Shown one piece after another: positions 1 to 64,000 of a stretch of DNA of 64,000 nucleotides. The notes beneath the pieces are model-generated. The model was not told where the DNA came from. It did no database searches and saw only the letters and a program-made list of their open reading frames with translations. The number at the start of each line of letters is the position of its first letter. Within the stretch, counting starts at the first letter, position 1. Position numbers and translations under genes: made by a program. Source of the DNA: Companilactobacillus heilongjiangensis (GTDB lineage Bacteria; Bacillota; Bacilli; Lactobacillales; Lactobacillaceae); the NCBI RefSeq assembly GCF_000831645.3, contig NZ_CP012559.1, positions 1,550,001 through 1,614,000 of the forward strand, read 5' to 3'.

Positions 1-97
1 ATTACAGTAGCCTTTTCAAGTTAAATCTTTTACTGAGTTAAAAGCTTGGAAACTTAACCATATTAAAAAGTTATACAACCCTAGCTAATTAAATACA

Positions 98-287
98 CTA
101 GCCAGAGGTCGTGAGGGATGGAGTTCAGCAGTGACAGTTATGTTAGGCTGGCGGTTTTCCAGTCTTACATAACAGGACGTCTTTTGAAATTCGCGAACTC
201 TGCGAAGTTCAAAAGCGAGGGTCGAGACCGCCCTTTGGCTCGAGCCGGTCCCACAGCGAACTACATCCATCACGACCTCTGGCAGCA
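98..287 (+). repeat. Cloverleaf repeat copy 1 (forward)
   Basis: Convention used for all copies: 'forward' means reading outer stem, arm 1, arm 2, arm 3, outer stem on the plus strand. The outer stem pairs GCCAGAGGTCGTGA (from 101) with its complement ending at 283. Arm 1 is TTATGTTAGGCTGG against CCAGTCTTACATAA. Arm 2 is CTTTTGAA.TTCGC against GCGAA.TTCAAAAG. Arm 3 is GGTCGAGACC against GGCTCGAGCC. This is the subtype with a CTAGCC inner end and a GGCAGCA outer end. Apparent ORFs across it on both strands are by-products of the palindrome. Confidence 0.85.
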
Positions 288-383
288 TATATCCATTACG
301 CACGGTGCTAGTTGATGACCTATTACAAATATTTCATAGTCTAAAATTGTTTAAATACTTTCACATTCAACTAATAACGATTG

Positions 384-582
384 ATTAGTCGGAAGAGCTG
401 GGAAATATTTGTGTGCCGTGGTAGTGGTATACGTACGGAAGGAATCTTCCGTACGTATACCACCGGACGTGTTTGGAGACTTGACGAACTGTGTCAAGGC
501 TTCAAATCGAGGTTCGAGACCACATTTTGGCTCGGGCCGTTCCGCACAGCTTGAGAATATTTCCCAGCTCTGGAGACGGCAT
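384..582 (+). repeat. Cloverleaf repeat copy 2 (forward)
   Basis: The outer stem GGAAGAGCTGGGAAATATT pairs with AATATTTCCCAGCTCT near 560-572, and the end is GGAGACGGC. Arm 1 is a long perfect hairpin (GTGGTATACGTACGGAAG and its complement). Arm 2 is GTTTGGAGACTTGAC against GTCAAGGCTTCAAAT with one A.G mismatch. Arm 3 is GGTTCGAGACC against GGCTCGGGCC. It shares its outer stem with copies 14 and 18. A further inverted match (299-313 with 587-601) lies just outside. Nothing else is seen in 288-383 or 583-616. Confidence 0.85.
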
Positions 583-615
583 ACTTAACTAGCACCACGC
601 GTATCCCATTATACT

Positions 616-656
616 AAAAAAAGGATTGTGCATACTGGTTCTCACACAATCCTTTG
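616..656 (-). terminator. Intrinsic terminator of the small membrane protein gene
   Basis: AAAGGATTGTG pairs with CACAATCCTTT. On the minus strand the hairpin is followed by a run of T (the A run at about 616-622 on the plus strand). It lies just past the stop of the 676-924 gene and next to the outer end of repeat copy 2. Confidence 0.7.
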
Positions 657-675
657 ATAATATTCAATTTTTTTA

Positions 676-924
676 CTACGCTAAGGTAGTCATGACCAAG
701 CGTCCCAATACTAGGAAGAAGAAAACCGCTGCAACGACCAGCTTACCCCGTTTCAAATTCCACTTCTTGAAGACTCTTGTAATTAGTACTAGGGCGATTA
801 CTAAACTAATACCAATTAAAATCCCCATTAAATTACTAATAATTGCTTGTTGTGTCAAAAATGCAACAACTACATCCATCAAAATGAAAGCAATTGTAAT
901 AATAAACGAAAACTTTCTTTTCAA
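676..924 (-). CDS. Small hypothetical membrane protein (82 aa)
   Basis: I do not recognise this protein. It has three hydrophobic stretches (about residues 5-25, 28-50 and 62-82) separated by basic segments (KRK at the start, KKWNLKRGK at about 53-61), so it is probably a small integral membrane protein with the positive loop in the cytoplasm. The start is a TTG preceded by GAGGTGGAG at 926-934, a strong ribosome binding site. An intrinsic terminator follows the stop. It appears to be a single-gene unit between the carboxylesterase and the repeats. The opposite-strand ORF at 626-955 has no ribosome binding site and is a shadow. Confidence 0.6.
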   Translation of the reverse strand: MKRKFSFIITIAFILMDVVVAFLTQQAIISNLMGILIGISLVIALVLITRVFKKWNLKRGKLVVAAVFFFLVLGRLVMTTLA

Positions 925-1067
925 ATCTCCACCTCTAAAATCCCAAGCATTATAAATAACGCTTAAACTTTAAGCACTTCGAGGCTATTGTAAATTTAAA
1001 TTATTTTCTTTGCAAGATATATTTTTATTTGTATGCCAAAAATACTAATACATCAACAAATATTTTT

Positions 1068-2468
1068 TTATAACTTATATGATTGCCATGGTAGATTCTC
1101 CGAGTAACGCTGATTGATAACAGAGATACTCTTCAAATCGTCGGAATCAAGCTCCATAACTAAACGGTCATCGTCAAACAGTGGCCACTCGTATTTGATT
1201 TCCTCTTCGTAAGGCTTGCCACTGACCACAAAATCCAATAGTAGATTTAGTAAATACTGTTGATTCTTACGATAATCAATATTCAATTCAGCTGCCGGCG
1301 TGTTCAAATAACGGATTATACCGCCATGTTGGCCGTCAAAAACCGTTGTGGAATTACAATACACTTCAGCGTCAGGAACCCTAGCCAATAGTCCAGCAAG
1401 TCTTCTAGCTGGCAAACGATACATGGCAGTACCCAACATTTTTACAAAATCATTTTTCGAATAAGTTTCTGGTAAAAGATTCTTCTTCAAAATTTCACTA
1501 TTTTCACCGAAAAGGTCCGTTAAGACATCATTTTCCAAGTGATTGATTCCCATATCTTTATAGCTTTCTAATTCATTGTTTCCAGCAGAAATAATTGACT
1601 TGAAATGAGTTCTCTCCAAACGTTGTAACAATTTTTCAGACCAATTCTCAGAAATCAAATCATCATCAACGACTGGTCCAAACCAATTTGTGGCAATGTG
1701 TTGATCAATTGCCCGCTTTTGAACTAGCTGTAAACCATCATCAGTTAAATTAAATAAATCCTTGGATGATTTAATCTTATTTACCTGACAAATCCTTTCA
1801 GAAACTTTTTGTGCTGTTTCCAAGTCCCGGATTGTCTGAACACCGCCAGAAAATAACATGACTTTTTGGACACGGTCAGGAATCATCGAATTAGATGCCA
1901 TTAAAGCCCCGATTGACTTAGCACCAGCTGACAGACCAGCCAAAGTAATATTTGTGACATCGCCACCAAAACTTTGAGCATTGTCCAATACCCACTGAAT
2001 TGCCATCAATTGATCAGACAATCCAACGTTGGTATCGCCACCTTCAACGACACCCCAGCCGAATAATCCTAATCGATAATTAGGCACGACATGAACGACC
2101 GACTGATGATCCAGCCACGACATCTGTTTACTATAATTACCGCCTCGTAAAAATCCACCGCCGTAAAACTCAATAACGATTGGAAATTTACCATCCACAT
2201 CAGGGGTACAAATATCTAGATTTAAACAATTTTCACCAAAACTGATTTTATCATCTTGATTAAGCGCATCATCTTGCATTGGTTGGACACTCTGATGAAC
2301 CGCATAGTGCATTTTATTAACTTCGTTTGTTCCAAATTTTGCCATCGAAAATTCCTCAGCTCGTTTGAAACGGCGTCCATAACCAAAAGGAACACCTAAA
2401 AAGTCGACATGATTATGATCCATCACGCCATGATAAGTACCTGTAGTTGTTTTCATTATCTTCTTCAT
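1068..2468 (-). CDS. Carboxylesterase type B (alpha/beta hydrolase)
   Basis: This 466-aa protein belongs to the carboxylesterase/lipase type B (PnbA-like) family, which hydrolyses carboxylic esters. Visible hallmarks are the ENCLNLDI segment (about 79-86, the EDCLxLN signature of the family), the oxyanion-hole GGG at about 103-105, and the nucleophile elbow GLSAGA with Ser180. The elbow has Leu where most family members have Glu (GESAG). DGQHGG near residue 375 is the likely catalytic His region. There is no signal peptide, so it is probably cytoplasmic. The start is an ATG with GGGGG upstream; a second Met five codons in is possible. It appears monocistronic. The natural substrate cannot be told from sequence. 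Confidence 0.88.
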   Translation of the reverse strand: MKKIMKTTTGTYHGVMDHNHVDFLGVPFGYGRRFKRAEEFSMAKFGTNEVNKMHYAVHQSVQPMQDDALNQDDKISFGENCLNLDICTPDVDGKFPIVIEFYGGGFLRGGNYSKQMSWLDHQSVVHVVPNYRLGLFGWGVVEGGDTNVGLSDQLMAIQWVLDNAQSFGGDVTNITLAGLSAGAKSIGALMASNSMIPDRVQKVMLFSGGVQTIRDLETAQKVSERICQVNKIKSSKDLFNLTDDGLQLVQKRAIDQHIATNWFGPVVDDDLISENWSEKLLQRLERTHFKSIISAGNNELESYKDMGINHLENDVLTDLFGENSEILKKNLLPETYSKNDFVKMLGTAMYRLPARRLAGLLARVPDAEVYCNSTTVFDGQHGGIIRYLNTPAAELNIDYRKNQQYLLNLLLDFVVSGKPYEEEIKYEWPLFDDDRLVMELDSDDLKSISVINQRYSENLPWQSYKL

Positions 2469-2656
2469 TTAAAAATAAACCCCCAATGAACAAAATATCA
2501 ATTTAGTTAATATTCTAAACTAATAATATCAATGCACAAGAATTTAATGTAACCATTTTTACATTATATTAATCTCAATTAATTAATAATTTTCCTTGTC
2601 TACTAAAATAACATTGTATATAATTTCAAAGACATGTTTTTAAGGGAGAGAAATAT

Positions 2657-2842
2657 ATGGTCTTAACAGATGCACAAAAACGTGCCAATGAAAAATGGCA
2701 CAAGAATCACCGCGAGAGAGCTAATTATATCGCCATGCGCTCTTCAGCAAGAAGCTTTATTAGAAAAAAATCAACGCTTGACGATTTACAAGAGCTACAA
2801 GATATCATCGAAAATCGCCGCAAAGAGTTGGTAGAACCCTAA
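2657..2842 (+). CDS. Conserved small hypothetical protein (61 aa)
   Basis: This short, highly charged protein has no membrane segment. It begins MVLTDAQKRANEKWHKNH and has a predicted helical second half rich in Leu, Glu and Lys (residues 38-58). The AQK.AN.KW start and the SSARSF segment resemble small proteins I associate with lactobacilli, but no function is known to me. GGGAGAG sits 6-7 bases before the ATG, so it is very likely translated. It is divergent from the carboxylesterase and both are probably served by promoters in the AT-rich 2469-2656 gap. Confidence 0.65.
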   Translation: MVLTDAQKRANEKWHKNHRERANYIAMRSSARSFIRKKSTLDDLQELQDIIENRRKELVEP

Positions 2843-2927
2843 ATAATTAAATAAAATCATATTTAAAATATGTAAGCAATTACATTTGGAAAATTAAATT
2901 TTTTTTACTGAAATAAGTCATTTATTT

Positions 2928-2955
2928 ATGTCAAATGTAATATTTCTGATATAAT
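2928..2955 (+). promoter_or_regulatory. Promoter of the 40-aa ORF transcript
   Basis: A perfect -10 box TATAAT lies at 2950-2955 with a weak -35 (ATGTCA, 2928-2933) about 16 bases upstream. It precedes a leader of about 90 nt that contains an 8-bp hairpin (AGATAAGG paired with CCTTATCT, about 2965-2990). Confidence 0.55.
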
Positions 2956-3052
2956 CTAGACATAGATAAGGGTCAGGAAGCCTTATCTGATAAGTGTTCT
3001 GTCCAGATTCTGATGACATTAAAAGCTGCCTGTTATTTCGGAGATGAAGATT

Positions 3053-3175
3053 ATGAAATTACTAGAATTAATCAAATCATTATTAAATGCCGAAAGAACT
3101 GAAACTTCCACACAAGATAGAGAAGTTTTGGCCGAATTAGAAGGTGAAAACAAGGCCTTTATCTTTAGCAAATAA
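3053..3175 (+). CDS. Small ORF (40 aa) in its own transcription unit
   Basis: The peptide starts MKLLELIKSLLNAERTETS and ends AFIFSK. Its N-terminus could form a short amphipathic helix, and the middle is acidic (DREVLAELEGE). GGAG at 3040-3043 lies nine bases before the ATG. An upstream in-frame ATG at 3044 is too close to that site. The ORF is bracketed by its own promoter (-10 at 2950), a structured leader and a strong intrinsic terminator (3204-3237), so the unit looks deliberate. I do not recognise the product. It could also be a regulatory RNA that happens to carry an ORF. Confidence 0.5.
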   Translation: MKLLELIKSLLNAERTETSTQDREVLAELEGENKAFIFSK

Positions 3176-3203
3176 TGTTATTCAGTAAATTATTATTAGG
3201 GAT

Positions 3204-3237
3204 GGTTCACTTTTTATAAAGTGAACCTTTTATTTTG
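3204..3237 (+). terminator. Intrinsic terminator after the 40-aa ORF
   Basis: GGTTCACTTT pairs with AAAGTGAACC and is followed by TTTTATTTT. The stem is about ten base pairs and nearly perfect. Confidence 0.85.
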
Positions 3238-3278
3238 CCATTGATTAAGATAATTTTTAATAATTATCAATTTTTACA

Positions 3279-3308
3279 TTGACATCAACTGATATCTTTA
3301 ACTATAAT
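3279..3308 (+). promoter_or_regulatory. Promoter of the first tRNA-Arg gene
   Basis: A consensus -35 TTGACA (3279-3284) and -10 TATAAT (3303-3308) are separated by 18 bases, 12 bases upstream of the tRNA. Confidence 0.8.
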
Positions 3309-3320
3309 AGTACGAGTAAT

Positions 3321-3394
3321 GTCACAGTGGCTCAGTTGGATAGAGCAACGGTCTTCTAAACCGTAGGTCGTGAGTTCGAATCTCACCTGTGACA
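3321..3394 (+). tRNA. tRNA-Arg (anticodon UCU), copy 1
   Basis: A complete cloverleaf: acceptor GTCACAG/CTGTGAC, D arm with CTCAGTTGGATAGAG, anticodon stem ACGGT/ACCGT around the loop CTTCTAA (anticodon TCT), and a T arm GTGAG/CTCAC around TTCGAAT. CCA is not encoded. A short hairpin followed by T (3407-3440) may terminate it. The same 74 bases recur at 4310-4383. Confidence 0.97.
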
Positions 3395-3438
3395 CTAATT
3401 TGAAAAAGTCGTTAGAATTTTTATTCTAACGGCTTTTT

Positions 3439-4116
3439 TTATTGCAGTTTTTTAACTAATATTTTTCCGACAGCTGCGGGTGAAAATGGATTTTGACCAG
3501 TAATAAATTGTCCATCAGCTAAAGCATACTCTGAATAAGGACGTTTTTTCGAAAAAATTGCTCCATGAAGTTTGGCTACTTCCTCATTCAAAAATGGCAC
3601 ATACTTCTTCTTGCCGCTCAATTGCTCCTCAGCATTAGTGAAACCAGTGATGTGCTTGTGTCTGATCAAATATTGTCCCTGATCGTCTTTGATATACAGC
3701 AATCCAGAAATTCCATGACAAACAGAAGTTAGGAAACCATCATTTTGATAAATTTCTAAACTAATTTTTTGCAAATTCTCATCATATGGAAAATCCCACA
3801 TCACTCCATGACCGCCAGTATAGTAAATAGCCTGATAATCACGTGGGTCAATTTCACTTGGACTGAGTGTAGTAGCCAAAGCACGCTTCTGAAAATCCGG
3901 ATCCTGATACATTTGTAAATCATCCGGTGAAGCATATTTAAAACTTCGCGGATCAATTGGCACGTAACCACCCTTGGGACTAATGTAATCAACTGAAAAG
4001 CCAGCATCCTGAACGACCTTAACGAACTCCGTTGCCTCGCCTAACCAAAGTCCTGTGGCTTCTGGATGATAACCATATTGTGTTTTATTAGTTTCCACAA
4101 CCAGAATCTTCTTCAT
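3439..4116 (-). CDS. DJ-1/PfpI family protein (Hsp31-like glutamine amidotransferase fold)
   Basis: This 225-aa protein has the class I glutamine amidotransferase-like fold of the DJ-1/PfpI superfamily, Hsp31 type. The nucleophile elbow is SVCHG with Cys133 followed by His134. GGHG at about 101-104 forms the oxyanion-side loop, and an acidic residue in LGEATEF (about 26-31) completes the site. Members act as glyoxalase III/deglycase or holding chaperones; which applies here is not visible. It is cytoplasmic. The ATG has GAGAACG a few bases upstream. The gene lies alone between two identical tRNA-Arg genes, so it may have been carried in or duplicated around during an integration event. Confidence 0.88.
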   Translation of the reverse strand: MKKILVVETNKTQYGYHPEATGLWLGEATEFVKVVQDAGFSVDYISPKGGYVPIDPRSFKYASPDDLQMYQDPDFQKRALATTLSPSEIDPRDYQAIYYTGGHGVMWDFPYDENLQKISLEIYQNDGFLTSVCHGISGLLYIKDDQGQYLIRHKHITGFTNAEEQLSGKKKYVPFLNEEVAKLHGAIFSKKRPYSEYALADGQFITGQNPFSPAAVGKILVKKLQ

Positions 4117-4268
4117 TTTACGTTCTCCTCTTTAACAATCATTACTAATTTAATAATAACCAAAATAATAATAAACCGGTATTAATTAGGCTTTCAGAAT
4201 TGGTTTTTTCGGAAATTTAAGATGATGATAAAGCAAAAAATAAAATTAAAATATTTTCCATTTTGTCG

Positions 4269-4297
4269 TTGCAACTTTTATAACTTTTCTCTATAAT
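4269..4297 (+). promoter_or_regulatory. Promoter of the second tRNA-Arg gene
   Basis: -35 TTGCAA (4269-4274) and -10 TATAAT (4292-4297), 17 bases apart. Sequence identity with copy 1 begins around this -10 box, while the -35 regions differ. Confidence 0.7.
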
Positions 4298-4309
4298 AGT
4301 ACGAGTGAT

Positions 4310-4383
4310 GTCACAGTGGCTCAGTTGGATAGAGCAACGGTCTTCTAAACCGTAGGTCGTGAGTTCGAATCTCACCTGTGACA
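4310..4383 (+). tRNA. tRNA-Arg (anticodon UCU), copy 2
   Basis: Identical base for base to the tRNA at 3321-3394. The identity runs upstream through the -10 box with a single difference (position 4308), so the direct repeat is about 92 bp, offset by 989 bp. The downstream sequences differ. tRNA-Arg genes are common prophage attachment sites, and a phage-type endolysin gene lies just beyond. Confidence 0.97.
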
Positions 4384-4414
4384 TATTAGACTTCAAGAGA
4401 AGAATATATAAAAA

Positions 4415-4458
4415 TAGAAACCCTTTTAAACCAACGTTTATGAGGGTTTCTATTTTTG
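4415..4458 (+). terminator. Intrinsic terminator downstream of tRNA-Arg copy 2
   Basis: AGAAACCCT (4416-4424) pairs with AGGGTTTCT (4443-4451), followed by ATTTTTG. Confidence 0.7.
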
Positions 4459-4488
4459 TAATTACATTAAAATACACTGGTTCGTCAA

Positions 4489-4556
4489 AAAAAGTGGACA
4501 AAAAGTGGACAATAAAACAAGCTATCAATCTATTATCAAAATAGGTTGATAGCTTA
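4489..4556. other. Possible phage attachment-region remnant and shared terminator hairpin
   Basis: A short tandem motif (AAAAGTGGACAAAAAGTGGA, about 4492-4511) lies between the tRNA-Arg and the endolysin gene. It is followed by a hairpin (AAGCTATCAATCTA with its complement, 4519-4555) that can terminate transcription of the endolysin gene from the right. Duplicated short motifs beside a tRNA are typical of integrase arm sites, but no integrase gene remains. The phage link is inference. Confidence 0.35.
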
Positions 4557-4558
4557 TT

Positions 4559-5521
4559 TTATTTGTTCTCACCACCGATAGTATTAAAACAATCCACATA
4601 CTCATCAGTAGCCACTTTAAAATAATCACGTCCATTGATTCGATACAGCCTATCTTCAATCTTCCATTGCGATAAGTCTTTAAATACTTTCTTCATTTTC
4701 TCACCTTTAGAATTAATTGGTGAAACGCCGTTGATATTATTAATAGTAACTAAACCAGCCTGATCAGTATATTTCTTAGGTACAAATTCATCCGCAGCAA
4801 TCTGGTACATCGGCAATCCATTAATATTCTTAATACCAACCGCCTTCCAACTTGAAGCATTCACCAGCTTACTATTCGAACCAGGAATAATTTCACCTTT
4901 AGAATTCCATCCCGCAATCCCAGTCACTGGACCATGTTTAATAGTTATCTGACCTCGCTTAGGCGTCTGTGGTACAGGTTCGACTACAGTTTCACCGATG
5001 CCATTAGCAATATCCCTAGCCAATTGTTCCTGACTAATTCCCCAAGTTGGCTGTAAATAACTTTGGACGGGATCAACATGCGAACCCCAAATATTTTTAG
5101 AAATCCAATAGTGAGTCTTAATACCCCTTTGATTGGCCGTATCAAGCTCAACGGGAATACCAAATTGCTTAGCTTTAGCCCGAGCGAGCTTAATGAATAT
5201 CGCATAATCTTTTTCAAATGTAGCTTTATCATAAGTTCGCGCCAACTCTATTTGAACTGGTGCATTGGCATTAGCGTAACTGCCGGCTCCCCAAGCGACG
5301 TACCCTTCAGCACCAACCTGATAAATTTTACCGCCATCCCCAACGACAAACTGAGTGTACGTCTGAGCAGTATTAATATTATTTTTAAAATAAATGGCAT
5401 TGTTCTTGGCACCAACATTGGTAGTCTCATGAAGCACAATTAAATTATTAGCTGTCCTTTGACTGGACCCTTCATTTTCACTAAGCATATATGTTTTATC
5501 AATATTAAACTCTGCCATCAT
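4559..5521 (-). CDS. Phage-type endolysin: N-acetylmuramoyl-L-alanine amidase with SLAP-like tail
   Basis: This 320-aa protein has an N-terminal amidase_2 (PGRP-like) zinc amidase domain, about residues 8-175: LIVLHETTN with zinc ligand His31, a TQFVVGDGGKIYQVG strand, and GIKTHYW / WGSHVDP around 133-147 supplying further ligands. The C-terminus holds two divergent SLAP-like wall-binding modules (about 200-260 and 262-318; motifs WKAVGIKNINGLPMY and YRINGRDYFKVATDEYV). It cleaves the amide between N-acetylmuramic acid and L-alanine. There is no signal peptide, as in holin-dependent phage lysins and unlike the secreted paralogue at 24612-25538. Two adjacent ATG codons follow GAGAGGT. No holin or other phage gene is nearby, so it is probably a prophage remnant. 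Confidence 0.88.
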   Translation of the reverse strand: MMAEFNIDKTYMLSENEGSSQRTANNLIVLHETTNVGAKNNAIYFKNNINTAQTYTQFVVGDGGKIYQVGAEGYVAWGAGSYANANAPVQIELARTYDKATFEKDYAIFIKLARAKAKQFGIPVELDTANQRGIKTHYWISKNIWGSHVDPVQSYLQPTWGISQEQLARDIANGIGETVVEPVPQTPKRGQITIKHGPVTGIAGWNSKGEIIPGSNSKLVNASSWKAVGIKNINGLPMYQIAADEFVPKKYTDQAGLVTINNINGVSPINSKGEKMKKVFKDLSQWKIEDRLYRINGRDYFKVATDEYVDCFNTIGGENK

Positions 5522-5564
5522 TTTTACCTCTCATTTACTACAATATTACAACTATCCAGACTAA

Positions 5565-5608
5565 AAAATACTTACATCCATCGCAATAAATAGCATGTAA
5601 GTATTTTT
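5565..5608 (-). terminator. Terminator between CDF transporter and endolysin
   Basis: AAATACTTACAT pairs with ATGTAAGTATTT and has A/T runs on both sides, so it can stop transcription of the transporter gene from the right. The spacer loop is long. Confidence 0.7.
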
Positions 5609-6592
5609 TTATTTTATCAAAGCGGGAACTGCCATAACATCAGTATCAACAATCCCAAACTGGCGTCTCATTTGAGCCTCAATTCTCTCCCCCAAACGAT
5701 AACTATCTTTAACTTCCATATGAGCATTGACGGCAATAGTCACATCTAAAGTCACCATATTGCCATTGTAACTAGCATTCAAATCGACCACTCGTACCAC
5801 TTCCGGATACTTTTCAATCGCCTGCTTGAACTGCTCTTCAACTTTAGGATCAAAGTAATCAGCTAAATTCAAACTGCTCTCACGAAAAATTTTAATTCCC
5901 GAAGTTAATATAAAAATACCGACTGCGATACTGGCAACTCCATCAAGCCAAACAACTTTAAACAAGAGCGCCCCAGCGATAGCTATAAATGTCCCAACAC
6001 TTGTTAACGCATCACTCAAACTATCTTGCGCAGCAGCTGTTAAAGCGGCATTTTGCAATTTCCGTCCACCGGCTCGATTAAACCACCAGACAACTAGCAT
6101 AATAACGGTCGCAATTCCGGCACCAACTAATGTAATTGGCTGTGGAACGTCCATCTTTGTTTTACCAAGCAAGCTCATCAGTCCGGTATACATAACATTC
6201 GCTGAAATCCCAATCATGATAATTCCTGTAATTAAAGTAAAAACAGTCTCATAGTGAAATCTTGATAACTGTAATTTTTGACCACTCTGTGTTAGATCAT
6301 CCGGCAGCGGTTGACCCATGAAGTCATCATCATCGGTATCACGAGCAATAAAAATCCCAATTAGTAGTAAAACAGCTGAGATGATACCAGCCAAATTATT
6401 TAATGCATCAGCTCGTAAAGTCTGTGAATGCCCCACAATAGCTAAATAATACTCAATCACTGATATTAATAAATACGCTGAAACATTGAACCAAAGATGA
6501 TGCTGGGCGCTACGAAGCCGTTGTAACTCCTCCTTTTGCATCTTCTTCCAAATCCTTTGTTCCTCTTGACGATGTTTCGATTGTTCTTCCAT
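5609..6592 (-). CDS. Cation diffusion facilitator (CDF) family efflux transporter
   Basis: Proton-coupled divalent cation exporter (Zn, Co, Fe or Mn; the ion cannot be assigned). From the ATG at 6592 the protein is 327 aa. A charged N-terminal segment precedes about six membrane spans. The metal-site pair is visible as ADALNNLAG in TM2 and DSLSDAL (DxxxD) in TM5, with a cytoplasmic C-terminal domain (DYFDPKVEEQF onward, about 245-325). The ORF opens further upstream to 6670, but only the 6592 ATG has a ribosome binding site (AGAGG at 8-9 bases), and the extra part would be read from a terminator hairpin. That hairpin sits 65-90 nt upstream, which suggests control by attenuation. Confidence 0.88.
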   Translation of the reverse strand: MEEQSKHRQEEQRIWKKMQKEELQRLRSAQHHLWFNVSAYLLISVIEYYLAIVGHSQTLRADALNNLAGIISAVLLLIGIFIARDTDDDDFMGQPLPDDLTQSGQKLQLSRFHYETVFTLITGIIMIGISANVMYTGLMSLLGKTKMDVPQPITLVGAGIATVIMLVVWWFNRAGGRKLQNAALTAAAQDSLSDALTSVGTFIAIAGALLFKVVWLDGVASIAVGIFILTSGIKIFRESSLNLADYFDPKVEEQFKQAIEKYPEVVRVVDLNASYNGNMVTLDVTIAVNAHMEVKDSYRLGERIEAQMRRQFGIVDTDVMAVPALIK

Positions 6593-6656
6593 AACTAAAA
6601 CCTCTTCTAGACTAAACAAGGCCCATTTTAGCAATTTAAAAATCAATTCCAAGCAA

Positions 6657-6725
6657 AAAGCCCTTTCCAAACGGAAAGGGCTCTCTTATCTTATCGTTGA
6701 GGATAGAACTGCAACTCTCGTTGCT
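6657..6725 (-). promoter_or_regulatory. Structured leader with intrinsic terminator upstream of the CDF gene
   Basis: On the minus strand a small hairpin (GCAACGAGAGTTGC, about 6710-6723) is followed by a strong terminator, AGCCCTTTCC...GGAAAGGGCT then TTTTTG (about 6657-6684), 65-90 nt before the transporter start. It is either the terminator of the small gene at 6831-6962 or a metal-responsive attenuator. I match it to no known riboswitch class. Confidence 0.4.
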
Positions 6726-6830
6726 CATTCAATATATCATCTCATAAGTCAGAATTCTACAATTTCACCAATACGTAAAGTAACTGTATTCTGAATTAAA
6801 TTTCTGTTAATAAATGATATCGAACTATTA

Positions 6831-6962
6831 CTAGGCAACCATCTTCAACAACTTATTCATAGCTTCTTCAATTGACTTACCGCATGCAGAAACCCTAGTG
6901 TTTTTCTTATCAAATACGGTAAACAATTGTCGCTTTGTATCCAAAGTAACTTTATATCTCAT
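6831..6962 (-). CDS. Small hypothetical protein (43 aa)
   Basis: The protein begins MRYKVTLDTKRQLFTVFDKK and ends with a helical segment (IEEAMNKLLKMVA). The layout, a beta-hairpin-like N-terminal half then a helix with KSIEEAMN, resembles very small HicB-like or DUF-type beta-beta-alpha proteins, but I cannot assign a family. GGAGG at 6971-6975 is ideally placed eight bases before the ATG, which is the main evidence that it is a gene. It is the only gene between ynbB and the cation transporter. Confidence 0.55.
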   Translation of the reverse strand: MRYKVTLDTKRQLFTVFDKKNTRVSACGKSIEEAMNKLLKMVA

Positions 6963-6975
6963 ATTGCTTACCTCC

Positions 6976-7362
6976 AAGTTATTTATGATTCTTAATCATA
7001 CACGCATTTTTTATAAAATCAATAGAAATAGACAAACTATTTTATTTTTTATTATTAAAATTGTTCGTAATCAACCACATGACGTTTCCCACGCGGTCTG
7101 TCTAAAACGTAATATAGGTGCTAATTATAGATAATTTAGACTAACCTAAAAGATAGTAGATTAAATCCTATAAAACGGCATTCTGTAATTTAATCGTAAT
7201 ATTGTAATAAAACTTTTGGCAATAAAATTCTTTCCAGAAAACCACCTAATTGTTCTGGAAAAGCCGAATCTATTCTTGTAAATATACCTCATTTATCCCG
7301 TATTGTTCGGATTTTAGTCTCAATTAAGCACTTACAATCAAAAATTGTTTCATGAAAGCAAA
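6976..7362. other. AT-rich intergenic stretch, no gene recognised
   Basis: About 390 bases without a convincing gene. A 43-codon minus-strand reading frame (about 7186-7317, starting MRYIYKNRFG) lacks a good ribosome binding site and is rich in codons expected by chance in such DNA. No repeat copy is present. Confidence 0.5.
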
Positions 7363-7388
7363 AAAGCCTGACCGTTTGGTCAGACTCC
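7363..7388 (-). terminator. Intrinsic terminator of ynbB
   Basis: On the minus strand GTCTGACC, a four-base loop and GGTCAGGC are followed by TTTTTTGC, overlapping the end of ynbB. Confidence 0.8.
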
Positions 7389-8638
7389 TAGAAGAATAAT
7401 TCCTTACATGCATTAGAAATGGCAATCTTTACGTGCTCGTAAGTTAGGCCACCTTGAATATAAATGATATATGGTGCACGCATTGGACCATCACAGGAGA
7501 ACTCGATACTTGCTCCTGAGACAAATGTTCCGGCTGCCATAACAACTTTATCCTCATACCCTGACATCTCACTAGGAATAGGTGAAACGTCGGAATCAAT
7601 TGGTGAGAATTGTTGAACCATTTTAGCAAATTGCACCATCTTATCTGGATCGCCAAATTCGATTGTTTGAATCAAATCAGTCCGGTCATCATTCCACTTA
7701 GGTGAAACGTTCAAACCAAGTTTTTCAAAGATGGCTGCTTCAAAAATTGCACCCTTAATGGCATTTCCAGTCACTCTAGGAGCTAGGAAGAAGCCTTGGA
7801 ACATTTCTGATTGACGGTCAATTGTGGCACCCTCAGAAGCCCCGATACCAGGAGCTGTTAAACGATAACTTGCTAATTCAACTAAATCTTTCTTACCAAC
7901 GATATAGCCACCAACTTTAGCTAAACCACCACCAGCGTTCTTGATCAATGAACCTGCCATCAAGTCAGCGCCAACTTCAGTTGGTTCAATCTCTTCTGAA
8001 AATTCACCGTAACAATTATCAACAAAAATAATTGCATCAGTTACAGCCTTAACTTGCTTGATGATTTCAGCAATTTCTTTTACTGTTAAGCTCTTACGAG
8101 TTGAATAGCCACGAGATCTTTGAATAGCAATTACTTTTGGATTTTGTTCCTTAATTTTTTGCTTCATTAAATCAAAGTCAACTTTATCCCCATCCATCTT
8201 GACAGAATCAAAGCCAATCTTGTAATCAATCAATGAACCACGCTTATTACCAGCTATACCAATAACTTCTTGCATTGTGTCATAAGGTTCGCCAGTAACA
8301 TACAAAAGGTTGTCTCCTGGACGCAATAGTCCAAATAAGGCTGTTGCTAACGTATGTGTACCTGAAACAAACTGTGGTCTAACTAAAGCAGCCTCAGTTT
8401 TGAATACATCCGCATAAACAGCTTCCAATTGGTCACGACCACGATCATCGTCCCCATAGCCAGTTGTTCCTAACAAACTCGACTCATCGACACTCTCTTT
8501 ACGAAAAGCCTCTAGAACCTTGTTTTGGTTGTCTAAAACTTGTTCATCAATTTCAGCCAGCTTTGGAGCAATCATCTGGTCTGTTTCTTTAATTACTTCC
8601 TTCAATTTATCTGGAAATGCTGCATCCCACTTAGTCAT
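7388..8638 (-). CDS. ynbB: PLP-dependent methionine gamma-lyase-like protein (YnbB / aluminium resistance family)
   Basis: This 416-aa fold-type I PLP enzyme belongs to the YnbB family (annotated 'aluminum resistance protein' or methionine gamma-lyase-like). The sequence shows SGTHTLATALFGLLRPGD (PLP phosphate-binding region, about 92-110), IFVDNCYGEF (about 203-212, Asp that pairs with the pyridine nitrogen) and LIKNAGGGLAKVGGY (about 231-245, lysine that forms the Schiff base). The true reaction is not settled for this family. It overlaps the end of miaA by eight bases and has AGGAGGG before the ATG, so it is translated from the miaA transcript. Coupling to miaA is common in Bacilli. Confidence 0.88.
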   Translation of the reverse strand: MTKWDAAFPDKLKEVIKETDQMIAPKLAEIDEQVLDNQNKVLEAFRKESVDESSLLGTTGYGDDDRGRDQLEAVYADVFKTEAALVRPQFVSGTHTLATALFGLLRPGDNLLYVTGEPYDTMQEVIGIAGNKRGSLIDYKIGFDSVKMDGDKVDFDLMKQKIKEQNPKVIAIQRSRGYSTRKSLTVKEIAEIIKQVKAVTDAIIFVDNCYGEFSEEIEPTEVGADLMAGSLIKNAGGGLAKVGGYIVGKKDLVELASYRLTAPGIGASEGATIDRQSEMFQGFFLAPRVTGNAIKGAIFEAAIFEKLGLNVSPKWNDDRTDLIQTIEFGDPDKMVQFAKMVQQFSPIDSDVSPIPSEMSGYEDKVVMAAGTFVSGASIEFSCDGPMRAPYIIYIQGGLTYEHVKIAISNACKELFF

Positions 8639-9554
8639 TTTGCCCTCCTAAAAATTTAAGGATATTGGTTTCAATATCGGTTTGATAATTTTTATCATCA
8701 CTAATATTATACCAATCAACATCCATCTGATTACGGAAATACGTAAATTGACGCTTGGCAAAGTGACGAGAATTCTTTTTAATTTCATCCAGACAACTTT
8801 CCAAACTTGCTTGACCCTCAAAATAAGGAAATAGTTCCTTGTAGCCGATTCCATTCTTAGCCTGTGGGAACTTATCACGACTGTTATAAACGTACTTAGC
8901 TTCGTCTAACAAGCCCATCTGTACCATTTTATCGACACGGTCATTGATACGTTGGTACAACTTAGGACGATCATCAGTTAAACCAATCAAATAAAAATCA
9001 GCCCACTTGTCTCCGTTATCCTGCTCAGTAATCGACTTGCCAGTTGAACGGATAACTTCAATGGCACGAATCAAGCGACGAGTATTCTCAATATCAATTT
9101 TCTGATAAGCCAACGGATCTTCATCCTTCAAGATTGCTTGTAACTTGTCTATTCGACCAGACTTTTCCAACTCAACCAATTCTTGACGGTATTTGTTATC
9201 ATCCTTTTTGCCACCAAGGTTCAGGTTGTTAACTAACGAGCTCAAATAAAAGCCAGTACCACCAACAACTAACGGCAATTTATTATCCGCAGATAAGTCA
9301 GTAATGATGGTTTTAGCTTTAGCTTGAAAATCTTTAACTGTGTAACGCTGATCGGCATCACAAATATCAACCAAGTGATGTGGAACTTCAGTTAATTCTT
9401 GTGGGGAGTCTTTGGCGGTCCCTATATCTAAATTACGATAAATCTGCATCGAATCCCCAGAAATAATCTCTCCATTAAATTTTTTAGCTAATTTTAGACC
9501 AAGTGCACTCTTACCAACAGCGGTCGGTCCTACTATCGCAACAACTTTTATCAA
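8631..9554 (-). CDS. miaA: tRNA dimethylallyltransferase MiaA
   Basis: The enzyme transfers a dimethylallyl group to N6 of A37 in tRNAs that read codons starting with U. The 307-aa protein has the P-loop GPTAVGKS (about 9-16), SGDSMQIYRNLDIGTAK (about 33-49, substrate and Asp base), VVGGTGFYL (about 96-104) and NTRRLIRAIEV (about 158-168), with the C-terminal KNSRHFAKRQFTYFR tRNA-contact helix. The start is TTG with GAGAGGT seven bases upstream; no ATG fits. It is divergent from the DUF3042 gene, and the promoters of both must lie in the 85-bp gap. Confidence 0.96.
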   Translation of the reverse strand: MIKVVAIVGPTAVGKSALGLKLAKKFNGEIISGDSMQIYRNLDIGTAKDSPQELTEVPHHLVDICDADQRYTVKDFQAKAKTIITDLSADNKLPLVVGGTGFYLSSLVNNLNLGGKKDDNKYRQELVELEKSGRIDKLQAILKDEDPLAYQKIDIENTRRLIRAIEVIRSTGKSITEQDNGDKWADFYLIGLTDDRPKLYQRINDRVDKMVQMGLLDEAKYVYNSRDKFPQAKNGIGYKELFPYFEGQASLESCLDEIKKNSRHFAKRQFTYFRNQMDVDWYNISDDKNYQTDIETNILKFLGGQND

Positions 9555-9639
9555 AAAATTACCTCTCTTAGACAGTCTTTTATAGATATTTTAAACGAAA
9601 TAAGCCATAATGAGAATTAAAGACAGGAGGAATATTATT

Positions 9640-9834
9640 ATGGCAAAAAAACAAAAACATCTTCGTTTTGTTAAAGGCTTCCTTGTTGGTTCACTAACAA
9701 CAGCTACTGCAGTTTATGGTGCTTTACACGCATTCAAGAAAAAGGTTATCGAACCCGAAAATATTGAAAACGAACGTATTGAAGCTAACCGCAGACGTGC
9801 TAACCGTAAGAGCCTTCAAGCACACCAAGGATAA
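9640..9834 (+). CDS. DUF3042 family small membrane protein (64 aa)
   Basis: A short protein with one membrane span near the N-terminus (FLVGSLTTATAVYGALHAF, about 11-29) and a basic, helical tail (ENERIEANRRRANRKSLQAH). This fits DUF3042, found in lactobacilli beside miaA; its function is unknown. The start chosen is the ATG at 9640 with AGGAGG eight bases before it. The longer frame from 9610 would place the Shine-Dalgarno inside the coding sequence. A strong terminator follows ten bases after the stop. Confidence 0.8.
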   Translation: MAKKQKHLRFVKGFLVGSLTTATAVYGALHAFKKKVIEPENIENERIEANRRRANRKSLQAHQG

Positions 9835-9845
9835 CAATTAAAGTG

Positions 9846-9881
9846 GAACTGATAGGGTTTTTCTATCGGTTCTTTTTTTTT
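9846..9881 (+). terminator. Intrinsic terminator after the DUF3042 gene
   Basis: GAACTGATAG pairs with CTATCGGTTC (one G-T pair), followed by nine T. Repeat copy 3 begins at the very next base. Confidence 0.9.
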
Positions 9882-10074
9882 GCCGCCTCCAGGTGCCAGT
9901 AAGTAAAATAGTCCGCGGTGAGGACCGGTCCGAGCCAAAGTGCGGTCTCGAACCTCGATTTGAAGCCTTACCACAGTTCGGTAAGTCTCCAAATTCGCCC
10001 TGTGGTGTAATGGCTAAAGCCATAACGCCACCTCCACCGCTGTACTATTTTACTTACTGGCACCTTCCGGCTAA
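9882..10074 (-). repeat. Cloverleaf repeat copy 3 (reverse)
   Basis: It reads GCCGCCTCCAGGTGCCAGTA, then arm 3 (GGTCCGAGCC / GGTCTCGAACC), arm 2 (TTTGAAGCCTTACC / GGTAAGTCTCCAAA), arm 1 (GGTGTAATGGCTAAAGCCAT / AACGCC) and the other outer strand TACTGGCACCTTCCGGC. It starts exactly at the end of the T run of the preceding terminator. It pairs with copy 4 across a 180-bp AT-rich linker that holds no gene. Confidence 0.88.
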
Positions 10075-10253
10075 ATCTCGCGTAATTTGTAGTTTAACCA
10101 TATCCTCTTATTTAATAATCTACAATGTTTAACTTCATAATGGAATATTGAAAAGTAAACCGAAGCATTTTCTGTTGATTCAATCAATATTATAAAATCC
10201 ATCAATCCAATTTAATTTATAGAGATAATACCAACAGAACTCTTTAAAACTCA

Positions 10254-10442
10254 GAGCCACCGGGCGCAAGTGATGAAGACCGCAGTGGCAGTGGTGTTAG
10301 GCCGGCGAACTTCCGGTCTTACAGCACAGGACGTCTTTTGAACTTCGCAAAGACCGCGAATTTCAAAAGCGAGGGTCGAGACCGCACTTCGGCTCGAGCC
10401 GGTCCCACAGCAGGCTTCATCACTTGCGCCCGGTGGCGGCAT
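10254..10442 (+). repeat. Cloverleaf repeat copy 4 (forward)
   Basis: The outer stem GCCACCGGGCGCAAGTGATG pairs with CATCACTTGCGCCCGGTGGC. Arm 1 is GTTAGGCCGG/CCGGTCTTAC, arm 2 is CTTTTGAA.TTCGC/GCGAATTTCAAAAG, arm 3 is GGTCGAGACC/GGCTCGAGCC. The outer end GGCGGCA lies about 20 bp before the terminator of the next minus-strand gene. Confidence 0.88.
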
Positions 10443-10463
10443 CCTTCAATAGCACACCAACAA

Positions 10464-10502
10464 AAAATGCTGTGTCAGATTAAACTCTGCACAGCATTTT
10501 TT
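10464..10502 (-). terminator. Intrinsic terminator of the glcK-rhodanese operon
   Basis: AAATGCTGTGC pairs with CACAGCATTT, with T runs on the minus strand. It closes the operon 12771-13340 to 10502. Confidence 0.8.
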
Positions 10503-10915
10503 TAGATTTTAGTAGTTTTCTTAGTTTTGCCTTCCCAATCAGCAAAACGGTCTTCTAACCACTTAACGTCAGTAAAGCCCCACTTTTTTTGCAACTTAAG
10601 AGCCGCACGGACACACATATTTTTGTTATCTCCATATAGGTAAACTGGAAGATCTGGTCTTAATTCACCCTCATTGTACTTGAGTTGTGTATATGGAAGA
10701 CTTCTAGCACCCAAAATATGTTTGGCATCGAATGCGTTTTTCTCTCTTAAATCAACAATTTGAGCTTTTCTCATCGTTTCCTCAAATGTCTTTTGATCGA
10801 TTGAACCGCCCATGCTTCTACCCTTTAACCAGAAGTAAAGCCATGAACCAACCCAATAAACCAAAAATCCGATTACAATAATATACAAAATCACATTCAA
10901 AACTTGCATTAACAA
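10502..10915 (-). CDS. Membrane-anchored rhodanese-like domain protein lacking the catalytic Cys
   Basis: This 137-aa protein has one N-terminal membrane span (about residues 5-30) followed by a cytoplasmic rhodanese domain (IVDLREKNAFDAKHILGARS at about 53-72, then PVYLYGDNKNM and RAALKLQKKWGFTDVKWLE). Active rhodaneses carry Cys at the start of the loop after the YLYC-like strand. Here that position is Gly (YLYGDN), and the only nearby Cys (MCVRAA) is six residues later, so sulfurtransferase activity is doubtful. The arrangement after glucokinase matches the YqhL-like gene of other Bacilli. It starts six bases after the glcK stop with AGGAG overlapping the end of glcK. Confidence 0.85.
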   Translation of the reverse strand: MLMQVLNVILYIIVIGFLVYWVGSWLYFWLKGRSMGGSIDQKTFEETMRKAQIVDLREKNAFDAKHILGARSLPYTQLKYNEGELRPDLPVYLYGDNKNMCVRAALKLQKKWGFTDVKWLEDRFADWEGKTKKTTKI

Positions 10916-10921
10916 AAACTC

Positions 10922-11884
10922 CTAATCAACTTTAATCAATGAAGCAGCACCAATAACACCGGCACCATTACCTAAACTAGCTAATCTTAGTTCAGTTGCA
11001 TCCTTAATTGTAGCAAATTCATTGGCACGCATAGCTTTGTCAACTTTTGCACGAAGGAATTCACCAGCAGCTGAAACTCCACCACCGATAACGATGTACT
11101 TAGGGTTCAATGTGTTAGCAATGTTACCAAGAACAAATCCAAGTGAATCACAAACATAATCAGCTACGATCATTGCTAGGTCATCATCTTTTTTAGCTAA
11201 ATCAAAGACATCTTTAGCTGAAATATCTTGACCATCATCAAGCATAGCCTTCAATTCTGATTTACCAGCATATTCGCCAGCACGGTCTCTAGCAACACGC
11301 ACGATACCAGTAGCTGAAGCGATTGTTTCCAAACAACCTCTCTTACCACAAGTACACATGAAGCCATTAGGATCAACTGTAACGTGACCAATTTCTCCGG
11401 CAGCACCATTAGCACCTTGGATCAATTTACCATTAGCGATGATACCACCACCAACACCAGTGCCTAAGGTTACAAACACAACGTCATTAGCGTTGTTACC
11501 AGCACCTTGCCATCTTTCACCAAGAGCCGCAACGTTAGCATCATTTTCAATTGTTACAGGAAGACCTGTACCCTTTTGAATATCACGCACTGGATAAACT
11601 TCATTAGTCCAGTTAAGGTTGTAAGCACCTTTGATTGTTCCATTTTCATGGTTGATTGTACCAGGTGAACCTAGTCCAATACCATCAAATTGGTCGGGAC
11701 TCATGTCATACATCTTGATATGGTGATTGATTGAATCAATGATATCAGGGATGATCAATTGTCCATCAGAAAGAATATTTGTTTCAATACTCCACTTTTG
11801 TTGAATCTCACCTTTATCAGTAAGAATAGCAAATTTAATTGTTGTACCACCAAGGTCAACACCGATTAACTTTTTGTCTGTCAC
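10922..11884 (-). CDS. glcK: Glucokinase, ROK family
   Basis: The enzyme phosphorylates glucose with ATP to glucose 6-phosphate. The 320-aa ROK protein shows the ATP-binding GVDLGGTTIKFA (about 8-19), ENDANVAALGE (about 116-126, catalytic Asp118), TLGTGVGGGI (about 142-151), GEIGHVTV (His ligand) and the ROK zinc motif CTCGKRGCLE (about 183-192). The start is a GTG that overlaps the yqgQ stop by four bases, so the two are translationally coupled. In lactic bacteria this enzyme feeds glucose released from disaccharides into glycolysis. Confidence 0.95.
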   Translation of the reverse strand: MTDKKLIGVDLGGTTIKFAILTDKGEIQQKWSIETNILSDGQLIIPDIIDSINHHIKMYDMSPDQFDGIGLGSPGTINHENGTIKGAYNLNWTNEVYPVRDIQKGTGLPVTIENDANVAALGERWQGAGNNANDVVFVTLGTGVGGGIIANGKLIQGANGAAGEIGHVTVDPNGFMCTCGKRGCLETIASATGIVRVARDRAGEYAGKSELKAMLDDGQDISAKDVFDLAKKDDDLAMIVADYVCDSLGFVLGNIANTLNPKYIVIGGGVSAAGEFLRAKVDKAMRANEFATIKDATELRLASLGNGAGVIGAASLIKVD

Positions 11885-12117
11885 TTTGATCTGTCCTTTT
11901 CTTCTTGTTTTTTCTCTTCTAGTCTGTGTTCACGTTTTAAGACCAATTGAACACGAATAAAGGTCTGTTTGTCGATTAATCCACCTTCGTACAAGCGCCT
12001 AATCTCACTTGACATCAATTCGATATCCCAGATTCTTTTGCCAACATGCACAAAAGTCCCAAAGCGTTTCAAAAGCTGCTGTACATCATAGAGGGTTCTA
12101 AAGCTCATATTATCCAT
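11881..12117 (-). CDS. yqgQ: YqgQ family protein (DUF910)
   Basis: A 78-aa helical cytoplasmic protein with the family core TLYDVQQLLKRFGTFVHVGKR followed by WDIELM and EIRRLYEGGLID. It is always found just before glucokinase in Bacilli; the biochemical role is unknown. It ends in a strongly charged tail (KREHRLEEKKQEEKDRSK). The start at 12117 has AAGGG about 12 bases upstream inside the rhomboid gene; a second ATG three codons later is possible. It overlaps the upstream rhomboid gene by eight bases. Confidence 0.9.
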   Translation of the reverse strand: MDNMSFRTLYDVQQLLKRFGTFVHVGKRIWDIELMSSEIRRLYEGGLIDKQTFIRVQLVLKREHRLEEKKQEEKDRSK

Positions 12118-12787
12118 AAACTATCATACCCTTTGCATACATATAATAAGAGATAGCAATGGCTACCAAAATTGCCAGTATGCGAAAGATCATTTTTGGA
12201 CGACTGATTTTAGGCAATCCCAAAGCATAGCCGAGGAGTAACCCACCAACAGCGCCACCAATGTGACCCCAAATATCGATACCGGACATAGTCAGGTCCA
12301 TCAACAAATTAATTGCGATTAGACCTAAAAAACTTTTGCCAAGTTCTCTCAAAAATCGGTTCTCGCGATAAATTAAACCTAATGCTAGAAAGGCAGCAAA
12401 CATGCCGAAGAGAGACGTACTAGCACCAGCTGAAATAACATTATTGGCACCAAAGGCAAAACTTGCAAGATTACCCATAATACCGCTTAACATATAAATC
12501 ACGAAAAATCGCCAATGACCGACCATTGGCTCTAAGATTTGACCAACATATAACAGTGTAAACCCATTCATAAAAATATGAAAGATACCAATGTGTAAAA
12601 ATATTGGCGTAATCAAGCGCCACCATTGACCAGCTTGAACTAAATTATTAGTTTTTGCTCCCATCAACAGCAACGTTTGATAATTTTGCGAGCCACCAAC
12701 TACTGATTCAACGATGAAAACACCGATTGTCACAGCTAGTAAGACCCAAGTAACGTATGATTTACTCTCTTTATTGATTATTTGCAT
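12110..12787 (-). CDS. Rhomboid family intramembrane serine protease (GluP/YqgP type)
   Basis: From the ATG at 12787 the protein is 225 aa with about six to seven membrane helices. The catalytic dyad is visible: Ser in GASTSLFG (GxSx motif) and His in WGHIGGAVGGLLLG. The N-terminal loop has the WRLITPIFLHIGIFHIFMN signature with the conserved HxxxN-type helix. It cleaves transmembrane substrates in the lipid bilayer. An in-frame start at 12808 is available, but AAGGGTG is correctly placed only for the 12787 ATG. It overlaps the end of the cyclo-ligase gene by 17 bases. Confidence 0.92.
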   Translation of the reverse strand: MQIINKESKSYVTWVLLAVTIGVFIVESVVGGSQNYQTLLLMGAKTNNLVQAGQWWRLITPIFLHIGIFHIFMNGFTLLYVGQILEPMVGHWRFFVIYMLSGIMGNLASFAFGANNVISAGASTSLFGMFAAFLALGLIYRENRFLRELGKSFLGLIAINLLMDLTMSGIDIWGHIGGAVGGLLLGYALGLPKISRPKMIFRILAILVAIAISYYMYAKGMIVYG

Positions 12788-13340
12788 CAACATCACCCTT
12801 TGACACAAGAATCTTATCGATTGGCTTATCTAACACGTAAATAGGCCAAGGCGTGTCTGTGTAAAATTGTCTCGATGATGCTAAGGAAATTGTTTTAGTT
12901 GGATGCTTAGCCAAATAACGGTCAAAATAACCCGCACCAAAACCAAGTCGATTTTTTGATTGTGAGTATGCTAAACCCGGAACAATCAAGAGATCAGGCG
13001 GATCCATAATATTATTCTCATAATTTTTTGGTTCTCGAACGCCAAATGAACTCTCAATTAATTCGGTATCTTTCGTATATTGTACGAAACGCATTGAATA
13101 ATTGGCGAAAGTCTTCGGAATATAAACATCCTTACCCATTTCCCAACATTGATTAATAATTGGAAATGTGGGGATTTCATCGTTCATACTCAGCGTAATA
13201 CCGATACTTGGGGTATTTTGAAAATCTAAATCATCGAATAATTGCATGTAAAGATCATTGATTTCTTTTTGAGCCTTATCGGATTTCATAAACTCACTGA
13301 CCAAATCGATCTGCTTTTTTCTAAAGCTTACCTTATCCAA
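12771..13340 (-). CDS. 5-formyltetrahydrofolate cyclo-ligase
   Basis: ATP-dependent conversion of 5-formyl-THF to 5,10-methenyl-THF in one-carbon metabolism. The 189-aa protein (usual length) has KKQIDLVSEF near the N-terminus, PKTFANYSMRFVQY in the middle and the family signature LLIVPGLAYSQSKNRLGFGAGYFDRYLAK (about 127-155, nucleotide-binding GxGxGYYDR-type loop). The start is TTG with GGGAGTGA seven bases upstream. It is the first gene of the operon cyclo-ligase - rhomboid - yqgQ - glcK - rhodanese, whose gene order is shared with Bacillus and Staphylococcus. Confidence 0.93.
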   Translation of the reverse strand: MDKVSFRKKQIDLVSEFMKSDKAQKEINDLYMQLFDDLDFQNTPSIGITLSMNDEIPTFPIINQCWEMGKDVYIPKTFANYSMRFVQYTKDTELIESSFGVREPKNYENNIMDPPDLLIVPGLAYSQSKNRLGFGAGYFDRYLAKHPTKTISLASSRQFYTDTPWPIYVLDKPIDKILVSKGDVDANNQ

Positions 13341-13355
13341 TTAATCACTCCCTTA

Positions 13356-13392
13356 GTAAAAAAAAACAACAGGGGTTTTAACCTGTTGTTTA
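13356..13392 (-). terminator. Intrinsic terminator overlapping the end of rpmG
   Basis: On the minus strand AACAACAGG, a short loop and CCTGTTGTT are followed by nine T. The rpmG stop codon lies in the 5' half of the stem. Confidence 0.85.
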
Positions 13393-13539
13393 TTTTGTTT
13401 CACGGTGCAATGTAACAGTGCGTTCGCGTGGACAATATTTCTTAAGTTCAAGGCGATCAGGGTTGTTACGCTTGCTCTTGTTTGTTAGATATGTACGTTC
13501 GTGACATGAAGTACATTCCATTGTTATGTTTACTCTCAT
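13390..13539 (-). CDS. rpmG: 50S ribosomal protein L33
   Basis: This 49-aa ribosomal protein begins [20 protein letters not shown] and ends TLHRETK, unmistakably L33. It keeps the first CxxC pair (Cys9 and Cys12) and Cys37 in KKYCPRE but not the fourth Cys, a pattern I regard as usual in lactobacilli and that suggests weakened zinc binding. It has its own terminator and lies between the PBP gene and the cyclo-ligase gene, all on the minus strand. Confidence 0.95.
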
Positions 13540-13626
13540 ATTGGGAACATCCTTTCATAATACTTAACTAAATTCAACTAATTAAATATATCATTTTTTT
13601 CGATATTTTAAAAGGCTAAATTCAGA

Positions 13627-15735
13627 TTATTTCTGACCAGTCATCTTATAGTAGTCTGTATAAATCTGATGTGCTAGTAAGTTTGGATAACTACCATTCT
13701 CACTTGTTAGATTAGGAAAGACGATAGCCATTGCTACATTAGGGTCTTCATATGGTCCGAAACTGACCAAACTAGTGGTAATTGTTTCAGGAGGATCAGA
13801 TGAAGGATTATCAGGATTGTAGTAGAAAGATTGGGCAGTACCAGTCTTAGCAGCTACAGCTGGTGATAAATCTTTCAACTTAGTAGCAGTAGTCCAGTAA
13901 CCACTACCATGGACAGCGGCATACATACCCTTTCTAACGACGTTTAATTCATCTTGAGTAAATCCAACCTTATTTAGAACGGAAGGCTTTGTAACGGATG
14001 TCAAAGCTCCCTTTGTTCCATCATCTTTAGTCTTTTGAATTGATTGTACGACGTATGGTTTCAAACGATAGCCACCATTTGCGATGGTAGAAATATATTG
14101 AGCCATTTCAATCAATGTATAGGCATCATAGTTACCATAAGATAAATCCAGTGCAGAACCAGTCTTCAATTGACCATCACTGTTTCTTGTAGAACCTTCA
14201 ATACCAGTTGTTTCACCTGAAATATCGATTCCGGTCTTTACACCTAAACCAAATTGATTAAAGTAACCACGTAGTTTAGAGAAAATATCAGGATTCATTG
14301 ACATTTCTTCATTAGGGACGTATTTGGCATTCCCTTCCTTCATGGCTAAATTCATCATATAAATATTTGATGAAAATTGTAGTGCTTGAATAGCATTTAA
14401 ACTACTGAAAGTACCAGGCGGATAAACAGACTTTTTAACCGGTGAACCTGGCAAGTAAATTGGATTATCAACTTGTGAATTATTTTCAGGTGTAATAACA
14501 CCATCCATTAAAGCACCCAAGACAGTCGCACCCTTAACAGCAGAACCCATAACGAAGGTTCTATTGATAACACCCAAAGCATCTTCAGATGTATCACCAG
14601 TCTTAGGATCATTGTGAATTCCGGCCATAGCCAAAACAGCACCAGTCTTAGGATTCAAAACAACAGCATAGGCACCATCAGAATACTGTGTAATACCAGC
14701 AGCTTTGGCAGCACTATATTGTGCATTTAAATCATCTTGAACTTTCTTTTGGAAACTTGAATCAATTGTTAAGTTAAGGTTTCCACCTTTTTGACCTTTG
14801 TATAGTACAGTACTCTTCTTGATCTGGTTGTTAGAACCAATTTGAACTTGACGTTGACTCTTAGTACCAGAAAGAATTGATTCATAATTCTTTTCTAGAT
14901 AACTAGTTCCGACACGGTCATTACGTGAATAACCAGATGCCAACATTGAGTTAATTTCATCATCGGGAATACCTTGTTGTTCTGTGGAAACACCACCGAT
15001 GATACTGGCAATTGATTTACCTTGTGGATAATCACGTGTCCAGTTACTACCGATACTGATTCCTGGTAATTCAGTCAAATGTTCACTAACTTGAGCAATT
15101 TCTCGAGCAGATAAATTCTTATCTTTCAAGAAAACTGTTGAAAGTGAATAAGCAGCACTCATTTTCTTAAATAAAGAAGCTCGCTGGAGGTCTTTATCAT
15201 TCAGATGAACGCCTTCTTTTTGAACATATTTAACTTCATTAGCATAAATTTTTGTTGATGACAAAGCATCGCCATTAGCATCAACACGATATGACTTAGG
15301 CATTTGCTTAGCAACTTGAGCTGACTTATTAGGTGCAGCCAAGATATAATCAGCCTTATCACGATCTGTTAAATCGTCGACATCAACTTTCATATACTTT
15401 GTCAATCTGCTTGCAATCGTATAAATATCACTCGACTTAACGCTCCCACTCTTTGTATAAGTGATTGCATTGGCTGTCGAGTTCCCAACTAAAAGTCTAC
15501 CTTTAGAATCATAAATCATCCCACGTGGCACACTGCCTGTCATTACTGTCTTATCTGTTCGGTCAACTTCAGCTTGAAACTTACCACCATAAACAATCTG
15601 GAGATAAGCTAGCTGTGCAACTAACATTGCGAATAGAACAAAGACAATAAAAAAAAGCAGGTTTAGACGAAATGGAATAGTAGACTTCGCTTGACTACCT
15701 GTTCTTTTCTTTAATATATCCAGTATTCTTCTCAT
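13627..15735 (-). CDS. Class B penicillin-binding protein (elongation-type transpeptidase)
   Basis: This 702-aa peptidoglycan DD-transpeptidase has a short basic cytoplasmic start and one membrane anchor (about 24-46). A PBP dimerisation domain follows (VPRGMIYDSKGRLLVGN at about 74-90), then the penicillin-binding domain from about 330. The active-site motifs are SAVK (about 388-391 in VMGSAVKGATVLG), SSN (in LQFSSNIYMM, about 447) and KTGT (in AAKTGTAQS, about 632). It belongs to the PBP2/PBP2B group that crosslinks septal or sidewall peptidoglycan outside the membrane. The start is an ATG with AAGGAT seven bases upstream. It is last in the block greA - HesB-like - PBP. Confidence 0.94.
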   Translation of the reverse strand: MRRILDILKKRTGSQAKSTIPFRLNLLFFIVFVLFAMLVAQLAYLQIVYGGKFQAEVDRTDKTVMTGSVPRGMIYDSKGRLLVGNSTANAITYTKSGSVKSSDIYTIASRLTKYMKVDVDDLTDRDKADYILAAPNKSAQVAKQMPKSYRVDANGDALSSTKIYANEVKYVQKEGVHLNDKDLQRASLFKKMSAAYSLSTVFLKDKNLSAREIAQVSEHLTELPGISIGSNWTRDYPQGKSIASIIGGVSTEQQGIPDDEINSMLASGYSRNDRVGTSYLEKNYESILSGTKSQRQVQIGSNNQIKKSTVLYKGQKGGNLNLTIDSSFQKKVQDDLNAQYSAAKAAGITQYSDGAYAVVLNPKTGAVLAMAGIHNDPKTGDTSEDALGVINRTFVMGSAVKGATVLGALMDGVITPENNSQVDNPIYLPGSPVKKSVYPPGTFSSLNAIQALQFSSNIYMMNLAMKEGNAKYVPNEEMSMNPDIFSKLRGYFNQFGLGVKTGIDISGETTGIEGSTRNSDGQLKTGSALDLSYGNYDAYTLIEMAQYISTIANGGYRLKPYVVQSIQKTKDDGTKGALTSVTKPSVLNKVGFTQDELNVVRKGMYAAVHGSGYWTTATKLKDLSPAVAAKTGTAQSFYYNPDNPSSDPPETITTSLVSFGPYEDPNVAMAIVFPNLTSENGSYPNLLAHQIYTDYYKMTGQK

Positions 15736-15761
15736 ATTTATCCTTCAAAAAAAACGAATAA

Positions 15762-16058
15762 TTACTCATTCGATTTAAAAATATAATTTGGCCCATCAAG
15801 GTCTTTGTCATATTCAACTAACAAATCATATCTGGCAAAAAACCAAGTATCACTATCAGTTATATAATAACTCACACCATGGATGACAGTACTGGACACC
15901 GGATCAATTGGTTTTTCCTTACGCATAGCGATTGAAAATCCCTCATGAACCATTGTTTTTCCATAGACCTTACCATAAAAATGTACACCATCACCGGGTA
16001 CTAAGTCCAACTCTTCTTCAAACCATTTTACTGCTTCATCAGTTAGTTCGATCTTCAT
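15762..16058 (-). CDS. HesB/YneR family protein without cysteines
   Basis: From the ATG at 16058 the protein is 98 aa. The core KIELTDEAVKWFEEELDL, HFYGKVYG and GFSIAMRKEKPID match the HesB-like (YneR/IscA-fold) family annotated in Firmicutes as iron-sulfur biosynthesis proteins. No cysteine is present, so it cannot bind an Fe-S cluster the way IscA does, and the true role is unknown. The longer frame to 16067 would begin on a GTG that lies inside the Shine-Dalgarno region (GAGGTGG); the ATG is correctly spaced from it. Confidence 0.85.
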   Translation of the reverse strand: MKIELTDEAVKWFEEELDLVPGDGVHFYGKVYGKTMVHEGFSIAMRKEKPIDPVSSTVIHGVSYYITDSDTWFFARYDLLVEYDKDLDGPNYIFKSNE

Positions 16059-16107
16059 GACGTCCACCTCAATCTTTTAATTAAGATAAACATAGCAGAA
16101 AACGTTG

Positions 16108-16587
16108 CTATTCGGCAACTGCAACGTCTTTAACAGTTACTTCATAGCTGCCAACTGGTGTTTCAATGGTTACTTTTTCGCCAGTGTGCTTGCCGATTAG
16201 AGCTTTAGCAATTGGTGATTCGTTTGAAATTTTACCACTGTCAGGATCTGATTCTGAAGCACCAACGATAGTATAAACGTCAGGTTCTTCACCGTCTTCT
16301 TGAACAGTAACTTTTTTACCGATTGAAACTTCATCGTCGGCTACTTCATCAGCGTCGATAACTTTGGCATATTGAATACGTTCAATTACTTCGGAAATTT
16401 TTGATTCAATAACACTTTGTTCATCTTTTGCAGATGTGTATTCTGAGTTTTCAGAAAGGTCACCGAAACTACGTGCAATCTTGATACGGTTAATTACTTC
16501 GGGACGCTTTACTTTCTTTAATTCTTCCAATTGATCCTTTAAATCTTGTAAGCCTGCGGCTGTCATTGGATAACTTCTATCTGCCAT
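16108..16587 (-). CDS. greA: Transcription elongation factor GreA
   Basis: GreA stimulates RNA polymerase to cleave backtracked transcripts. From the ATG at 16587 it is 159 aa: an N-terminal antiparallel coiled coil (about 8-75, with DLSENSEY and the acidic DE tip near 40-47) and a C-terminal FKBP-like domain (KVTVQEDGEEPDVYTIVGASE, ISNESPIAKALIGKHTGE). The upstream extension to 16608 starts on TTG without a spaced ribosome binding site. AGAGGT lies ten bases before the 16587 ATG. A terminator separates it from mltG, so it has its own promoter. Confidence 0.95.
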   Translation of the reverse strand: MADRSYPMTAAGLQDLKDQLEELKKVKRPEVINRIKIARSFGDLSENSEYTSAKDEQSVIESKISEVIERIQYAKVIDADEVADDEVSIGKKVTVQEDGEEPDVYTIVGASESDPDSGKISNESPIAKALIGKHTGEKVTIETPVGSYEVTVKDVAVAE

Positions 16588-16632
16588 TTTTATAAATACC
16601 TCTTTCAAAATTCATTATTTATTCTAATTTCA

Positions 16633-16668
16633 AAATGTCATCTAATCAAGCACGATTAGATGACATTT
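16633..16668 (-). terminator. Intrinsic terminator between mltG and greA
   Basis: A 15-bp perfect stem, AAATGTCATCTAATC paired with GATTAGATGACATTT around a six-base loop. The T run is short, so it may be bidirectional. Confidence 0.8.
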
Positions 16669-16689
16669 ATTTATATATACAATTATATA

Positions 16690-17853
16690 CTATTGACCTG
16701 TTGTTGCATATCTACTGTTATGCTCTGCAAGAGTATGTGAGTAAGTAATCTTACCAGTCGTCAAGTTAGCGAAGAAGTAGAGATAATTTTGATCTCTATC
16801 AGCAGGATTCAAGGTTGCTTCAATAGAGTCAATACTTGGTGTATTGAATGGGCCAGGTCCATAACCCTCATTCTTGTACAAGTTATAAGGGGACTTAACG
16901 CTAGTATCCTTGTTTGTCAACTTAGTCTTATGTGTATTTAGGGCATACATAACTGAAATATCAGATTGTAATGGCATATTGACTGCAAGACGGTTATAGA
17001 ATACACCAGCAATCTTCTTACGGTCCTTAGTATGCAAACCTTCACGTTCAACCAATGAGGCTAACGTTAAGACTTCTTGAACTGTATAGCCTTTTTCCTT
17101 AATAGTTGCATAGTAAGGTGTTAGTTTCTCATCCTCATTTTCAACCATTTGGTTAACAAGTCCTTTCAACGTCATACCTTTATAAACACTGTATGTAGCT
17201 GGGAACAAGTAACCTTCAAGGTGATATCTGACATTCTTTTTGGCCATTGTAGAATCCAAAAGTTCAGGATATTTCTTTTGAAGTTGTTTCATGTAAGACT
17301 CATCCTTCATCAATTTCATGAAGTCTGATTTCTTAAATTTCAAACTCCTCTTAGTACCGCTTTGAATGGCATCCCCGATTTGATCGATGGTTATACCTTC
17401 ACGGACAAGAACGGTATCGCCAGAATTGGTTGTTGGTGGTTGTTCAGTTCCACCCTTCTGTAATTGCTTAACGACATCCCCGACACCCCAAGATTGTTTA
17501 AACTTGTAGTATCCAGCTTGAAAATCAGTGTAATTTTGAGCTTTGATATAGAGATTGAATACTGTTGCACTCTTAATAACCTTATCTTTTTCAAGAGTCT
17601 TAGCTATTTCTTTGCTAGAAGAACCTATTGGGATTTTAACAACAACGTCTTCTTTACTATTCGCATTGTATGGTTGCAATGAACTATTTACATAATTGAA
17701 GCCAATAATAGCAACAACGACTGCTAAGACTGCAATAACACCGACGATCCAGTAAGCAATATGGTTCGCTACTTTTCTCTCTTCGGCGCGAGTTTGCATC
17801 TTATCACTCGACTCTTGCTGTAATGCTTCTTTTTTATCATCCTTTTGGCTCAA
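16690..17853 (-). CDS. mltG: Endolytic murein transglycosylase MltG
   Basis: MltG cleaves nascent glycan strands at the membrane and sets their length. The 387-aa protein has a charged cytoplasmic N-terminus, one membrane anchor (about 36-58, WIVGVIAVLAVVVAIIGF), a LysM-like region (VVVKIPIGSSSKEIAKTLE, about 69-87), and the YceG domain with the catalytic Glu in LASLVEREG followed by IAGVFYNRLAVNMPLQSD and SPYNLYKNEGYGPGPFNTPS. The start is TTG with GGGAGG seven to eight bases upstream. It follows pheT on the same strand. Confidence 0.95.
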   Translation of the reverse strand: MSQKDDKKEALQQESSDKMQTRAEERKVANHIAYWIVGVIAVLAVVVAIIGFNYVNSSLQPYNANSKEDVVVKIPIGSSSKEIAKTLEKDKVIKSATVFNLYIKAQNYTDFQAGYYKFKQSWGVGDVVKQLQKGGTEQPPTTNSGDTVLVREGITIDQIGDAIQSGTKRSLKFKKSDFMKLMKDESYMKQLQKKYPELLDSTMAKKNVRYHLEGYLFPATYSVYKGMTLKGLVNQMVENEDEKLTPYYATIKEKGYTVQEVLTLASLVEREGLHTKDRKKIAGVFYNRLAVNMPLQSDISVMYALNTHKTKLTNKDTSVKSPYNLYKNEGYGPGPFNTPSIDSIEATLNPADRDQNYLYFFANLTTGKITYSHTLAEHNSRYATTGQ

Positions 17854-17906
17854 GACACAGCCTCCCGAGTTAATTTATTAGAATTATACCATTAGTTTCA
17901 GCATAA

Positions 17907-20312
17907 TTATCTAATTTCAACATTAAATTTTTGTGCCAAGCTGTCTTTTACAAGTGAAAATGCTTTTTCAACTTCATCGTCTGTCAATGTATCGTTAGGG
18001 TTTTGGAACTCTAAGTGATAACCAAGTGACTTGTGATTTTGCTTGATATTCTTACCTTCGTAGACATCAAAGATATTAACATCCTTCAAGTACTTACCAC
18101 CATTGGCAAAGATATCGGCAACGATTTGACCGTTTTCAATATTCTTTTCAACCAAGATAGCCAAGTCACGACTGATTGATGGGTACTTAGGAGCACTTTG
18201 TGCTTTAACACTCTTAGCATTTAAATCAAATAGCATGTCAACATTCAATTCGAAGACGAATGTATCTGAAATACTGTGATCAGCTTGATAATTAGGGTGC
18301 AATTTACCAACTAGACCGATAACTTGACCATTTGCCAATACCTTAGCTGTTTGACCTGGGTGCATATTCTTGTACTCATCGGTTGCAACAAAAGTAAATT
18401 CAGCGTCTGCATTCGTAAATGACAACAACTCTTCAACAATACCTTTGACATAATAAAAGTCAACCGATTGAGCAGTTGTATTCCATGAATCTGCGACAAC
18501 ATTGCCACTGATGGCACCTGATAGGTATGTGATTTCGCTAGGACGGTCTTGTCCAGTTGTTCTATGGAAGACACGGGCATGTTCAAAAATCTTCAAGTCA
18601 TCGTTTTTACGAGCTTGGTTGTAGGCAACATTTCTAACTAAACCAGGTATCAAACTGTTACGCAAGTATTCGTGATCTTCAGTCATTGGGTGCAATAGTT
18701 TCGTATGTTCACTGTTGGTTGTGTTGAATGCTTCAACTTCAGCTTTGCTTAAAAGTGAGAAATTGATAACTTCATCAAGACCTTCACCTAAAAGAATATC
18801 ACGCAATTTGTTGGCTAGTTCACGTTTAGGATCGTAGCCACCACGTGTTTCCATTCCGGCTGGCAAAGTATTTGGCAAGTTGGCATAACCATAAATACGG
18901 TTAACTTCTTCAACCAAGTCAGCTTCAATTTCCATATCCCAACGACGTGTAGGAATTGTAACTGTAATAGCATCCCCATCAACATCTACGCTGAAACCAA
19001 GACGGTCTAAGATAGCAACAATTTCATCAGTAGATAAATCTAAGCCCATCAAATGATTGATATGGCTGATACTACCTTTGATAATTGTTGGTTGAGCTTG
19101 TGTAAAGTTACCAGTAATGTCGTTTGAGATTTCCTTAACAGCACTTGTTTGGTCCATCAATTGAATGGCACGTAACAAAGCTTCATCAACGATACCTTCA
19201 TCGACACCTTTTTCAAAACGGTTTGAATCATCGCCACGAAGATCATGTCTTTGGGCAGTCTTACGAACAGAAGCACCATCAAAAACACCAGCTTCAACCA
19301 AAACATTCTTAGTATTTTCATCAACAGCGGCTTCGACACTAGTTTGAACACCAGCAAGACCTAACACTTGGTCGCCTGAAACGATAACTAAATCATTGTG
19401 GTTCAATGATTTTTCACCATCAGCTAATTTTAATTTATCACCATCATTAGCAAATTTAACCGTTAGATTTTGAGCTTGTAACTTGTCCAAATCATAAGTT
19501 TGGATTGGTTGACCATATTCAATCATTGTGTAATTAGCAGCATCGATAATGCTGTTAACAGGACGGATATTTTGATTCCATAGTCTGCGTTGCATCCAAA
19601 GTGGACTCTTGCCAACTTTGACATCCTTCAATTCACGAAGTAAGTAGTCAGGAACAAGCTTCTTTTCAGCGACATCAACTGTGACATCATTAATATCTTT
19701 AACTTTATCGTCTGATAATACAGGCTTCTTGAAACTTGGTTTTTCGTTATAAGTAGCACCAATTTCCCAAGCAGCACCACGCATACCAAGTGTATCGGCA
19801 CGGTTAGGTGTGATATCGATATCAATCATTTGATCCTTCAAGCCGAGAAGATCATAGACAGCATCCCCTGGCACTTGTGGTTCATCAAAGACATAGATAC
19901 CATTTTCAAATTCTTTAGGCATGTATTGTGCAGGAACGCCAACTTCATCAAGTCCACAGATCATTCCGTTTGATTCTTGACCACGCAACTTACCACGTTT
20001 AATTTTAACGCCATCAGGTAAATGAGCACCATGTAAAGCTACGATGACATATTGGTCAACAGCAACGTTTGGAGCACCACAGACAATTTGGATATCTTCT
20101 GATTCACCGACATCAACTTGACAAACTTTCAAATGATCAGAATCAGGATGTGGTTCAACTTTAGTAATGTGACCGACAACTAAGTTTGTCAATTCTTCAC
20201 CCAATCTTACGGGACCAGATTCGATACCAGTTAGCGAAATTTTATTAGCCATTTCTTCAACGGTATGGTTGACAGGGATATATTCTTTTAACCAATTAAC
20301 TGAAATCTTCAT
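17907..20312 (-). CDS. pheT: Phenylalanyl-tRNA synthetase beta subunit
   Basis: The beta chain of the alpha2-beta2 PheRS, 801 aa (full length). Domains in order: EMAP/OB-fold tRNA-binding (about 40-150, HPDSDHLKVCQVDVG, VCGAPNV), B3/B4 editing domain (about 210-400, with QRRLWNQNIRPVNS and RHDLRGDDSNRFEKGVDEG), B5 (about 405-475, GLDLSTDEIV), catalytic-like fold (about 480-690) and the C-terminal ferredoxin-like anticodon-binding domain (PKYPSISRDLAILV to the end). Four bases separate it from pheS, so both are under the T-box leader. Confidence 0.97.
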   Translation of the reverse strand: MKISVNWLKEYIPVNHTVEEMANKISLTGIESGPVRLGEELTNLVVGHITKVEPHPDSDHLKVCQVDVGESEDIQIVCGAPNVAVDQYVIVALHGAHLPDGVKIKRGKLRGQESNGMICGLDEVGVPAQYMPKEFENGIYVFDEPQVPGDAVYDLLGLKDQMIDIDITPNRADTLGMRGAAWEIGATYNEKPSFKKPVLSDDKVKDINDVTVDVAEKKLVPDYLLRELKDVKVGKSPLWMQRRLWNQNIRPVNSIIDAANYTMIEYGQPIQTYDLDKLQAQNLTVKFANDGDKLKLADGEKSLNHNDLVIVSGDQVLGLAGVQTSVEAAVDENTKNVLVEAGVFDGASVRKTAQRHDLRGDDSNRFEKGVDEGIVDEALLRAIQLMDQTSAVKEISNDITGNFTQAQPTIIKGSISHINHLMGLDLSTDEIVAILDRLGFSVDVDGDAITVTIPTRRWDMEIEADLVEEVNRIYGYANLPNTLPAGMETRGGYDPKRELANKLRDILLGEGLDEVINFSLLSKAEVEAFNTTNSEHTKLLHPMTEDHEYLRNSLIPGLVRNVAYNQARKNDDLKIFEHARVFHRTTGQDRPSEITYLSGAISGNVVADSWNTTAQSVDFYYVKGIVEELLSFTNADAEFTFVATDEYKNMHPGQTAKVLANGQVIGLVGKLHPNYQADHSISDTFVFELNVDMLFDLNAKSVKAQSAPKYPSISRDLAILVEKNIENGQIVADIFANGGKYLKDVNIFDVYEGKNIKQNHKSLGYHLEFQNPNDTLTDDEVEKAFSLVKDSLAQKFNVEIR

Positions 20313-20316
20313 TATC

Positions 20317-21363
20317 TTAATTTACTCCTTTGAATTGTTCTAGGAATCTAACATCATTTAAGTAGAAATCACGAATATCGTTGATTCCGTATTTGAGCAT
20401 TGCAAAACGTTCTGGTCCAAGACCAAAGGCCATAGCACTGTATTCGTTAGGGTCAATGCCTGACATTGTCAAAACGTTAGGGTGAGTTAAACCAGCACCT
20501 AAAACTTCGATCCAGCCAGTATATTTACAAATACGGCATCCTTCGCCACCACAGTTGAAACATGAAACGTCAACTTCAACAGATGGTTCGGTAAATGGGA
20601 AGTAACTTGGACGGAAACGAATTTCACGGTCAGCACCAAAGACGTGACGACATAGAGCATCCAAAGTACCTTTCAAATCAGCCATACTGATATTTTTATC
20701 AACAACTAAACCTTCAATTTGGTGGAATTGGTGTGAGTGAGTAGCGTCATCATCATCACGACGATAAACAACACCTGGTGAGATCATCTTCAAAGGACCT
20801 TTAGAAAAGTCATGAGCTTCCATGTCACGGCCTTCTTGAGCAGAAGTTTGTGTTCTCATCAATAATTCATCTGACAAGTAGAAAGTATCTTGCATATCAC
20901 GTGCTGGATGATCCTTAGGGATATTTAATCTTTCAAAGTTATAGTGATCTTCTTCAACTTCATAACCACTGGCAACTTCATAGCCCAAACCGATAAAAAA
21001 TTGTTCAATATCTTCAATTGTTTGGTTCAAGATATGTTTAGTACCTTGAGTTTGCTTAGTAGCTGGCAAAGTCACATCGATTGTTTCTTCCTCAAGTTTT
21101 TTGGCAACTAATTTTTGATTCAATTCAGTCATTTTTTCTTCAATAGCAGCTTGAATATCTTTTTTAACATTATTTGCTAAAGTACCAATTTCTGGACGGT
21201 CCTCAGCTGGAACATCTTTCATTCCACGCAAAGCCTTTGTAATAGGACCTTTTTTACCTAAAAGATTAACTCGTAGGTCATTTAATTCTTGAAGTCTTTC
21301 AGCACGCTTGGCTTCATCGATACCATTTTCTCTTAAATTCTTTAATGTATCATTTAATGACAT
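20317..21363 (-). CDS. pheS: Phenylalanyl-tRNA synthetase alpha subunit
   Basis: The catalytic subunit that charges tRNA-Phe with phenylalanine, 348 aa. An N-terminal coiled coil (about 1-85) precedes the class II core with motif 2 ([22 protein letters not shown], about 208-229) and motif 3 ([14 protein letters not shown], about 314-327). [16 protein letters not shown] (about 270-285) is the cysteine-bearing insert common in Firmicutes. GGGAGGG lies before the ATG. Transcription is governed by the T-box leader at 21409-21605. Confidence 0.97.
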
Positions 21364-21408
21364 TTATTTTCCCTCCATGAAAAATTGCTTGGATTTTTTC
21401 ATAAACTA

Positions 21409-21605
21409 CAAAAAAGTCCTCCTCCCAAATAAGGGACGAGGACTCGCGGTACCACCCTAGTTCATGTTAAACATGCACTCAAGTAGTTATATAGTAACTA
21501 ACTAAAAACTCAGAAAGTGAATTCACTGTTTTATTCATCAAGCCTATTTCAGTTAACGGCTCTTCCTGTCATGAACTTTACAGTTACTATTTTTCGTCAA
21601 AGTTT
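21409..21605 (-). promoter_or_regulatory. T-box riboswitch controlling pheST (specifier UUC)
   Basis: The T-box sequence AGGGTGGTACCGCG is on the minus strand at 21445-21458. It precedes the terminator AGTCCTCGTCCC...GGAGGAGGACT with a T run (21409-21446). In stem I the triplet TTC (complement of 21519-21521) is followed by ACTTTC. In the thrS leader the same place holds ACC followed by ACTTTC, so the specifier codons are UUC (Phe) and ACC (Thr). Uncharged tRNA-Phe is expected to favour the antiterminator. Confidence 0.93.
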
Positions 21606-21656
21606 AAATATTATTTTATATAACGATTATACAAAAACTAAAAACTTTCGCAAGCT

Positions 21657-22418
21657 TTAAAGTGTTTGCAATCCGTACATCAAAACACCGGCAGCCACAG
21701 CCACGTTAAGTGATTCAGCTTTTCCTAGAATTGGAATATAAATATTTTCGTCGGTTTCATTAAGAACATCTTGTGTAATACCATGAGCTTCGTTACCCAT
21801 GATCAAGGCAAAGTCATCGACCTTGTCCAATTTTGTATATGCCTTGGCTGAAGCGTTAACTTCTGAGCCGTAGATCTTTAATTGTGATTTTTTAGCTAAT
21901 TCGATAGCTTTATTAATATCCATGCGATAAATAGGAAGATGAAATTGGCTACCTTGCATTGAGCGTTGAACCTTTGGTTGGTAGAAATCAGCAGTATCTA
22001 AACTTGTGATAACACCATCATAGCCCGCTGCATCAGCAGTTCTAACGATTGTTCCGACATTGCCTGGATCTTGGACGTCATCCATCATAACCCATTTGCC
22101 AGAAAGTTCCTTCAAATCATTGTCAGCTTGGACTTTGATTACAGCAAAAATTCCTTGTGGAGTCTTTGTTTCTGATAATTCGTTAGCAACATCTTCAGAA
22201 ATTACCGTTGCAATTTCACGATATTTTTTAACTAGACGATCTTCTTCGTATTTTTCAGTAACTAAGACTTTAACAAAATCTTGTTCAAATTGGTCGGCTT
22301 CACGTACTAAGTGGAAACCTTCAATCATGTAAGTCCCTGTCTTACGAATATTTTTTGTTGCTGACAATTTCTTTAATTGCTTAATTTCATCATTTTTCTT
22401 CGACTCAATATATTTCAT
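21657..22418 (-). CDS. TrmH/SpoU family RNA 2'-O-ribose methyltransferase
   Basis: A SPOUT-class methyltransferase, 253 aa from the ATG at 22418. The N-terminal substrate-binding domain (about 1-95) is followed by the knotted SAM domain: VMMDDVQDPGNVGTIVRTADAAGYDGVI (motif 1), LIMGNEAHGI (motif 2) and IPILGKAESLNVAVAAGVLMY (motif 3). It resembles B. subtilis YsgA, which also lies upstream of pheS. The target nucleotide (rRNA or tRNA) cannot be named from sequence. The 22427 start overlaps AGAGGG; the 22418 ATG is spaced nine bases from it. Confidence 0.93.
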   Translation of the reverse strand: MKYIESKKNDEIKQLKKLSATKNIRKTGTYMIEGFHLVREADQFEQDFVKVLVTEKYEEDRLVKKYREIATVISEDVANELSETKTPQGIFAVIKVQADNDLKELSGKWVMMDDVQDPGNVGTIVRTADAAGYDGVITSLDTADFYQPKVQRSMQGSQFHLPIYRMDINKAIELAKKSQLKIYGSEVNASAKAYTKLDKVDDFALIMGNEAHGITQDVLNETDENIYIPILGKAESLNVAVAAGVLMYGLQTL

Positions 22419-22483
22419 ATCATCCATCCCTCTTGTTCTATAATATAGATATTAACACATTCAAAGATTTGAGGTGATCAGTT

Positions 22484-22759
22484 GTGAAACATCTTTCCAT
22501 TAATGTTAATGGTTTGGTCCAAGGTGTCGGCTTTCGTTACTCAACGTTTCAAGTCGCTGAAGAATTGGGCGTTAAAGGCACAGTCAGGAATGAAAATGAC
22601 GGTTCAGTCTCGATTGAAGCTGAAGCAGACGAAAAGATTCTTTATATTTTCTTAAATCGGATAAAATCTTCACCATCTCCCTTTGGAAAAGTAAACAAAA
22701 TGGACTATACTTTTTCTGACGACTTGCAACATTACACGAAATTTACCGTGATTGGTTGA
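22484..22759 (+). CDS. acyP: Acylphosphatase
   Basis: The enzyme hydrolyses the carboxyl-phosphate bond of acylphosphates such as acetyl phosphate. The 91-aa protein (typical size) has the active-site loop NGLVQGVGFRYST (about 9-21, catalytic Arg18) and GTVRNENDGSVSIEAEA (about 32-48, catalytic Asn36). The start is GTG with GAGGTGA seven bases upstream. It is transcribed divergently from the methyltransferase gene and 58 bases before yidC. Confidence 0.95.
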   Translation: MKHLSINVNGLVQGVGFRYSTFQVAEELGVKGTVRNENDGSVSIEAEADEKILYIFLNRIKSSPSPFGKVNKMDYTFSDDLQHYTKFTVIG

Positions 22760-22817
22760 AACGTCAAATTACTTAACGTATATTACTTTGTATACAATTA
22801 AAAGGGTGGTTTATTAA

Positions 22818-23840
22818 GTGAATAAAAAATACGTCAAATATTTATCAGTACTATCGTTAGTTTTAGTACTGACACTAGTTTTGACGGGGTGTGCACAAGG
22901 CTCATCAGCTAATTTACATGCTCCAACTAGTGGGCCATATGGATTTATCTATAAATGGCTAGGAACTCCTTTCCAAAATTTAATCCTCAAAACAGCGCAA
23001 ACTGTTGGTGGAAAGAATGCTTATGCCTGGGGAATCGTAATTATCTCCTTCGTTGTTCGTCTACTACTTGTTCCATTGGCTTTGAACCAACAATACAAGT
23101 CAACGAACCAACAGGAAAAAATGCGTGCCGTTCAGCCACAATTGAAATTGATTCAGGAAGCCCAAAAGAAAGCTAAAGGCCCAGATCAAACTCAAAAAGT
23201 CAGTGGTTTGATGATGGACGTCTACAAGCAAAACAACTTGAGTTTAACTGGTGGTTTGGGATGTCTCCCATTGCTTCTTCAAATGCCTATCTTGATTGGT
23301 ATTTATCAAGCCGTACAATATTCTAAACAAATTGGTTCAGCTACTTTCCTATCAATTCCGCTAGGAAAACCAAGTATTCTGATTGCTATTATCGCGACCG
23401 TTTTCTACGTAGTTCAAGGTTGGTTGTCACTCCAAATTGTTCCACCTGAACAAAGAAAACAAATGCAAACCATGATTTTGATGAGTCCTATGATGACATT
23501 CTTCATTTCAATGATTTCTACAGCCGCTCTTGCCCTCTACTTCTTGGTTGGTGGTGTCGTAATTTTGATTCAACAATTAATTACAAATTACGTAATCACA
23601 CCAAAAATTAGAAAGAGAACCGATGCCGAACTTGAAAAGAATCCAGTTAAAGTCGTTGTTACAAAAGAAATGCTTGATGGCATTCTCAGCAGCGGTGGTT
23701 CAACAAGTACTGCTGCTACTGGTTCAGCAAAACCAACTAATGTAACACCTGAACAAAGAGCTGAAGAAGAAAAAGAAGCTAAGGATTTCCATAAGAACAT
23801 TCGTGAATTGAATAAAGGTAAACAACAACGTAGAAAGTAA
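22818..23840 (+). CDS. yidC: Membrane protein insertase YidC/OxaA (lipoprotein type)
   Basis: YidC inserts and folds membrane proteins, alone or with SecYEG. The 340-aa precursor has a lipoprotein signal ending in LTGC (cleavage before Cys25), then five membrane segments (about 65-85, 135-160, 180-200, 215-245). The 60KD_IMP core includes the hydrophilic-groove region NAYAWGIVIISFVVRLLLVP and NNLSLTGGLGCLPLLLQMPIL. The tail is basic (NIRELNKGKQQRRK) and can contact the ribosome. The start is GTG with AAGGGTGG upstream. The acylphosphatase-yidC pairing is typical of lactobacilli. Confidence 0.96.
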   Translation: MNKKYVKYLSVLSLVLVLTLVLTGCAQGSSANLHAPTSGPYGFIYKWLGTPFQNLILKTAQTVGGKNAYAWGIVIISFVVRLLLVPLALNQQYKSTNQQEKMRAVQPQLKLIQEAQKKAKGPDQTQKVSGLMMDVYKQNNLSLTGGLGCLPLLLQMPILIGIYQAVQYSKQIGSATFLSIPLGKPSILIAIIATVFYVVQGWLSLQIVPPEQRKQMQTMILMSPMMTFFISMISTAALALYFLVGGVVILIQQLITNYVITPKIRKRTDAELEKNPVKVVVTKEMLDGILSSGGSTSTAATGSAKPTNVTPEQRAEEEKEAKDFHKNIRELNKGKQQRRK

Positions 23841-23868
23841 TTTTTCTTGGTTGAAACCTTATATATTA

Positions 23869-23916
23869 AAAAGTCCAAGTAATCTCGATTAAGAGAAAAC
23901 TTGGACTTTTTATTTT
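23869..23916 (+). terminator. Intrinsic terminator of yidC
   Basis: AAAAGTCCAAGT pairs with ACTTGGACTTTT and ends TTTTATTTT. Repeat copy 5 begins directly after it. Confidence 0.9.
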
Positions 23917-24107
23917 GCCGTCTCCAGAGCAGGCAAGTATTTCGCCTGCTGTGCGGTACGGCCCGAGCCAAAGTGCGGTCTCGAGCCTCGGTTGTTTTGA
24001 AGCCTTTCCATAAACCGAAAAATCTCCAAACTCGCCCGGTGGTGTAATTGCTAAAGCAATAACGCCACTTCCACTGCTGGTGAATACTTTCCTGCTCTTC
24101 CGACTAA
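23917..24107 (-). repeat. Cloverleaf repeat copy 5 (reverse)
   Basis: The outer end GCCGTCTCC is followed by outer stem AGAGCAGG.AAGTATT, pairing with AATACTT.CCTGCTCT. Arm 3 is GGCCCGAGCC/GGTCTCGAGCC, arm 2 carries a four-base insertion (GTTGTTTTGAAG), and arm 1 is GGTGTAATTGCTAAAGCAAT/AACGCC. The inner end is TTCCGACTAA. It is followed by a 264-bp AT-rich linker with no gene and then copy 6. Confidence 0.88.
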
Positions 24108-24371
24108 TTTAACTTTTTAATTCTAAAGACTATGTAAATATTAATTATTTAGAATTTAAAACATTGATTCAATTTATAATTCAGAAATCACACAATCATG
24201 TTAAAAACCAGCTTAATTTTAATACTCCGGTATACTTCAACCGACTTTAACCAACTTGATTAAAGGTTAAACTTCGAAAACTCGATATGAGTATTGCCGA
24301 AAGAATCCCAGTAATGATTCATTCAAAATATTTAGAATACACTATTTGATCATTTATCTAAATACAATAAA

Positions 24372-24554
24372 TTAGTTGGAAGAGCTGAGCGTATTCATCT
24401 GCCGCGAAAGTGGCGTTAGAGCTTTAGCTCTTACACCACCGGGCGTGTTGGAGACTTTCCGGTCTGTGGAAAGGCTTCAACCGAGGTTCGAGACCGCACT
24501 GTGGCTCGAACCGTACCGCGCAGCAGAATGAATACGCTCAGCTCTGGAGACGGA
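24372..24554 (+). repeat. Cloverleaf repeat copy 6 (forward)
   Basis: The outer stem GAGCTGAGCGTATTC pairs with GAATACGCTCAGCTC; the ends are TTAGTTGGAA and GGAGACGG. Arm 1 is GGCGTTAGAGCT/AGCTCTTACACC, arm 2 GTTGGAGACTTTCC/GGAAAGGCTTCAAC, arm 3 GGTTCGAGACC/GGCTCGAACC (perfect). Compared with copy 10 it differs in stems by paired changes. Confidence 0.9.
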
Positions 24555-24581
24555 AGCCTTCAGCCTTTAGAAAAGAAAAAA

Positions 24582-24603
24582 AGCACCCTTTTTAGGATGC
24601 CTT
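24582..24603 (-). terminator. Terminator of the secreted amidase gene
   Basis: On the minus strand GCATCC, a six-base loop and GGGTGC are followed by TTTTTTTC. It lies just outside repeat copy 6. Confidence 0.7.
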
Positions 24604-24611
24604 CAATGGAA

Positions 24612-25538
24612 TTAAATTATATATGTTGCTGCAACCCACTCGTTTGTTGCAACACGATGATAAACTACTCCGTTGTAATTCTTAGTTTGATCGGTATACC
24701 AAGCAGATTTGTTTGATAATGCACGATCCATAACTTGCTTAGCTGAACCATCGTTGTTAAAAGCAAATATTGGTACGAATGATCCTTTTGGATTGTTAAC
24801 ATTGATAGTATTAGCACTGTTTGTTGTTGGTTTGGCTGCAGTTTGAGTTGCTGAACCATTGCCACCATATACGTCATGTGTTGTCTTTAGATTATTGTAG
24901 TAATAACCAACCATGTCGTAGAACTGGTACATGTTGTAACCCCACTTGCTAAAGTAACCAACGGGGTCTGTGTGATCAGTTTCGTGATACATCTTGCTGA
25001 CTTGATCATGAGAAACGATTGTAACTTCCGGTTTGTCAGGAATGTTGTATTGAATCAATTTTGAGGCAGTATAGTAAGCATCATTAGCGATTGATCTGGC
25101 AAATGAATCGTAATCATGTGTGTGGCACAATTCAACTTGAATGTATTTGGCGTTGGCTGTTGCACCGGCACCCCAGACACCATAGTCAGTATTGTGAATA
25201 TTAATAATTTGATTATTGTCGACAAATGCATGCACATAAGCACTGATTTTAGGCCAATTATTGTTAAAATAAGCAGCTTCATTTTTGGCATTAGCAGTAG
25301 CATGATCATCAGCTGTTTCGTGAATTACGATACCCTCAGGCTTGCCAACACCGTGTTCATAAGGTGTCCAGTGACTGAATGTACCTTCTTGATTTTGAAT
25401 CCGAACCGGTCTGATACGATTACTAATAATATAATCGTTGACAGTCCCAGCTTGGGCAATCTGTACGTTGCTTAAAACGAATAGAAAGCTGACAAAACTA
25501 GCTAATAACATGTAAAAATAAACTTGTTTCCGTTTCAT
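24612..25538 (-). CDS. Secreted N-acetylmuramoyl-L-alanine amidase with SLAP-like domain
   Basis: From the ATG at 25538 the protein is 308 aa. A signal peptide (basic KRK, hydrophobic YFYMLLASFVSFLFVLS, cleavage after AQAG-like residues near 31) is followed by an amidase_2 domain (GIVIHETADDHAT with zinc His, YVHAFVDNNQIINIHNTDYG, VSHDQVSKMYHETDHTDP) and a C-terminal wall-binding SLAP-like module (ALSNKSAWYTDQTK to the end). It is a peptidoglycan hydrolase acting at the cell surface, a paralogue in layout of the endolysin at 4559-5521 but exported by Sec. AGGGGGA lies about ten bases before the chosen ATG; the 25565 start has no such site. Confidence 0.9.
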   Translation of the reverse strand: MKRKQVYFYMLLASFVSFLFVLSNVQIAQAGTVNDYIISNRIRPVRIQNQEGTFSHWTPYEHGVGKPEGIVIHETADDHATANAKNEAAYFNNNWPKISAYVHAFVDNNQIINIHNTDYGVWGAGATANAKYIQVELCHTHDYDSFARSIANDAYYTASKLIQYNIPDKPEVTIVSHDQVSKMYHETDHTDPVGYFSKWGYNMYQFYDMVGYYYNNLKTTHDVYGGNGSATQTAAKPTTNSANTINVNNPKGSFVPIFAFNNDGSAKQVMDRALSNKSAWYTDQTKNYNGVVYHRVATNEWVAATYII

Positions 25539-25689
25539 TTCTATATTTCCCCCTAAAACTTCCATATTCTAAATTACTCTGCAGGGTAGGATTTTTCAAT
25601 TTAATCAAAATTCTGTAACGATAACTTAATCAGATGGGCTTGGAAAAATGGTTCTATACTTTATTTAAAATAAAGTTTATACAAGCAAA

Positions 25690-25727
25690 AAATCAGCTAA
25701 TCCCGACTTTGAGATTAACTGATTTTT
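25690..25727. terminator. Bidirectional terminator between lipoprotein and amidase genes
   Basis: AATCAGCTAATC pairs (one mismatch) with GATTAACTGATT, flanked by A and T runs, so it works for the minus-strand lipoprotein gene. Confidence 0.75.
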
Positions 25728-26699
25728 TTAATTCATATTTTCAACATCATAATTATCATTAGTATCTGTATCATCGCCCTGATTTGAATCATCATAACTT
25801 TGACTATCCACTGAATCATCCTCACTTGAATCGTCACTATTATCCTGAGTCTGATCATTACTTGAAACTCCAACTGATGGCGGAGCCTGATGAATTACAG
25901 TTCTATTTGGAAATACGGTCCAATCATCGACTGTTATCGCAACGTTATTGCCACTTTCAAATAGACGAACCCAATAAACATCTTGCCCATCATTAGTTTT
26001 AACAGTTCCATTTGTGCCAGAAGTTTCATCGGTCATGAATGTATATGAAGTCCCTTGTGGTGCTGGTCCATTCAAACTTTGAATTAATGCCACAGCCTGT
26101 TGACCACTATTAATCTCACCAACGGGGACTGAATTTTGACGTTCAGTATCATTGGTTGGTCGTTCCTTTTTGACAGGTTCGACCTTTTTAGTAGCTGAGG
26201 CCTTCTTGTACGCTTTCTGCAAGTCTTCCTCTTTCAAGTTAGTAGACTTGACTGTCATTACATTAGGCTCGCTGTAAGCTAATTTATTGTTCTTATTCTT
26301 GTAGCAATACAAACCAATTGTTGAAAAATCAGCGCTGTTTAAACCTTCAAACAATTTTTTAAAAGTCTTCGTACTGTTGGAACCAATTTTTATTGTTGAA
26401 TCAATTGTCGAATTAATATTAGATTTCTTAGGATATGCCAGAATGAATTTATCCCCATTAAAAGTTACATTCTTGCTAGTTCGATTGATAATTTTTAAAT
26501 CCACGGCTGAAGAATCACTGCTTCTAACAAAAGTAAATGTCATCTCAGATTTTTCAGAATCGCTTAACCGAGCGTAATCAATCGACTGCTCAGTTTTCTT
26601 AGGACTTTGATTGTCTTTTGAACTAGTGGTCACTTTGCCACAGCCAACAATCAACAACAATAATCCTAAAATTAAGACGGTTAATCCCTTTCGCTTCAT
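25728..26699 (-). CDS. Lipoprotein of unknown function with acidic tail
   Basis: A 323-aa precursor with a lipoprotein signal (MKRKGLTVLILGLLLLIVGC, lipid-modified Cys20). After a linker comes a beta-rich domain (about 50-155, TFTFVRSSDSSAVDLKIINR, IKIGSNSTKTFKKLFE) that looks like the immunoglobulin-like DUF4352-type extracellular folds. A second small domain follows (about 195-270, GQQAVALIQSLNGPAPQGT to VDDWTVFP), then a disordered Asp/Ser/Asn-rich tail of about 50 residues. I do not recognise a function. Its neighbours are a wall amidase and an envelope-type two-component system, so a cell-surface role is likely. Confidence 0.75.
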   Translation of the reverse strand: MKRKGLTVLILGLLLLIVGCGKVTTSSKDNQSPKKTEQSIDYARLSDSEKSEMTFTFVRSSDSSAVDLKIINRTSKNVTFNGDKFILAYPKKSNINSTIDSTIKIGSNSTKTFKKLFEGLNSADFSTIGLYCYKNKNNKLAYSEPNVMTVKSTNLKEEDLQKAYKKASATKKVEPVKKERPTNDTERQNSVPVGEINSGQQAVALIQSLNGPAPQGTSYTFMTDETSGTNGTVKTNDGQDVYWVRLFESGNNVAITVDDWTVFPNRTVIHQAPPSVGVSSNDQTQDNSDDSSEDDSVDSQSYDDSNQGDDTDTNDNYDVENMN

Positions 26700-26897
26700 T
26701 ATCTTTCCCCCAAAATAAAACTTCTAACCAAAATCATTTTAGTCATAATCATTTAAAGAATAATTTTAGCAATCTTATTAAATTACCTGATAATTATATT
26801 TATTTCAAGTTTGACTCAAATAAAATATTCCCAAATAACTTGTCCTATATAATATACCTTTTTACTTTCTATTCCAAAAATCTCCCCAAAATAAAAA

Positions 26898-26926
26898 AGC
26901 AATCCTCGATTGAAGATTACTTTTTA
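26898..26926 (-). terminator. Terminator at the end of the two-component operon
   Basis: On the minus strand AGTAATC, a loop and GATTGCT are followed by TTTTTTATTTT. It overlaps the last codons of the kinase gene. Confidence 0.65.
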
Positions 26927-28029
26927 GCAACTGTTTCATTATTATTTTCAGCGGTTTCTTTTTCAGTCTGTTCCTCTTCTGGAACTTCTTGAACTAATGG
27001 CAATTCAATTTTGAAAACTGTCCCTGAACCAACAACACTTTCTACTTCCAAACTGCCTTGATAGATTTCAATCAGTCTTTTGGCGATAGAAAGGCCTAAT
27101 CCGTTCCCTCCGCGCTTTCTAGACCGAGCTTTGTCAACTCTGTAGAATCTATTAAAAATGCGTTTAAGGTCGTTTTTAGCGATTCCTAGACCATAATCTT
27201 GAACAACCACTTCCAGCAATGCAGAATTAGTTGAAGCTGCTAAATTTATTTCCTTACGATCAGCTGAATACTTAAAAGCATTATCCAGCAAAATTACCAA
27301 TACTTGCTCCAAGTGATTGCGATAGATCTTAACTTCACTACCCTCACGGATATCGTCATCGAAATTGATCACAAAATCTGGATGCAACATCTTGAAATCA
27401 TTGTAAACTTGCGTAAACAAAGGTTTCACTTCCGTTGTCTGTTCCAAATATGCACTGTCGATCTGTTCAACACGTGTAAGATCTAGCATCTCTTGAATCA
27501 AGGATTGCATACGTTTCAACTCTTGCAAGGATGAGTTGATTGAATCGTTCAATACCTCTGGATCGTCTTTGCCCCAACGTTGTAACATACTCAAATGACC
27601 TTCAAGCACAGCTACCGGCGTCCGTAACTCGTGAGAAACATCTTCCACGAATTCCTTTTGCTGATTAGTGTATGCCTGCATGCGGTCCAACATTTTATTG
27701 ATATTAACAGTTAAATCGTAAATTTCATCATTTCTTTTACGTAGTTTAATACGTGAGTCTGAATCGGGTTTCTTATTTAAATCATCAATCGTCTTATTGA
27801 TCTTTCTCAAATCATTCAAGACTAATGTGACCGCATAAAAAGTTAAAACGACTCCCAAAATAAAGACTACGATTCCGCCAATAACCAATTTAGTCGTAAA
27901 TGAATGGATTTCATTGACCGAAGCCACACTCTGAACGGTTCTCATTGCTAAGACACCGACAAAAATGTAAGCCATCAAAATAACGACTGAAATCAATGCT
28001 GTCCATTTTAATCTAATCGAAATTCTCAT
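26917..28029 (-). CDS. arlS: Sensor histidine kinase, ArlS-like
   Basis: A 370-aa membrane histidine kinase. Two membrane spans (about 10-30 and 48-70) leave an extracytoplasmic loop of only about 15-20 residues. Then come a HAMP-like linker (LRKINKTIDDLNKK), the phosphoacceptor His in FVEDVSHELRTPVAVLEGHL (about 128-147), the N box (LLDNAFKYSAD), G1 (VQDYGLGIAK), F box (FNRFYRVDKARSR) and G2 (GGNGLGLSIAKRL). The H-box and RWGKDDPEVL segment match ArlS, but staphylococcal ArlS has a much larger sensor region, so this kinase probably senses within the membrane or inside the cell. It overlaps the regulator gene by four bases. Confidence 0.88.
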   Translation of the reverse strand: MRISIRLKWTALISVVILMAYIFVGVLAMRTVQSVASVNEIHSFTTKLVIGGIVVFILGVVLTFYAVTLVLNDLRKINKTIDDLNKKPDSDSRIKLRKRNDEIYDLTVNINKMLDRMQAYTNQQKEFVEDVSHELRTPVAVLEGHLSMLQRWGKDDPEVLNDSINSSLQELKRMQSLIQEMLDLTRVEQIDSAYLEQTTEVKPLFTQVYNDFKMLHPDFVINFDDDIREGSEVKIYRNHLEQVLVILLDNAFKYSADRKEINLAASTNSALLEVVVQDYGLGIAKNDLKRIFNRFYRVDKARSRKRGGNGLGLSIAKRLIEIYQGSLEVESVVGSGTVFKIELPLVQEVPEEEQTEKETAENNNETVAKK

Positions 28030-28712
28030 CGACGCATCACGTACCCTTTACCACGAACGGTTGAGATATAACTTGGTGCACCAGCGCGGTCAATCTTGTT
28101 TCTCAAGTATTTGATATAAACATCAACCACGTTAGTTTCAGTAGAAGAACCTGTTCCCCAAACACGTTCCAACAAGTCATCACGACTTAAGACAGTGCCG
28201 ACATTTTCCATCAAAGCACTCAACAAATCATATTCACGACGAGTCAAGTCAATAACTTCACCATTGCGTTTCAATGTTTGAGTAGTCTTATCAATCACAA
28301 GATTCTTATATTTCAAAACTTGGTCATTATTTCTTGTTACATCGATATCTAAATCAATGCGTCTTAACAATGCTCGAATGCGAGCAAGTAATTCTTCAAT
28401 TGCAAATGGCTTAACGATATAATCATCGGCACCGTGATCCAAGCCGGATACACGATCGATGATTGAATCACGCGCAGTCATCATAATAATTGGAGTATTT
28501 TTTTCTTGACGAATACGACGACAAACTTCGATACCGTTTAGCTCGGGGAGCATTAAATCAAGAAGGATCAAATCCCAATCTTCAGATAAAGCTGCTTCGA
28601 GGCCGGTTCTACCATCACGTTCAACAGTTACTTCATAGTTCTCATGTTGAAGTTCAAGTTGAACGAATTTTGCCATGTTCTCTTCGTCTTCAATAACAAG
28701 TATTTTAGCCAT
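28026..28712 (-). CDS. arlR: OmpR/PhoB-family response regulator, ArlR-like
   Basis: A 228-aa two-domain regulator. The receiver domain (1-120) has the acidic pocket EDEEN (8-12), phosphoacceptor Asp in LILLDLMLPELNG (about 52), Thr in MMTARD (about 79) and Lys in DDYIVKPF (about 101). The DNA-binding winged helix (about 132-228) has LTRREYDLLSALMENVGTVL and the recognition helix TNVVDVYIKYLRNKID. It is phosphorylated by the kinase encoded immediately downstream. Targets are not visible here. No good ribosome binding site other than AGGAGATACGT is seen before the ATG, which fits. Confidence 0.92.
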   Translation of the reverse strand: MAKILVIEDEENMAKFVQLELQHENYEVTVERDGRTGLEAALSEDWDLILLDLMLPELNGIEVCRRIRQEKNTPIIMMTARDSIIDRVSGLDHGADDYIVKPFAIEELLARIRALLRRIDLDIDVTRNNDQVLKYKNLVIDKTTQTLKRNGEVIDLTRREYDLLSALMENVGTVLSRDDLLERVWGTGSSTETNVVDVYIKYLRNKIDRAGAPSYISTVRGKGYVMRR

Positions 28713-28903
28713 ACGTATCTCCTATACATAAAATATTAAATTATCTTTAATTATAGCTTAATCATTAATTTGAATATGTCACGTTGTTGGCAATGCATTA
28801 ATGATTTTAACATATAGCAAAAATTAAAAGAAGACAAGCTTTAATTTTTATTTTTTTAAAACAGTAAAAGTTTTATGTTTGAAAGTTAAAAAATTGGTGT
28901 TTT

Positions 28904-29085
28904 GCCGTCGGAGCTGGGAAGAAATTATAACCACGGTGCGACCGGTTCGAGCCAAGGTCTCGAACCTCGATTTTGAGCTTCGCAAAGTTCGCGAATCTCA
29001 AAATACGTCAGTGGTGTAAGAGCAGAAGACCACTGCTCTTACACCACTTTCACTGCGGGTGGATTTCTCACAATCTCCGACTATT
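28904..29085 (-). repeat. Cloverleaf repeat copy 7 (reverse, diverged outer stem)
   Basis: The outer end GCCGTCGGAG and inner end CTCCGACTATT pair only imperfectly. Arm 3 is compact and perfect (GGTTCGAGCC/GGTCTCGAACC), arm 2 is TTTTGAGCTTCGC/GCGAATCTCAAAA, and arm 1 is a long hairpin (GTGGTGTAAGAGCAG, complement at 29030-29047). It lies 190 bp upstream of the arlR start. The linker of about 175 bp to copy 8 holds no gene. Confidence 0.82.
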
Positions 29086-29261
29086 TTATTTTTATATTTA
29101 TTTAGTTAACCTATACTTTCCTATTTAAAATACCGAAAATTACAAATTAACAATAATTAAAACGATTTAAAGTATTCATCACTTAACAACTAATAATCAG
29201 CTGACTATTAATTAAATTATCCGACTGACAATAATAAATAAAATCGGATATTTTAATACTC

Positions 29262-29439
29262 TAGCCACGGACTGGCAGTAATGTAGTCCGCTGTGGAAGT
29301 GGCGTTATGGCTTTAGCCATTACACCACAGGGCGACTTTTGAGACTTGCTGATTTTGCAAGGCTCAAAAGCGAGGTGCGAGACCTTGGCTCGCACCGGTC
29401 CTCATAGCGGAACTACATTACTGCCGGTCCGTGGCGGCA
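29262..29439 (+). repeat. Cloverleaf repeat copy 8 (forward)
   Basis: The outer stem GCCACGGACTGGCAGTAATG pairs with CATTACTGCCGGTCCGTGGC. Arm 1 is GGCGTTATGGCT/AGCCATTACACC, arm 2 CTTTTGAGACTTGC/GCAAGGCTCAAAAG. Arm 3 is GGTGCGAGACC/GGCTCGCACC: its fourth base pair is G-C where most copies have T-A, a compensated change. The outer end GGCGGCA is 20 bp from the gnd terminator. Confidence 0.9.
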
Positions 29440-29458
29440 TCCCCAAAAGCAAAGAAAA

Positions 29459-29488
29459 GCCCCCACTTCACCTTAGTGAAATGGAGGC
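29459..29488 (-). terminator. Intrinsic terminator of gnd
   Basis: On the minus strand GCCTCCATTTCACTAAGGTGAAGTGGGGGC contracts to a 12-bp stem followed by TTTTCTTTG. Confidence 0.8.
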
Positions 29489-29505
29489 ATTCATTACTAT
29501 TGAAA

Positions 29506-30930
29506 TTATTGTTCTTCGTACCATGAATAATGGAAAATTCCTGGCTTATCATTTCTCTCATAAGTGTGAGCACCGAAGTAATCTCTTTGAGCTTGAATCA
29601 AGTTAGCAGGCAATGTTTCTGAACGATATTGATCGTAGTAAGAAATGGCAGCCATGAAACCTGAAACAGGAATACCTGCTTGAACAGCGTAACTAACAAC
29701 GTCACGAACATCTGATTGATATTCTTTAACGATACCCTTGAAGTAATCGTCTAAGAGCAAGTTGTCTAGTTTTGGTTCTTCATCGTAGGCATCAGTAATC
29801 TTTTGTAGGAATTGAGCACGAATGATACATCCGGCACGCCAGATTTGGGCAATCTTACCGTAGTCAAGATCCCAATCGTAGTGGTCTGAGGCAGCTTTCA
29901 TTTGAGCAAATCCTTGAGCATAACTGATGATCTTACTGAAGTACAAAGCTTTACGGATCTTAGCAACTAATTCATCCATATTTTTAATTTCTGGAGTGTT
30001 TGTAGGTGCAGGAAGAACCTTGCTTGCTTTAACACGTTCGTCTTTATAAGCTGAAACGTAACGTGAGTAAACTGATTCAGTGATCAATGATTGTGGAACG
30101 CCAAGTTCTAGAGCACTTTGTGAACTCCACTTACCAGTACCCTTGTTACCAGCTTTATCCATAATCTTGTTAACGATGTAGTCGTCTGTGCCTTCATCGT
30201 CTTTTCTTGTCAAAATTTGAGCAGTGATATCAATCAAGTAACTTGAAAGTTCACCCTTGTTCCAGTCATTGAAGACGTCAGCAATCTTGTTAACATCATT
30301 GTTAAACAAGTGCTTCAACAAGTTGTAACTTTCTGAAATCAATTCCATATCACCGTATTCGATACCGTTGTGAACCATCTTTACATAGTGACCAGCACCG
30401 TTAGGTCCGATATATGTAACACATGGTGCGCCATCTTCGTCAGCCTTAGCTGAAATTTGTTCCAAAATAGGAGCAACTAAATCATAGGCTTCTTTTTGAC
30501 CACCGGGCATCAATGATGGACCTTGGAGTGCACCAAGTTCACCACCGGAAACACCCATACCAATAAAGTTGATTCCTGATTTATCTAATAGTTCATTACG
30601 TTTCATAGTGTCTTCAAAGTTTGTGTTACCACCATCAATCAAGACATCACCTTTATCTAGTAAAGGCAACAATTGTTTGATAACAGCATCAGTACCAGCA
30701 CCAGCTTTAACCATCATCATAATACGACGAGGCTTTTCTAGTGAGTCTACAAAGTCCTCAATTGTATAACTTGGTACCAATTTCTTTTCTGGATGTTCTT
30801 CAACAACCGCCTTAGTCTTTGAGCCTGTACGGTTATAGATAGCAACCTCATATCCACGACTTTCAATATTTAGGGCAAGATTCTTACCCATAACAGCCAT
30901 ACCGATAACACCAATTTGTGGTTTTGCCAT
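29506..30930 (-). CDS. gnd: 6-phosphogluconate dehydrogenase, decarboxylating
   Basis: It oxidises 6-phosphogluconate to ribulose 5-phosphate and CO2 with NADP+ (pentose phosphate or phosphoketolase route). The 474-aa protein has the Rossmann [17 protein letters not shown] (about 6-22), NRTGSK for NADP phosphate binding (about 33-38), GGNTNFEDT, the signature [19 protein letters not shown] (about 127-145) and catalytic Lys in [16 protein letters not shown] (about 179-194, Lys183). The C-terminal dimer domain is complete. CGGAGGT precedes the ATG. It is monocistronic with its own terminator. Confidence 0.97.
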
Positions 30931-30983
30931 TAATACTTACCTCCGATTTTTGTTCACATACTCATCTTAACAAAAAAATAAAA

Positions 30984-31010
30984 AAGGAGTATATAAAAAC
31001 TACTCCTTCT
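30984..31010 (-). terminator. Terminator of the nadD-to-DUF177 operon
   Basis: On the minus strand AAGGAGTAG, a short loop and TACTCCTTTTTT, overlapping the end of the DUF177 gene. Confidence 0.75.
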
Positions 31011-31554
31011 CATCATTATTTTTAAATAAATCTTTTAATTTAGCAAATTCAGGATTTACATGTTCTTCCTCTTTTTGCTTTTTAAAGTCATCTTCTGAGA
31101 TAACTTCCCAGTTTTTACCAGAAGGCATGATATTTTCTTCAGCTTCCTTCTTAGTCAAAACTTTTTGTGGAATACTCAATAAAATATTATCAATAACTGA
31201 TTCATAAACGTTAACAGTTGGATCTTCTTCATCGACTGGAATTACAATATTGTAATCTTCCAAATCTTCAGTAGACACTTTATCGACGTTATATGCTTCG
31301 TTGATTCTGATTTCAAGTGGTAATTCTACTGGTAATAAACTTCTCGTTGAAGGAACTTTGAGTGTTGTTTTTACCTTAACATCTGAAATAACAAGCCCGT
31401 TATCATTGAATAACTGGCCTTTTACCTCAACTGGTTCGGCATCCAAAACATCCTCAGAACGTTTCTTCAATTCGGCAGTTAAATCGAGTTTTTCCTCAAA
31501 TTCAAAAGGTTTGTCTTTATAACGGCGAACGTCTTGAACATCCCAATTTAGCAT
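31000..31554 (-). CDS. DUF177 / YceD family protein
   Basis: This 184-aa cytoplasmic protein begins MLNWDVQDVRRYKDKPFEFE and has an acidic C-terminal tail. It matches the DUF177 (YceD) family, linked to large-subunit rRNA accumulation. In many Firmicutes rpmF (L32) follows directly; here a terminator follows and no rpmF is present. The family cysteines are absent. The ATG overlaps the tmcAL stop by one base. It is the last gene of the nadD operon. Confidence 0.87.
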   Translation of the reverse strand: MLNWDVQDVRRYKDKPFEFEEKLDLTAELKKRSEDVLDAEPVEVKGQLFNDNGLVISDVKVKTTLKVPSTRSLLPVELPLEIRINEAYNVDKVSTEDLEDYNIVIPVDEEDPTVNVYESVIDNILLSIPQKVLTKKEAEENIMPSGKNWEVISEDDFKKQKEEEHVNPEFAKLKDLFKNNDEKE

Positions 31555-32651
31555 TAATTTACCCCTTTCATATAAGGTATTTTTCCAAAATTTTCTTCCT
31601 GATCAGTCACCAGTTGACAAATTCGATCCGCCCTGATTTCTAGATCAAGCAAGTCTTTATCATTTTTCCCAACTCGAGTTATTAGTTTAACATCTGATTT
31701 CTTCAAAGTATTTAAATACTTCTGTCCAGTTACGTTAAAACCTAATATTCTCAAATAAGGATTTTTATACACATTATTAATTTCTGAACTCTTAACGTTC
31801 AACAGCACATAAATCATCAAACGTCTGAGTCGAGCCATAGTATAGCGTTTTGACTTCACTTGTTCAATAAATTGTGTAAAGTTATTGCTCGAAACAATCT
31901 CTTTTTTCAATTTATATTCCAGGCCCTCAACCATTTGATAAATCTGATGCAACTCTTCCAATGAAGAATTGGTAATCTGATACTTCAGATATGGGAAATA
32001 ATCGTCCCAAGTTACCAATTGTTTTTCATTAAGAAGTTCTCGAGTCAGTGGTGGTGTCAGTTCAGCAATCGATTGCTTAGTAGTTAAACGTTGGCGAATC
32101 TTAGTTGCACTGAAATCACTTGGCAAACGTTTGATAGTTTTTACCGCAATTTCAAACTTGTGCTCCTGAATCTGCTTAACATAATTCAGCCCTAAAAGTT
32201 GATTAGGTAACTTGGAAATATCGATACCAATCGACTGATAGTAATCTGTCAAATTAGTAGCCGAACTCTGTTGATAATCCTGTTTGAAAGAATTATCAGC
32301 TGCCAATAGTTTTTGCGCAATATCAGTAAAATCAACTTGCTCTTCAGTACCGAAGACTAATGTATCAATACCAGACAATTGTAATAACTTAACTGCCCCT
32401 TGAGCAAATAGATCCGCCGGTTCAACCGCACACGCCATTGGCAATTCGACAACTAAGTCAACTCCGTATTCAATCGCCAACTTGGCCCGATCCCATTTAT
32501 CTAAAACTGCAAAATCACCCCGCTGAACAAAATTGCCAGACATAACGGCAATTAATACATCAGGGTGATATTTTTGTTTAATCGAATCAATGAACAATTT
32601 ATGACCATTGTGAAACGGATTAAATTCGGCAATTAAACCATAAACTTTCAT
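31554..32651 (-). CDS. tmcAL: tRNA(Met) cytidine acetate ligase TmcAL (YlbM family)
   Basis: It forms N4-acetylcytidine at the wobble position of elongator tRNA-Met from acetate and ATP. From the ATG at 32651 it is 365 aa. The nucleotidyltransferase-like fold shows GLIAEFNPFHNGHKLFI (about 5-21, HNGH replacing HxGH), MSGNFVQRGD (about 38-47), ELPMACAVEPADLFAQGAV and LGFNVTGQKYL. The frame opens to 32687, but only the 32651 ATG has a spaced ribosome binding site (AGAGGAT). It starts 12 bases after the methyltransferase stop. Confidence 0.92.
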   Translation of the reverse strand: MKVYGLIAEFNPFHNGHKLFIDSIKQKYHPDVLIAVMSGNFVQRGDFAVLDKWDRAKLAIEYGVDLVVELPMACAVEPADLFAQGAVKLLQLSGIDTLVFGTEEQVDFTDIAQKLLAADNSFKQDYQQSSATNLTDYYQSIGIDISKLPNQLLGLNYVKQIQEHKFEIAVKTIKRLPSDFSATKIRQRLTTKQSIAELTPPLTRELLNEKQLVTWDDYFPYLKYQITNSSLEELHQIYQMVEGLEYKLKKEIVSSNNFTQFIEQVKSKRYTMARLRRLMIYVLLNVKSSEINNVYKNPYLRILGFNVTGQKYLNTLKKSDVKLITRVGKNDKDLLDLEIRADRICQLVTDQEENFGKIPYMKGVN

Positions 32652-32662
32652 TTTCAGATCCT

Positions 32663-33394
32663 CTATTTTTCTGCAGAGAAGAACCAACGGGTTGAATCAT
32701 CCTTAACTTGTGATTCACCAAATTCGGCCGTTACCGAAACATTTTTGAAACCAATATCCTTCAAAATTGACACGAATGTTTCAACTGGATAAGTTCTTTC
32801 CTTGTGCAATTCAGTATTAACCGAATAGCCTTGAATCTTCTCATTCCAATTGAAAAATGTCAACTCATGCTCAATGCTGTGTGGATATTCGCCTTCAAAA
32901 CTGTTCCACATAAAGGCTGAGTCTTCAGTCCGGTGGTTGAACATATAACCAGGGAAAACTTCATCCATTTGATACAAAGAATGTGCGTCAAATAAATACT
33001 TTCCACCGTCGTTTAAATGTTCCAAAGCTTGATTGAAAGCTACTGCCAACTCATCTTCATCCTTCAAGTAACAGATTGAATCATCAAAACAAGTAATAAC
33101 ATCAAACTTGTCAAAATCATACAGATCCATCATATTGCTTTGAACAAACGGAATTGACTTTGAAGCTTTCTGTGCCTTTTCTGCTGCAATTTTTAACATT
33201 TCTTCAGACAAATCAGTTCCAGTTACCTGAAATTTATCAGCTAGTAGAATGGTTAAATCGCCAGTTCCACAAGCTACATCCAAGAGACTTTTCCCAGCTG
33301 GAGAAACTTGATTTTCGACGTATTGCGCCCATTTACCATAGAGCGAATCGTCCATCAATTCACTGTAAACACGTGCAAATGAATTGTAAATCAT
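32663..33394 (-). CDS. yqeM: SAM-dependent methyltransferase (YqeM type)
   Basis: A 243-aa class I methyltransferase of unknown substrate. Motif I is LLDVACGTGDLTILLA (about 38-53), the acidic end of strand 2 is VTGTDLSEEML, motif II/III FDVITCFDDSICYL, and LNDGGKYLFDAHS follows. YqeM sits between rsfS (yqeL) and the tmcAL/DUF177 genes in Bacilli, exactly as here. The ATG overlaps the rsfS stop. It is cytoplasmic, and a role in tRNA or ribosome modification is likely only by association. Confidence 0.9.
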   Translation of the reverse strand: MIYNSFARVYSELMDDSLYGKWAQYVENQVSPAGKSLLDVACGTGDLTILLADKFQVTGTDLSEEMLKIAAEKAQKASKSIPFVQSNMMDLYDFDKFDVITCFDDSICYLKDEDELAVAFNQALEHLNDGGKYLFDAHSLYQMDEVFPGYMFNHRTEDSAFMWNSFEGEYPHSIEHELTFFNWNEKIQGYSVNTELHKERTYPVETFVSILKDIGFKNVSVTAEFGESQVKDDSTRWFFSAEK

Positions 33395-33750
33395 TATTCT
33401 GTTACCAAGTCTGAAATATCAACTTCTGGTGCATCTGACCAAAGTTTTTCAAGGTTGTAGAAATCACGTTGTTCTGAAGTGAAGACGTGAATAACAACGT
33501 CATGAAGGTCAATCAATACCCAATCAGAGTTACGAGTTCCTTCAACGTGACCAATTTCAACATTGTTTTCGCCCTCTTTGTCCAAAACAGATTGAACGAT
33601 AGCGTCAACTTGACGTTGTGATGAAGCATCAACGATAACAAAGTAATCAGCCATGATACTTACTTCACTGATATTTAAAACTTTGATGTCATTTCCATGT
33701 TTTTCATCGGCTGCTTTTACAGCAATTTCCATAATTTTCTTTGAGTCCAA
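33394..33750 (-). CDS. rsfS: Ribosomal silencing factor RsfS
   Basis: RsfS binds L14 and blocks subunit joining when nutrients are low. From a TTG start at 33750 the protein is 118 aa, the usual length. It shows IKVLNISEVSIMADYFVIVDASSQRQ and HVEGTRNSDWVLIDLHDVVIHVF, the family signature. AAGGAG lies eight bases before the TTG, and no ATG has a comparable site; the 33792 start would run far into yqeK. Order nadD-yqeK-rsfS-yqeM is conserved. Confidence 0.93.
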   Translation of the reverse strand: MDSKKIMEIAVKAADEKHGNDIKVLNISEVSIMADYFVIVDASSQRQVDAIVQSVLDKEGENNVEIGHVEGTRNSDWVLIDLHDVVIHVFTSEQRDFYNLEKLWSDAPEVDISDLVTE

Positions 33751-33751
33751 A

Positions 33752-34354
33752 TTATAATTCTCCTTTTGCAATCCAGTAGTTATAACTAACAAACGTTGCT
33801 GGATAGATTGTTCTATTTTTATCTACTAAATGTTGTACAGAATGTTTTAACTCATAAGCCACAGCAGAATCAAGTGATTTTTCAGCATAAAGTCGAGCTT
33901 GGTCGATTCCTGGAAAATCACGTTTTGGTTCAATGAAATCACCCACGAAGACACATTTGTCAACTTGAGTCATGTTAGTTGCCCCAACAGTATGCCTTCT
34001 AATGGCGTTTAAAACATCCTCATCATAAATACCCAATTCATCTTTAATAATCTCAGCACCAACGATTCCGTGCCAAATAGCATTATTATAGTTCAACAAG
34101 TCTGGGTCTAAATGGTGTTTTTTAATTGTATCAATAAATTCTTGATCATCGCGTTCCTTAGCATAATCATGCAAGAGTCCTGCCAATCCAGCTCGATCAA
34201 CATCCCCATCATATTCAGCGGCCAGTCCACGACAAACTTTTTCAACTCTCAAACAGTGCTTATAACGAAAATCACTTAAAGTGTCTTGCATTCGACTTAA
34301 AATATCATCTCGATTTAAGCCCTGTTTTATACAATTATAATTAAAATTAGTCAT
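33752..34354 (-). CDS. yqeK: HD-domain hydrolase YqeK (diadenosine tetraphosphatase type)
   Basis: An HD phosphohydrolase, 200 aa from the ATG at 34354. Metal-binding residues are visible in KHCLRVEKVCRGLA, GLLHDYAKERDD (HD pair), NAIWHGIVGAEI and IRRHTVGATNM. Members hydrolyse Ap4A symmetrically to ADP. GGGGAC precedes the chosen start; the longer frame to 34393 has no ribosome binding site. It overlaps the end of nadD by eight bases, so translation is coupled. Confidence 0.93.
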   Translation of the reverse strand: MTNFNYNCIKQGLNRDDILSRMQDTLSDFRYKHCLRVEKVCRGLAAEYDGDVDRAGLAGLLHDYAKERDDQEFIDTIKKHHLDPDLLNYNNAIWHGIVGAEIIKDELGIYDEDVLNAIRRHTVGATNMTQVDKCVFVGDFIEPKRDFPGIDQARLYAEKSLDSAVAYELKHSVQHLVDKNRTIYPATFVSYNYWIAKGEL

Positions 34355-34985
34355 TATAAAGTCCCCTATCCTCAATATACCAAGCGACATCATCGGGAAC
34401 TAAATACTTAATCGACTGTCCCTTTTGAACACGCTCGCGTATCATACTCGAACTAATTTCTAGTTCAGGAGTATTTACCCAAAGTATAGGATAGTTTGAC
34501 TTTTTCTCAAAACCTTTTCGGCAAACTCCAACAAAATGAACCATTTGTACTAATTCATCAATATGCGACCACTTTGGCAAGTTTTCCACCATGTCGCCAC
34601 CGATAATAAAATAGTATTCCGTATTCGGATTTAATTCCTGCAACATTTTGATCGTATCGTACGTATAACTGACTCCACCACGGCGAATATCAGTCAAATC
34701 CAAATCAAAATGAGGATTGTCTCGAATAGCTAGTTTGATCATTTCAATTCGATCATCACTATCAATTGTTGGAATAGCCTTTTTAACACCACGATGAGGC
34801 GGAATCTTGTCTGGCAAGAATAATACCTTATCCAGACAGAGCTGTTCACGAACTTGTTCCGCAATCAATAAATGACCTAGATGAATCGGATTAAACGTCC
34901 CACCCAAAATACCCACATGACGCTTAGGCAAATTGCTGTGAAACTGTAATTTTGCTTTAGTTAATAATTGTTTTTGAGTATTCAT
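34347..34985 (-). CDS. nadD: Nicotinate-nucleotide adenylyltransferase
   Basis: NadD forms deamido-NAD from nicotinate mononucleotide and ATP. From the ATG at 34985 it is 212 aa. The core motif is GILGGTFNPIHLGHLLIA (GGTFNPxHxGH), followed by KVLFLPDKIPPHR, YYFIIGGDMVENLPKW and the C-terminal ISSSMIRERVQKG (SxTxxR). The open frame runs to 35120, but that part is read out of repeat copy 9 and has no ribosome binding site, so the longer start is an artefact. Only about 28 bases separate the ATG from the repeat, so the transcript must start inside or beyond the repeat pair. It is normally next to yhbY; here the pair 9/10 lies between. Confidence 0.94.
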   Translation of the reverse strand: MNTQKQLLTKAKLQFHSNLPKRHVGILGGTFNPIHLGHLLIAEQVREQLCLDKVLFLPDKIPPHRGVKKAIPTIDSDDRIEMIKLAIRDNPHFDLDLTDIRRGGVSYTYDTIKMLQELNPNTEYYFIIGGDMVENLPKWSHIDELVQMVHFVGVCRKGFEKKSNYPILWVNTPELEISSSMIRERVQKGQSIKYLVPDDVAWYIEDRGLYND

Positions 34986-35013
34986 TTTCTCTTTTCGAAG
35001 GTTGGCAGTTAAT

Positions 35014-35194
35014 CGTCTACAGGGCTGAGAATATATACCTGCTATGCGGACCGGTCCGAGCCACAGTGCGGTCTCGAACCTCGGTTTGAAGCCTCGCAAA
35101 GTACGCGAGTCTCCAAACACGCCCGGTGGTGTAAGAGCTAAAGCTCTAACGCCACACCCACAGCGGGTATATATTCTCAGCCCTTCCGACTAAT
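35014..35194 (-). repeat. Cloverleaf repeat copy 9 (reverse), in the nadD leader
   Basis: The outer stem GGGCTGAGAATATATACC pairs with GGTATATATTCTCAGCCC. Arm 3 is GGTCCGAGCC/GGTCTCGAACC, arm 2 GTTTGAAGCCTCGC/GCGAGTCTCCAAAC, arm 1 GGTGTAAGAGCTAAAGCTCT/AACGCC. The outer end is degenerate (CGTCTAC). In the minus-strand transcript towards nadD it would be read in forward sense. Copy 10 follows after a 180-bp AT-rich linker without a gene. Confidence 0.9.
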
Positions 35195-35376
35195 TGATTT
35201 TTTATTAGTACTTATAATTTTATTTATCTAACTGTCCTAAAAATAAATTCTAGCCCGAATTATTAACATCAACATTAATATCTGATCGTTTATTTCATAA
35301 AACAACCAAACATAACCGCAATTACAATAAAACCAGCAATAATTCATTTAAACAGTTATCTAATAAAAAATTAAAC

Positions 35377-35558
35377 CAGTTGGAAGAGATGAGAGTATTC
35401 ATCAGCAGCGAAAGTGGCGTTATGGCTTTAGCCATTACACCACCGGGCGTGTTGGAGACTTTCCGTTTTGTGGAAAGGCTTCAACCGAGGTTCGAGACCG
35501 CTCTTCGGCTCGGGCCGTTCCGCGCAGCAGATGAATACTCTCATCTCTGGAAACGACA
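35377..35558 (+). repeat. Cloverleaf repeat copy 10 (forward)
   Basis: The outer stem GAGATGAGAGTATTC pairs with GAATACTCTCATCTC. Arm 1 is GGCGTTATGGCT/AGCCATTACACC, arm 2 GTTGGAGACTTTCC/GGAAAGGCTTCAAC, arm 3 GGTTCGAGACC/GGCTCGGGCC. It is a close relative of copy 6: both outer-stem and arm-1 differences are compensated. It lies about 45 bp from the yhbY stop codon. Confidence 0.9.
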
Positions 35559-35600
35559 TACTTAGATAAACTTTCAGCCTTCAGTTCTCTTCACTTAAAT

Positions 35601-35915
35601 TTAAATCTTCTCTAATTCAATTGAGTATTTGCGATTTTTAATTTTTGAAGCTTTCTTGTAAAAAATCATCTTTGAACCGATTGTTTGAATAGGTACGATC
35701 TCAGCATCGAATTCGTTTACAGCATCGATCATATCTTGTGGTTCAACTCTTGTGTTTTGTAAAAGTGAGATTTTGATCAACTCACTCTTTTCAATCAGCA
35801 TTTCGAATTGGTTCAAAAGATTTTCAGTGATGCCTTCACGACCGACTTGAAGTACTGGCTTCATTGTTGCGGCTTGACTTCTCAAGTAACGGTTCTTTTT
35901 TCCTTTAATAATCAT
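35601..35915 (-). CDS. yhbY: CRS1-YhbY family RNA-binding protein
   Basis: An RNA-binding protein linked to 50S assembly. From the ATG at 35915 it is 104 aa. The family core is GKKNRYLRSQAATMKPVLQVGREG with the GxxG-like loop, then LIKISLLQNTRV and the terminal IVPIQTIGSKMIFYKKA. AAGGAG lies seven bases upstream of this ATG; the frame open to 35963 is not supported. It starts 10 bases after the yqeH stop. Order yqeG-yqeH-yhbY is conserved, but the next partner nadD is displaced by repeats. Confidence 0.93.
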   Translation of the reverse strand: MIIKGKKNRYLRSQAATMKPVLQVGREGITENLLNQFEMLIEKSELIKISLLQNTRVEPQDMIDAVNEFDAEIVPIQTIGSKMIFYKKASKIKNRKYSIELEKI

Positions 35916-35925
35916 TAATTTCTCC

Positions 35926-37053
35926 TTAAATAATTGCGTTTCGAATTGAGACACGGACTCCATCTGGGACGTAGGCTTTAACCTTTGTTCCAGCGGGAAT
36001 TGTCAACCAACCCAAACCATAGATAACAATATCTGATTTCTCATGTGCTGAGAAAATTTGACTCTTGAACTTAGGGAATTCTGTAACATCAGTTGGTGGT
36101 GTCAAAATATCGCCTAAATGCTTTTCGTAAAATTCATCAGCATTGCTTGTCTTAGTTCTGTGAAGTGGCAAACCTTGTGTAACGTAGAATGTAGCGTTGG
36201 TTCTCTCATTTAGAAAATCAAATCTAGCTAATCCGGCAACAAAGATTGTCTGTTCATCACGCAATTGGAACGTTGCTGGACGTAGTGGTTTCTTTGGCGT
36301 CACAGTCTTTAAATCATTAGCGTTTAGAAAATGAGCTAGTTGGTAGCGGTGAATGATACCTGGTGTATCAATCAAGTTGTGCCCATCATCCAAAGGAATA
36401 TCGATTTGATCTAAAGTAGTTCCTGGGAAACGTGAAGTTGTAATTAAATCTTTAACATCAGTCCGAGCACTAATAATTCGGTTAATCAAAGTTGATTTAC
36501 CAGTATTAGTTGTTCCGACAACGTAAACATCCTTGCCATCACGGTATTTTTCAATCATATCCATCAATTTATCAACGTTAGTTCCCTTAACTGCGGAAAC
36601 CATGATTTGATCAACTGACTTGATACCATTCTCTTTGCTCTTTTGTTGTAACCAGTTCAAAAGACGGTTTTGGTTAACTGAATTAGGCAACAAATCAACT
36701 TTATTACCAACGACCAAAATCTTCTTATCGCCAACAAAACGTTGCAAACCAGGGATAACACTACCTTCGTAATCGAAGATATCAACCACGTTGACTACCA
36801 ATGCATCTTCATCAGAAATTGAATCCAACAACTTTAGAAAATCGTCGTCAGAAACGTCAACGTCAGTAATCTCGTTATAGTTACGCAATCTGAAACATCT
36901 TTTACAAAAGAGTTCCTTTTCTTCATCCGTACCATCGTCTTCGAGATACTTCTTTAAGGTTGAAGCTTGAACGTATCCAGGCTTATCTTTATCCTCTGTT
37001 TGAATCTGTGCACCACAACCCATGCAGTACAACTTTTCATCATTTTCTGTCAT
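35926..37053 (-). CDS. yqeH: Ribosome biogenesis GTPase YqeH
   Basis: A circularly permuted GTPase needed for 30S assembly, 375 aa. The N-terminal zinc finger (YCMGCGAQIQ ... LFCKRCFRLRNY, about 9-60) is followed by G4 NKVDLLP (about 117-123), then G5-like MVSAVKGTN, G1 GTTNTGKST (about 180-188), G2 region and G3 DTPG (about 230-233). The C-terminal domain (about 260-375) is RNA/protein binding. The start overlaps the end of yqeG by 14 bases and has AGGAAT upstream. Confidence 0.96.
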   Translation of the reverse strand: MTENDEKLYCMGCGAQIQTEDKDKPGYVQASTLKKYLEDDGTDEEKELFCKRCFRLRNYNEITDVDVSDDDFLKLLDSISDEDALVVNVVDIFDYEGSVIPGLQRFVGDKKILVVGNKVDLLPNSVNQNRLLNWLQQKSKENGIKSVDQIMVSAVKGTNVDKLMDMIEKYRDGKDVYVVGTTNTGKSTLINRIISARTDVKDLITTSRFPGTTLDQIDIPLDDGHNLIDTPGIIHRYQLAHFLNANDLKTVTPKKPLRPATFQLRDEQTIFVAGLARFDFLNERTNATFYVTQGLPLHRTKTSNADEFYEKHLGDILTPPTDVTEFPKFKSQIFSAHEKSDIVIYGLGWLTIPAGTKVKAYVPDGVRVSIRNAII

Positions 37054-37567
37054 TTAATGATTCCTTCCAGTATAAATTTTTATCACGCTTTTGCATTGCT
37101 TTTAAAATTGGACGTTCAAAAAATCTATTAATACGGGTTTTCTTAGCATCTGTATCGACTAATGGTTTAACTAAGACAGTCTTTAATCCAGCCATATTTC
37201 CAGCTAGAACATCGGTCATAACTTGATCGCCGACAAACAAAATATTCTTAGGGTCGATACTTTCTTCTTTTACATGTTCCATGATCACGAATGGCAATGG
37301 TTTCACTGCACGAGCCACGATGCTGACGGGCAACTCACGGACAGCTTTTTCCACACGTTCATAACTGTTGTTAGAAACGATCATGACTTCTATATCATTT
37401 TGGGCCATTTGATTAAGCCATTTACGGAGTGATAAATCATATTCATTACTATTCCATGGCAAAAGTGTGTTGTCTAAATCTGTCATGATAGTCGTGATAC
37501 CAAGTTCTCTTAAATCTTTAACTTCAATATCTGTGATCTTATCAAGCATAATATACGGTTTAAACAT
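37040..37567 (-). CDS. yqeG: YqeG family HAD-type phosphatase
   Basis: A HAD-superfamily IIIA phosphatase, 175 aa from the ATG at 37567. Motif I is TIMTDLDNTLLPWN (nucleophile Asp in DLDNT), motif II VMIVSNNS, and motif III/IV spans KPLPFVI and FVGDQVMTDVLAGN. Its physiological substrate is unknown; it heads the yqeG-yqeH-yhbY operon. GAGGAT precedes the chosen ATG by about nine bases; the frame to 37582 starts inside that site. Confidence 0.92.
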   Translation of the reverse strand: MFKPYIMLDKITDIEVKDLRELGITTIMTDLDNTLLPWNSNEYDLSLRKWLNQMAQNDIEVMIVSNNSYERVEKAVRELPVSIVARAVKPLPFVIMEHVKEESIDPKNILFVGDQVMTDVLAGNMAGLKTVLVKPLVDTDAKKTRINRFFERPILKAMQKRDKNLYWKESLNDRK

Positions 37568-37599
37568 AAATTTAATCCTCATCTCTGCTAACTAATTAG

Positions 37600-37638
37600 T
37601 AAAAAAACGTAATTTGGGGTTATCCAAATTACGTTTTA
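37600..37638 (-). terminator. Intrinsic terminator of infC-rpmI-rplT
   Basis: AAACGTAATTTGG pairs with CCAAATTACGTTT around a short loop, with T runs on the minus strand. Confidence 0.85.
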
Positions 37639-37643
37639 AAAAA

Positions 37644-38000
37644 TTAAGCTAAAGCTTTCTTAGCTGTATCTACTAAACTTGTGAATGCTTTAGGATCTTC
37701 AATAGCAACTTGAGCTAGCATCTTACGGTTGATGTCAACGTTAGCTAATTTCAAACCATGCATTAATTTGCTGTAGCTGATTTCATTCATTCTTGCAGCA
37801 GCGTTAATTCTAGCGATCCAGATCTTACGGAAGTCGCGTTTAACTTGACGACGATCACGGAATGCATAACGGTATGAAACCATAATTTGAGTATGTGCTG
37901 CTTTAAAAGTGATATGTTTTGAACCACGATATCCCTTAGCTAATTTTAAAACTTTCTTACGACGTTTGCGAGTTACTGTTCCACCTTTTACACGTGGCAT
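37644..38000 (-). CDS. rplT: 50S ribosomal protein L20
   Basis: This 118-aa protein begins [20 protein letters not shown]. The long basic N-terminal helix threads into 23S rRNA, and the globular C-terminal half ([31 protein letters not shown]) is the part that represses its own operon. L20 is the expected ligand of the leader at 38806-38935. AGGAGG lies upstream of the ATG. Confidence 0.98.
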
Positions 38001-38035
38001 AATGACTCCTCCTTTTGATTAAAAAAAATAAATAA

Positions 38036-38233
38036 TTAGTATGTAGCTAACATTTGTTTGATACGTTTCATATCACTTGAGCTAACCATACCTGGTTTTG
38101 CCAATTGGCGACGTTGTTTCTTAGTCTTACCGTGGAAACGGTGACTTGTGTAAGCGTGCATTCTCTTCCAACCACCATTAGCAGTCTTCTTAAATCTCTT
38201 TGCTGATGCGCGGTGTGTCTTTTGTTTAGGCAT
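38036..38233 (-). CDS. rpmI: 50S ribosomal protein L35
   Basis: From the ATG at 38233 the protein is 65 aa, begins [20 protein letters not shown], and has the KRIKQML end of L35. The open frame extends to 38248, but the first codons there overlap the GAGGGA ribosome binding site. It lies between infC and rplT, co-transcribed. Confidence 0.97.
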
Positions 38234-38247
38234 TGGAAATCCCTCCA

Positions 38248-38781
38248 CTATTTCTTCTTTTTGTTATCTTTTGCGTTAATTGGATCAAGCATTAAGAACA
38301 TACTACGACCGTCCATTTTAGGCCTTGTTGTTACCGTAGCAACATCCTTGGTCTGTTCAGCAACACGGTCTAAGACTTCTTTACCTATCTCTTTATGAGT
38401 GATTGCTCTACCCTTAAAGCGAAGAGAGACTTTGACCTTATCACCTTTAGCCAAGAACTTGCGAGCATTATTAAGCTTTGTATTAAAGTCGTTTGCTTCA
38501 ATAGTAGGACTCAATCGTACTTCCTTAAGACTAACAGTTTTCTGTTTTTTACGTGCTTCTCTATCTTTCTTTTGAAGATCAAACTTGTATTTACCATAGT
38601 CCATAATTCTGGCAACAGGTGGTTTAGCACCTGGTGACATTAGAACTAGGTCCATACTAGCTGCTTCAGCCAAACGTTGTGCCTCAGCTACTGGCTTAAC
38701 ACCAACTTGATCACCATTTTCAGAAATTAGTCGTACTTCTTTAGCACGTATTTGATCATTTATTAATAAATCTCTTGCTAT
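38248..38781 (-). CDS. infC: Translation initiation factor IF-3 with an ATA start codon
   Basis: IF-3 (177 aa) binds the 30S subunit and proofreads start-codon choice. Read from the ATA at 38781, the protein runs [20 protein letters not shown] then [17 protein letters not shown], the normal N-terminal domain. A start at the first ATG (38673) would delete it. CCGGAGGTGA lies eight bases before the ATA. The C-terminal domain contains [20 protein letters not shown] and the [12 protein letters not shown] stretch. Non-AUG starts in infC let IF-3 repress its own synthesis. It is first gene of infC-rpmI-rplT. Confidence 0.95.
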
Positions 38782-38805
38782 GAGTAGTCACCTCCGGAGT
38801 AATTT

Positions 38806-38956
38806 GACCCACAAAAAAAGCGGGCTGCATAAGCATGCCCACTATAATTATCTACGTAATCGTATTAACCTAGAGGCAATTGCATAGGTGAGAAGCGGGC
38901 GCTTCTGCTTAATCTCAACAGTTATTAACTATACTAACAAAGTATCGGTTTGTCAA
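38806..38956 (-). promoter_or_regulatory. infC promoter and L20-type autoregulatory leader
   Basis: Promoter on the minus strand: -35 TTGACA (complement of 38951-38956), 17 bases, -10 TATAGT (complement of 38928-38933). The leader contains AGAAGCGCCCGCTTCTCACC, typical of L20 leaders, and ends in a terminator (GTGGGC...GCCCGC then seven T, about 38814-38842) just before the infC ribosome binding site. L20 binding is expected to favour termination. Confidence 0.85.
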
Positions 38957-39039
38957 TACATCAAAAGAACTTTGTTAAAATTGTTGAAAATTTCAATACA
39001 TCTAATTTAGCATAATTTATAAACTAATACAAATGTTGG

Positions 39040-39222
39040 GGCCTCCAGGCGTAAGAAAATATAGTCCTGCTGTGTGGACCAGTCCGAGCCAAAGTTCGGT
39101 CTCGGACCTCGATTTTGAACCTCGCAAAGCCCCGCGAGTTTCAAAAGTCGTCCGTGGTGTAATTGCTAAAGCAATAACGCCACCTTCACTGCTGGACTAT
39201 ATTTTCTTACGCCCTCCGGCTT
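39040..39222 (-). repeat. Cloverleaf repeat copy 11 (reverse, unpaired)
   Basis: The outer stem GGCGTAAGAAAATATAGTCC pairs with GGACTATATTTTCTTACGCC (perfect 20 bp). Arm 3 is GTCCGAGCC/GGTCTCGGACC, arm 2 TTTTGAACCTCGC/GCGAGTTTCAAAA, arm 1 GGTGTAATTGCTAAAGCAAT/AACGCC. It lies between the infC promoter and the end of the SDR gene. It is the only fully contained copy without a neighbouring partner. Confidence 0.9.
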
Positions 39223-39260
39223 GTTTATCACTCTAGTTTAACTCATTAGTTCAAAACCTT

Positions 39261-40280
39261 TTAGAATTCATTATATTTAATCAAACTATCTACTGCACTC
39301 AATACTGTTGTTTCATTATTAGACAATGGTTCCCAACCTAAAATTCTTTTAGCTTTTTGATTGCTGACATTGCGATTCATACTCTTCATCAATTTTCCTT
39401 CTTTAGCAGTTTCGTTAAATAATGCCGCAATATTCATTATCCAGTCCGGTAACTTCTTGGAACTCACCTTGCTTGCTACTTGTGGACGTCTTTGCTGAAT
39501 TAATGATACAATTTCTCGCATTGAAATTTGACCGTCCGCTGAGGCAATAAATCTTTGTCCGGCTGCTTCTGGTGTTTCCATTGCTCTGATTTGAATATCT
39601 GCTACATCTCTCACATCAACTACATTTAGTGGTAAATTGGGAATCCAACTCACTTTGCCTGATAACAAATTTTTCAAAAGGTCGAAACTTCCGGACACAT
39701 GAGCATTTAACGCTGAACCGAAGATTGCTACTGGATTGACTGTCACTAGTTCCAAATTGACATCTGACTTATTCGCGTAATTCCAAGCTGCTTTCTCTGC
39801 CAAAAGTTTCGATTTCTCATAAATAGATAATCCTGGTTGATTCTCATCTGTCCAATCGTCTTCGGTGGTTACGCCTGACTTTTTACTAAAACCAACCGCT
39901 CCAAAGTTCGAAGTCATTACTACTCGTTTAACGCCACTTTCATTAGCCGCCTTTAGAATACGCATTGTTCCATCTAAAGCCGGGCGAATCGCATCCAATT
40001 CATTCTTGGGTTTATCGAAAAATACTGGTGAGGCAACGCTGAAGACTCCATCGCAATCCTGCATTGCTTCAATCCAATTATCGTCACTTGATAGATCTGC
40101 TTTGATAAATGATAGTTTTGAAAGATTTTTAGCATCATTAGCTTGTAAAACCTTTAGTATTCTTTTCTGGCCACTTTCCTTTCGAATGGTAGTTCTTACG
40201 TCGTAGCCTTTATTTAATAATTGTAGAATAACTTGCAAACCTACAAATCCCGTGCCACCAGTCACTAATACTTTTTTCAT
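39261..40280 (-). CDS. NAD(P)-dependent SDR (dihydroflavonol reductase-like / aldehyde reductase)
   Basis: An extended short-chain dehydrogenase, 339 aa from the ATG at 40280. The cofactor loop is VLVTGGTGFVGLQ (GGxGxxG), with FSVASPVFFDKP, the catalytic YxxxK in SIYEKSKLLAEKA, and the conserved VNPVAIFG after it. This fits the DFR-like/aldehyde reductase group that reduces ketones or aldehydes with NADPH. The substrate is unknown. AAGGAG lies upstream of the ATG. Its promoter overlaps a palindrome that is probably the operator for the divergently encoded MerR protein. Confidence 0.9.
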   Translation of the reverse strand: MKKVLVTGGTGFVGLQVILQLLNKGYDVRTTIRKESGQKRILKVLQANDAKNLSKLSFIKADLSSDDNWIEAMQDCDGVFSVASPVFFDKPKNELDAIRPALDGTMRILKAANESGVKRVVMTSNFGAVGFSKKSGVTTEDDWTDENQPGLSIYEKSKLLAEKAAWNYANKSDVNLELVTVNPVAIFGSALNAHVSGSFDLLKNLLSGKVSWIPNLPLNVVDVRDVADIQIRAMETPEAAGQRFIASADGQISMREIVSLIQQRRPQVASKVSSKKLPDWIMNIAALFNETAKEGKLMKSMNRNVSNQKAKRILGWEPLSNNETTVLSAVDSLIKYNEF

Positions 40281-40321
40281 AAATGTGCTCCTTGCCATGT
40301 TGCATTTCTAATATTATTATC

Positions 40322-40352
40322 ACTTTAAACCCTAAACCATGGTTTAGTGCAA
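40322..40352 (-). promoter_or_regulatory. MerR-type promoter with palindromic operator
   Basis: On the minus strand -35 TTGCAC (40352-40347) and -10 TAAAGT (40327-40322) are 19 bases apart, the long spacer typical of MerR-activated promoters. The spacer is filled by the perfect 16-bp palindrome CTAAACCATGGTTTAG (40332-40347). It drives the SDR gene; the MerR gene starts 25 bases away on the other strand. Confidence 0.8.
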
Positions 40353-40372
40353 CACTTTTAAGGAGCATTTTT

Positions 40373-40813
40373 ATGAAAAAAACATACACGATTAAAGAAG
40401 TCGCCGATTACTTCAACTTACCTATTTCAACTATTCGCTATTACGATAAGAAGGGACTCTTGCCTTTCGTTTCCAAAAATAAAGCTGGATATCGAGTTTT
40501 CTCAGAATCAGATTTTGGATTTATCAAAACTATCTGCTGTCTGAAAAACACTGGTATGCCAATTAAAGATATTCAAACTTATATTGGATTATGTATGCAA
40601 GGAACCAAAACAATTGATCAACGTAAACAGATGTTACAACAACATAAGCAAAACGTTTTAATACAACAACGGCTCTTAACTGAGAATCTGAAAGAAATTG
40701 ATGTCAAAATTAATCGGTATGCATCCCCTGACTCTAAAAATATTATCAAGGCTCAAATCAAGTTTGTTAAAGACGAAAAAAAGGACCTAAAATTAAAAGA
40801 TCCTTTTATATAG
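40373..40813 (+). CDS. MerR family transcriptional regulator
   Basis: A 146-aa regulator. The N-terminal winged helix-turn-helix (YTIKEVADYFNLPISTIRYY, then DKKGLLPF and GYRVFSESDFGFIKTICCLK) is followed by a dimerising coiled coil (about 78-125, rich in Gln and Leu). There is no cysteine-bearing metal site, so it is of the organic-ligand or stress type (similar to AdhR-like regulators that control nearby reductases). AAGGAG lies before the ATG at 40373; the frame open to 40283 crosses the promoter and is not supported. It very likely activates the SDR gene. Confidence 0.9.
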   Translation: MKKTYTIKEVADYFNLPISTIRYYDKKGLLPFVSKNKAGYRVFSESDFGFIKTICCLKNTGMPIKDIQTYIGLCMQGTKTIDQRKQMLQQHKQNVLIQQRLLTENLKEIDVKINRYASPDSKNIIKAQIKFVKDEKKDLKLKDPFI

Positions 40814-40824
40814 GAAGAAACTTA

Positions 40825-41148
40825 TTAGAGAATTGATGCTAATTTGTCGTCTTTGAATTGTCTGCGTAGTCTTTTGCCGACAACACTTTTGGCTGGTACA
40901 TCCTTCTGAATTTGTTCATAGATGGCTCTGATTTCTTCTGGGACGGTTTCACGACTAGTCTTGTAGTAATTGACAACACTGTGAGATAGCTTGGCGATAA
41001 CTTCAAAATATACTTTGTCGTCATTGTTCCCCATTAATGGACGTGCACATTCCTCTACTACCTTTTTTAATTCAGAATTATTTTTGATTGCTTGGTTGTT
41101 ATATGCGGCACCCAAGATTTTTATTAAATTATTACTTTTTTCATCCAT
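40825..41148 (-). CDS. Hypothetical helical protein (107 aa), possibly bacteriocin-immunity-like
   Basis: A soluble, entirely helical-looking protein (MDEKSNNLIKILGAAYNNQA, LKKVVEECARPLM, YFEVIAKLSHSVVNYYK, EEIRAIYEQIQKDV) with a basic end (KRLRRQFKDDK). Size and helix pattern recall the four-helix class IIa bacteriocin immunity proteins (enterocin A immunity type), but the resemblance is weak and no bacteriocin gene is nearby. The ATG at 41148 is the first with the right composition; the ribosome binding site (AAGAAGG) is about 17 bases upstream, further than usual. It has no operon partner. Confidence 0.55.
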   Translation of the reverse strand: MDEKSNNLIKILGAAYNNQAIKNNSELKKVVEECARPLMGNNDDKVYFEVIAKLSHSVVNYYKTSRETVPEEIRAIYEQIQKDVPAKSVVGKRLRRQFKDDKLASIL

Positions 41149-41256
41149 AATATTATTTATGCCTTCTTTGATTTCACTCAAACCATATCTATTATAAGCA
41201 CAAATGCAAGTTGGATGTAATATTTGGATTCTTTGGCACCTTTTATATTGGAAATT

Positions 41257-41298
41257 AAAAACTCGAAACAATCTGAAATGATTGCTTCGAGTTTTAGT
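41257..41298. terminator. Terminator hairpin downstream of thrS
   Basis: AAAACTCGAAACAATC pairs with GATTGCTTCGAGTTTT (one mismatch) and has A/T tracts on both sides. It is shared by thrS and, in the other sense, nothing recognised. Confidence 0.8.
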
Positions 41299-41342
41299 TT
41301 AAATCGTTTTTTTATATAGGCAGTGGCTCTAAAACGAATTCC

Positions 41343-41445
41343 GACAGGGCAACTCCTTCCGCTTTTCATATTTAAGCAAATCACACGCAAACCCAGCGTG
41401 CAATTCACTTAAATACGAAAATGCTCGGGAGCTGACCGCCCTGTC
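41343..41445. repeat. Long inverted repeat after thrS (not of the cloverleaf family)
   Basis: GACAGGGC (41343-41350) pairs with GCCCTGTC (41438-41445). Inside, GCTTTTCATATTTAAG pairs with CTTAAATACGAAAATGC, and at the tip TCACACGC pairs with GCGTGCAA-like bases. It is one extended hairpin with internal bulges, between the thrS stop and its terminator. Its ends and arms do not match the cloverleaf copies, and it occurs once in the window. Confidence 0.65.
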
Positions 41446-41456
41446 TCCACTCTCTA

Positions 41457-43415
41457 CTAGTCTTTATCAGTAACGTCTTTACGACTGTAGTTAGCAATAT
41501 CGGCAACGACACTGTCAACGAACATCTTAGCGTTTTCTGATTCTGAATCTTCTTCACCATATTTTCTAACTGAAACTGTGGCGTTCTTTGTTTCGTCATC
41601 ACCAACAACAACTGTATATGGAATCTTCATTGTTTGTGAATCACGAATCTTGTAACCCATCTTTTCATCACGGTCATCAACTTCGGCACGGATGTTCTTA
41701 GCACGTAGTTCTGCAAGAATTTCGTTTGCGTAGTCTGAGTGAAGTTTTTGGTTAACAGGAATAATACGTACTTGTTTTGGAGCTAACCATGTTGGGAAGG
41801 CACCTTTATAAATTTCAATTAGGTAAGCAATAAATCTTTCCATAGTTGAAACGATACCACGGTGAATCATAACTGGTCTGTGATCTTGTCCATCAGCACC
41901 AACGTATGTTAGTTGGAACTTCTCTGGTTGCATAAAGTCTAATTGGATTGTTGACAATGTTTCTTCATTACCTAGAGCTGTCTTTGTTTGAACATCAAGC
42001 TTTGGACCGTAGAATGCGGCTTCACCTTCAGCTTCGTAGTACTTAAGACCAAGATCATCCATAGCACCTTTAAGCATTGATTGTGACTTGTTCCACATTT
42101 CATCATCATCGAAGTACTTAGCAGTATTTGCTGGGTCACGGTAACTTAGACGGAATGTGTAATCGTTGATATCAAAGTCTTTGTAAACTTCAACCATCAA
42201 TTGTAGTGTACGTTTGAATTCTTCTTGAATTTGGTCAAGAGCAACGAATGTGTGACCATCATTAAGTGTCATTTCACGAACACGTTGTAGTCCTGACAAA
42301 GCACCTGATTTTTCGTATCTGTGCATCATACCCAGTTCAGCGATACGTAGAGGTAGATCTCTGTATGAACGGTTGTGGTGGTTGTAAATTTGGATATGTG
42401 AAGGACAGTTCATAGGACGTAGTTCAAGCATTTCGCCATCACCCATGTCCATTGGTGGGAACATGTCTTCACGGTAGTGTTCCCAGTGACCTGAAGTCTT
42501 ATATGCATTCAAGTTCATAAGGATTGGTGTGTAAACATGTTGGTAACCCCAAGCAACTTCCTTGTCGATGATATATCTTTCAATAACACGACGGATTGTA
42601 GCACCATTTGGCATCCAGTATGGAAGTCCGGCACCAACTTCTGGGTCAACGAAGAATAGGTCAAGGTCACGGCCAATTGTTCTGTGGTCACGTTCTTTAA
42701 TTTCGGCACGACGTTTAAGATCAGCTTTTAAGCCATCTTCCTTGTAAAAGGCTGTACCATAAATTCTTTGTAACATTGGGTTACTTGACTTACCTTGCCA
42801 ATAAGCACCGGCAACTGAAAGTAATTCGAAGTGTTTCAAAGATTTAAGGTTGTTAAGTACGGCATCATAACCGAAGTCAACAAATCCATCTAATGTGTAT
42901 ACAGGAATTTGAACTGATTCGATAGCATCAACCAATGACAACTTGTATGGATCGTCCTTGAACATTGCTTCAAGATCTTTCTTATCCATCATTGATCTTT
43001 CAATCTTATCGTTGTTCTTGATAATCTTGTTCATCAAAGCTGTGATTTCTTTTAGTTCATCAACACTGATTTGGCCTGATTTGCTATCAGTATCAACGTA
43101 AAAACCATCATCGTTAGCTTGTTTTTCACCGAAGTGAAGGTCTTCCTTGAAACTCTTAGCTGCAGCAGAGAATACTAAAGCAGCAGTGTTTCTTAGAACC
43201 TTTTGTGCATCTTCTTTATCTTCAGCTGAAATAATTTCAATCTTAGCATCTTGCTTGATTGGACTTTCAAGATCAACTAAAGTGTCGTTTAATTTACCAG
43301 CAACAGCTTTTTTGCCTAGTGATGTGCTAATTGACTTAGCAACGTCTAAGGTTGTAGTGCCTTCGTCAAACTCCTTAACTGAATCATCTGGGAATGTTAA
43401 CTTGATTTTTGACAT
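41457..43415 (-). CDS. thrS: Threonyl-tRNA synthetase
   Basis: It charges tRNA-Thr with threonine. The 652-aa protein has an N-terminal TGS domain (about 1-62), editing domain (about 63-240), class II catalytic core with motif 1 and [14 protein letters not shown] (zinc ligand Cys, about 333), motif 2 [21 protein letters not shown], motif 3 region [21 protein letters not shown], and the anticodon-binding domain from about 545 ([16 protein letters not shown]). AGGAGG precedes the ATG. A T-box leader controls it. Confidence 0.97.
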
Positions 43416-43443
43416 TGACTATTTTCCTCCTAAAATTTGATAA

Positions 43444-43690
43444 CAAAAAAATACGTCCCTGAAGTATATCCATATATTTAAATATGCACATACTTCAGGG
43501 ACGTATTTTATACGCGGTTCCACCCACTTTAAAACTGTATAACAAATAACAGTTTTCACTCATTTGGTTATAACGTAACCAACCATTATACAGTTTTATG
43601 TGAAAGTGGTAACTCCAGTAATGGGTAAGCTTTCAGTAATCGTACCCTCCCTGAATAGAACCGAAGTGTTATCTTTCATGGCTTTATTGA
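43444..43690 (-). promoter_or_regulatory. T-box riboswitch controlling thrS (specifier ACC)
   Basis: The minus strand carries the T-box AGTGGGTGGAACCGCG (about 43513-43528) and a long terminator (ACGTCCCTGAAGTATGT with its complement and a T run, 43444-43507). AAAGATAACACTTCGG starts stem I. The triplet ACC at the complement of 43608-43610, followed by ACTTTC, aligns with the UUC of the pheS leader and is the Thr specifier. Confidence 0.93.
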
Positions 43691-43715
43691 AACATTTATT
43701 TTTAAATATTGCAAG

Positions 43716-44624
43716 TTATTTTTCAAATCTTCTGTTTTGACCAGTCACAATAACTTCACGCGATAAGTACTTAACCCGCTCCATGATACGCTTGGCTTTA
43801 ACAGGTTCTTCTTCGCCTCGTTGGTTGATAGAAAGGTGTTTTTCCAACTCTTTCATTGAAAAGTTTGATGAAAAGAACGTTGGCAAGTTTTCTTGCATAC
43901 GGTACTGCAAAATAACTCCCAAAACTTCATCTCGAATCCAACTGGACATGGAGTCAGCTCCAATATCATCGAGCATGAGAATCTCAGCACCTTTAACTTT
44001 ATTAACTTTTGCCAAAACAGTATTTGATCCAATTGAATTTTTCATTTCAACCGCAAAAGTTGGAAAATGCATCATTGTCGTGTGAACGTCATGCTTGAAT
44101 AATTCATTGGCAATCGCACCAAGCAAATAAGTTTTACCAACCCCAAAATCTCCTGCCAAGTACAATCCGGGCACGAAACCTTTTTGATTCAAATAGTTGT
44201 CGATAAAATCGAGTGACTTGCCAAGTGCATCTTGACGACCATCCCCGTTGTAATCATCCAATTTGGCACTTCTAATGTCAGATGGCATATCCATCAAAAC
44301 AAAGCCAGATTCGTACTGATTGCGTTTCTCACGATTTTGAGTTCTCTCATTAGGATAATAGGCCACTTCGATGTTGTGGTTGCTGACAGTCAATTTTGGA
44401 TAATAGTCGCGTGACAATTCACTGGCATGATTTTTGTTATTGTAAAACTCATAAATGCTGGCAGCACTCGTCGAAATAGCATCGGGATTAATTTCATCGC
44501 TATTATCCTTCAAAAATTGTTGAACGTCTGGATCCTTCAAAGCACCGTTAAGAAGACGGCGATAATCCTCCGTCAAATTTTTTGAATTTAAATATTCTGC
44601 CAGTCTGTTACCTAAATTTTCCAT
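43716..44624 (-). CDS. dnaI: Primosomal protein DnaI (helicase loader)
   Basis: An AAA+ ATPase that loads the replicative helicase, 302 aa. The N-terminal helicase-binding domain (about 1-110) is followed by Walker A in AGDFGVGKTYLLGAIA (about 163-178), Walker B AEILMLDDIGAD (about 220-231), sensor 1 PTFFSSNFS and the arginine-bearing AKRIMERVKYLS. It starts three bases after the dnaB stop, so the two are coupled. The pair DnaB-DnaI cooperates with DnaD in helicase loading at oriC and restarted forks. Confidence 0.96.
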   Translation of the reverse strand: MENLGNRLAEYLNSKNLTEDYRRLLNGALKDPDVQQFLKDNSDEINPDAISTSAASIYEFYNNKNHASELSRDYYPKLTVSNHNIEVAYYPNERTQNREKRNQYESGFVLMDMPSDIRSAKLDDYNGDGRQDALGKSLDFIDNYLNQKGFVPGLYLAGDFGVGKTYLLGAIANELFKHDVHTTMMHFPTFAVEMKNSIGSNTVLAKVNKVKGAEILMLDDIGADSMSSWIRDEVLGVILQYRMQENLPTFFSSNFSMKELEKHLSINQRGEEEPVKAKRIMERVKYLSREVIVTGQNRRFEK

Positions 44625-44626
44625 GC

Positions 44627-46006
44627 TTAATTATCCTTATTTCTTAGTCTGTTTAAGCGATCTTGCATTTCGCTGTGACTATTTTGTTGGTTCTGATTAT
44701 TTGGAACCTTTGCCTTGTACTTGCTCCAGTCAGTTGCCTGTTCCACTTTACGATTCTTATTGTTGTTATAACGACGCTTTGGATTACGAGGCTTTGTTTG
44801 AAAGTCATTGATTCTTTTCAAAGCTTGCTCTGGAGTTTGAATATTATTTTGTTGCCAATCATTAGCCATTGTTTCCATCAGTGGCGATGTTAACGTTGGT
44901 GAATTCTGCAAAATGTAATAAACCATAATATTCAAAACTGGTGCTGACAAATACGTCTTCATTGCCATATCACGCAATGCACGAGACTCGACGGTTCCAA
45001 CGAACCCACCGCTCTTTTGCTTTTGATCTGCCAGAAAATCTGCTGGAGTCATCGTCTTGGCTTGTTGCAAAATCAACTGGTCGGCACGGTTCAAATTTGT
45101 CTCAGCGTCCTTAGGAGCCTCTTCAACGGTCGGAGCCTGCTGCTTAACTGAAATATTAGCATTCTTTTCAAAACGGTCCTGAACGGAGTGTTTCAAACGA
45201 ACTGGATCAATTTTATTATTGACGATATCACAAGTCTTACCAATCAAATCAATCAAAACCATCTCATCTAAGCCATAAAAGGCATGCAAACTGAGAATCA
45301 ACTCTTGGTTTTCCAAAAGGTTATCCGGATGAATTCGATACAACTGTTGAATTCGATCAGATATGAGTTCCCAATCCAATGGTTCAACTTCCTTAGCACT
45401 CAAAGTTGGTTTCTGAGCGCTGGCGGTTGATGTGAAATTATTCTGAGCATTCTTAACTTCAGTAGGCGTATTGATCAAATCACTATTGCTCAACTGGAAG
45501 ACTTCCAAGAAATCTTTGGTGATTTCCTGCGAATTATTCAATATCAAGTCTGAATGAGCATATTTATCAGCTAATAAACGATACTTACTATCGCTAACTT
45601 GTTCATATAAGAAAATACTTAGCAAATCATCTTTGAAAAAGTCATCTGGTGACAATGGTTCAAACAGTTGATACACGTAGTATGGGCCAAGGTCATCCTT
45701 CTTTTCAAACGTCCGCAATAAGCCTAATGCTTCAGCTTTGATGCGTGCTTCGTAAAAACGTTTCAAATCAATTCCTAAAAGACTCAATAATTCAGCATGA
45801 CTTTTACGTTGAGTTACTAATTCCTTATTAGGCAGTTTCTCCCACAACAAAAGATAGAGACTGAAAGCCTCTGTTCCTAAAATGGGCAAATATAAATCGG
45901 TTAAAACGTGGCGGTCATCGTCATTGAGATGACCATTGGGCAAACACCAATAGCCTACTAGTGGTGTAAACTTTTCTGATCCAAAATTACTTGTAGACAC
46001 TGGCAT
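44627..46006 (-). CDS. dnaB: Replication initiation / membrane attachment protein DnaB
   Basis: A 459-aa helicase-loading co-protein of Firmicutes. The N-terminal winged-helix domain (GYWCLPNGHLNDDDRHVL onward) is followed by a flexible middle and a C-terminal DnaB/DnaD (DDBH2-type) helical domain (about 310-400, TPADFLADQKQKSGGFV), then a basic disordered tail (RNPKRRYNNNKNRK). The ATG at 46006 lies immediately behind AAGAGGG; a GTG two codons later is better spaced and may be the real start. It follows nrdR by five bases. Confidence 0.93.
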   Translation of the reverse strand: MPVSTSNFGSEKFTPLVGYWCLPNGHLNDDDRHVLTDLYLPILGTEAFSLYLLLWEKLPNKELVTQRKSHAELLSLLGIDLKRFYEARIKAEALGLLRTFEKKDDLGPYYVYQLFEPLSPDDFFKDDLLSIFLYEQVSDSKYRLLADKYAHSDLILNNSQEITKDFLEVFQLSNSDLINTPTEVKNAQNNFTSTASAQKPTLSAKEVEPLDWELISDRIQQLYRIHPDNLLENQELILSLHAFYGLDEMVLIDLIGKTCDIVNNKIDPVRLKHSVQDRFEKNANISVKQQAPTVEEAPKDAETNLNRADQLILQQAKTMTPADFLADQKQKSGGFVGTVESRALRDMAMKTYLSAPVLNIMVYYILQNSPTLTSPLMETMANDWQQNNIQTPEQALKRINDFQTKPRNPKRRYNNNKNRKVEQATDWSKYKAKVPNNQNQQNSHSEMQDRLNRLRNKDN

Positions 46007-46011
46007 CCCTC

Positions 46012-46485
46012 TTATTTCTTATCAATTTTATTTCCGTTTGCCATCATCTCTTGAACTTCTTTCATGAAACTATTCATGTCTTTAAATTCACGATAAACAC
46101 TTGCAAAACGGATATAAGTTACATCATCAACCTTGGCTAAAATTTTCATGACATGCTCACCGATAATTTGTGAACCAATTTCACTCTCACCGTTAGCCCT
46201 GATTTCATTTTCAACCTTATCAACGATATCGTTCATTTGGTCCATAGTAACTGGACGTTTTTCGGCTGCCCGCACGATACCACGTAACAACTTCTCGCGA
46301 CTGAATTCTTCACGATTACCATTCTTCTTGATAACCAAGAGTGGTGATTTCTCTAATCTTTCAAATGTTGTAAATCTGGTACCGCAGTTCTCGCATTCAC
46401 GGCGTCTTCTAATAGCGCGTCCTTCATCGCTGGGACGACTATCAATAACTTTTGATGAATCATGATGACAATGTGGACAAATCAA
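46012..46485 (-). CDS. nrdR: Transcriptional repressor NrdR
   Basis: A 157-aa repressor of ribonucleotide reductase genes. The N-terminal zinc ribbon has CPHC (3-6) and CENC (31-34, before GTRFTTFE), and the ATP-cone domain (about 49-139) begins VIKKNGNREEFSREKLLRGI. It binds NrdR boxes when dATP is high; no such box is in this window. It lies in the coaE-nrdR-dnaB-dnaI order usual in lactobacilli. Confidence 0.97.
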   Translation of the reverse strand: MICPHCHHDSSKVIDSRPSDEGRAIRRRRECENCGTRFTTFERLEKSPLLVIKKNGNREEFSREKLLRGIVRAAEKRPVTMDQMNDIVDKVENEIRANGESEIGSQIIGEHVMKILAKVDDVTYIRFASVYREFKDMNSFMKEVQEMMANGNKIDKK

Positions 46486-46506
46486 AATTCCAACCTCTTT
46501 TCCAAT

Positions 46507-47100
46507 TTAAAGTTGTGACATTAACTTTTCAAATTCCTGTTTAAGTTGCGTTAAATCTCCCGAATTATCAATGACAAAATCAGCACGGCGCTTCTTCTCG
46601 TCCATCGACATTTGAGAATTAATTCGATCAAGGGCAACCTTTTCAGTCAAATTATTTCGTTTCATAAGTCGAGCCAGTTGTATTTCTGGTCGCTCATAGA
46701 GACTAATAGTTCCATCGAAATAATCCTCATAGCCACCTTCAAATAGTAGCTGGATTTCAAAAATTGCGATTCTTTTACTGGTAGATTTCTTAATCAATGC
46801 AATCGTGTGTAAAATTTTCTCTTTAATTAAAGGCCGTGTGATGTGATTGAGTTTTTCCAATTCACCACTGTCACTAAAGACAATTGACCCTAATTTAGCT
46901 CGATTCAATGTTCCATCAGCATTTAAAACTTGTTCCCCAAATTGTTCGACAATCTGTTTTAAACCGATAGAATTGGGAATAACTACTTCACGAGCAAATG
47001 AATCAGCATCGAATATTATGAAACCATGATCCTTAAACATCTTCAAAACTGTTGATTTACCGGCAGCAATCCCACCAGTTAGTCCGTAAATTTTACTCAT
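46507..47100 (-). CDS. coaE: Dephospho-CoA kinase
   Basis: The last step of coenzyme A synthesis: phosphorylation of the 3'-OH of dephospho-CoA. From the ATG at 47100 it is 197 aa. P-loop GLTGGIAAGKST (about 6-17), DADSFAREV (about 31-39), LNHITRPLIKEKI and the lid region RLMKRNNLTEKVALDRI are clear. The start overlaps the mutM stop by four bases; the frame to 47115 adds codons inside mutM without a ribosome binding site. Confidence 0.95.
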   Translation of the reverse strand: MSKIYGLTGGIAAGKSTVLKMFKDHGFIIFDADSFAREVVIPNSIGLKQIVEQFGEQVLNADGTLNRAKLGSIVFSDSGELEKLNHITRPLIKEKILHTIALIKKSTSKRIAIFEIQLLFEGGYEDYFDGTISLYERPEIQLARLMKRNNLTEKVALDRINSQMSMDEKKRRADFVIDNSGDLTQLKQEFEKLMSQL

Positions 47101-47924
47101 TTGATAACCTGACACTTAGGGCAGAAATGTGTTCCACGACCACCAACTTTGATTTTTTCAATGTCAGTTCCACAACGTGGACAAGGTGTCCCTTCCTTAC
47201 CGTAAACTTTCAAACTATTTTGCATATTACCTTTGTGACCAGTTGCATCGACGTATGAACGAACCGTTGACCCACCTGAGGCAATAGCTTTTTCCATTTC
47301 TCCATTAGACACTTCGATAATATTTTGAATATCGGTATCGTTCAGATGATCGGCTGGAGTTTCAGGGTGAATCTTAACCTTCCACAAAACTTCATCAACA
47401 TAAATGTTTCCCAAACCGCTCATCACTGACTGATCCAATAAGACAGTCTTAATATCCTTGCGATGGCGCATGATACGAGGCTTCAAATTGTTAAAGGTAA
47501 ACGCAGCTGAAAGTGGCTCTGGCCCAAGTTTTTGAATCGACTTATTGTTCTCTAAATCGTCAGTATTCCACAGTTGCATCCGACCAAATTTTCGAACATC
47601 ATTATAAATCATTTTTTGACCATTATCTAATGTAAAAATGGCATGTGAATGTTTGTCAATCGCGCTAGGGTCAGCTGAAATTTTGTAACGACCTTCCATA
47701 CGTAAGTGACTGATAATCGTATACCCATTATCCAAATGAATCAACAAAAACTTCGCACGACGGCCAATATCGGTAATCGTTGTTCCTGTAACGAATTCTT
47801 TGAACTGGTCAACATCCCCAGTAATCAAATTTTGATAACGAATCTCGACATTGGTAATTTTTCGTCCCTTAACTTGGGAAATCAAACCACGTCTAACAGT
47901 TTCTACTTCTGGCATCTCTGGCAT
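47097..47924 (-). CDS. mutM: Formamidopyrimidine-DNA glycosylase (MutM/Fpg)
   Basis: It removes 8-oxoguanine and formamidopyrimidines and nicks the abasic site. The 275-aa protein starts MPEMPEVETVRRGL. The annotated first Met-Pro pair is one duplicate upstream of the usual catalytic Pro-Glu, so the ATG six bases later (MPEVETV) is the functional N-terminus expected for this enzyme. Lys in GRRAKFLLIHLDNG, the H2TH region (LLDQSVMSGLGNIYVDEVLW) and the zinc finger CPRC...CPKC at the end are all present. It lies nine bases downstream of polA. Confidence 0.96.
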   Translation of the reverse strand: MPEMPEVETVRRGLISQVKGRKITNVEIRYQNLITGDVDQFKEFVTGTTITDIGRRAKFLLIHLDNGYTIISHLRMEGRYKISADPSAIDKHSHAIFTLDNGQKMIYNDVRKFGRMQLWNTDDLENNKSIQKLGPEPLSAAFTFNNLKPRIMRHRKDIKTVLLDQSVMSGLGNIYVDEVLWKVKIHPETPADHLNDTDIQNIIEVSNGEMEKAIASGGSTVRSYVDATGHKGNMQNSLKVYGKEGTPCPRCGTDIEKIKVGGRGTHFCPKCQVIK

Positions 47925-47933
47925 ATTATTAAC

Positions 47934-50591
47934 CTACTTTGCTTCATACCAAGTCTTACCGTGGGCAGTTTCAACTTTCAAAGGTACATCAAGTTTGACA
48001 GCTGAGTCCATCACGCTCGGTACTATTTTTTCTAAAGTTTTGATTTCAGATTTTGGAGCTTCAAAAATCATTTCATCATGTACTTGTAATAATAAATTAG
48101 CTTGCAGATTTTCTGCTTTAAGTTTCTTTTGCATATTGATCATGGCTACTTTAATAATATCGGCAGCACTACCCTGAATTGGTGTATTCATCGCCGTTCT
48201 TTGGGCAAAGTTTCTGATATTAAAGTTGCTTGAGTGAATATCTGGCAAATAACGACGACGGTGCATAATTGTTTCAACATAGCCGTTCTCTCGTGCATAT
48301 TTAACAATATCATCCATATATTTCTTAACGCCAGGATATTGTTCAAAATACGATTCAATAAAAGCCGCCGCTTGTTTTCGACTGATACCGATATTTTGTG
48401 ACAAACCATAATCACTAATTCCATAAACGATACCAAAATTAGTAGCCTTAGCTTGACGACGCATATTTGGTGTCACTTCATCCGTACTGTTCAAGCCAAA
48501 GATTCTCATAGCCGTATGGGCATGGATGTCGTAATCTTCCTTGAAGGCTTCTTGCATGTGTTCATCACCGGAAATGTGTGCTAAGACACGCAATTCAACT
48601 TGTGAATAATCGGCAGAGAAAATCTCCCAGTCTTCATGTTGCGGAACGAAAGCCTTTCTAATCTGCTTACCTTCATCAATTCGAATCGGAATATTTTGCA
48701 AATTAGGTTCTATTGATGACAAACGTCCAGTCTGTGTCAAAGTCTGTAAATAAATTGTGTGAATCTTGTTATCAGGTTGCACAAATTTTTGCAAGCCAAC
48801 AACGTAAGTTGATTGAATCTTTGAAATTTGACGATAATCCAAAACCATTTGCACAACTGGTGACTTATCTTTCAATTTTTCCAAAACGTCAACTGAAGTT
48901 GAATAACCTGTCTTAGTTTTCTTAACAACTGGCAACTTCAAGTCTTCAAACAAGACGACACCCAATTGTTTAGGTGAATTGATGTTAAATTCTTTACCAG
49001 CTTCTTGGTAAATCTTTTTTTCAATTTCGGCTAAACGAGTCGCAAAACTGTTTTCCATTTCCTTCAATTTTGAAACTTCAACCGTGACACCCTTAATTTC
49101 CATATTAGCCAAAACAATAGACAATGGTAATTCAATCTCATCGTAGAGACTGTCTTGATCATTTTCTTTCAATTCAGCCAACATTTTGTCTTTCAAACTG
49201 TCGATAATCTGAGCTTTTTGAGCCAAGAAATTCAACAAAACATCGGTATCTTCGGGAACAGCCTTCTTAACGCCTTTGCCATAAAACTCTTCTTCTGAAG
49301 GTAAACTGAGATTATAATTCTTAGCCACCAAACCAATATCCTGCTTATTGTCATTGGTATCAAGCAAGTATGCCACCAACAACATATCAAAGCTAATACC
49401 ATCCAAATCACAGCCATAACGATGCAATAACGCTATCGTCCGTTTGTTATCAAAGAGATACTTCTCTTTCGACTTATCAGATAACCAGGCCTTCAAGTCA
49501 GCATTTTCAAGGATTGAAACATCAGCTGTTCCGTAATAATTTTTACCATCAGAAATGGCAATTCCAACGATTGGTGCTAAATGATAATTCTCACCGAAAC
49601 CTTCAACAATCAACGTTTGTGGCTCAGTATTTTGAACTATTTTTGCGATAGCTGCTTCATCCAAAGGTTGAACCTTGATATCTGCCAAAGCTTCAGAAGT
49701 ATCTTCTTGAGGCACATCCAATCGATCAAGGAACGTCTTGAAATTCATCTTTTGATAAAACTGAATCAATTCTTCTTGATTATCACCGTGATATTCAAGA
49801 TCACCGATTGTTAATTCAACAGGTGCTTCCAAATTGATAGTAGCTAATTTTTTACTCAAAAACGCCTTGTCTTTATCATTGATTAAATGCTCTTTTAACT
49901 TGCTTTTCTTCATTTCATCGACATGTTCATAAATGCCTTCAACACTGCCGTACTCATTGATTAGCTTGATAGCAGTCTTTTCACCGACTTTTTCAACTCC
50001 AGGATAATGATCCGAAGTATCACCCATCAAACCTTTCATATCGATAATTTGTTTAGGCGTTATACCTAACTTTTCTTGAACATGTTCCGGTGTATAAGCT
50101 TCTGTTTCTGTCACACCTTTGACATTAACTTTGACTGTAACTTTATCAGTCGTTAACTGAGTCAAATCCCGATCTCCGGTAATAATCGTCACATCCATGC
50201 CATCAGCTTCAGCCTTACGAGACATAGTTCCGATGATATCATCCGCCTCATAGTCGGGTAAGTCGTAAGTTTTAATACCACGATAACTCAACATTTCTTG
50301 AATCAATGGCAATTGTTCCATCAATTCTTGTGGAGTCTTGGCACGAGTACCTTTATAATCCTCAAACATCTTCGTTCTAAAGGTAGTCTTTCCAGCATCG
50401 AAGGCAACCAAAACATGAGTTGGCTTTTCATCTTTCAAGACCAACTCCAACATGTTGTTAAAGGCGTAAAGTGCGTTCGTATGAATGCCTTCGCCTGTGA
50501 CAAACTTGTCTAGCACGTTGTGCATGGCAAAAAAGGCCCGAAATGACACACTATTTCCATCTATTAAAAGTAATTTTTTATTTTTTGACAT
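47934..50591 (-). CDS. polA: DNA polymerase I
   Basis: It fills repair gaps and matures Okazaki fragments. The 885-aa protein has an N-terminal 5'-3' exonuclease (about 1-290, LLLIDGNSVSFRAFFA, YEADDIIGTM, TGDRDLTQL, KGLMGDTSDHYPGV), a central 3'-5' exonuclease fold whose catalytic acids are not evident (about 310-470, likely inactive), and the polymerase domain with motif A DYSQVELRVLAHIS, motif B RRQAKATNFGIVYG and motif C LLLQVHDEMIFE. GGAGAAT precedes the ATG. A plausible promoter (TAAAAT -10) lies in the 90 bp before repeat copy 12. Confidence 0.97.
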   Translation of the reverse strand: MSKNKKLLLIDGNSVSFRAFFAMHNVLDKFVTGEGIHTNALYAFNNMLELVLKDEKPTHVLVAFDAGKTTFRTKMFEDYKGTRAKTPQELMEQLPLIQEMLSYRGIKTYDLPDYEADDIIGTMSRKAEADGMDVTIITGDRDLTQLTTDKVTVKVNVKGVTETEAYTPEHVQEKLGITPKQIIDMKGLMGDTSDHYPGVEKVGEKTAIKLINEYGSVEGIYEHVDEMKKSKLKEHLINDKDKAFLSKKLATINLEAPVELTIGDLEYHGDNQEELIQFYQKMNFKTFLDRLDVPQEDTSEALADIKVQPLDEAAIAKIVQNTEPQTLIVEGFGENYHLAPIVGIAISDGKNYYGTADVSILENADLKAWLSDKSKEKYLFDNKRTIALLHRYGCDLDGISFDMLLVAYLLDTNDNKQDIGLVAKNYNLSLPSEEEFYGKGVKKAVPEDTDVLLNFLAQKAQIIDSLKDKMLAELKENDQDSLYDEIELPLSIVLANMEIKGVTVEVSKLKEMENSFATRLAEIEKKIYQEAGKEFNINSPKQLGVVLFEDLKLPVVKKTKTGYSTSVDVLEKLKDKSPVVQMVLDYRQISKIQSTYVVGLQKFVQPDNKIHTIYLQTLTQTGRLSSIEPNLQNIPIRIDEGKQIRKAFVPQHEDWEIFSADYSQVELRVLAHISGDEHMQEAFKEDYDIHAHTAMRIFGLNSTDEVTPNMRRQAKATNFGIVYGISDYGLSQNIGISRKQAAAFIESYFEQYPGVKKYMDDIVKYARENGYVETIMHRRRYLPDIHSSNFNIRNFAQRTAMNTPIQGSAADIIKVAMINMQKKLKAENLQANLLLQVHDEMIFEAPKSEIKTLEKIVPSVMDSAVKLDVPLKVETAHGKTWYEAK

Positions 50592-50680
50592 ATATTCTCC
50601 AATAAAACTGAAATTAACTAATTCTATTTTAACAAATACTGCTGTGTTGTAACAGATTAGCGGTGTTTATTATTTGTTTA

Positions 50681-50865
50681 TCCGTCTCCAGAGATGAGAG
50701 TATTCATATGCTGCGCGGAACGGCCCGAGCCAAAGAACGGTCTCGAACCTCGGTTGAAGCCTTACCACAGACCGGTAAGTCTCCAACACGCCCGGTGGTG
50801 TAATGGCTAAAGCCATAACGCCACTTTCGCTGCATAAGAATACGCTCATCTCTTCCAACTAATTT
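50681..50865 (-). repeat. Cloverleaf repeat copy 12 (reverse)
   Basis: The outer end CCGTCTCC leads into AGAGATGAGAGTATTC, pairing with GAATACGCTCATCTCT with one mismatch. Arm 3 is GGCCCGAGCC/GGTCTCGAACC, arm 2 GTTGAAGCCTTACC/GGTAAGTCTCCAAC, arm 1 GGTGTAATGGCTAAAGCCAT/AACGCC. It lies about 90 bp upstream of polA; a 115-bp AT-rich linker separates it from copy 13. Confidence 0.9.
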
Positions 50866-50981
50866 ATTTTTAATACAGAATAATCCATTACAATTTCGAA
50901 TCATCTATACATTTAGAAAAAAATTCAATTTAAAAACAATAGCTACATCCTTAATTGATACGAACTGACTTCTTCAATGCA

Positions 50982-51169
50982 TTAGCCGGAGAGCAAGATA
51001 GATTCACCCGCAGTGAAAGTTGTGTTGGAAAGGCGACTTTCCTTTCTTACACAACTGACGTATTTTGAGATTTGCGGTTTTTGCAAAGCTCAAAATCGAG
51101 GCTCGAGACCGCACTTTGGCTCGAACCGGTCTCACCGCGGACGAAATCTATCTTGCCCTCCGGCGGCAG
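50982..51169 (+). repeat. Cloverleaf repeat copy 13 (forward)
   Basis: The outer stem GCCGGAG.GCAAGATAGATT pairs with AATCTATCTTGC.CTCCGGC. Arm 1 is TTGTGTTGGAAAGG/CCTTTCTTACACAA, arm 2 TTTTGAGATTTGC/GCAAAGCTCAAAA, arm 3 GGCTCGAGACC/GGCTCGAACC. The outer end GGCGGCA lies close to the MFS gene terminator. Confidence 0.9.
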
Positions 51170-51183
51170 TTTCTAAAACGTTA

Positions 51184-51221
51184 AAAAAAGTCCAGATTCT
51201 TTCCGAATCAAGACTTTCTGA
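51184..51221 (-). terminator. Terminator of the MFS exporter gene
   Basis: On the minus strand AAAGTCTTGATTCGG and its partner GAATCTGGACTTT (one bulge) are followed by seven T. Confidence 0.75.
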
Positions 51222-52622
51222 TTAATTATTTTGTTTTTCATATCTGAAATAAATATAGATTATTGATATCAATACTGATAATGATAGAACAGTTAAAATA
51301 ATAAAGTCAATTTTAGCACCTGCAATTGTATTTAAGACTTCGTCATTTGTTCCACTAGTCAATGCCACCGCTGTAATTACAACTGATAAAACATTGGTAC
51401 CAAGTGAACCCGCATACTGCTGCATCATGCTATAAAGTGAATTTTGATCTGACTTCTTGGGTCCCTTAACTTGAACGCTTCCGTCAGATAGCATGACTCC
51501 AAATCCCATGCTAAAGCCAATTCTAATTAATATGTAAATCCAAATTATCGCCACCATTGTTAGGCTTTCACTTTGTAACCAGAATAATCCGGAACCCACG
51601 GTAAGCAATAAGCCACTGATCAGTAATGGCGACCAAGCTCCTTTTTTATCATACATATAGCCAGCAACTGGGCCAAACGCTGCTCCCAATAATGAACCTG
51701 GCAACAACATTAATCCTGCTTGAGCAGAGTCTAATTTCAACGCTGTTTGAGCAAATATCGGTAAAACGAATGATAAACCGATATTGATGAATTGTAGGCT
51801 GAAATATCCAAACAATCTTAAACGCAAAACAGGAAGCTTTAAAATGGAAAAATCAATCAATTGGCGCTTGCTTTGATGATTATACCAAGCAAATAATCCG
51901 ACAATTATAATTGAACCTAAAACCCAGAGTAAGAATTGGCTTGAAGTCCAGCCATAACGTCCCGCTTGGTCAAATGTAAATAGAATAACTGAAAAAATAA
52001 TTGCTAAACCTAATACGCCAAAGTAATCAAACGAGATACCTTTCACGCCTCTAGCAGTCCCTCTGATAGTTAAAATTCCAATAATAAATAATAAAACAAT
52101 CAATGGTAAGACGCCGATAAAGATTTCTCTCCATGTCCAAATTCTATTAATTACACCACCATAAGTTGGTCCTAAAGCTGGTGCCAATGAGATTACGACA
52201 CCAGCCAATCCAGTATAAAGACCTAACTTCGATGAGGGAATTTCTTCAAAAATCAAGTTGAACATTAATGGTGTTGATAAACCAGTGGAAACAGCCTGCA
52301 ACAAACGTCCTGCCATCAAAACTGGAAAATCTGGTGCTATCAAGCAAATTAATGAACCGATAAAACAACATGCCACTGCAAAAATAAAAATTTTCAACGG
52401 ATTAAATTTCTTTAAAGCATACGCCGTCGTACTCATAACAATCGTTGTCAGCAATAAATAGCCCGTTGTCAACCATTGCACTGTTCCCAAACTGACTCCT
52501 AAAACCTTCACCAAAGTGGGAAATGTAACATTCATAGAAGTTTCAATTAAAATACCAGTAAATGACAATAAACCAACCGCTAGGATTGACAATTTCACAC
52601 GTGTAGATACGGAATTATCCAA
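51222..52622 (-). CDS. MFS multidrug exporter, DHA2 (EmrB/QacA) family
   Basis: A 466-aa proton-coupled drug exporter with about 14 membrane helices. The DHA2 signs are the N-terminal IETSMNVTFPTL after TM1, WLTTGYLLLTTIVM (TM2), LMAGRLLQAVSTGLSTPL (motif B/C region) and GVVISLAPALGPTYGGVI (motif C of TM5). The charged loop KKFNPLK corresponds to motif A, but the usual G-x-L-x-D-x-x-G is degenerate. The start is TTG with AGAGGT upstream. The substrate is not predictable. It is a single-gene unit. Confidence 0.9.
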   Translation of the reverse strand: MDNSVSTRVKLSILAVGLLSFTGILIETSMNVTFPTLVKVLGVSLGTVQWLTTGYLLLTTIVMSTTAYALKKFNPLKIFIFAVACCFIGSLICLIAPDFPVLMAGRLLQAVSTGLSTPLMFNLIFEEIPSSKLGLYTGLAGVVISLAPALGPTYGGVINRIWTWREIFIGVLPLIVLLFIIGILTIRGTARGVKGISFDYFGVLGLAIIFSVILFTFDQAGRYGWTSSQFLLWVLGSIIIVGLFAWYNHQSKRQLIDFSILKLPVLRLRLFGYFSLQFINIGLSFVLPIFAQTALKLDSAQAGLMLLPGSLLGAAFGPVAGYMYDKKGAWSPLLISGLLLTVGSGLFWLQSESLTMVAIIWIYILIRIGFSMGFGVMLSDGSVQVKGPKKSDQNSLYSMMQQYAGSLGTNVLSVVITAVALTSGTNDEVLNTIAGAKIDFIILTVLSLSVLISIIYIYFRYEKQNN

Positions 52623-52729
52623 AAAGTTTTACCTCTTTTCATACAAAAAGGCCATGACAATTTGCTCTGTCATAGCCTAACCATTAACTATACTTTACTA
52701 TTTTAAAAATTTTATTGCTAGCAAAAATA

Positions 52730-53929
52730 TTAATATACTTTGACACCCTTTTTATAAACAGCTTTATCAAGTTGTTGAACAGCTTTAACATCAGCTAACG
52801 GATCAGCATCTAGAACTAAGAAATCAGCCACTTTACCTTCTTTGATTGAACCATAATCGTCATCGATTCCTAAAAGACGGGAGCTATTCTTGGTAGCTGA
52901 AAGTAAAGCTTCGGCATTAGTTGCACCCACATCTGTCAACAATTCCAGTTCCTTAGGAATATCGCTAAAACTATTGAATGGCGTACCAGCATCTGTCCCA
53001 AATGATAATTTAACTCCGGCTGGAATGGCAACTTTCATACGAGCATAAAATAGTTCTTTGAAACCTTTGGCTTTTTCAAGCATATACTCTGGCAATTTAC
53101 CTTCACCATAAGCTGGAATCGAATATGTAGCAATAACAGTTGGTGTTAAGTAAATATCTGTTTTCTTGATCAATTCAATGTCATCATCAGTAATCAAGCA
53201 ACCATGCTCAATCGAATCAACTCCCGCGACAATTGCATTATGAATACCCTTTGAACCCTCGGCATGGGCTGCTACAGTCATGTGTTTATTGTGAGCTTCT
53301 TCAACCACAGTATCCAATTCAGCCATCGAAAGTTCAGTATCATCAATCTTATCAGTGGCTGACATAACGCCACCAGTTGCCATAACTTTGATATTTTTAG
53401 CACCTAATTTAAACTCTTCACGCACGGCATGACGCATTTCATCAGGAGAATCAACGATATGACCCCAAGTGGTTTCACCATCAAGACCTTCAGTAAAATC
53501 AGCGTGACCACCAGTAATTGACATTGGACGACCAGATGCAACAATTTCCGTTCCACCAAGTTGTCCTTCTTCTTGCAAACGACGTAATTTAATATCGACA
53601 TCGAAGGCACATCCGCAATCACGCACGTAAGTTACGCCAGCTTGAAGAGCTTCTTTTAAGTTATTCAACGCTGTGAAAGTTACTTCAGCTTCTGACAAAT
53701 AATTCAACTTGTTAGTAATAGGATTCATCATCAAATGGACATGAGAATTGATCAATCCTGGCATGACATACTTGCCTTCCAAATCAACAACCTTTTCCAC
53801 ATCAGGAGCTGTATTGAAACCTAACTTAACAATCTTCCCTGACTCATCATCAACAATAAACCAAGCCTGTTTTTGAATCTGTGGTGTTTCACCATCGAAT
53901 AAATTGAAGTTTTTATAAAGAGTTTGCAT
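52730..53929 (-). CDS. Metal-dependent amidohydrolase (imidazolonepropionase/prolidase-like)
   Basis: A 399-aa amidohydrolase-superfamily enzyme. Metal ligands are visible in the order HVHLM (HxH after beta-1, about 63-65), a Lys in GAKNIKVMATGG (about 175-185), AAHAEGS (His), EHGCL (His) and FGTDAGTPF (Asp, about 309). YVMPGLINSHVH and KVADFLVLDADPL are typical flanking strands. Relatives split cyclic imides or dipeptides; the substrate is open. GGAGGC lies before the ATG. It is divergent from the GltS-like permease gene, so uptake and hydrolysis of one compound is a reasonable guess. Confidence 0.88.
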   Translation of the reverse strand: MQTLYKNFNLFDGETPQIQKQAWFIVDDESGKIVKLGFNTAPDVEKVVDLEGKYVMPGLINSHVHLMMNPITNKLNYLSEAEVTFTALNNLKEALQAGVTYVRDCGCAFDVDIKLRRLQEEGQLGGTEIVASGRPMSITGGHADFTEGLDGETTWGHIVDSPDEMRHAVREEFKLGAKNIKVMATGGVMSATDKIDDTELSMAELDTVVEEAHNKHMTVAAHAEGSKGIHNAIVAGVDSIEHGCLITDDDIELIKKTDIYLTPTVIATYSIPAYGEGKLPEYMLEKAKGFKELFYARMKVAIPAGVKLSFGTDAGTPFNSFSDIPKELELLTDVGATNAEALLSATKNSSRLLGIDDDYGSIKEGKVADFLVLDADPLADVKAVQQLDKAVYKKGVKVY

Positions 53930-54012
53930 GAAAATGTGCCTCCTAGAGTGTTTTTTAGGTTGAGTGTCGTTCGAGGCTTCTCTCTCTGCATAACAGGTAA
54001 AATTTATAGTCC

Positions 54013-54034
54013 TAGAGACGGCAAATCTTCAACC
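54013..54034 (+). repeat. Possible end remnant of a cloverleaf repeat
   Basis: AGAGACGGCAAATCTTCAACC followed by TTTCG resembles the outer end plus flank of intact copies, for example GGAGACGGAAGCCTTCAGCC after copy 6. No stem or arm remains. It lies in the amidohydrolase-permease divergent gap. Confidence 0.3.
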
Positions 54035-54205
54035 TTTCGTTGAGTTTAAATTGAAATAGTTTTGAGGTCAAAATATATAAATTATATTTGGTATAATTAT
54101 ACTTTTTGTCTAATAACTACTTTATTAATTGCCATATTTCTGTGATAGTCGCAAACTTCGCGGTGTACTCAAAAACATTCTCACTAAATTTGAGGAGGTA
54201 GAAAT

Positions 54206-55396
54206 ATGACTTATCTATTATCTTTTACAGTCGTCATGATTTTCATATTAATTGGTGAATGGGCCTCTGCCGCCACTCGAGCTTTCGTCCCATCGATTTT
54301 TATTACTGCGGTTCTTTTCGCCATTGGTTTTTGGACCATTTTGCCAAAAAATATCGTCACCCAAGCTTCATATACTCCTCAATTCGTCAGTGTTGCCATG
54401 TCTCTTTTGCTAGTTCAAATGGGTAGTCTGATGGATTTGAAAGAATTAGCTAATCAGTGGAAAGCCGTCTGTATCGCCCTCTTGGGAGTTTCCGGAACCC
54501 TACTTTTCACACTTGTTATTGGATCATTTTTCTTCAATTGGAAAACAGTCGTCGCTGCCGTCCCTCCATTAACCGGTGGTATCGTTGCCGCTTTGTTAAT
54601 GACCGATGGCTTGAAAGCTGCCGGAATCACGTCACTAGTAGCTTTGCCAGTTTCAATGTTTATCATGCACTCAATGATTGGCTATCCACTAACCGCCGTC
54701 TTGCTACGTAAAGAAGGCAAACGTCTATCAGTTAAATATCACAACGAAAAAGACGACCCCAATTCCGAGGTCGCCAAAATTATTAAAAAACATAACATGT
54801 CTGAATCATCAACTAAACGAATGCTAAAATTACCAGATCAATTTCAAACCCCAGTTTTCATCATCACCAGAGTTGCCTTAATCGCCCTACTTGGTAACTG
54901 GATAGCAAGCCTAACGCATGGAGCAGTCAACGCTAACGTTCTCTGCTTAATCTTCGGTGTTATCGCCCACCAATTAGGATTCATCGAAACCAATGCCTTA
55001 GACAAAGCCAAAGTATTCAACTGGCTAATGTATGGCTTGTTATCTTACATTTTTGCACAATTAAGCTTAACAACACCAGCCATTATTGGAAAAATCATCG
55101 TTCAAATTATCGTCTTAATTCTACTAGGAATCTTGGGAATGTTCGTGGCTTCATTCATCCTCGCAAAACCATTTGGAATGAGCCGTGAAATGGCCTTCGC
55201 TTGTTCATTAACAGCCCTATTCGGATTCCCAGCCGACTTCATTTTAACAACTGAAATTTGCCAAACAGTCGCTCAAAGTAACGACGAAGAAGCCTATCTA
55301 ACCGAATCAATCCTACCAAAGATGTTAGTCGGTGGCTTTGCGACAGTATCAGTAGCTTCAGTTATTATCGCATCAGTATTCCTTAAGTTACTTTAA
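54206..55396 (+). CDS. GltS-like (sodium:glutamate symporter family) permease
   Basis: A 396-aa polytopic membrane protein with ten or so helices. A central hydrophilic loop (about 170-215, RKEGKRLSVKYHNEKDD) separates two halves. The half-related motifs VPPLTGGIVAALLMTDGLKA (about 116-135) and CSLTALFGFPADFILTTEI (about 332-350) look like the re-entrant loops of the ESS/GltS group, but identity to true GltS is not obvious, so the ligand is uncertain. GGAGG lies seven bases before the ATG. The stop codon is only five bases from repeat copy 14, so no separate terminator is present. Confidence 0.7.
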   Translation: MTYLLSFTVVMIFILIGEWASAATRAFVPSIFITAVLFAIGFWTILPKNIVTQASYTPQFVSVAMSLLLVQMGSLMDLKELANQWKAVCIALLGVSGTLLFTLVIGSFFFNWKTVVAAVPPLTGGIVAALLMTDGLKAAGITSLVALPVSMFIMHSMIGYPLTAVLLRKEGKRLSVKYHNEKDDPNSEVAKIIKKHNMSESSTKRMLKLPDQFQTPVFIITRVALIALLGNWIASLTHGAVNANVLCLIFGVIAHQLGFIETNALDKAKVFNWLMYGLLSYIFAQLSLTTPAIIGKIIVQIIVLILLGILGMFVASFILAKPFGMSREMAFACSLTALFGFPADFILTTEICQTVAQSNDEEAYLTESILPKMLVGGFATVSVASVIIASVFLKLL

Positions 55397-55400
55397 ATAT

Positions 55401-55596
55401 TCCGTCTCCAGAGCTGGGAAATATTCTCAAGCCGTGCGGAACGGTCCGAGCCAAAGTACGGTCTCGAACCTCGGTTTGAAGCCTTGACAAATCCCGTCAA
55501 GTCTCCAAACACGCCCGGTGGTATAAGTACGAGAGGTTCTCTCGTACTTATACCACTACCACGGCACACAAATATTTCCCAGCTCTTCCGACTAAT
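55401..55596 (-). repeat. Cloverleaf repeat copy 14 (reverse)
   Basis: The outer stem AGAGCTGGGAAATATT pairs with AATATTTCCCAGCTCT. Arm 3 is GGTCCGAGCC/GGTCTCGAACC, arm 2 GTTTGAAGCCTTGAC/GTCAAGTCTCCAAAC. Arm 1 is a long perfect hairpin (GTGGTATAAGTACGAGAG and complement, 55516-55555). It is a close relative of copy 2 with compensated arm-1 differences. It starts five bases after the permease stop; its hairpins may serve as the terminator. A 149-bp AT-rich linker follows. Confidence 0.92.
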
Positions 55597-55745
55597 CAAT
55601 TGTTATAAATTGTATGCATGAATTTTCAGATATTTTTATACTTAGCTTATTTTTCAATACTAAATTAGAATTGATGCAAATATTTGTAATAAATTATCAA
55701 CATACATTATATTTAACAACAAATACCTATGAATTCAAAAATACT

Positions 55746-55924
55746 CTAGCCGGAGGGGACGAGTAATAAAGACCTGCTGTGCAAGTGTTGTTATGGCTTT
55801 AGCCATTACAACACCGACGTATTTTGAAATTCGAGCGATTTTCTCGGAGTTCAAAATCGAGGTTCGAGACCTTGGCTCGAACCGGTCGCATAGCGGGCTT
55901 TATCACTCGTCCCCTCCGGCGGCA
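55746..55924 (+). repeat. Cloverleaf repeat copy 15 (forward)
   Basis: The outer stem GCCGGAGGGGACGAGT pairs with ACTCGTCCCCTCCGGC. Arm 1 is GTTGTTATGGCT/AGCCATTACAAC, arm 2 ATTTTGAA.TTCGAG/CTCGGAGTTCAAAAT. Arm 3 has the short loop form GGTTCGAGACCTTGGCTCG, closed by AACC. The outer end GGCGGCA is about 20 bp from the murC terminator. Confidence 0.92.
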
Positions 55925-55942
55925 ATATATATATATAAATAA

Positions 55943-55976
55943 ATAACCAGCCATCATATAAGATAGCTGGTTATAT
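55943..55976 (-). terminator. Terminator of murC
   Basis: ATAACCAGC pairs with GCTGGTTAT around a loop of about 14 bases, with A/T runs on both sides. Confidence 0.75.
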
Positions 55977-55980
55977 TTTT

Positions 55981-57312
55981 TTATTGTTGATTAGGATTCA
56001 AAGTGCTTAATAATTGTTCATAAGCAGTTTCATACTTTTGAACATCTCCAGCACCCATGAAAATCATCACAGTATTGTGATAATCCAATAATGGTGATAG
56101 GTCATCAAGTGTAATAACTTGTCCACCCTTATGAATCTTGTCGCCAAGATCTTTACTTGTAATATCACCGTGGGCTTCACGAATTGAACCGAAGATGTTA
56201 GTCAAGTAAACTTCATCTGCCAAATCAAGTGACTTAGCAAAGTCGTCCATCAAGGCAAGAGTTCTTGTATAAGTATGTGGTTGGAAGACAGCAACAATCT
56301 TTTTGTCAGGATATTTTTGTCTAGCAGCATCAATCGTAGCTTTGATTTCTTGTGGATGGTGAGCATAGTCATCAATGATAACCTGATCAGCAACTTTCTT
56401 TTCACTGAAACGTCTCTTAACACCACTGAATGTTTGTAATTCACGGTTGATCAAAGCATGGTCAAGTTTTTCCATGTGACCGACTCCGATGACAGCAAGT
56501 GAATTAAGAACATTGTGTTCACCGAACAATGGAACTTGGAAATTACCAATATCTTCGCCATTAATAGTTACATCGAATGATGAACCTTTAACAGTACGTT
56601 TGATATTTGTAGCACGGATATAGTCAGATTCGTTCAAACCATATGTGTAAATTGGAGCATCAGCTTTGATAGTCTTAGCATGTGCATCTTCACCCCAGAT
56701 GAAGATACCCTTCTTAGTCTTTCTAGCTTCTGACTCAAATGCATCAACAACATCGTTGATTCCACCGAAGAAATAATCGGGGTGATCAAAGTCGATATTA
56801 GTAATGATTAAGTAATCTGGTGAGTAAGCTAAGAAGTGACGACGATATTCATCAGCTTCAAAAACGAAGAACTTAGCGTCTTTGATACCTTTACCAGTAC
56901 CATCACCGATCAAGTATGAAGTCTTAGCAATACCACTTAAAGTATGTGCCAAAAGTCCAGTTGTACTTGTCTTACCATGTGAACCAGCGATACCGATTGA
57001 TGTATAACCGTCAACTAATTTACCAACTAATTCAGGATATGTAATAACTGATAAATGCATATCATTAGCTTTTTTAATTTCTACTTGGTCATCACTAAAA
57101 GCGTTTCCTTTAACGATAGTCAAACCTTCGTGAATGTTATCTGCATCGAAAGGTAAGATTTTAATGCCTGCTTGTTCAAGACCACGTTGAGTAAATGTAT
57201 ATTTATCAATATCTGATCCTTGAACTTCATATCCGAGGTCCTTCAAAATAAGTGCTAAAGCACTCATACCAGTACCTTTAATTCCAACAAAATGATAGAC
57301 TGTATTTTCCAT
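55981..57312 (-). CDS. murC: UDP-N-acetylmuramate-L-alanine ligase
   Basis: The first amino-acid addition in peptidoglycan precursor synthesis, 443 aa. The N-terminal UDP-binding Rossmann domain ([16 protein letters not shown], about 8-23; [19 protein letters not shown]) is followed by the ATP loop [17 protein letters not shown] (about 107-123), [10 protein letters not shown] (about 155) and [10 protein letters not shown] (about 172-181). The C-terminal domain has [14 protein letters not shown] and [14 protein letters not shown] lies seven bases before the ATG. It sits eight bases after ytpR, forming an operon. Confidence 0.97.
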
Positions 57313-57320
57313 AATAACTC

Positions 57321-57953
57321 CTAATCGAACAAATTCTTTGCTGCTTCAAAATCAAATGCTTGGCCAGCTGTACCATTATCAAGTACAAGGATACCACGTT
57401 TTTGTGGTGCATTAGGAATACCAAGTTCCCTAGCAGAACAAATCATACCAAAACTGTCGACACCACGTAATTCACCAGGCCAGATTTCGGCTCCTGTTGG
57501 CATTACCGCACCGGGCAAAGCAACAACAACTAATTGACCTTGATCAATATTTGGGGCACCACAAACGATTTGAACTGGTTTGTCCAAACCAACATCAGTC
57601 TGTGTAATATGCAAATGATCTGAATCAGGGTGTTCCTTCATTTCTTCAACATGTCCAATAACGAATTTAGGACTATTGTCAGTCACTAATTTATCAGAAA
57701 AACCGGCTTTAGCAATGGCACTATTTAAAATGTCTACTTGCTTGTCGTCAAGAAATACTTGACCAGATTCATTTTGGATACCTAGTTCTTCACCAAGTCC
57801 AAAAATGTTGAAACCGATTAGAGCATCATTTTCTGTGTTAAAAATACGTACTACATTGTCTTTTTGAGTTGTCTCTTGAGCTGCAACATCTTCCGCTGTC
57901 TCAACTAATAAGACGTCCCCTAAAACATCTGGATTATAAAAGCTTAATAGCAA
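57321..57953 (-). CDS. ytpR: YtpR family tRNA-binding protein
   Basis: A 210-aa cytoplasmic protein with an N-terminal domain of unknown role and a C-terminal EMAP/OB-fold tRNA-binding domain (about 95-205): [33 protein letters not shown] and [12 protein letters not shown], clearly related to the N-terminus of PheT in this same window. The start is TTG with GAGGG seven bases upstream; no ATG is available. In Bacillus ytpP-ytpQ-ytpR lie together; here the thioredoxin gene is separated from ytpR by repeats 16-18. Confidence 0.93.
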
Positions 57954-58011
57954 GTTTTTTCCCTCACTTGATTAAATTATTTTTTAATTAACATGCAGTG
58001 TTTATAAATAT

Positions 58012-58195
58012 GCCGTCTCCAAATCTGCTAGTATTCCCCTGCTGTGCGGAACGGCCCGAGCCAAAGTTCGGTCTCGAACCTCGGTTTGAATCCTTGCAAG
58101 AAACGCAAGTATCCAAACACGTCCGGTGGTGTAAGAGCTAAAGCTCTAACGCCACTTCCACTGCGAGTAAATACTATCAGATTTTCCGACTAGTT
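58012..58195 (-). repeat. Cloverleaf repeat copy 16 (reverse)
   Basis: The outer end is GCCGTCTCC; the outer stem is CAAATCTGCTAGTATT.CC against GG.AATACTATCAGATTTTCC with mismatches. Arm 3 is GGCCCGAGCC/GGTCTCGAACC, arm 2 GTTTGAATCCTTGC/GCAAGTATCCAAAC (the usual GAGA/GCTT mismatch region is rearranged to a paired GGATAC/GAATCC type), arm 1 GGTGTAAGAGCTAAAGCTCT/AACGCC. It lies 58 bp upstream of the ytpR start. Confidence 0.88.
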
Positions 58196-58307
58196 GGTTC
58201 TGATACTAATAAACTGATTATAGGAATATTTATTCACCATGTTTGAATGCATACTTAAAAACCAACATTTCAAATTTTACACCAAATCAATTAAAAATAA
58301 CCATAAC

Positions 58308-58352
58308 CAGTCGAAAGAGCTGAGAAATATTTCTCAGCTCTAGACATGACAT
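58308..58352 (+). repeat. Cloverleaf repeat copy 17: outer stem only, all arms lost
   Basis: CCAGTCGAAAGAGCTGAGAA (58308-58327) runs straight into ATATTTCTCAGCTCTAGACA. The two outer strands AGAGCTGAGAAATATTTCTCAGCTCT now meet, so the entire interior with arms 1-3 is missing. The ends CAGTCGA and AGACATGACATA match the inner and outer ends of other forward copies. Confidence 0.8.
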
Positions 58353-58456
58353 ATTCAAAAATATGTACTATTTACTCAGATACCGATTACCAATCCATTA
58401 AAAGTATTTAAAACCAACATAAACAAATACCTTTTACATTTAAATACTAACAATAA

Positions 58457-58562
58457 ATTAGTCGGAAGAGCTGGGAAATATTTGTGTGCCGTGGTTCGAG
58501 ACCCGCTTTTTGGCTCGAACCGTTCCGCACAGCTTGAGAATATTTCCCAGCTCTGTAGACGG
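58457..58562 (+). repeat. Cloverleaf repeat copy 18: arms 1 and 2 lost
   Basis: The outer strands match copy 2 almost base for base (GGAAGAGCTGGGAAATATTT on the left, AATATTTCCCAGCTCT on the right). Only arm 3 remains inside (GGTTCGAGACCCG / TGGCTCGAACC). In copy 2 the missing segment runs from about 420 to 502, between GCCGTGGT and GGTTCGAG, so the breakpoint is at or near a short GGT match. Confidence 0.85.
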
Positions 58563-58588
58563 GATATTTAACTAGTACTTTTAGTGTT

Positions 58589-58915
58589 CTATTTGTTAAT
58601 CACGCCGTTAATAAAGGTCTCAACTTCTTGTTTCGTTTTTCGATCTTTATTTACTAGTCTACCAATTTCTTTGCCATTTTCAATAATAACAAAGCTAGGA
58701 ATTCCCATAATGCCTAATTCTTGAGCAATTTCCATATTATCATCACGGTTGAAACTGATCCAGTTGAAATCAGAATACTCTTGTTCTAGCTCTGGCAATT
58801 TAGGTTCGATAAATTTGCAGTCTGGGCACCAGTCGGCATGGAAAAATAGAATGTGTTTGCCTTCTTTAGTTACTTCGTGCCAGTCTTTTACGCCATAGTC
58901 TTCAAATGTCTTCAT
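58589..58915 (-). CDS. Thioredoxin-family protein (YtpP-like)
   Basis: A 108-aa thioredoxin-fold protein with the redox motif WCPDC (about 29-33) in ILFFHADWCPDCKFIEP and the cis-proline IMGIPSFVII (about 74). CPDC in place of CGPC and the neighbourhood of ytpR indicate the YtpP-like group of thiol-disulfide or bacillithiol-linked reductases; the partner is unknown. It is cytoplasmic. GAGAGGTG precedes the ATG. No terminator hairpin is obvious before repeat copy 18. Confidence 0.88.
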   Translation of the reverse strand: MKTFEDYGVKDWHEVTKEGKHILFFHADWCPDCKFIEPKLPELEQEYSDFNWISFNRDDNMEIAQELGIMGIPSFVIIENGKEIGRLVNKDRKTKQEVETFINGVINK

Positions 58916-59039
58916 AATATTTCACCTCTCCAATAAGATACTTTTTATTTGTTAAACGGTCAATTAAGTGCTCTTGGGTATTAGATTGATATATAATAGT
59001 GGTAATATATCAGTAAATCGAAATCAAGGAGTGATTTTT

Positions 59040-59354
59040 ATGAGTAAAAAAGGTATCCGTTCATTAATCGTTGCTGGTACTGTACTTGCTGCATCTGCAG
59101 CCGCTACAGTCTTAGTAAAACACCATCTAGATAGCGAGAAAATTATCAATAAAGTTAAGTCCGTTTTGGGCGAAGATAGCAAAGTAATCGGTTCATGGGT
59201 TGAACCATTTTACCAAAGAGTTGACGTCAATGGTCGTGCAACTTGGGGAATCGTCGGTGGCGTAACCACTATGGACGAATTCGACGTTGCCCAATATCAC
59301 TTCATCGCCGACGCTATTACAGGTGAACTATTAAACATTAAAAAAGTACAGTAA
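59040..59354 (+). CDS. Hypothetical protein with N-terminal membrane segment (104 aa)
   Basis: The start MSKKGIRSLIVAGTVLAASA begins a single hydrophobic segment (about 8-27), either a membrane anchor or an uncleaved signal. A small soluble domain follows (VIGSWVEPFYQRVDVNGR, VAQYHFIADAITGELLNI), whose end recalls PepSY-like domains. I do not assign a function. AAGGAG lies before the ATG at 59040; the open frame from 58968 lacks a site. It is divergent from the thioredoxin gene and convergent with trmB. Confidence 0.7.
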   Translation: MSKKGIRSLIVAGTVLAASAAATVLVKHHLDSEKIINKVKSVLGEDSKVIGSWVEPFYQRVDVNGRATWGIVGGVTTMDEFDVAQYHFIADAITGELLNIKKVQ

Positions 59355-59365
59355 TCAAATAAAAA

Positions 59366-60013
59366 TTAATTTTTAAATTGGGCTTTCAGGTAATTAATCC
59401 TGAAGCCTTTTTTTGAGAACTTTTCTTCATACTCAGTTTCGATGTTATTTGAATTTAGACCCTCATTGTTATGCAAGTCCAAAGAGATTTCATCGAATTT
59501 CATTCCGTAGTTGTTCATACTGATCAATGAGTATTCAAACAATCCTTGGTTATCGGTCTTGAATTGCAAGTAACCATCATCTTTTAAAATGTATTGGTAT
59601 CGCTTCAAGAATGATTTGTAAGTCAAACGGCGTTTTTCGTGACGTGTCTTTGGCCATGGATCAGAAAAGTTCAAGTAAACTCCGTCCACTTCACTTTCAG
59701 CAAAGTATTCAGATAAATCAGCACCATTAGCTAGCAACAATTGCAAGTTGGGTAATTTTAACTCAACTTGCTTTTTTAGTACCAAAGCAATGGCCCCTTC
59801 TTGAACTTCCATCGCAATGTAGTTATTTTGAGGGTTTTGTTTGGCCAATTCCGTGATAAATCTACCTTTACCAGAACCAACTTCGATAAATAAAGGTTGT
59901 TTTTTAGCAAAACGGTCTTGCCACTTGCCTTGCATGTTTTCAGGTTGAATGGCAATCATATCAAGGTTGTCATTGATCATATCTTTAGCCCAAGGCTTAT
60001 TTCTTAATCGCAT
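59366..60013 (-). CDS. trmB: tRNA (guanine-N7-)-methyltransferase TrmB
   Basis: It methylates G46 of tRNAs. The 215-aa protein shows the SAM loop [20 protein letters not shown] (about 39-58), [10 protein letters not shown] (about 66), [20 protein letters not shown] (signature FSDPWPKxRHxKRRL, about 121-140) and [16 protein letters not shown]. The C-terminal YEEKFSKKG is also conserved. It lies 18 bases after ecsB on the same strand, the standard ecsA-ecsB-trmB order of lactobacilli. Confidence 0.97.
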
Positions 60014-60031
60014 AAATATTAATTCTCTCCA

Positions 60032-61249
60032 TTAATCTAGATATTTTTTCAATTGTCTTGGCATGTAGAAATAGTTGACGAAAATCAAGACTGCTAATCC
60101 AGCAACAATGATAATCAAGCTATTCATACTCATCCCAAATTTGTAAATAATTGCCAATGCACTGATAATCCATTGAACTGACAAAATTGTCGTACTTAAT
60201 TTAGTAAAATCAGCAATCTTCGTCTTGCCGCTGATTGGGTAAAGCCGTTGCATCAAGTTTTGCATGACCTCTTTAAAGTAAGGCTTCAATTGGAAACCAA
60301 CCAAATAAATAAAGAGCATTTCTACTATTAATGAGATATAGAAATTGTCAATCAATGCCAACATGATAGCTTGAATCACTGTCAAACGTAAAAACAAGCC
60401 AATATATTCGTTATTTCTGATGAATCCTCTAGCAAAAAGATACAAGTATGTATTGCCAGAAACCGGTTTGATTGGTGTTAATAAGCCATCCAACCACTTG
60501 CGACGTTTGATTTTGCTGTTAACGCCGGGAACGTCAGTAAATAAATTATAGAATCGTTTGATACGAAACATGCGTTGATCTTCAGTCTCAATCGCTAACT
60601 TCCACTGCAATTGACCACTAGTTTCCAAAGTCCGCACCTGAGCATTCAAGAAAACGTAGTAAATTACGGCAACAATTAACATTGTCCAACTGAATAAGTA
60701 TGTTGAAACCGCCAAAGCTACCACTAACAAAATATTTGAAGCCAAACGCATACTAACATTGCCAAAATGTGCTCGACCATATATTTCCATCAAATTAACG
60801 TTCAAAAAAGCTAACTTATAAACAATCAAACCAACTGCAATTACCACGATATCAATTATCTTTAACCCTGCTCCACGAGAAGCAAAAGCTGACAATAGAA
60901 AATTGACTAGTGCCAAAGTCACAATAGGTAAAAAGCTACTATAATTCTTAGCTGATTTAAAGTACTTATAGAAATCTTTTTCCTTAACTAATAAGAACGT
61001 GCTGTCTGGCTCTTCAAGCAAAGTGGCAATTCCACCGACTTGAACTGCTAAGAATAGCAATACAATAACGATTGGCTTACCAAATGTTAATGTTTGGTGA
61101 ATCGTACCCAACAAATTAGAATACCAAAATCCCAAAGCACCAATTAAAACAATAAAGGCCAACACAAAATTATCATTGAAGATCAATCTGAGATATTTGA
61201 ATTGATTAAGTTGATGTCTTCTTAATCGTTCATTCCAAAGTTCTGACAT
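60032..61249 (-). CDS. ecsB: ABC transporter permease EcsB
   Basis: A 405-aa membrane subunit of the Ecs transporter, which in Bacillus affects protein secretion, RasP-dependent proteolysis and competence. It has about eight to nine membrane spans, beginning ELWNERLRRHQLNQFKYLRL, with a cytoplasmic middle loop (about 190-255, VRTLETSGQLQWKLAIETE and KRRKWLDGLL). The ATG overlaps the ecsA stop (TAATG). It requires the ATPase encoded directly upstream. Confidence 0.93.
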   Translation of the reverse strand: MSELWNERLRRHQLNQFKYLRLIFNDNFVLAFIVLIGALGFWYSNLLGTIHQTLTFGKPIVIVLLFLAVQVGGIATLLEEPDSTFLLVKEKDFYKYFKSAKNYSSFLPIVTLALVNFLLSAFASRGAGLKIIDIVVIAVGLIVYKLAFLNVNLMEIYGRAHFGNVSMRLASNILLVVALAVSTYLFSWTMLIVAVIYYVFLNAQVRTLETSGQLQWKLAIETEDQRMFRIKRFYNLFTDVPGVNSKIKRRKWLDGLLTPIKPVSGNTYLYLFARGFIRNNEYIGLFLRLTVIQAIMLALIDNFYISLIVEMLFIYLVGFQLKPYFKEVMQNLMQRLYPISGKTKIADFTKLSTTILSVQWIISALAIIYKFGMSMNSLIIIVAGLAVLIFVNYFYMPRQLKKYLD

Positions 61250-61983
61250 TAGAGATCCTCGTTTGACATCTTGATATAAATATCATCAAGATTGGCATCT
61301 GATTTCATATCAAACTTAGCTTTCAATTGATCAAGCGTACCATCAGCACGTACTTGACCATGGTTAATCAAGACAAACTTGTCAGCATGATTTTGAACCG
61401 TAGCAAGAACGTGAGTTGACATCAAAACTGAACACCCTGCTTTTTTCTTAGCTTCAACAATATTTAACAAATCGTTAACAGCCAAGGGATCAAGACCTGT
61501 AAATGGCTCATCGATAATGAACAAACTGGCATCGGTCATAAAGGCACAGACAATCATAACCTTTTGTTTCATACCCTTAGAGAAATTCTGTGGGAACCAA
61601 TCCAACTTATTGTCGAGTCTAAAAGTCTTCAACAACTTATTAGCGTTCTCCCAAGTTTTATCGTGATCCAAGTCGTAAGCCATTATCGTTAAGTTGATAT
61701 GTTCCTTTAATGTAAGTTCTGGATAAAGGATTGGCATTTCGGGAACATAAGCAATCTTCTTTCGATACTTTTCCACATCATCGTGCAAGCTGATTCCATC
61801 AATCAGAATTTGGCCGCCACGTGGTGTTAACAAACCAATAATATGTTTGATGGTTGTTGATTTACCAGCACCATTCAAACCAATTAGTCCGACGACTTGC
61901 CCACTTTCAACACTAAATGTTTCTTTCTTCAAAACTGATACTTGACCGTATCCACCGGTCAGCTCTTTTACTTCTAAAGTCAT
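61249..61983 (-). CDS. ecsA: ABC transporter ATP-binding protein EcsA
   Basis: The ATPase of the Ecs transporter, 244 aa from the ATG at 61983. Walker A is GLNGAGKSTTIKHI (about 37-50), Q-loop YVPEMP, signature FSKGMKQKVMI (about 131-141), Walker B LFIIDEPFTGLD (about 152-163) and the switch His in STHVL (about 190). AGGTGG lies eight bases before the chosen ATG; the start at 61995 is inside that site. It is divergent from the HIT gene. Confidence 0.95.
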   Translation of the reverse strand: MTLEVKELTGGYGQVSVLKKETFSVESGQVVGLIGLNGAGKSTTIKHIIGLLTPRGGQILIDGISLHDDVEKYRKKIAYVPEMPILYPELTLKEHINLTIMAYDLDHDKTWENANKLLKTFRLDNKLDWFPQNFSKGMKQKVMIVCAFMTDASLFIIDEPFTGLDPLAVNDLLNIVEAKKKAGCSVLMSTHVLATVQNHADKFVLINHGQVRADGTLDQLKAKFDMKSDANLDDIYIKMSNEDL

Positions 61984-62072
61984 GGTTAAAACCACCTATA
62001 TCTGTTTTTAATAATGTTAATATGATAGCATTATAGTAAATATAATGCTGTTTTTTGAAAGGAGATTTTTCT

Positions 62073-62501
62073 ATGGATGATTGCATCTTTTGCAAAATAA
62101 TCAACAATGAAATTCCTAGTACAACAATCTATGAGGACGATGACATCAAGGCATTCTTTGATATTTCTCAAGTTACCCCAGGTCACACGCTTGTAGTACC
62201 TAAGAAACATGTTCAAGATATCTTTGCCTATGACGAAGATTTAGCTGAACGTGTTTTCAAGAAGGTCCCTATGATTGCTCGTGCTATTAAAGCTTCAAAT
62301 ACTGACATTATCGGTATGAACATCTGCCAAAACAATGGTGAGATTGCTTATCAAAGTGTTATGCACTCACACATCCACCTAGTGCCCCGCTATTCAAAAG
62401 ACGATGATTTCTCAATGCACTGGGGAGATAACACCGGTCTAGTAAGTAATGAAGAACTACAAGCACGTGCCGACAAGATTAAACAAAACTTGGAGGACTA
62501 A
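62073..62501 (+). CDS. hit: HIT family protein
   Basis: A histidine-triad nucleotide hydrolase/transferase, 142 aa. CIFCKIINNEIPSTTIYEDD (with the CxxC zinc half-site, 4-7) begins the domain, PGHTLVVPKKHV lies in the middle, and the triad HSHIHLVPR is near residue 101. Its likely substrate is adenosine phosphoramidate-type nucleotides. AAGGAG lies before the ATG at 62073. Divergence from ecsAB and linkage to prsA copies the Bacillus hit-ecs region. Confidence 0.95.
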   Translation: MDDCIFCKIINNEIPSTTIYEDDDIKAFFDISQVTPGHTLVVPKKHVQDIFAYDEDLAERVFKKVPMIARAIKASNTDIIGMNICQNNGEIAYQSVMHSHIHLVPRYSKDDDFSMHWGDNTGLVSNEELQARADKIKQNLED

Positions 62502-62502
62502 T

Positions 62503-62796
62503 ATGAAATTCTTTGCTGGATTCGTAGTTGGAACAATTTCTGGCGTTGCCGTACAGTTGTTCCAATCAAAAGACACCACACCTAGTATCAATGATACCAA
62601 GTTATTTCAGAATATAAAAGATTTTAAAGATATATTAGCTGATCTCCAAAAAAATTCAGCCGTAGTTCCCGAAGTTCTCTCTGGCATTCAAAGTGACCTT
62701 TCCAAATATTCCGAAAGTATCAAGCCAGATATCGAAGAATTGCAAAGTTCAATCCACGATATGCAAGAGAACCTTGATAACCTCAAGAAAAATTAG
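62503..62796 (+). CDS. Small membrane-anchored coiled-coil protein (97 aa)
   Basis: A short hydrophobic N-terminus (FFAGFVVGTISGVAVQLF, about 3-20, GxxxG-like) is followed by a long helical, acidic region with heptad-like Leu/Ile spacing (about 30-95). It resembles YtxH/YhaH-type general stress or envelope proteins; in Bacillus yhaH lies in this position next to hit and prsA. The function is unknown. The ATG follows the HIT stop by one base and GGAGG is inside the end of the HIT gene, so the two are coupled. Confidence 0.75.
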   Translation: MKFFAGFVVGTISGVAVQLFQSKDTTPSINDTKLFQNIKDFKDILADLQKNSAVVPEVLSGIQSDLSKYSESIKPDIEELQSSIHDMQENLDNLKKN

Positions 62797-62902
62797 TGCC
62801 AAATATGAATTTTTTGTGATTTTTTCCTAAAATGATAAACTATTCACTATTTTTTATGGTAGTCTTTTCAATTGTAGACATATTAATTAAGGATGTGTAA
62901 AG

Positions 62903-63808
62903 ATGAATAAACGATTAACTAAATGGATCTTGGCTATCGCCGGTCTATTTATGATTACAGTTGTTGCTGCTGGTTGTTCAAGTAACAAGACTGTTGCTAC
63001 TCTAAAGGGTGGAAGAATTACCCAAGACGAATACTACAAAGAAATGAAGAGTTCTTCGTCAGGTAAACAAACACTTCAAACAATGATCATCACAAAAGCC
63101 CTTGAAGACCAATATGGTAAGGATGTATCCACAAAGCAAGTAAACAGTGAATACAACAAGTACAAGAGTCAATATGGTTCATCATTCAGCTCTATTCTTC
63201 AACAAAATGGTATGACAACTGCTCAATTCAAGAAGAACATTCGTACTAACCTTCTAACAAAGGTTGCTTTGAAGAAGAACAAGACAGTTTCAAATGCAGA
63301 TCTTAAGAAGGAATGGAAGAGTTACCAACCTAAGATTCAAGTTGCACAAATTCTTGTAAGTAAAGAAGACACTGCTAAAGAAGTTATTACAAAACTTCAA
63401 AACGGTGAAGACTTCGCCAAGTTAGCTAAGGAATACTCAACTGACTCAGCTACAAAAGACAAAGGTGGTAAGATGGCTGCCTTTGATAACGATACAACAA
63501 GCATCGATACTGACTTTAAGACAGCTGCATACAAGTTAGCTAAAGTCGGCGACTACTCAGATACACCTGTTAAGACAAGCTACGGTTACAGTGTTATCAA
63601 ACTTGTTAAGAAACCTGCTAAGGGTAAGATGAGCGATCACACAGCAGAACTTAAATCTAAGCTATATGCTTCATGGATGCAAGATTCAACTGTTATGCAA
63701 AAGGTTATCTCTAAAGTCTTGAAGAAGGCTGATGTATCTATTAAAGATAGCGACTTGAAGGATGTTCTTTCAGGTTACGTTTCATCAACTTCATCAGCAA
63801 AGAAATAA
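62903..63808 (+). CDS. prsA: Foldase lipoprotein PrsA
   Basis: An extracytoplasmic peptidyl-prolyl isomerase that folds secreted proteins. The 301-aa precursor has a lipoprotein signal ending VAAGC (Cys25). An N-terminal chaperone helix region is followed by a parvulin domain (about 148-242: IQVAQILVSKEDTAKEVI, GEDFAKLAKEYSTDSATKDKGG, VGDYSDTPVKTSYGYSVIKL) and a C-terminal helical lobe. The parvulin His/Cys/Asp residues are partly replaced (AQILV for RHILV, GKMAAFD for GGDLGFF), so isomerase activity may be weak. AAGGATG lies upstream. A strong terminator follows. Confidence 0.95.
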   Translation: MNKRLTKWILAIAGLFMITVVAAGCSSNKTVATLKGGRITQDEYYKEMKSSSSGKQTLQTMIITKALEDQYGKDVSTKQVNSEYNKYKSQYGSSFSSILQQNGMTTAQFKKNIRTNLLTKVALKKNKTVSNADLKKEWKSYQPKIQVAQILVSKEDTAKEVITKLQNGEDFAKLAKEYSTDSATKDKGGKMAAFDNDTTSIDTDFKTAAYKLAKVGDYSDTPVKTSYGYSVIKLVKKPAKGKMSDHTAELKSKLYASWMQDSTVMQKVISKVLKKADVSIKDSDLKDVLSGYVSSTSSAKK

Positions 63809-63822
63809 TTTAATAAACAATC

Positions 63823-63858
63823 AATAACGTTGGTAAATTCCAGCGTTATTTTTTTTGC
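63823..63858 (+). terminator. Intrinsic terminator of prsA
   Basis: AATAACG.TTGG pairs with CCAGCGTTATT, followed by eight T. Repeat copy 19 begins about 20 bases later. Confidence 0.88.
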
Positions 63859-63878
63859 TCTTGTTTATATATATATGT

Positions 63879-64000
63879 GCCGTCTCCGGTTGTCAGTAAA
63901 TATAGTCCCCAGTGAGGACCGGTCCGAGCCAAGGTCTCGTACCTCGATTTGAAGCCTTGCCATAGTTCGGCAAGTCTCCAAAGTCGCCCTGTGGTGTAAA
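63879..64000 (-). repeat. Cloverleaf repeat copy 19 (reverse, cut by the window end)
   Basis: It begins GCCGTCTCCGGTTGTCAGTA, then arm 3 in the short form (GGTCCGAGCCAAGGTCTCG), arm 2 TTTGAAGCCTTGCC/GGCAAGTCTCCAAA, and the first half of arm 1 (GGTGTAA). The inner outer-strand and any partner copy lie beyond the window. Orientation and position after a plus-strand terminator match copies 3 and 5. Confidence 0.9.

Follow-up and report, generated by a model that had tools for sequence, protein, structure and literature searches.

The window, which is the whole stretch of DNA analysed, is 64,000 nucleotides in length and covers positions 1,550,001–1,614,000 of the single 2.79-Mb contig of the Companilactobacillus heilongjiangensis genome (G000). 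It contains a 635-bp intergenic gap (57954–58588), with a gene that by eye is ytpR-like on one side and one that is thioredoxin-like on the other. The named relatives closest to the thioredoxin-like gene are Companilactobacillus species. At 25 of 28 related loci (L065–L092, nearly all named Companilactobacillus, with one MAG titled uncultured Lactobacillus), the gap is only 19–49 bp in length. The gap at the same locus in C. nantensis is 528 bp and contains two cloverleaves with another outer stem.

The gap holds a short family-2 element on the forward strand at 58457–58562, composed of both outer strands, the inner stem, and arm 3, with arms 1 and 2 deleted. Its left outer strand, AGTCGGAAGAGCTGGGAAATATT, is located at 58460–58482 and its right outer strand at 58539–58562, and what separates them is limited to the inner stem plus arm 3 (GGTTCGAGACC...GGCTCGAACC). 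Arm 3 (58493–58521) retains its hairpin and has one inserted C. The deletion junction, CCGTGG^TTCGAG (58488–58500), falls within a 7-base near-repeat of the long form, CCGTGGT/CCGAGGT. An armless derivative is present at 58308–58352, where the outer strands join directly to form a perfect 26-base palindrome (58316–58341) with AATATT at its center; in long copies, the arm region has AATATTT at each end.

Two long family-2 copies are present in the window. The first (298–602, forward strand) has 18-bp terminal inverted repeats at 298–315 and 585–602 and contains a cloverleaf at 353–595, taken here as the second copy numbered in the original prediction. The other is on the reverse strand at 55385–55616. 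Aligned with the first long copy, each half of the short copy is 89% identical (358–422 with 58431–58495, and 520–595 with 58503–58578). This alignment bears out the original prediction that arms 1 and 2 are absent and arm 3 intact at 58457–58562, and the palindrome does the same for the predicted absence of all three arms at 58308–58352.

The reverse-strand cloverleaf at 58000–58199 belongs to another subfamily (family 1). The shrunken copies had been proposed to stand in place of the forward partner of this reverse copy. That pairing fails, as the outer stems differ, and the short copy was rejected as the missing partner. It is a separate element that shares the intergenic gap with its reverse family-1 neighbor.

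The full-length element and its fold

The full-length family-2 element is 305 bp. Its parts are the terminal inverted repeats ACGCRTGGTGCTAGTTRA, a left flank of approximately 70 bp, an outer stem with three arms, and, on the right, a flank that is short. The 18-bp terminal inverted repeats, ACGCRTGGTGCTAGTTRA, have 85 matching sites in the genome at up to three mismatches, compared with 5 for the control, and one or both ends are eroded in many older copies. Better-preserved copies are bordered by target duplications of 7–9 bp, including ATGAAAAAT (L116), TTCTACTAT (L118), AATTACTT (L131), and the 7-bp ATCCATT (L121); in many older copies none is visible. Open reading frames of at most 70 codons overlap the window copies, and the element itself does not exceed 305 bp.

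Flank probes (29) were compared with the genome of a sister species (G010), and 21 loci were aligned; five single-copy probes had a hit but no locus, and one repeated probe was set aside. Six near-flush junctions were picked for reading. Three are clean, precise empty sites, one each for the short copy L121, the armless copy L062, and L202, a remnant of 17 nt; the remaining three junctions are less tidy. One flank probe (L006, query 1561–1692) has approximately 18 matches in the sister genome and represents another dispersed repeat family.

The full element looks like a MITE-like, non-autonomous transposon with a central region that folds as a cloverleaf, based on the 18-bp terminal inverted repeats, the 7–9 bp target duplications, and the empty sites in the sister genome. 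By DNA search (E ≤ 1e-5), 12 of the 35 other congeners contain the element, compared with none of 24 genomes from outside the genus, although pieces of it do occur on plasmids of other Lactobacillales. Rfam covariance models at the gathering score matched only two tRNAs in the window and none of the elements. In the portions of the open-access literature consulted, no description of such elements in Companilactobacillus was recognized.

The fold was examined in 43 long copies of equal length, using a structure taken from their own consensus, which somewhat favors it; 99.0% of cells pair in this structure. Changes on both sides are present at 17 of 75 pairs, 11 of them in arm 1. None of 500 shuffles reached 17, and slid controls did not exceed 6. 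The arms are real folds in which pairing is maintained. Selection and hairpin-templated correction fit alike, as do DNA and RNA.

The family is MITE-like, with internal-deletion forms and an unusual three-arm core, and in behavior is closest to Correia elements. As given in the accessible portions of two reports (PMC2649163, PMC2229807), the CREE/NEMIS elements of Neisseria are small, have inverted repeats and a target duplication, and lack a known mobilizing gene; their lengths are approximately 155 and 105 bp, the shorter termed a “Correia internal deletion,” with a further class of 69–73 bp. The elements described here resemble them in the inverted repeats, the target duplication, the discrete lengths that include an internal-deletion class, and the lack of a known mobilizing gene. 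They differ in that the long CREE, in the same portions, has an internal IHF site and 24-bp inverted repeats with TA termini, whereas the present element has a covarying three-arm cloverleaf inside and many deletion junctions tied to hairpin bases. The ends also look unlike Correia repeat ends as these are described in print.

Other bacterial MITEs (QMITE2 of Coxiella, RUP, and ERIC) are described in the consulted part of one report (PMC10969869) as short, with inverted repeats, target duplication, stable stem-loops, and both full-length and truncated copies. These traits are shared by the present element, for which no partner insertion sequence was found among the end pairs examined. There is also a likeness to REP and BIME sequences in the dispersed palindromes, the inverted family-1 pairs of the window, and a CGTC-like edge, GCCGTCTCC, seen by eye. 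REPs are known insertion-sequence targets according to the parts consulted of two further reports (PMC1525189, PMC3733652). The present element is, however, far longer than 20–40 bp, and family 2 has terminal repeats and a target duplication. Of 20 fetched loci with a Y1 transposase, nine were read, including both in the genome itself, and none contains the cloverleaf core. Membership in a REP/RAYT system was rejected on this result and on the difference in size.

Derived copies and their deletion endpoints

Matches to the short form over positions 1–106 or 3–106 number at least 22 in the genome (40 of 275 candidates scored). The armless palindrome has six sites at up to two mismatches and 11 at up to three, compared with none for a reversed control pattern; of the five sites that reach three mismatches, at least two are right arms belonging to other copies. 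For the left outer arm, 120 sites were counted with three or fewer mismatches and none in the control; family-1 arms and right arms in the reverse reading are among the 120.

Copies were collected from loci for approximately 100 of the 120 left-arm sites, plus other hits, and were kept with at most three mismatches in the left arm and four in the right. These thresholds left out, among others, L029 (a further junction), L213, L197, and the armless copy of the window, whose right flank is shortened. Sixteen family-1-like copies were also set aside from the family-2 set. The remaining 92 family-2 copies consist of 60 long copies with an inner length of 142–147 nucleotides, one hybrid (L209), and 31 derived copies.

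The short type has 17 copies, with an inner length of 55 in 16 of them and 56 in that of the window. Four near-short copies have inner lengths of 54, 58, 59, and 61. The armless type has five copies, or six with that of the window. Inner lengths of 17, 79, 107, 114, and 116 are each present in a single copy. Other junctions are found in 9 of the 31 derived copies. The copy with an inner length of 116 (L221) is missing arm 3 alone, two copies (L154 and L173) are missing part of arm 1, and one (L131) is missing arm 1 and half of arm 2.

The losses therefore do not form a ladder, and the stepwise loss of arms proposed in the original prediction was not borne out. The short form is a single deletion of 91 nucleotides, and the armless form a single deletion of 152 nucleotides at a different repeat. 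The sister genome contains eight matches over the whole short query, some with only 73–77% identity; five of its short junctions were read, and all five are different. A 101-bp element in the genome (L112, 1501–1601; G000:C1:67737–67837) is made up of the terminal repeats plus the left flank and lacks a cloverleaf.

The core consensus contains 20 pairs of seven-base direct repeats (up to one mismatch, spacing of at least 20), several of which are registers of one repeat. Ranked by the number of base pairs broken, the first is AATATTT/AATATTT, with copies 152 nucleotides apart and no pairs broken, which gives the armless form. The second is CCGTGGT/CCGAGGT, 91 nucleotides apart with five pairs broken, which gives the short form. 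The two repeats with the fewest broken pairs among the 20 are thus those of the two recurrent products. An exact repeat, TGGAGAC (97 nucleotides, 30 pairs broken), has no junctions at up to three mismatches in the scanned loci of the genome.

Eight distinct junctions that are well fitted break 73 pairs in total, compared with a mean expectation of 120.5, and 253 of 20,000 placements that keep both outer arms are as low. This constrained null replaced an earlier one (0 of 20,000), which was discarded for ignoring the requirement for both outer arms. Three of the eight junctions are ordinary: for deletions of 129, 67, and 39 nucleotides, 13 of 18, 52 of 80, and 49 of 108 placements, respectively, break as few pairs. 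The fit is poor (10–19 mismatches) for 5 of the 31 junctions, including that of the window’s own copy with its inserted base.

Origin of the derived forms

The reading we prefer, at a probability of roughly three in four, is that the window copies are internal-deletion derivatives of a MITE-like transposon, that the arms were skipped by slippage between repeats at hairpins, and that the element is moved by a transposase in trans. While DNA is replicated or resynthesized in repair, the arm region would form a hairpin or cruciform with short direct repeats at its base, and slippage of the new strand from one repeat to the other would skip the arms. The short form would come from slippage at CCGTGGT/CCGAGGT and the armless form from slippage at AATATTT/AATATTT, with the rarer products coming from weaker repeats. 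Movement of the element would depend on a transposase acting in trans. Hairpin slippage is supported by the finding that the repeats with the fewest broken pairs give the two recurrent products. The original prediction of slippage across hairpins held insofar as loss occurs at arm boundaries, between short direct repeats at hairpin bases, apparently many times and in the sister species as well; its stepwise lineage did not.

The closest alternative differs from hairpin slippage only in timing, with the arms lost when a copied or repaired element is resynthesized during transposition; we consider it possible but rather unlikely. It agrees with derivatives that are clean insertions absent from the sister genome, and with the ages of the copies. 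Over the outer arms and 24 flank bases only, derived copies were not detectably older than long copies, with medians of 5 and 5.5 substitutions compared with 4 (p = 0.96 for short and long, p = 0.43 for all derived). This lack of a difference counts against slow decay and leaves room for deletion near the time of insertion. Slippage alone, however, suffices for the endpoints, and no helper transposase with the same ends was found among the inward end pairs examined in the two genomes.

The 85 end sites of the genome itself form five inward pairs 0.4–5 kb apart. One pair, 1866 bp apart, holds an IS110 element that interrupts a long element; the other four, some of which were read, appear to join ends of neighboring elements. 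In the sister genome, one end pair, matched by eye with a spacing of approximately 1.9 kb, contains an ORF of 463 codons that is not transposase-like and that we take to be NADH-oxidase-like. Neither the IS110 element nor this ORF is helper-like, and both were rejected as the helper.

In the original prediction, identical endpoints that recur would have pointed to a minimal form that is mobile. Such endpoints do recur in the genome, and the sister species has other junctions, but the recurrence is better explained by the direct repeats. A single short element that arose once and was then amplified by the transposase is a less probable account again. It would explain the junction region common to the 17 short copies, and it agrees with the lack of an age difference between short and long copies. 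Three short copies (L118, L120, and L121) retain terminal repeats in good condition along with target duplications, and the short copy at approximately 178,000 (L008) lies in a segment that, by eye, recurs with its flanks on a plasmid of L. reuteri, where the junction is the same. Since some short copies sit within intact terminal repeats bordered by target duplications, their mobility is possible.

Against a single amplified origin, derivatives with other junctions are common, and the short type does not cluster on the copy tree. This tree, built on shared columns, includes 84 of the 92 copies, with the five armless copies and those of inner lengths 17, 116, and 134 dropped. The 17 short copies need 15 changes on it, compared with a mean of 15.6 after shuffling (206 of 500 as low). 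The tree is weak, with 2 of 81 inner branches starred, and these force only three changes. Both letters are also present at the position that distinguishes one repeat from the other: T in 11 of the 17 short copies (9 CCGTGG, 2 CCATGG) and A in the other 6 (5 CCGAGG, 1 CTGAGA). This pattern fits more than one event, though later point mutation could do the same.

Given the scatter of the short type over the weak tree, repeated deletion seems to fit better than one amplified minimal element. Many origins are the best reading of the short copies, short of proof on so poorly resolved a tree, and gene conversion could also scatter the short state. Among the six loci aligned closely with the sister genome, there is no clean pair of a long and a short copy at one insertion, so that deletion in place is something we infer. 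At four of these sites (L155, L142, L010, and L154) the element in the sister genome is from another subfamily. Its L159 site is occupied by a long family-2 copy whose target duplication is not the same, and thus by an independent insertion, and its L153 site by an armless-like copy that is perhaps the same insertion and perhaps not.

The reverse polarity, in which the short form is ancestral, arms 1 and 2 were inserted, and CCGWGGT is the duplicated target, is very improbable. The 7-base near-repeat on either side of the arms would suit it, but leftover parts of arm 1 or 2 in four copies (L131, L154, L161, and L202) read sensibly as deletions, and much of the core, including arms 2 and 3, is common to other subfamilies and present in 12 other species. 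Repeats can collapse in assemblies, but we give almost no credence to a collapse of complete copies here, as the genome is a single contig, the 31 derived copies have unique flanks, and derived copies also occur in a second species and a plasmid record.

On the preferred reading of repeated slippage, one genome would serve as a natural replicate experiment on hairpin-driven deletion. It holds dozens of similar structured elements, approximately one third of those examined carry internal deletions that look largely independent, and the competing direct repeats do or do not close a hairpin. The effects of folding, repeat length, and distance on endpoints could thus be measured in vivo. The results suggest that discrete short forms of bacterial MITE-like families can come by recurrence and not by amplification of one short ancestor.

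IS110 insertions and other subfamilies

The ORF inside one long element (G000:C1:662739–664604) encodes an IS110-family transposase (Pfam PF01548 and PF02371), and the inserted element is approximately 1.55 kb. This ORF has 11 matches in 6 of 36 genomes of the genus (E ≤ 1e-60). The close copies are four identical ones in the genome itself (L292, L298, L301, and L302) and two at 76–77% in genome G001 (L293 and L299). All six, from two species, are located at the boundary between arms 2 and 3 of a cloverleaf (CAAA^...^A[C/T]CGAGG). More distant copies (at most 59%) have no adjoining cloverleaf in the four that were read (L294, L295, L297, and L300). Targeting of the arm 2/arm 3 boundary is therefore a trait of this IS110 lineage and not of its wider relatives.

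According to the part of the literature consulted, a bridge or seek RNA is used by IS110 elements, so that the cloverleaf may be a programmed IS110 target. The short form lacks the arm 2/arm 3 site, as does the armless form. Arm loss could then be an escape from a dedicated parasite, with the 91-nucleotide deletion kept because the copy is immune to, or rid of, IS110, but we regard this as improbable. Two cloverleaves (39896–40083 of the window, reverse strand, and L194 at 759) contain CAAAACAACCGAGG, which is longer than usual at the IS110 site and may be a footprint left by an IS110 that has since been lost.

Besides the L. reuteri plasmid, 14 plasmid records (Enterococcus, Ligilactobacillus, and L. 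fermentum) match only positions 195–240 of the query, its right end. In the two that were opened (L309 and L310), the right-end fragment adjoins a gene annotated with a group II intron maturase domain, and vat(E) is located within approximately 1.5 kb.

Family-1 cloverleaves are arranged as divergent pairs in intergenic gaps of the window (9873–10454, 23905–24555, 28902–29451, 35013–35573, and 50673–51168). No terminal repeats were seen at the ends of these pairs, and several lie by terminator-like hairpins with T runs, identified by eye. A similar arm core within ends of another kind (about CTGAAGGTTGAAAGGTGAAAA) marks a third subfamily, represented by L234, L259, L245, L258, and L306 (G010). 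The C. huachuanensis locus (L065) contains what appears to be a shell of this third subfamily without the core.
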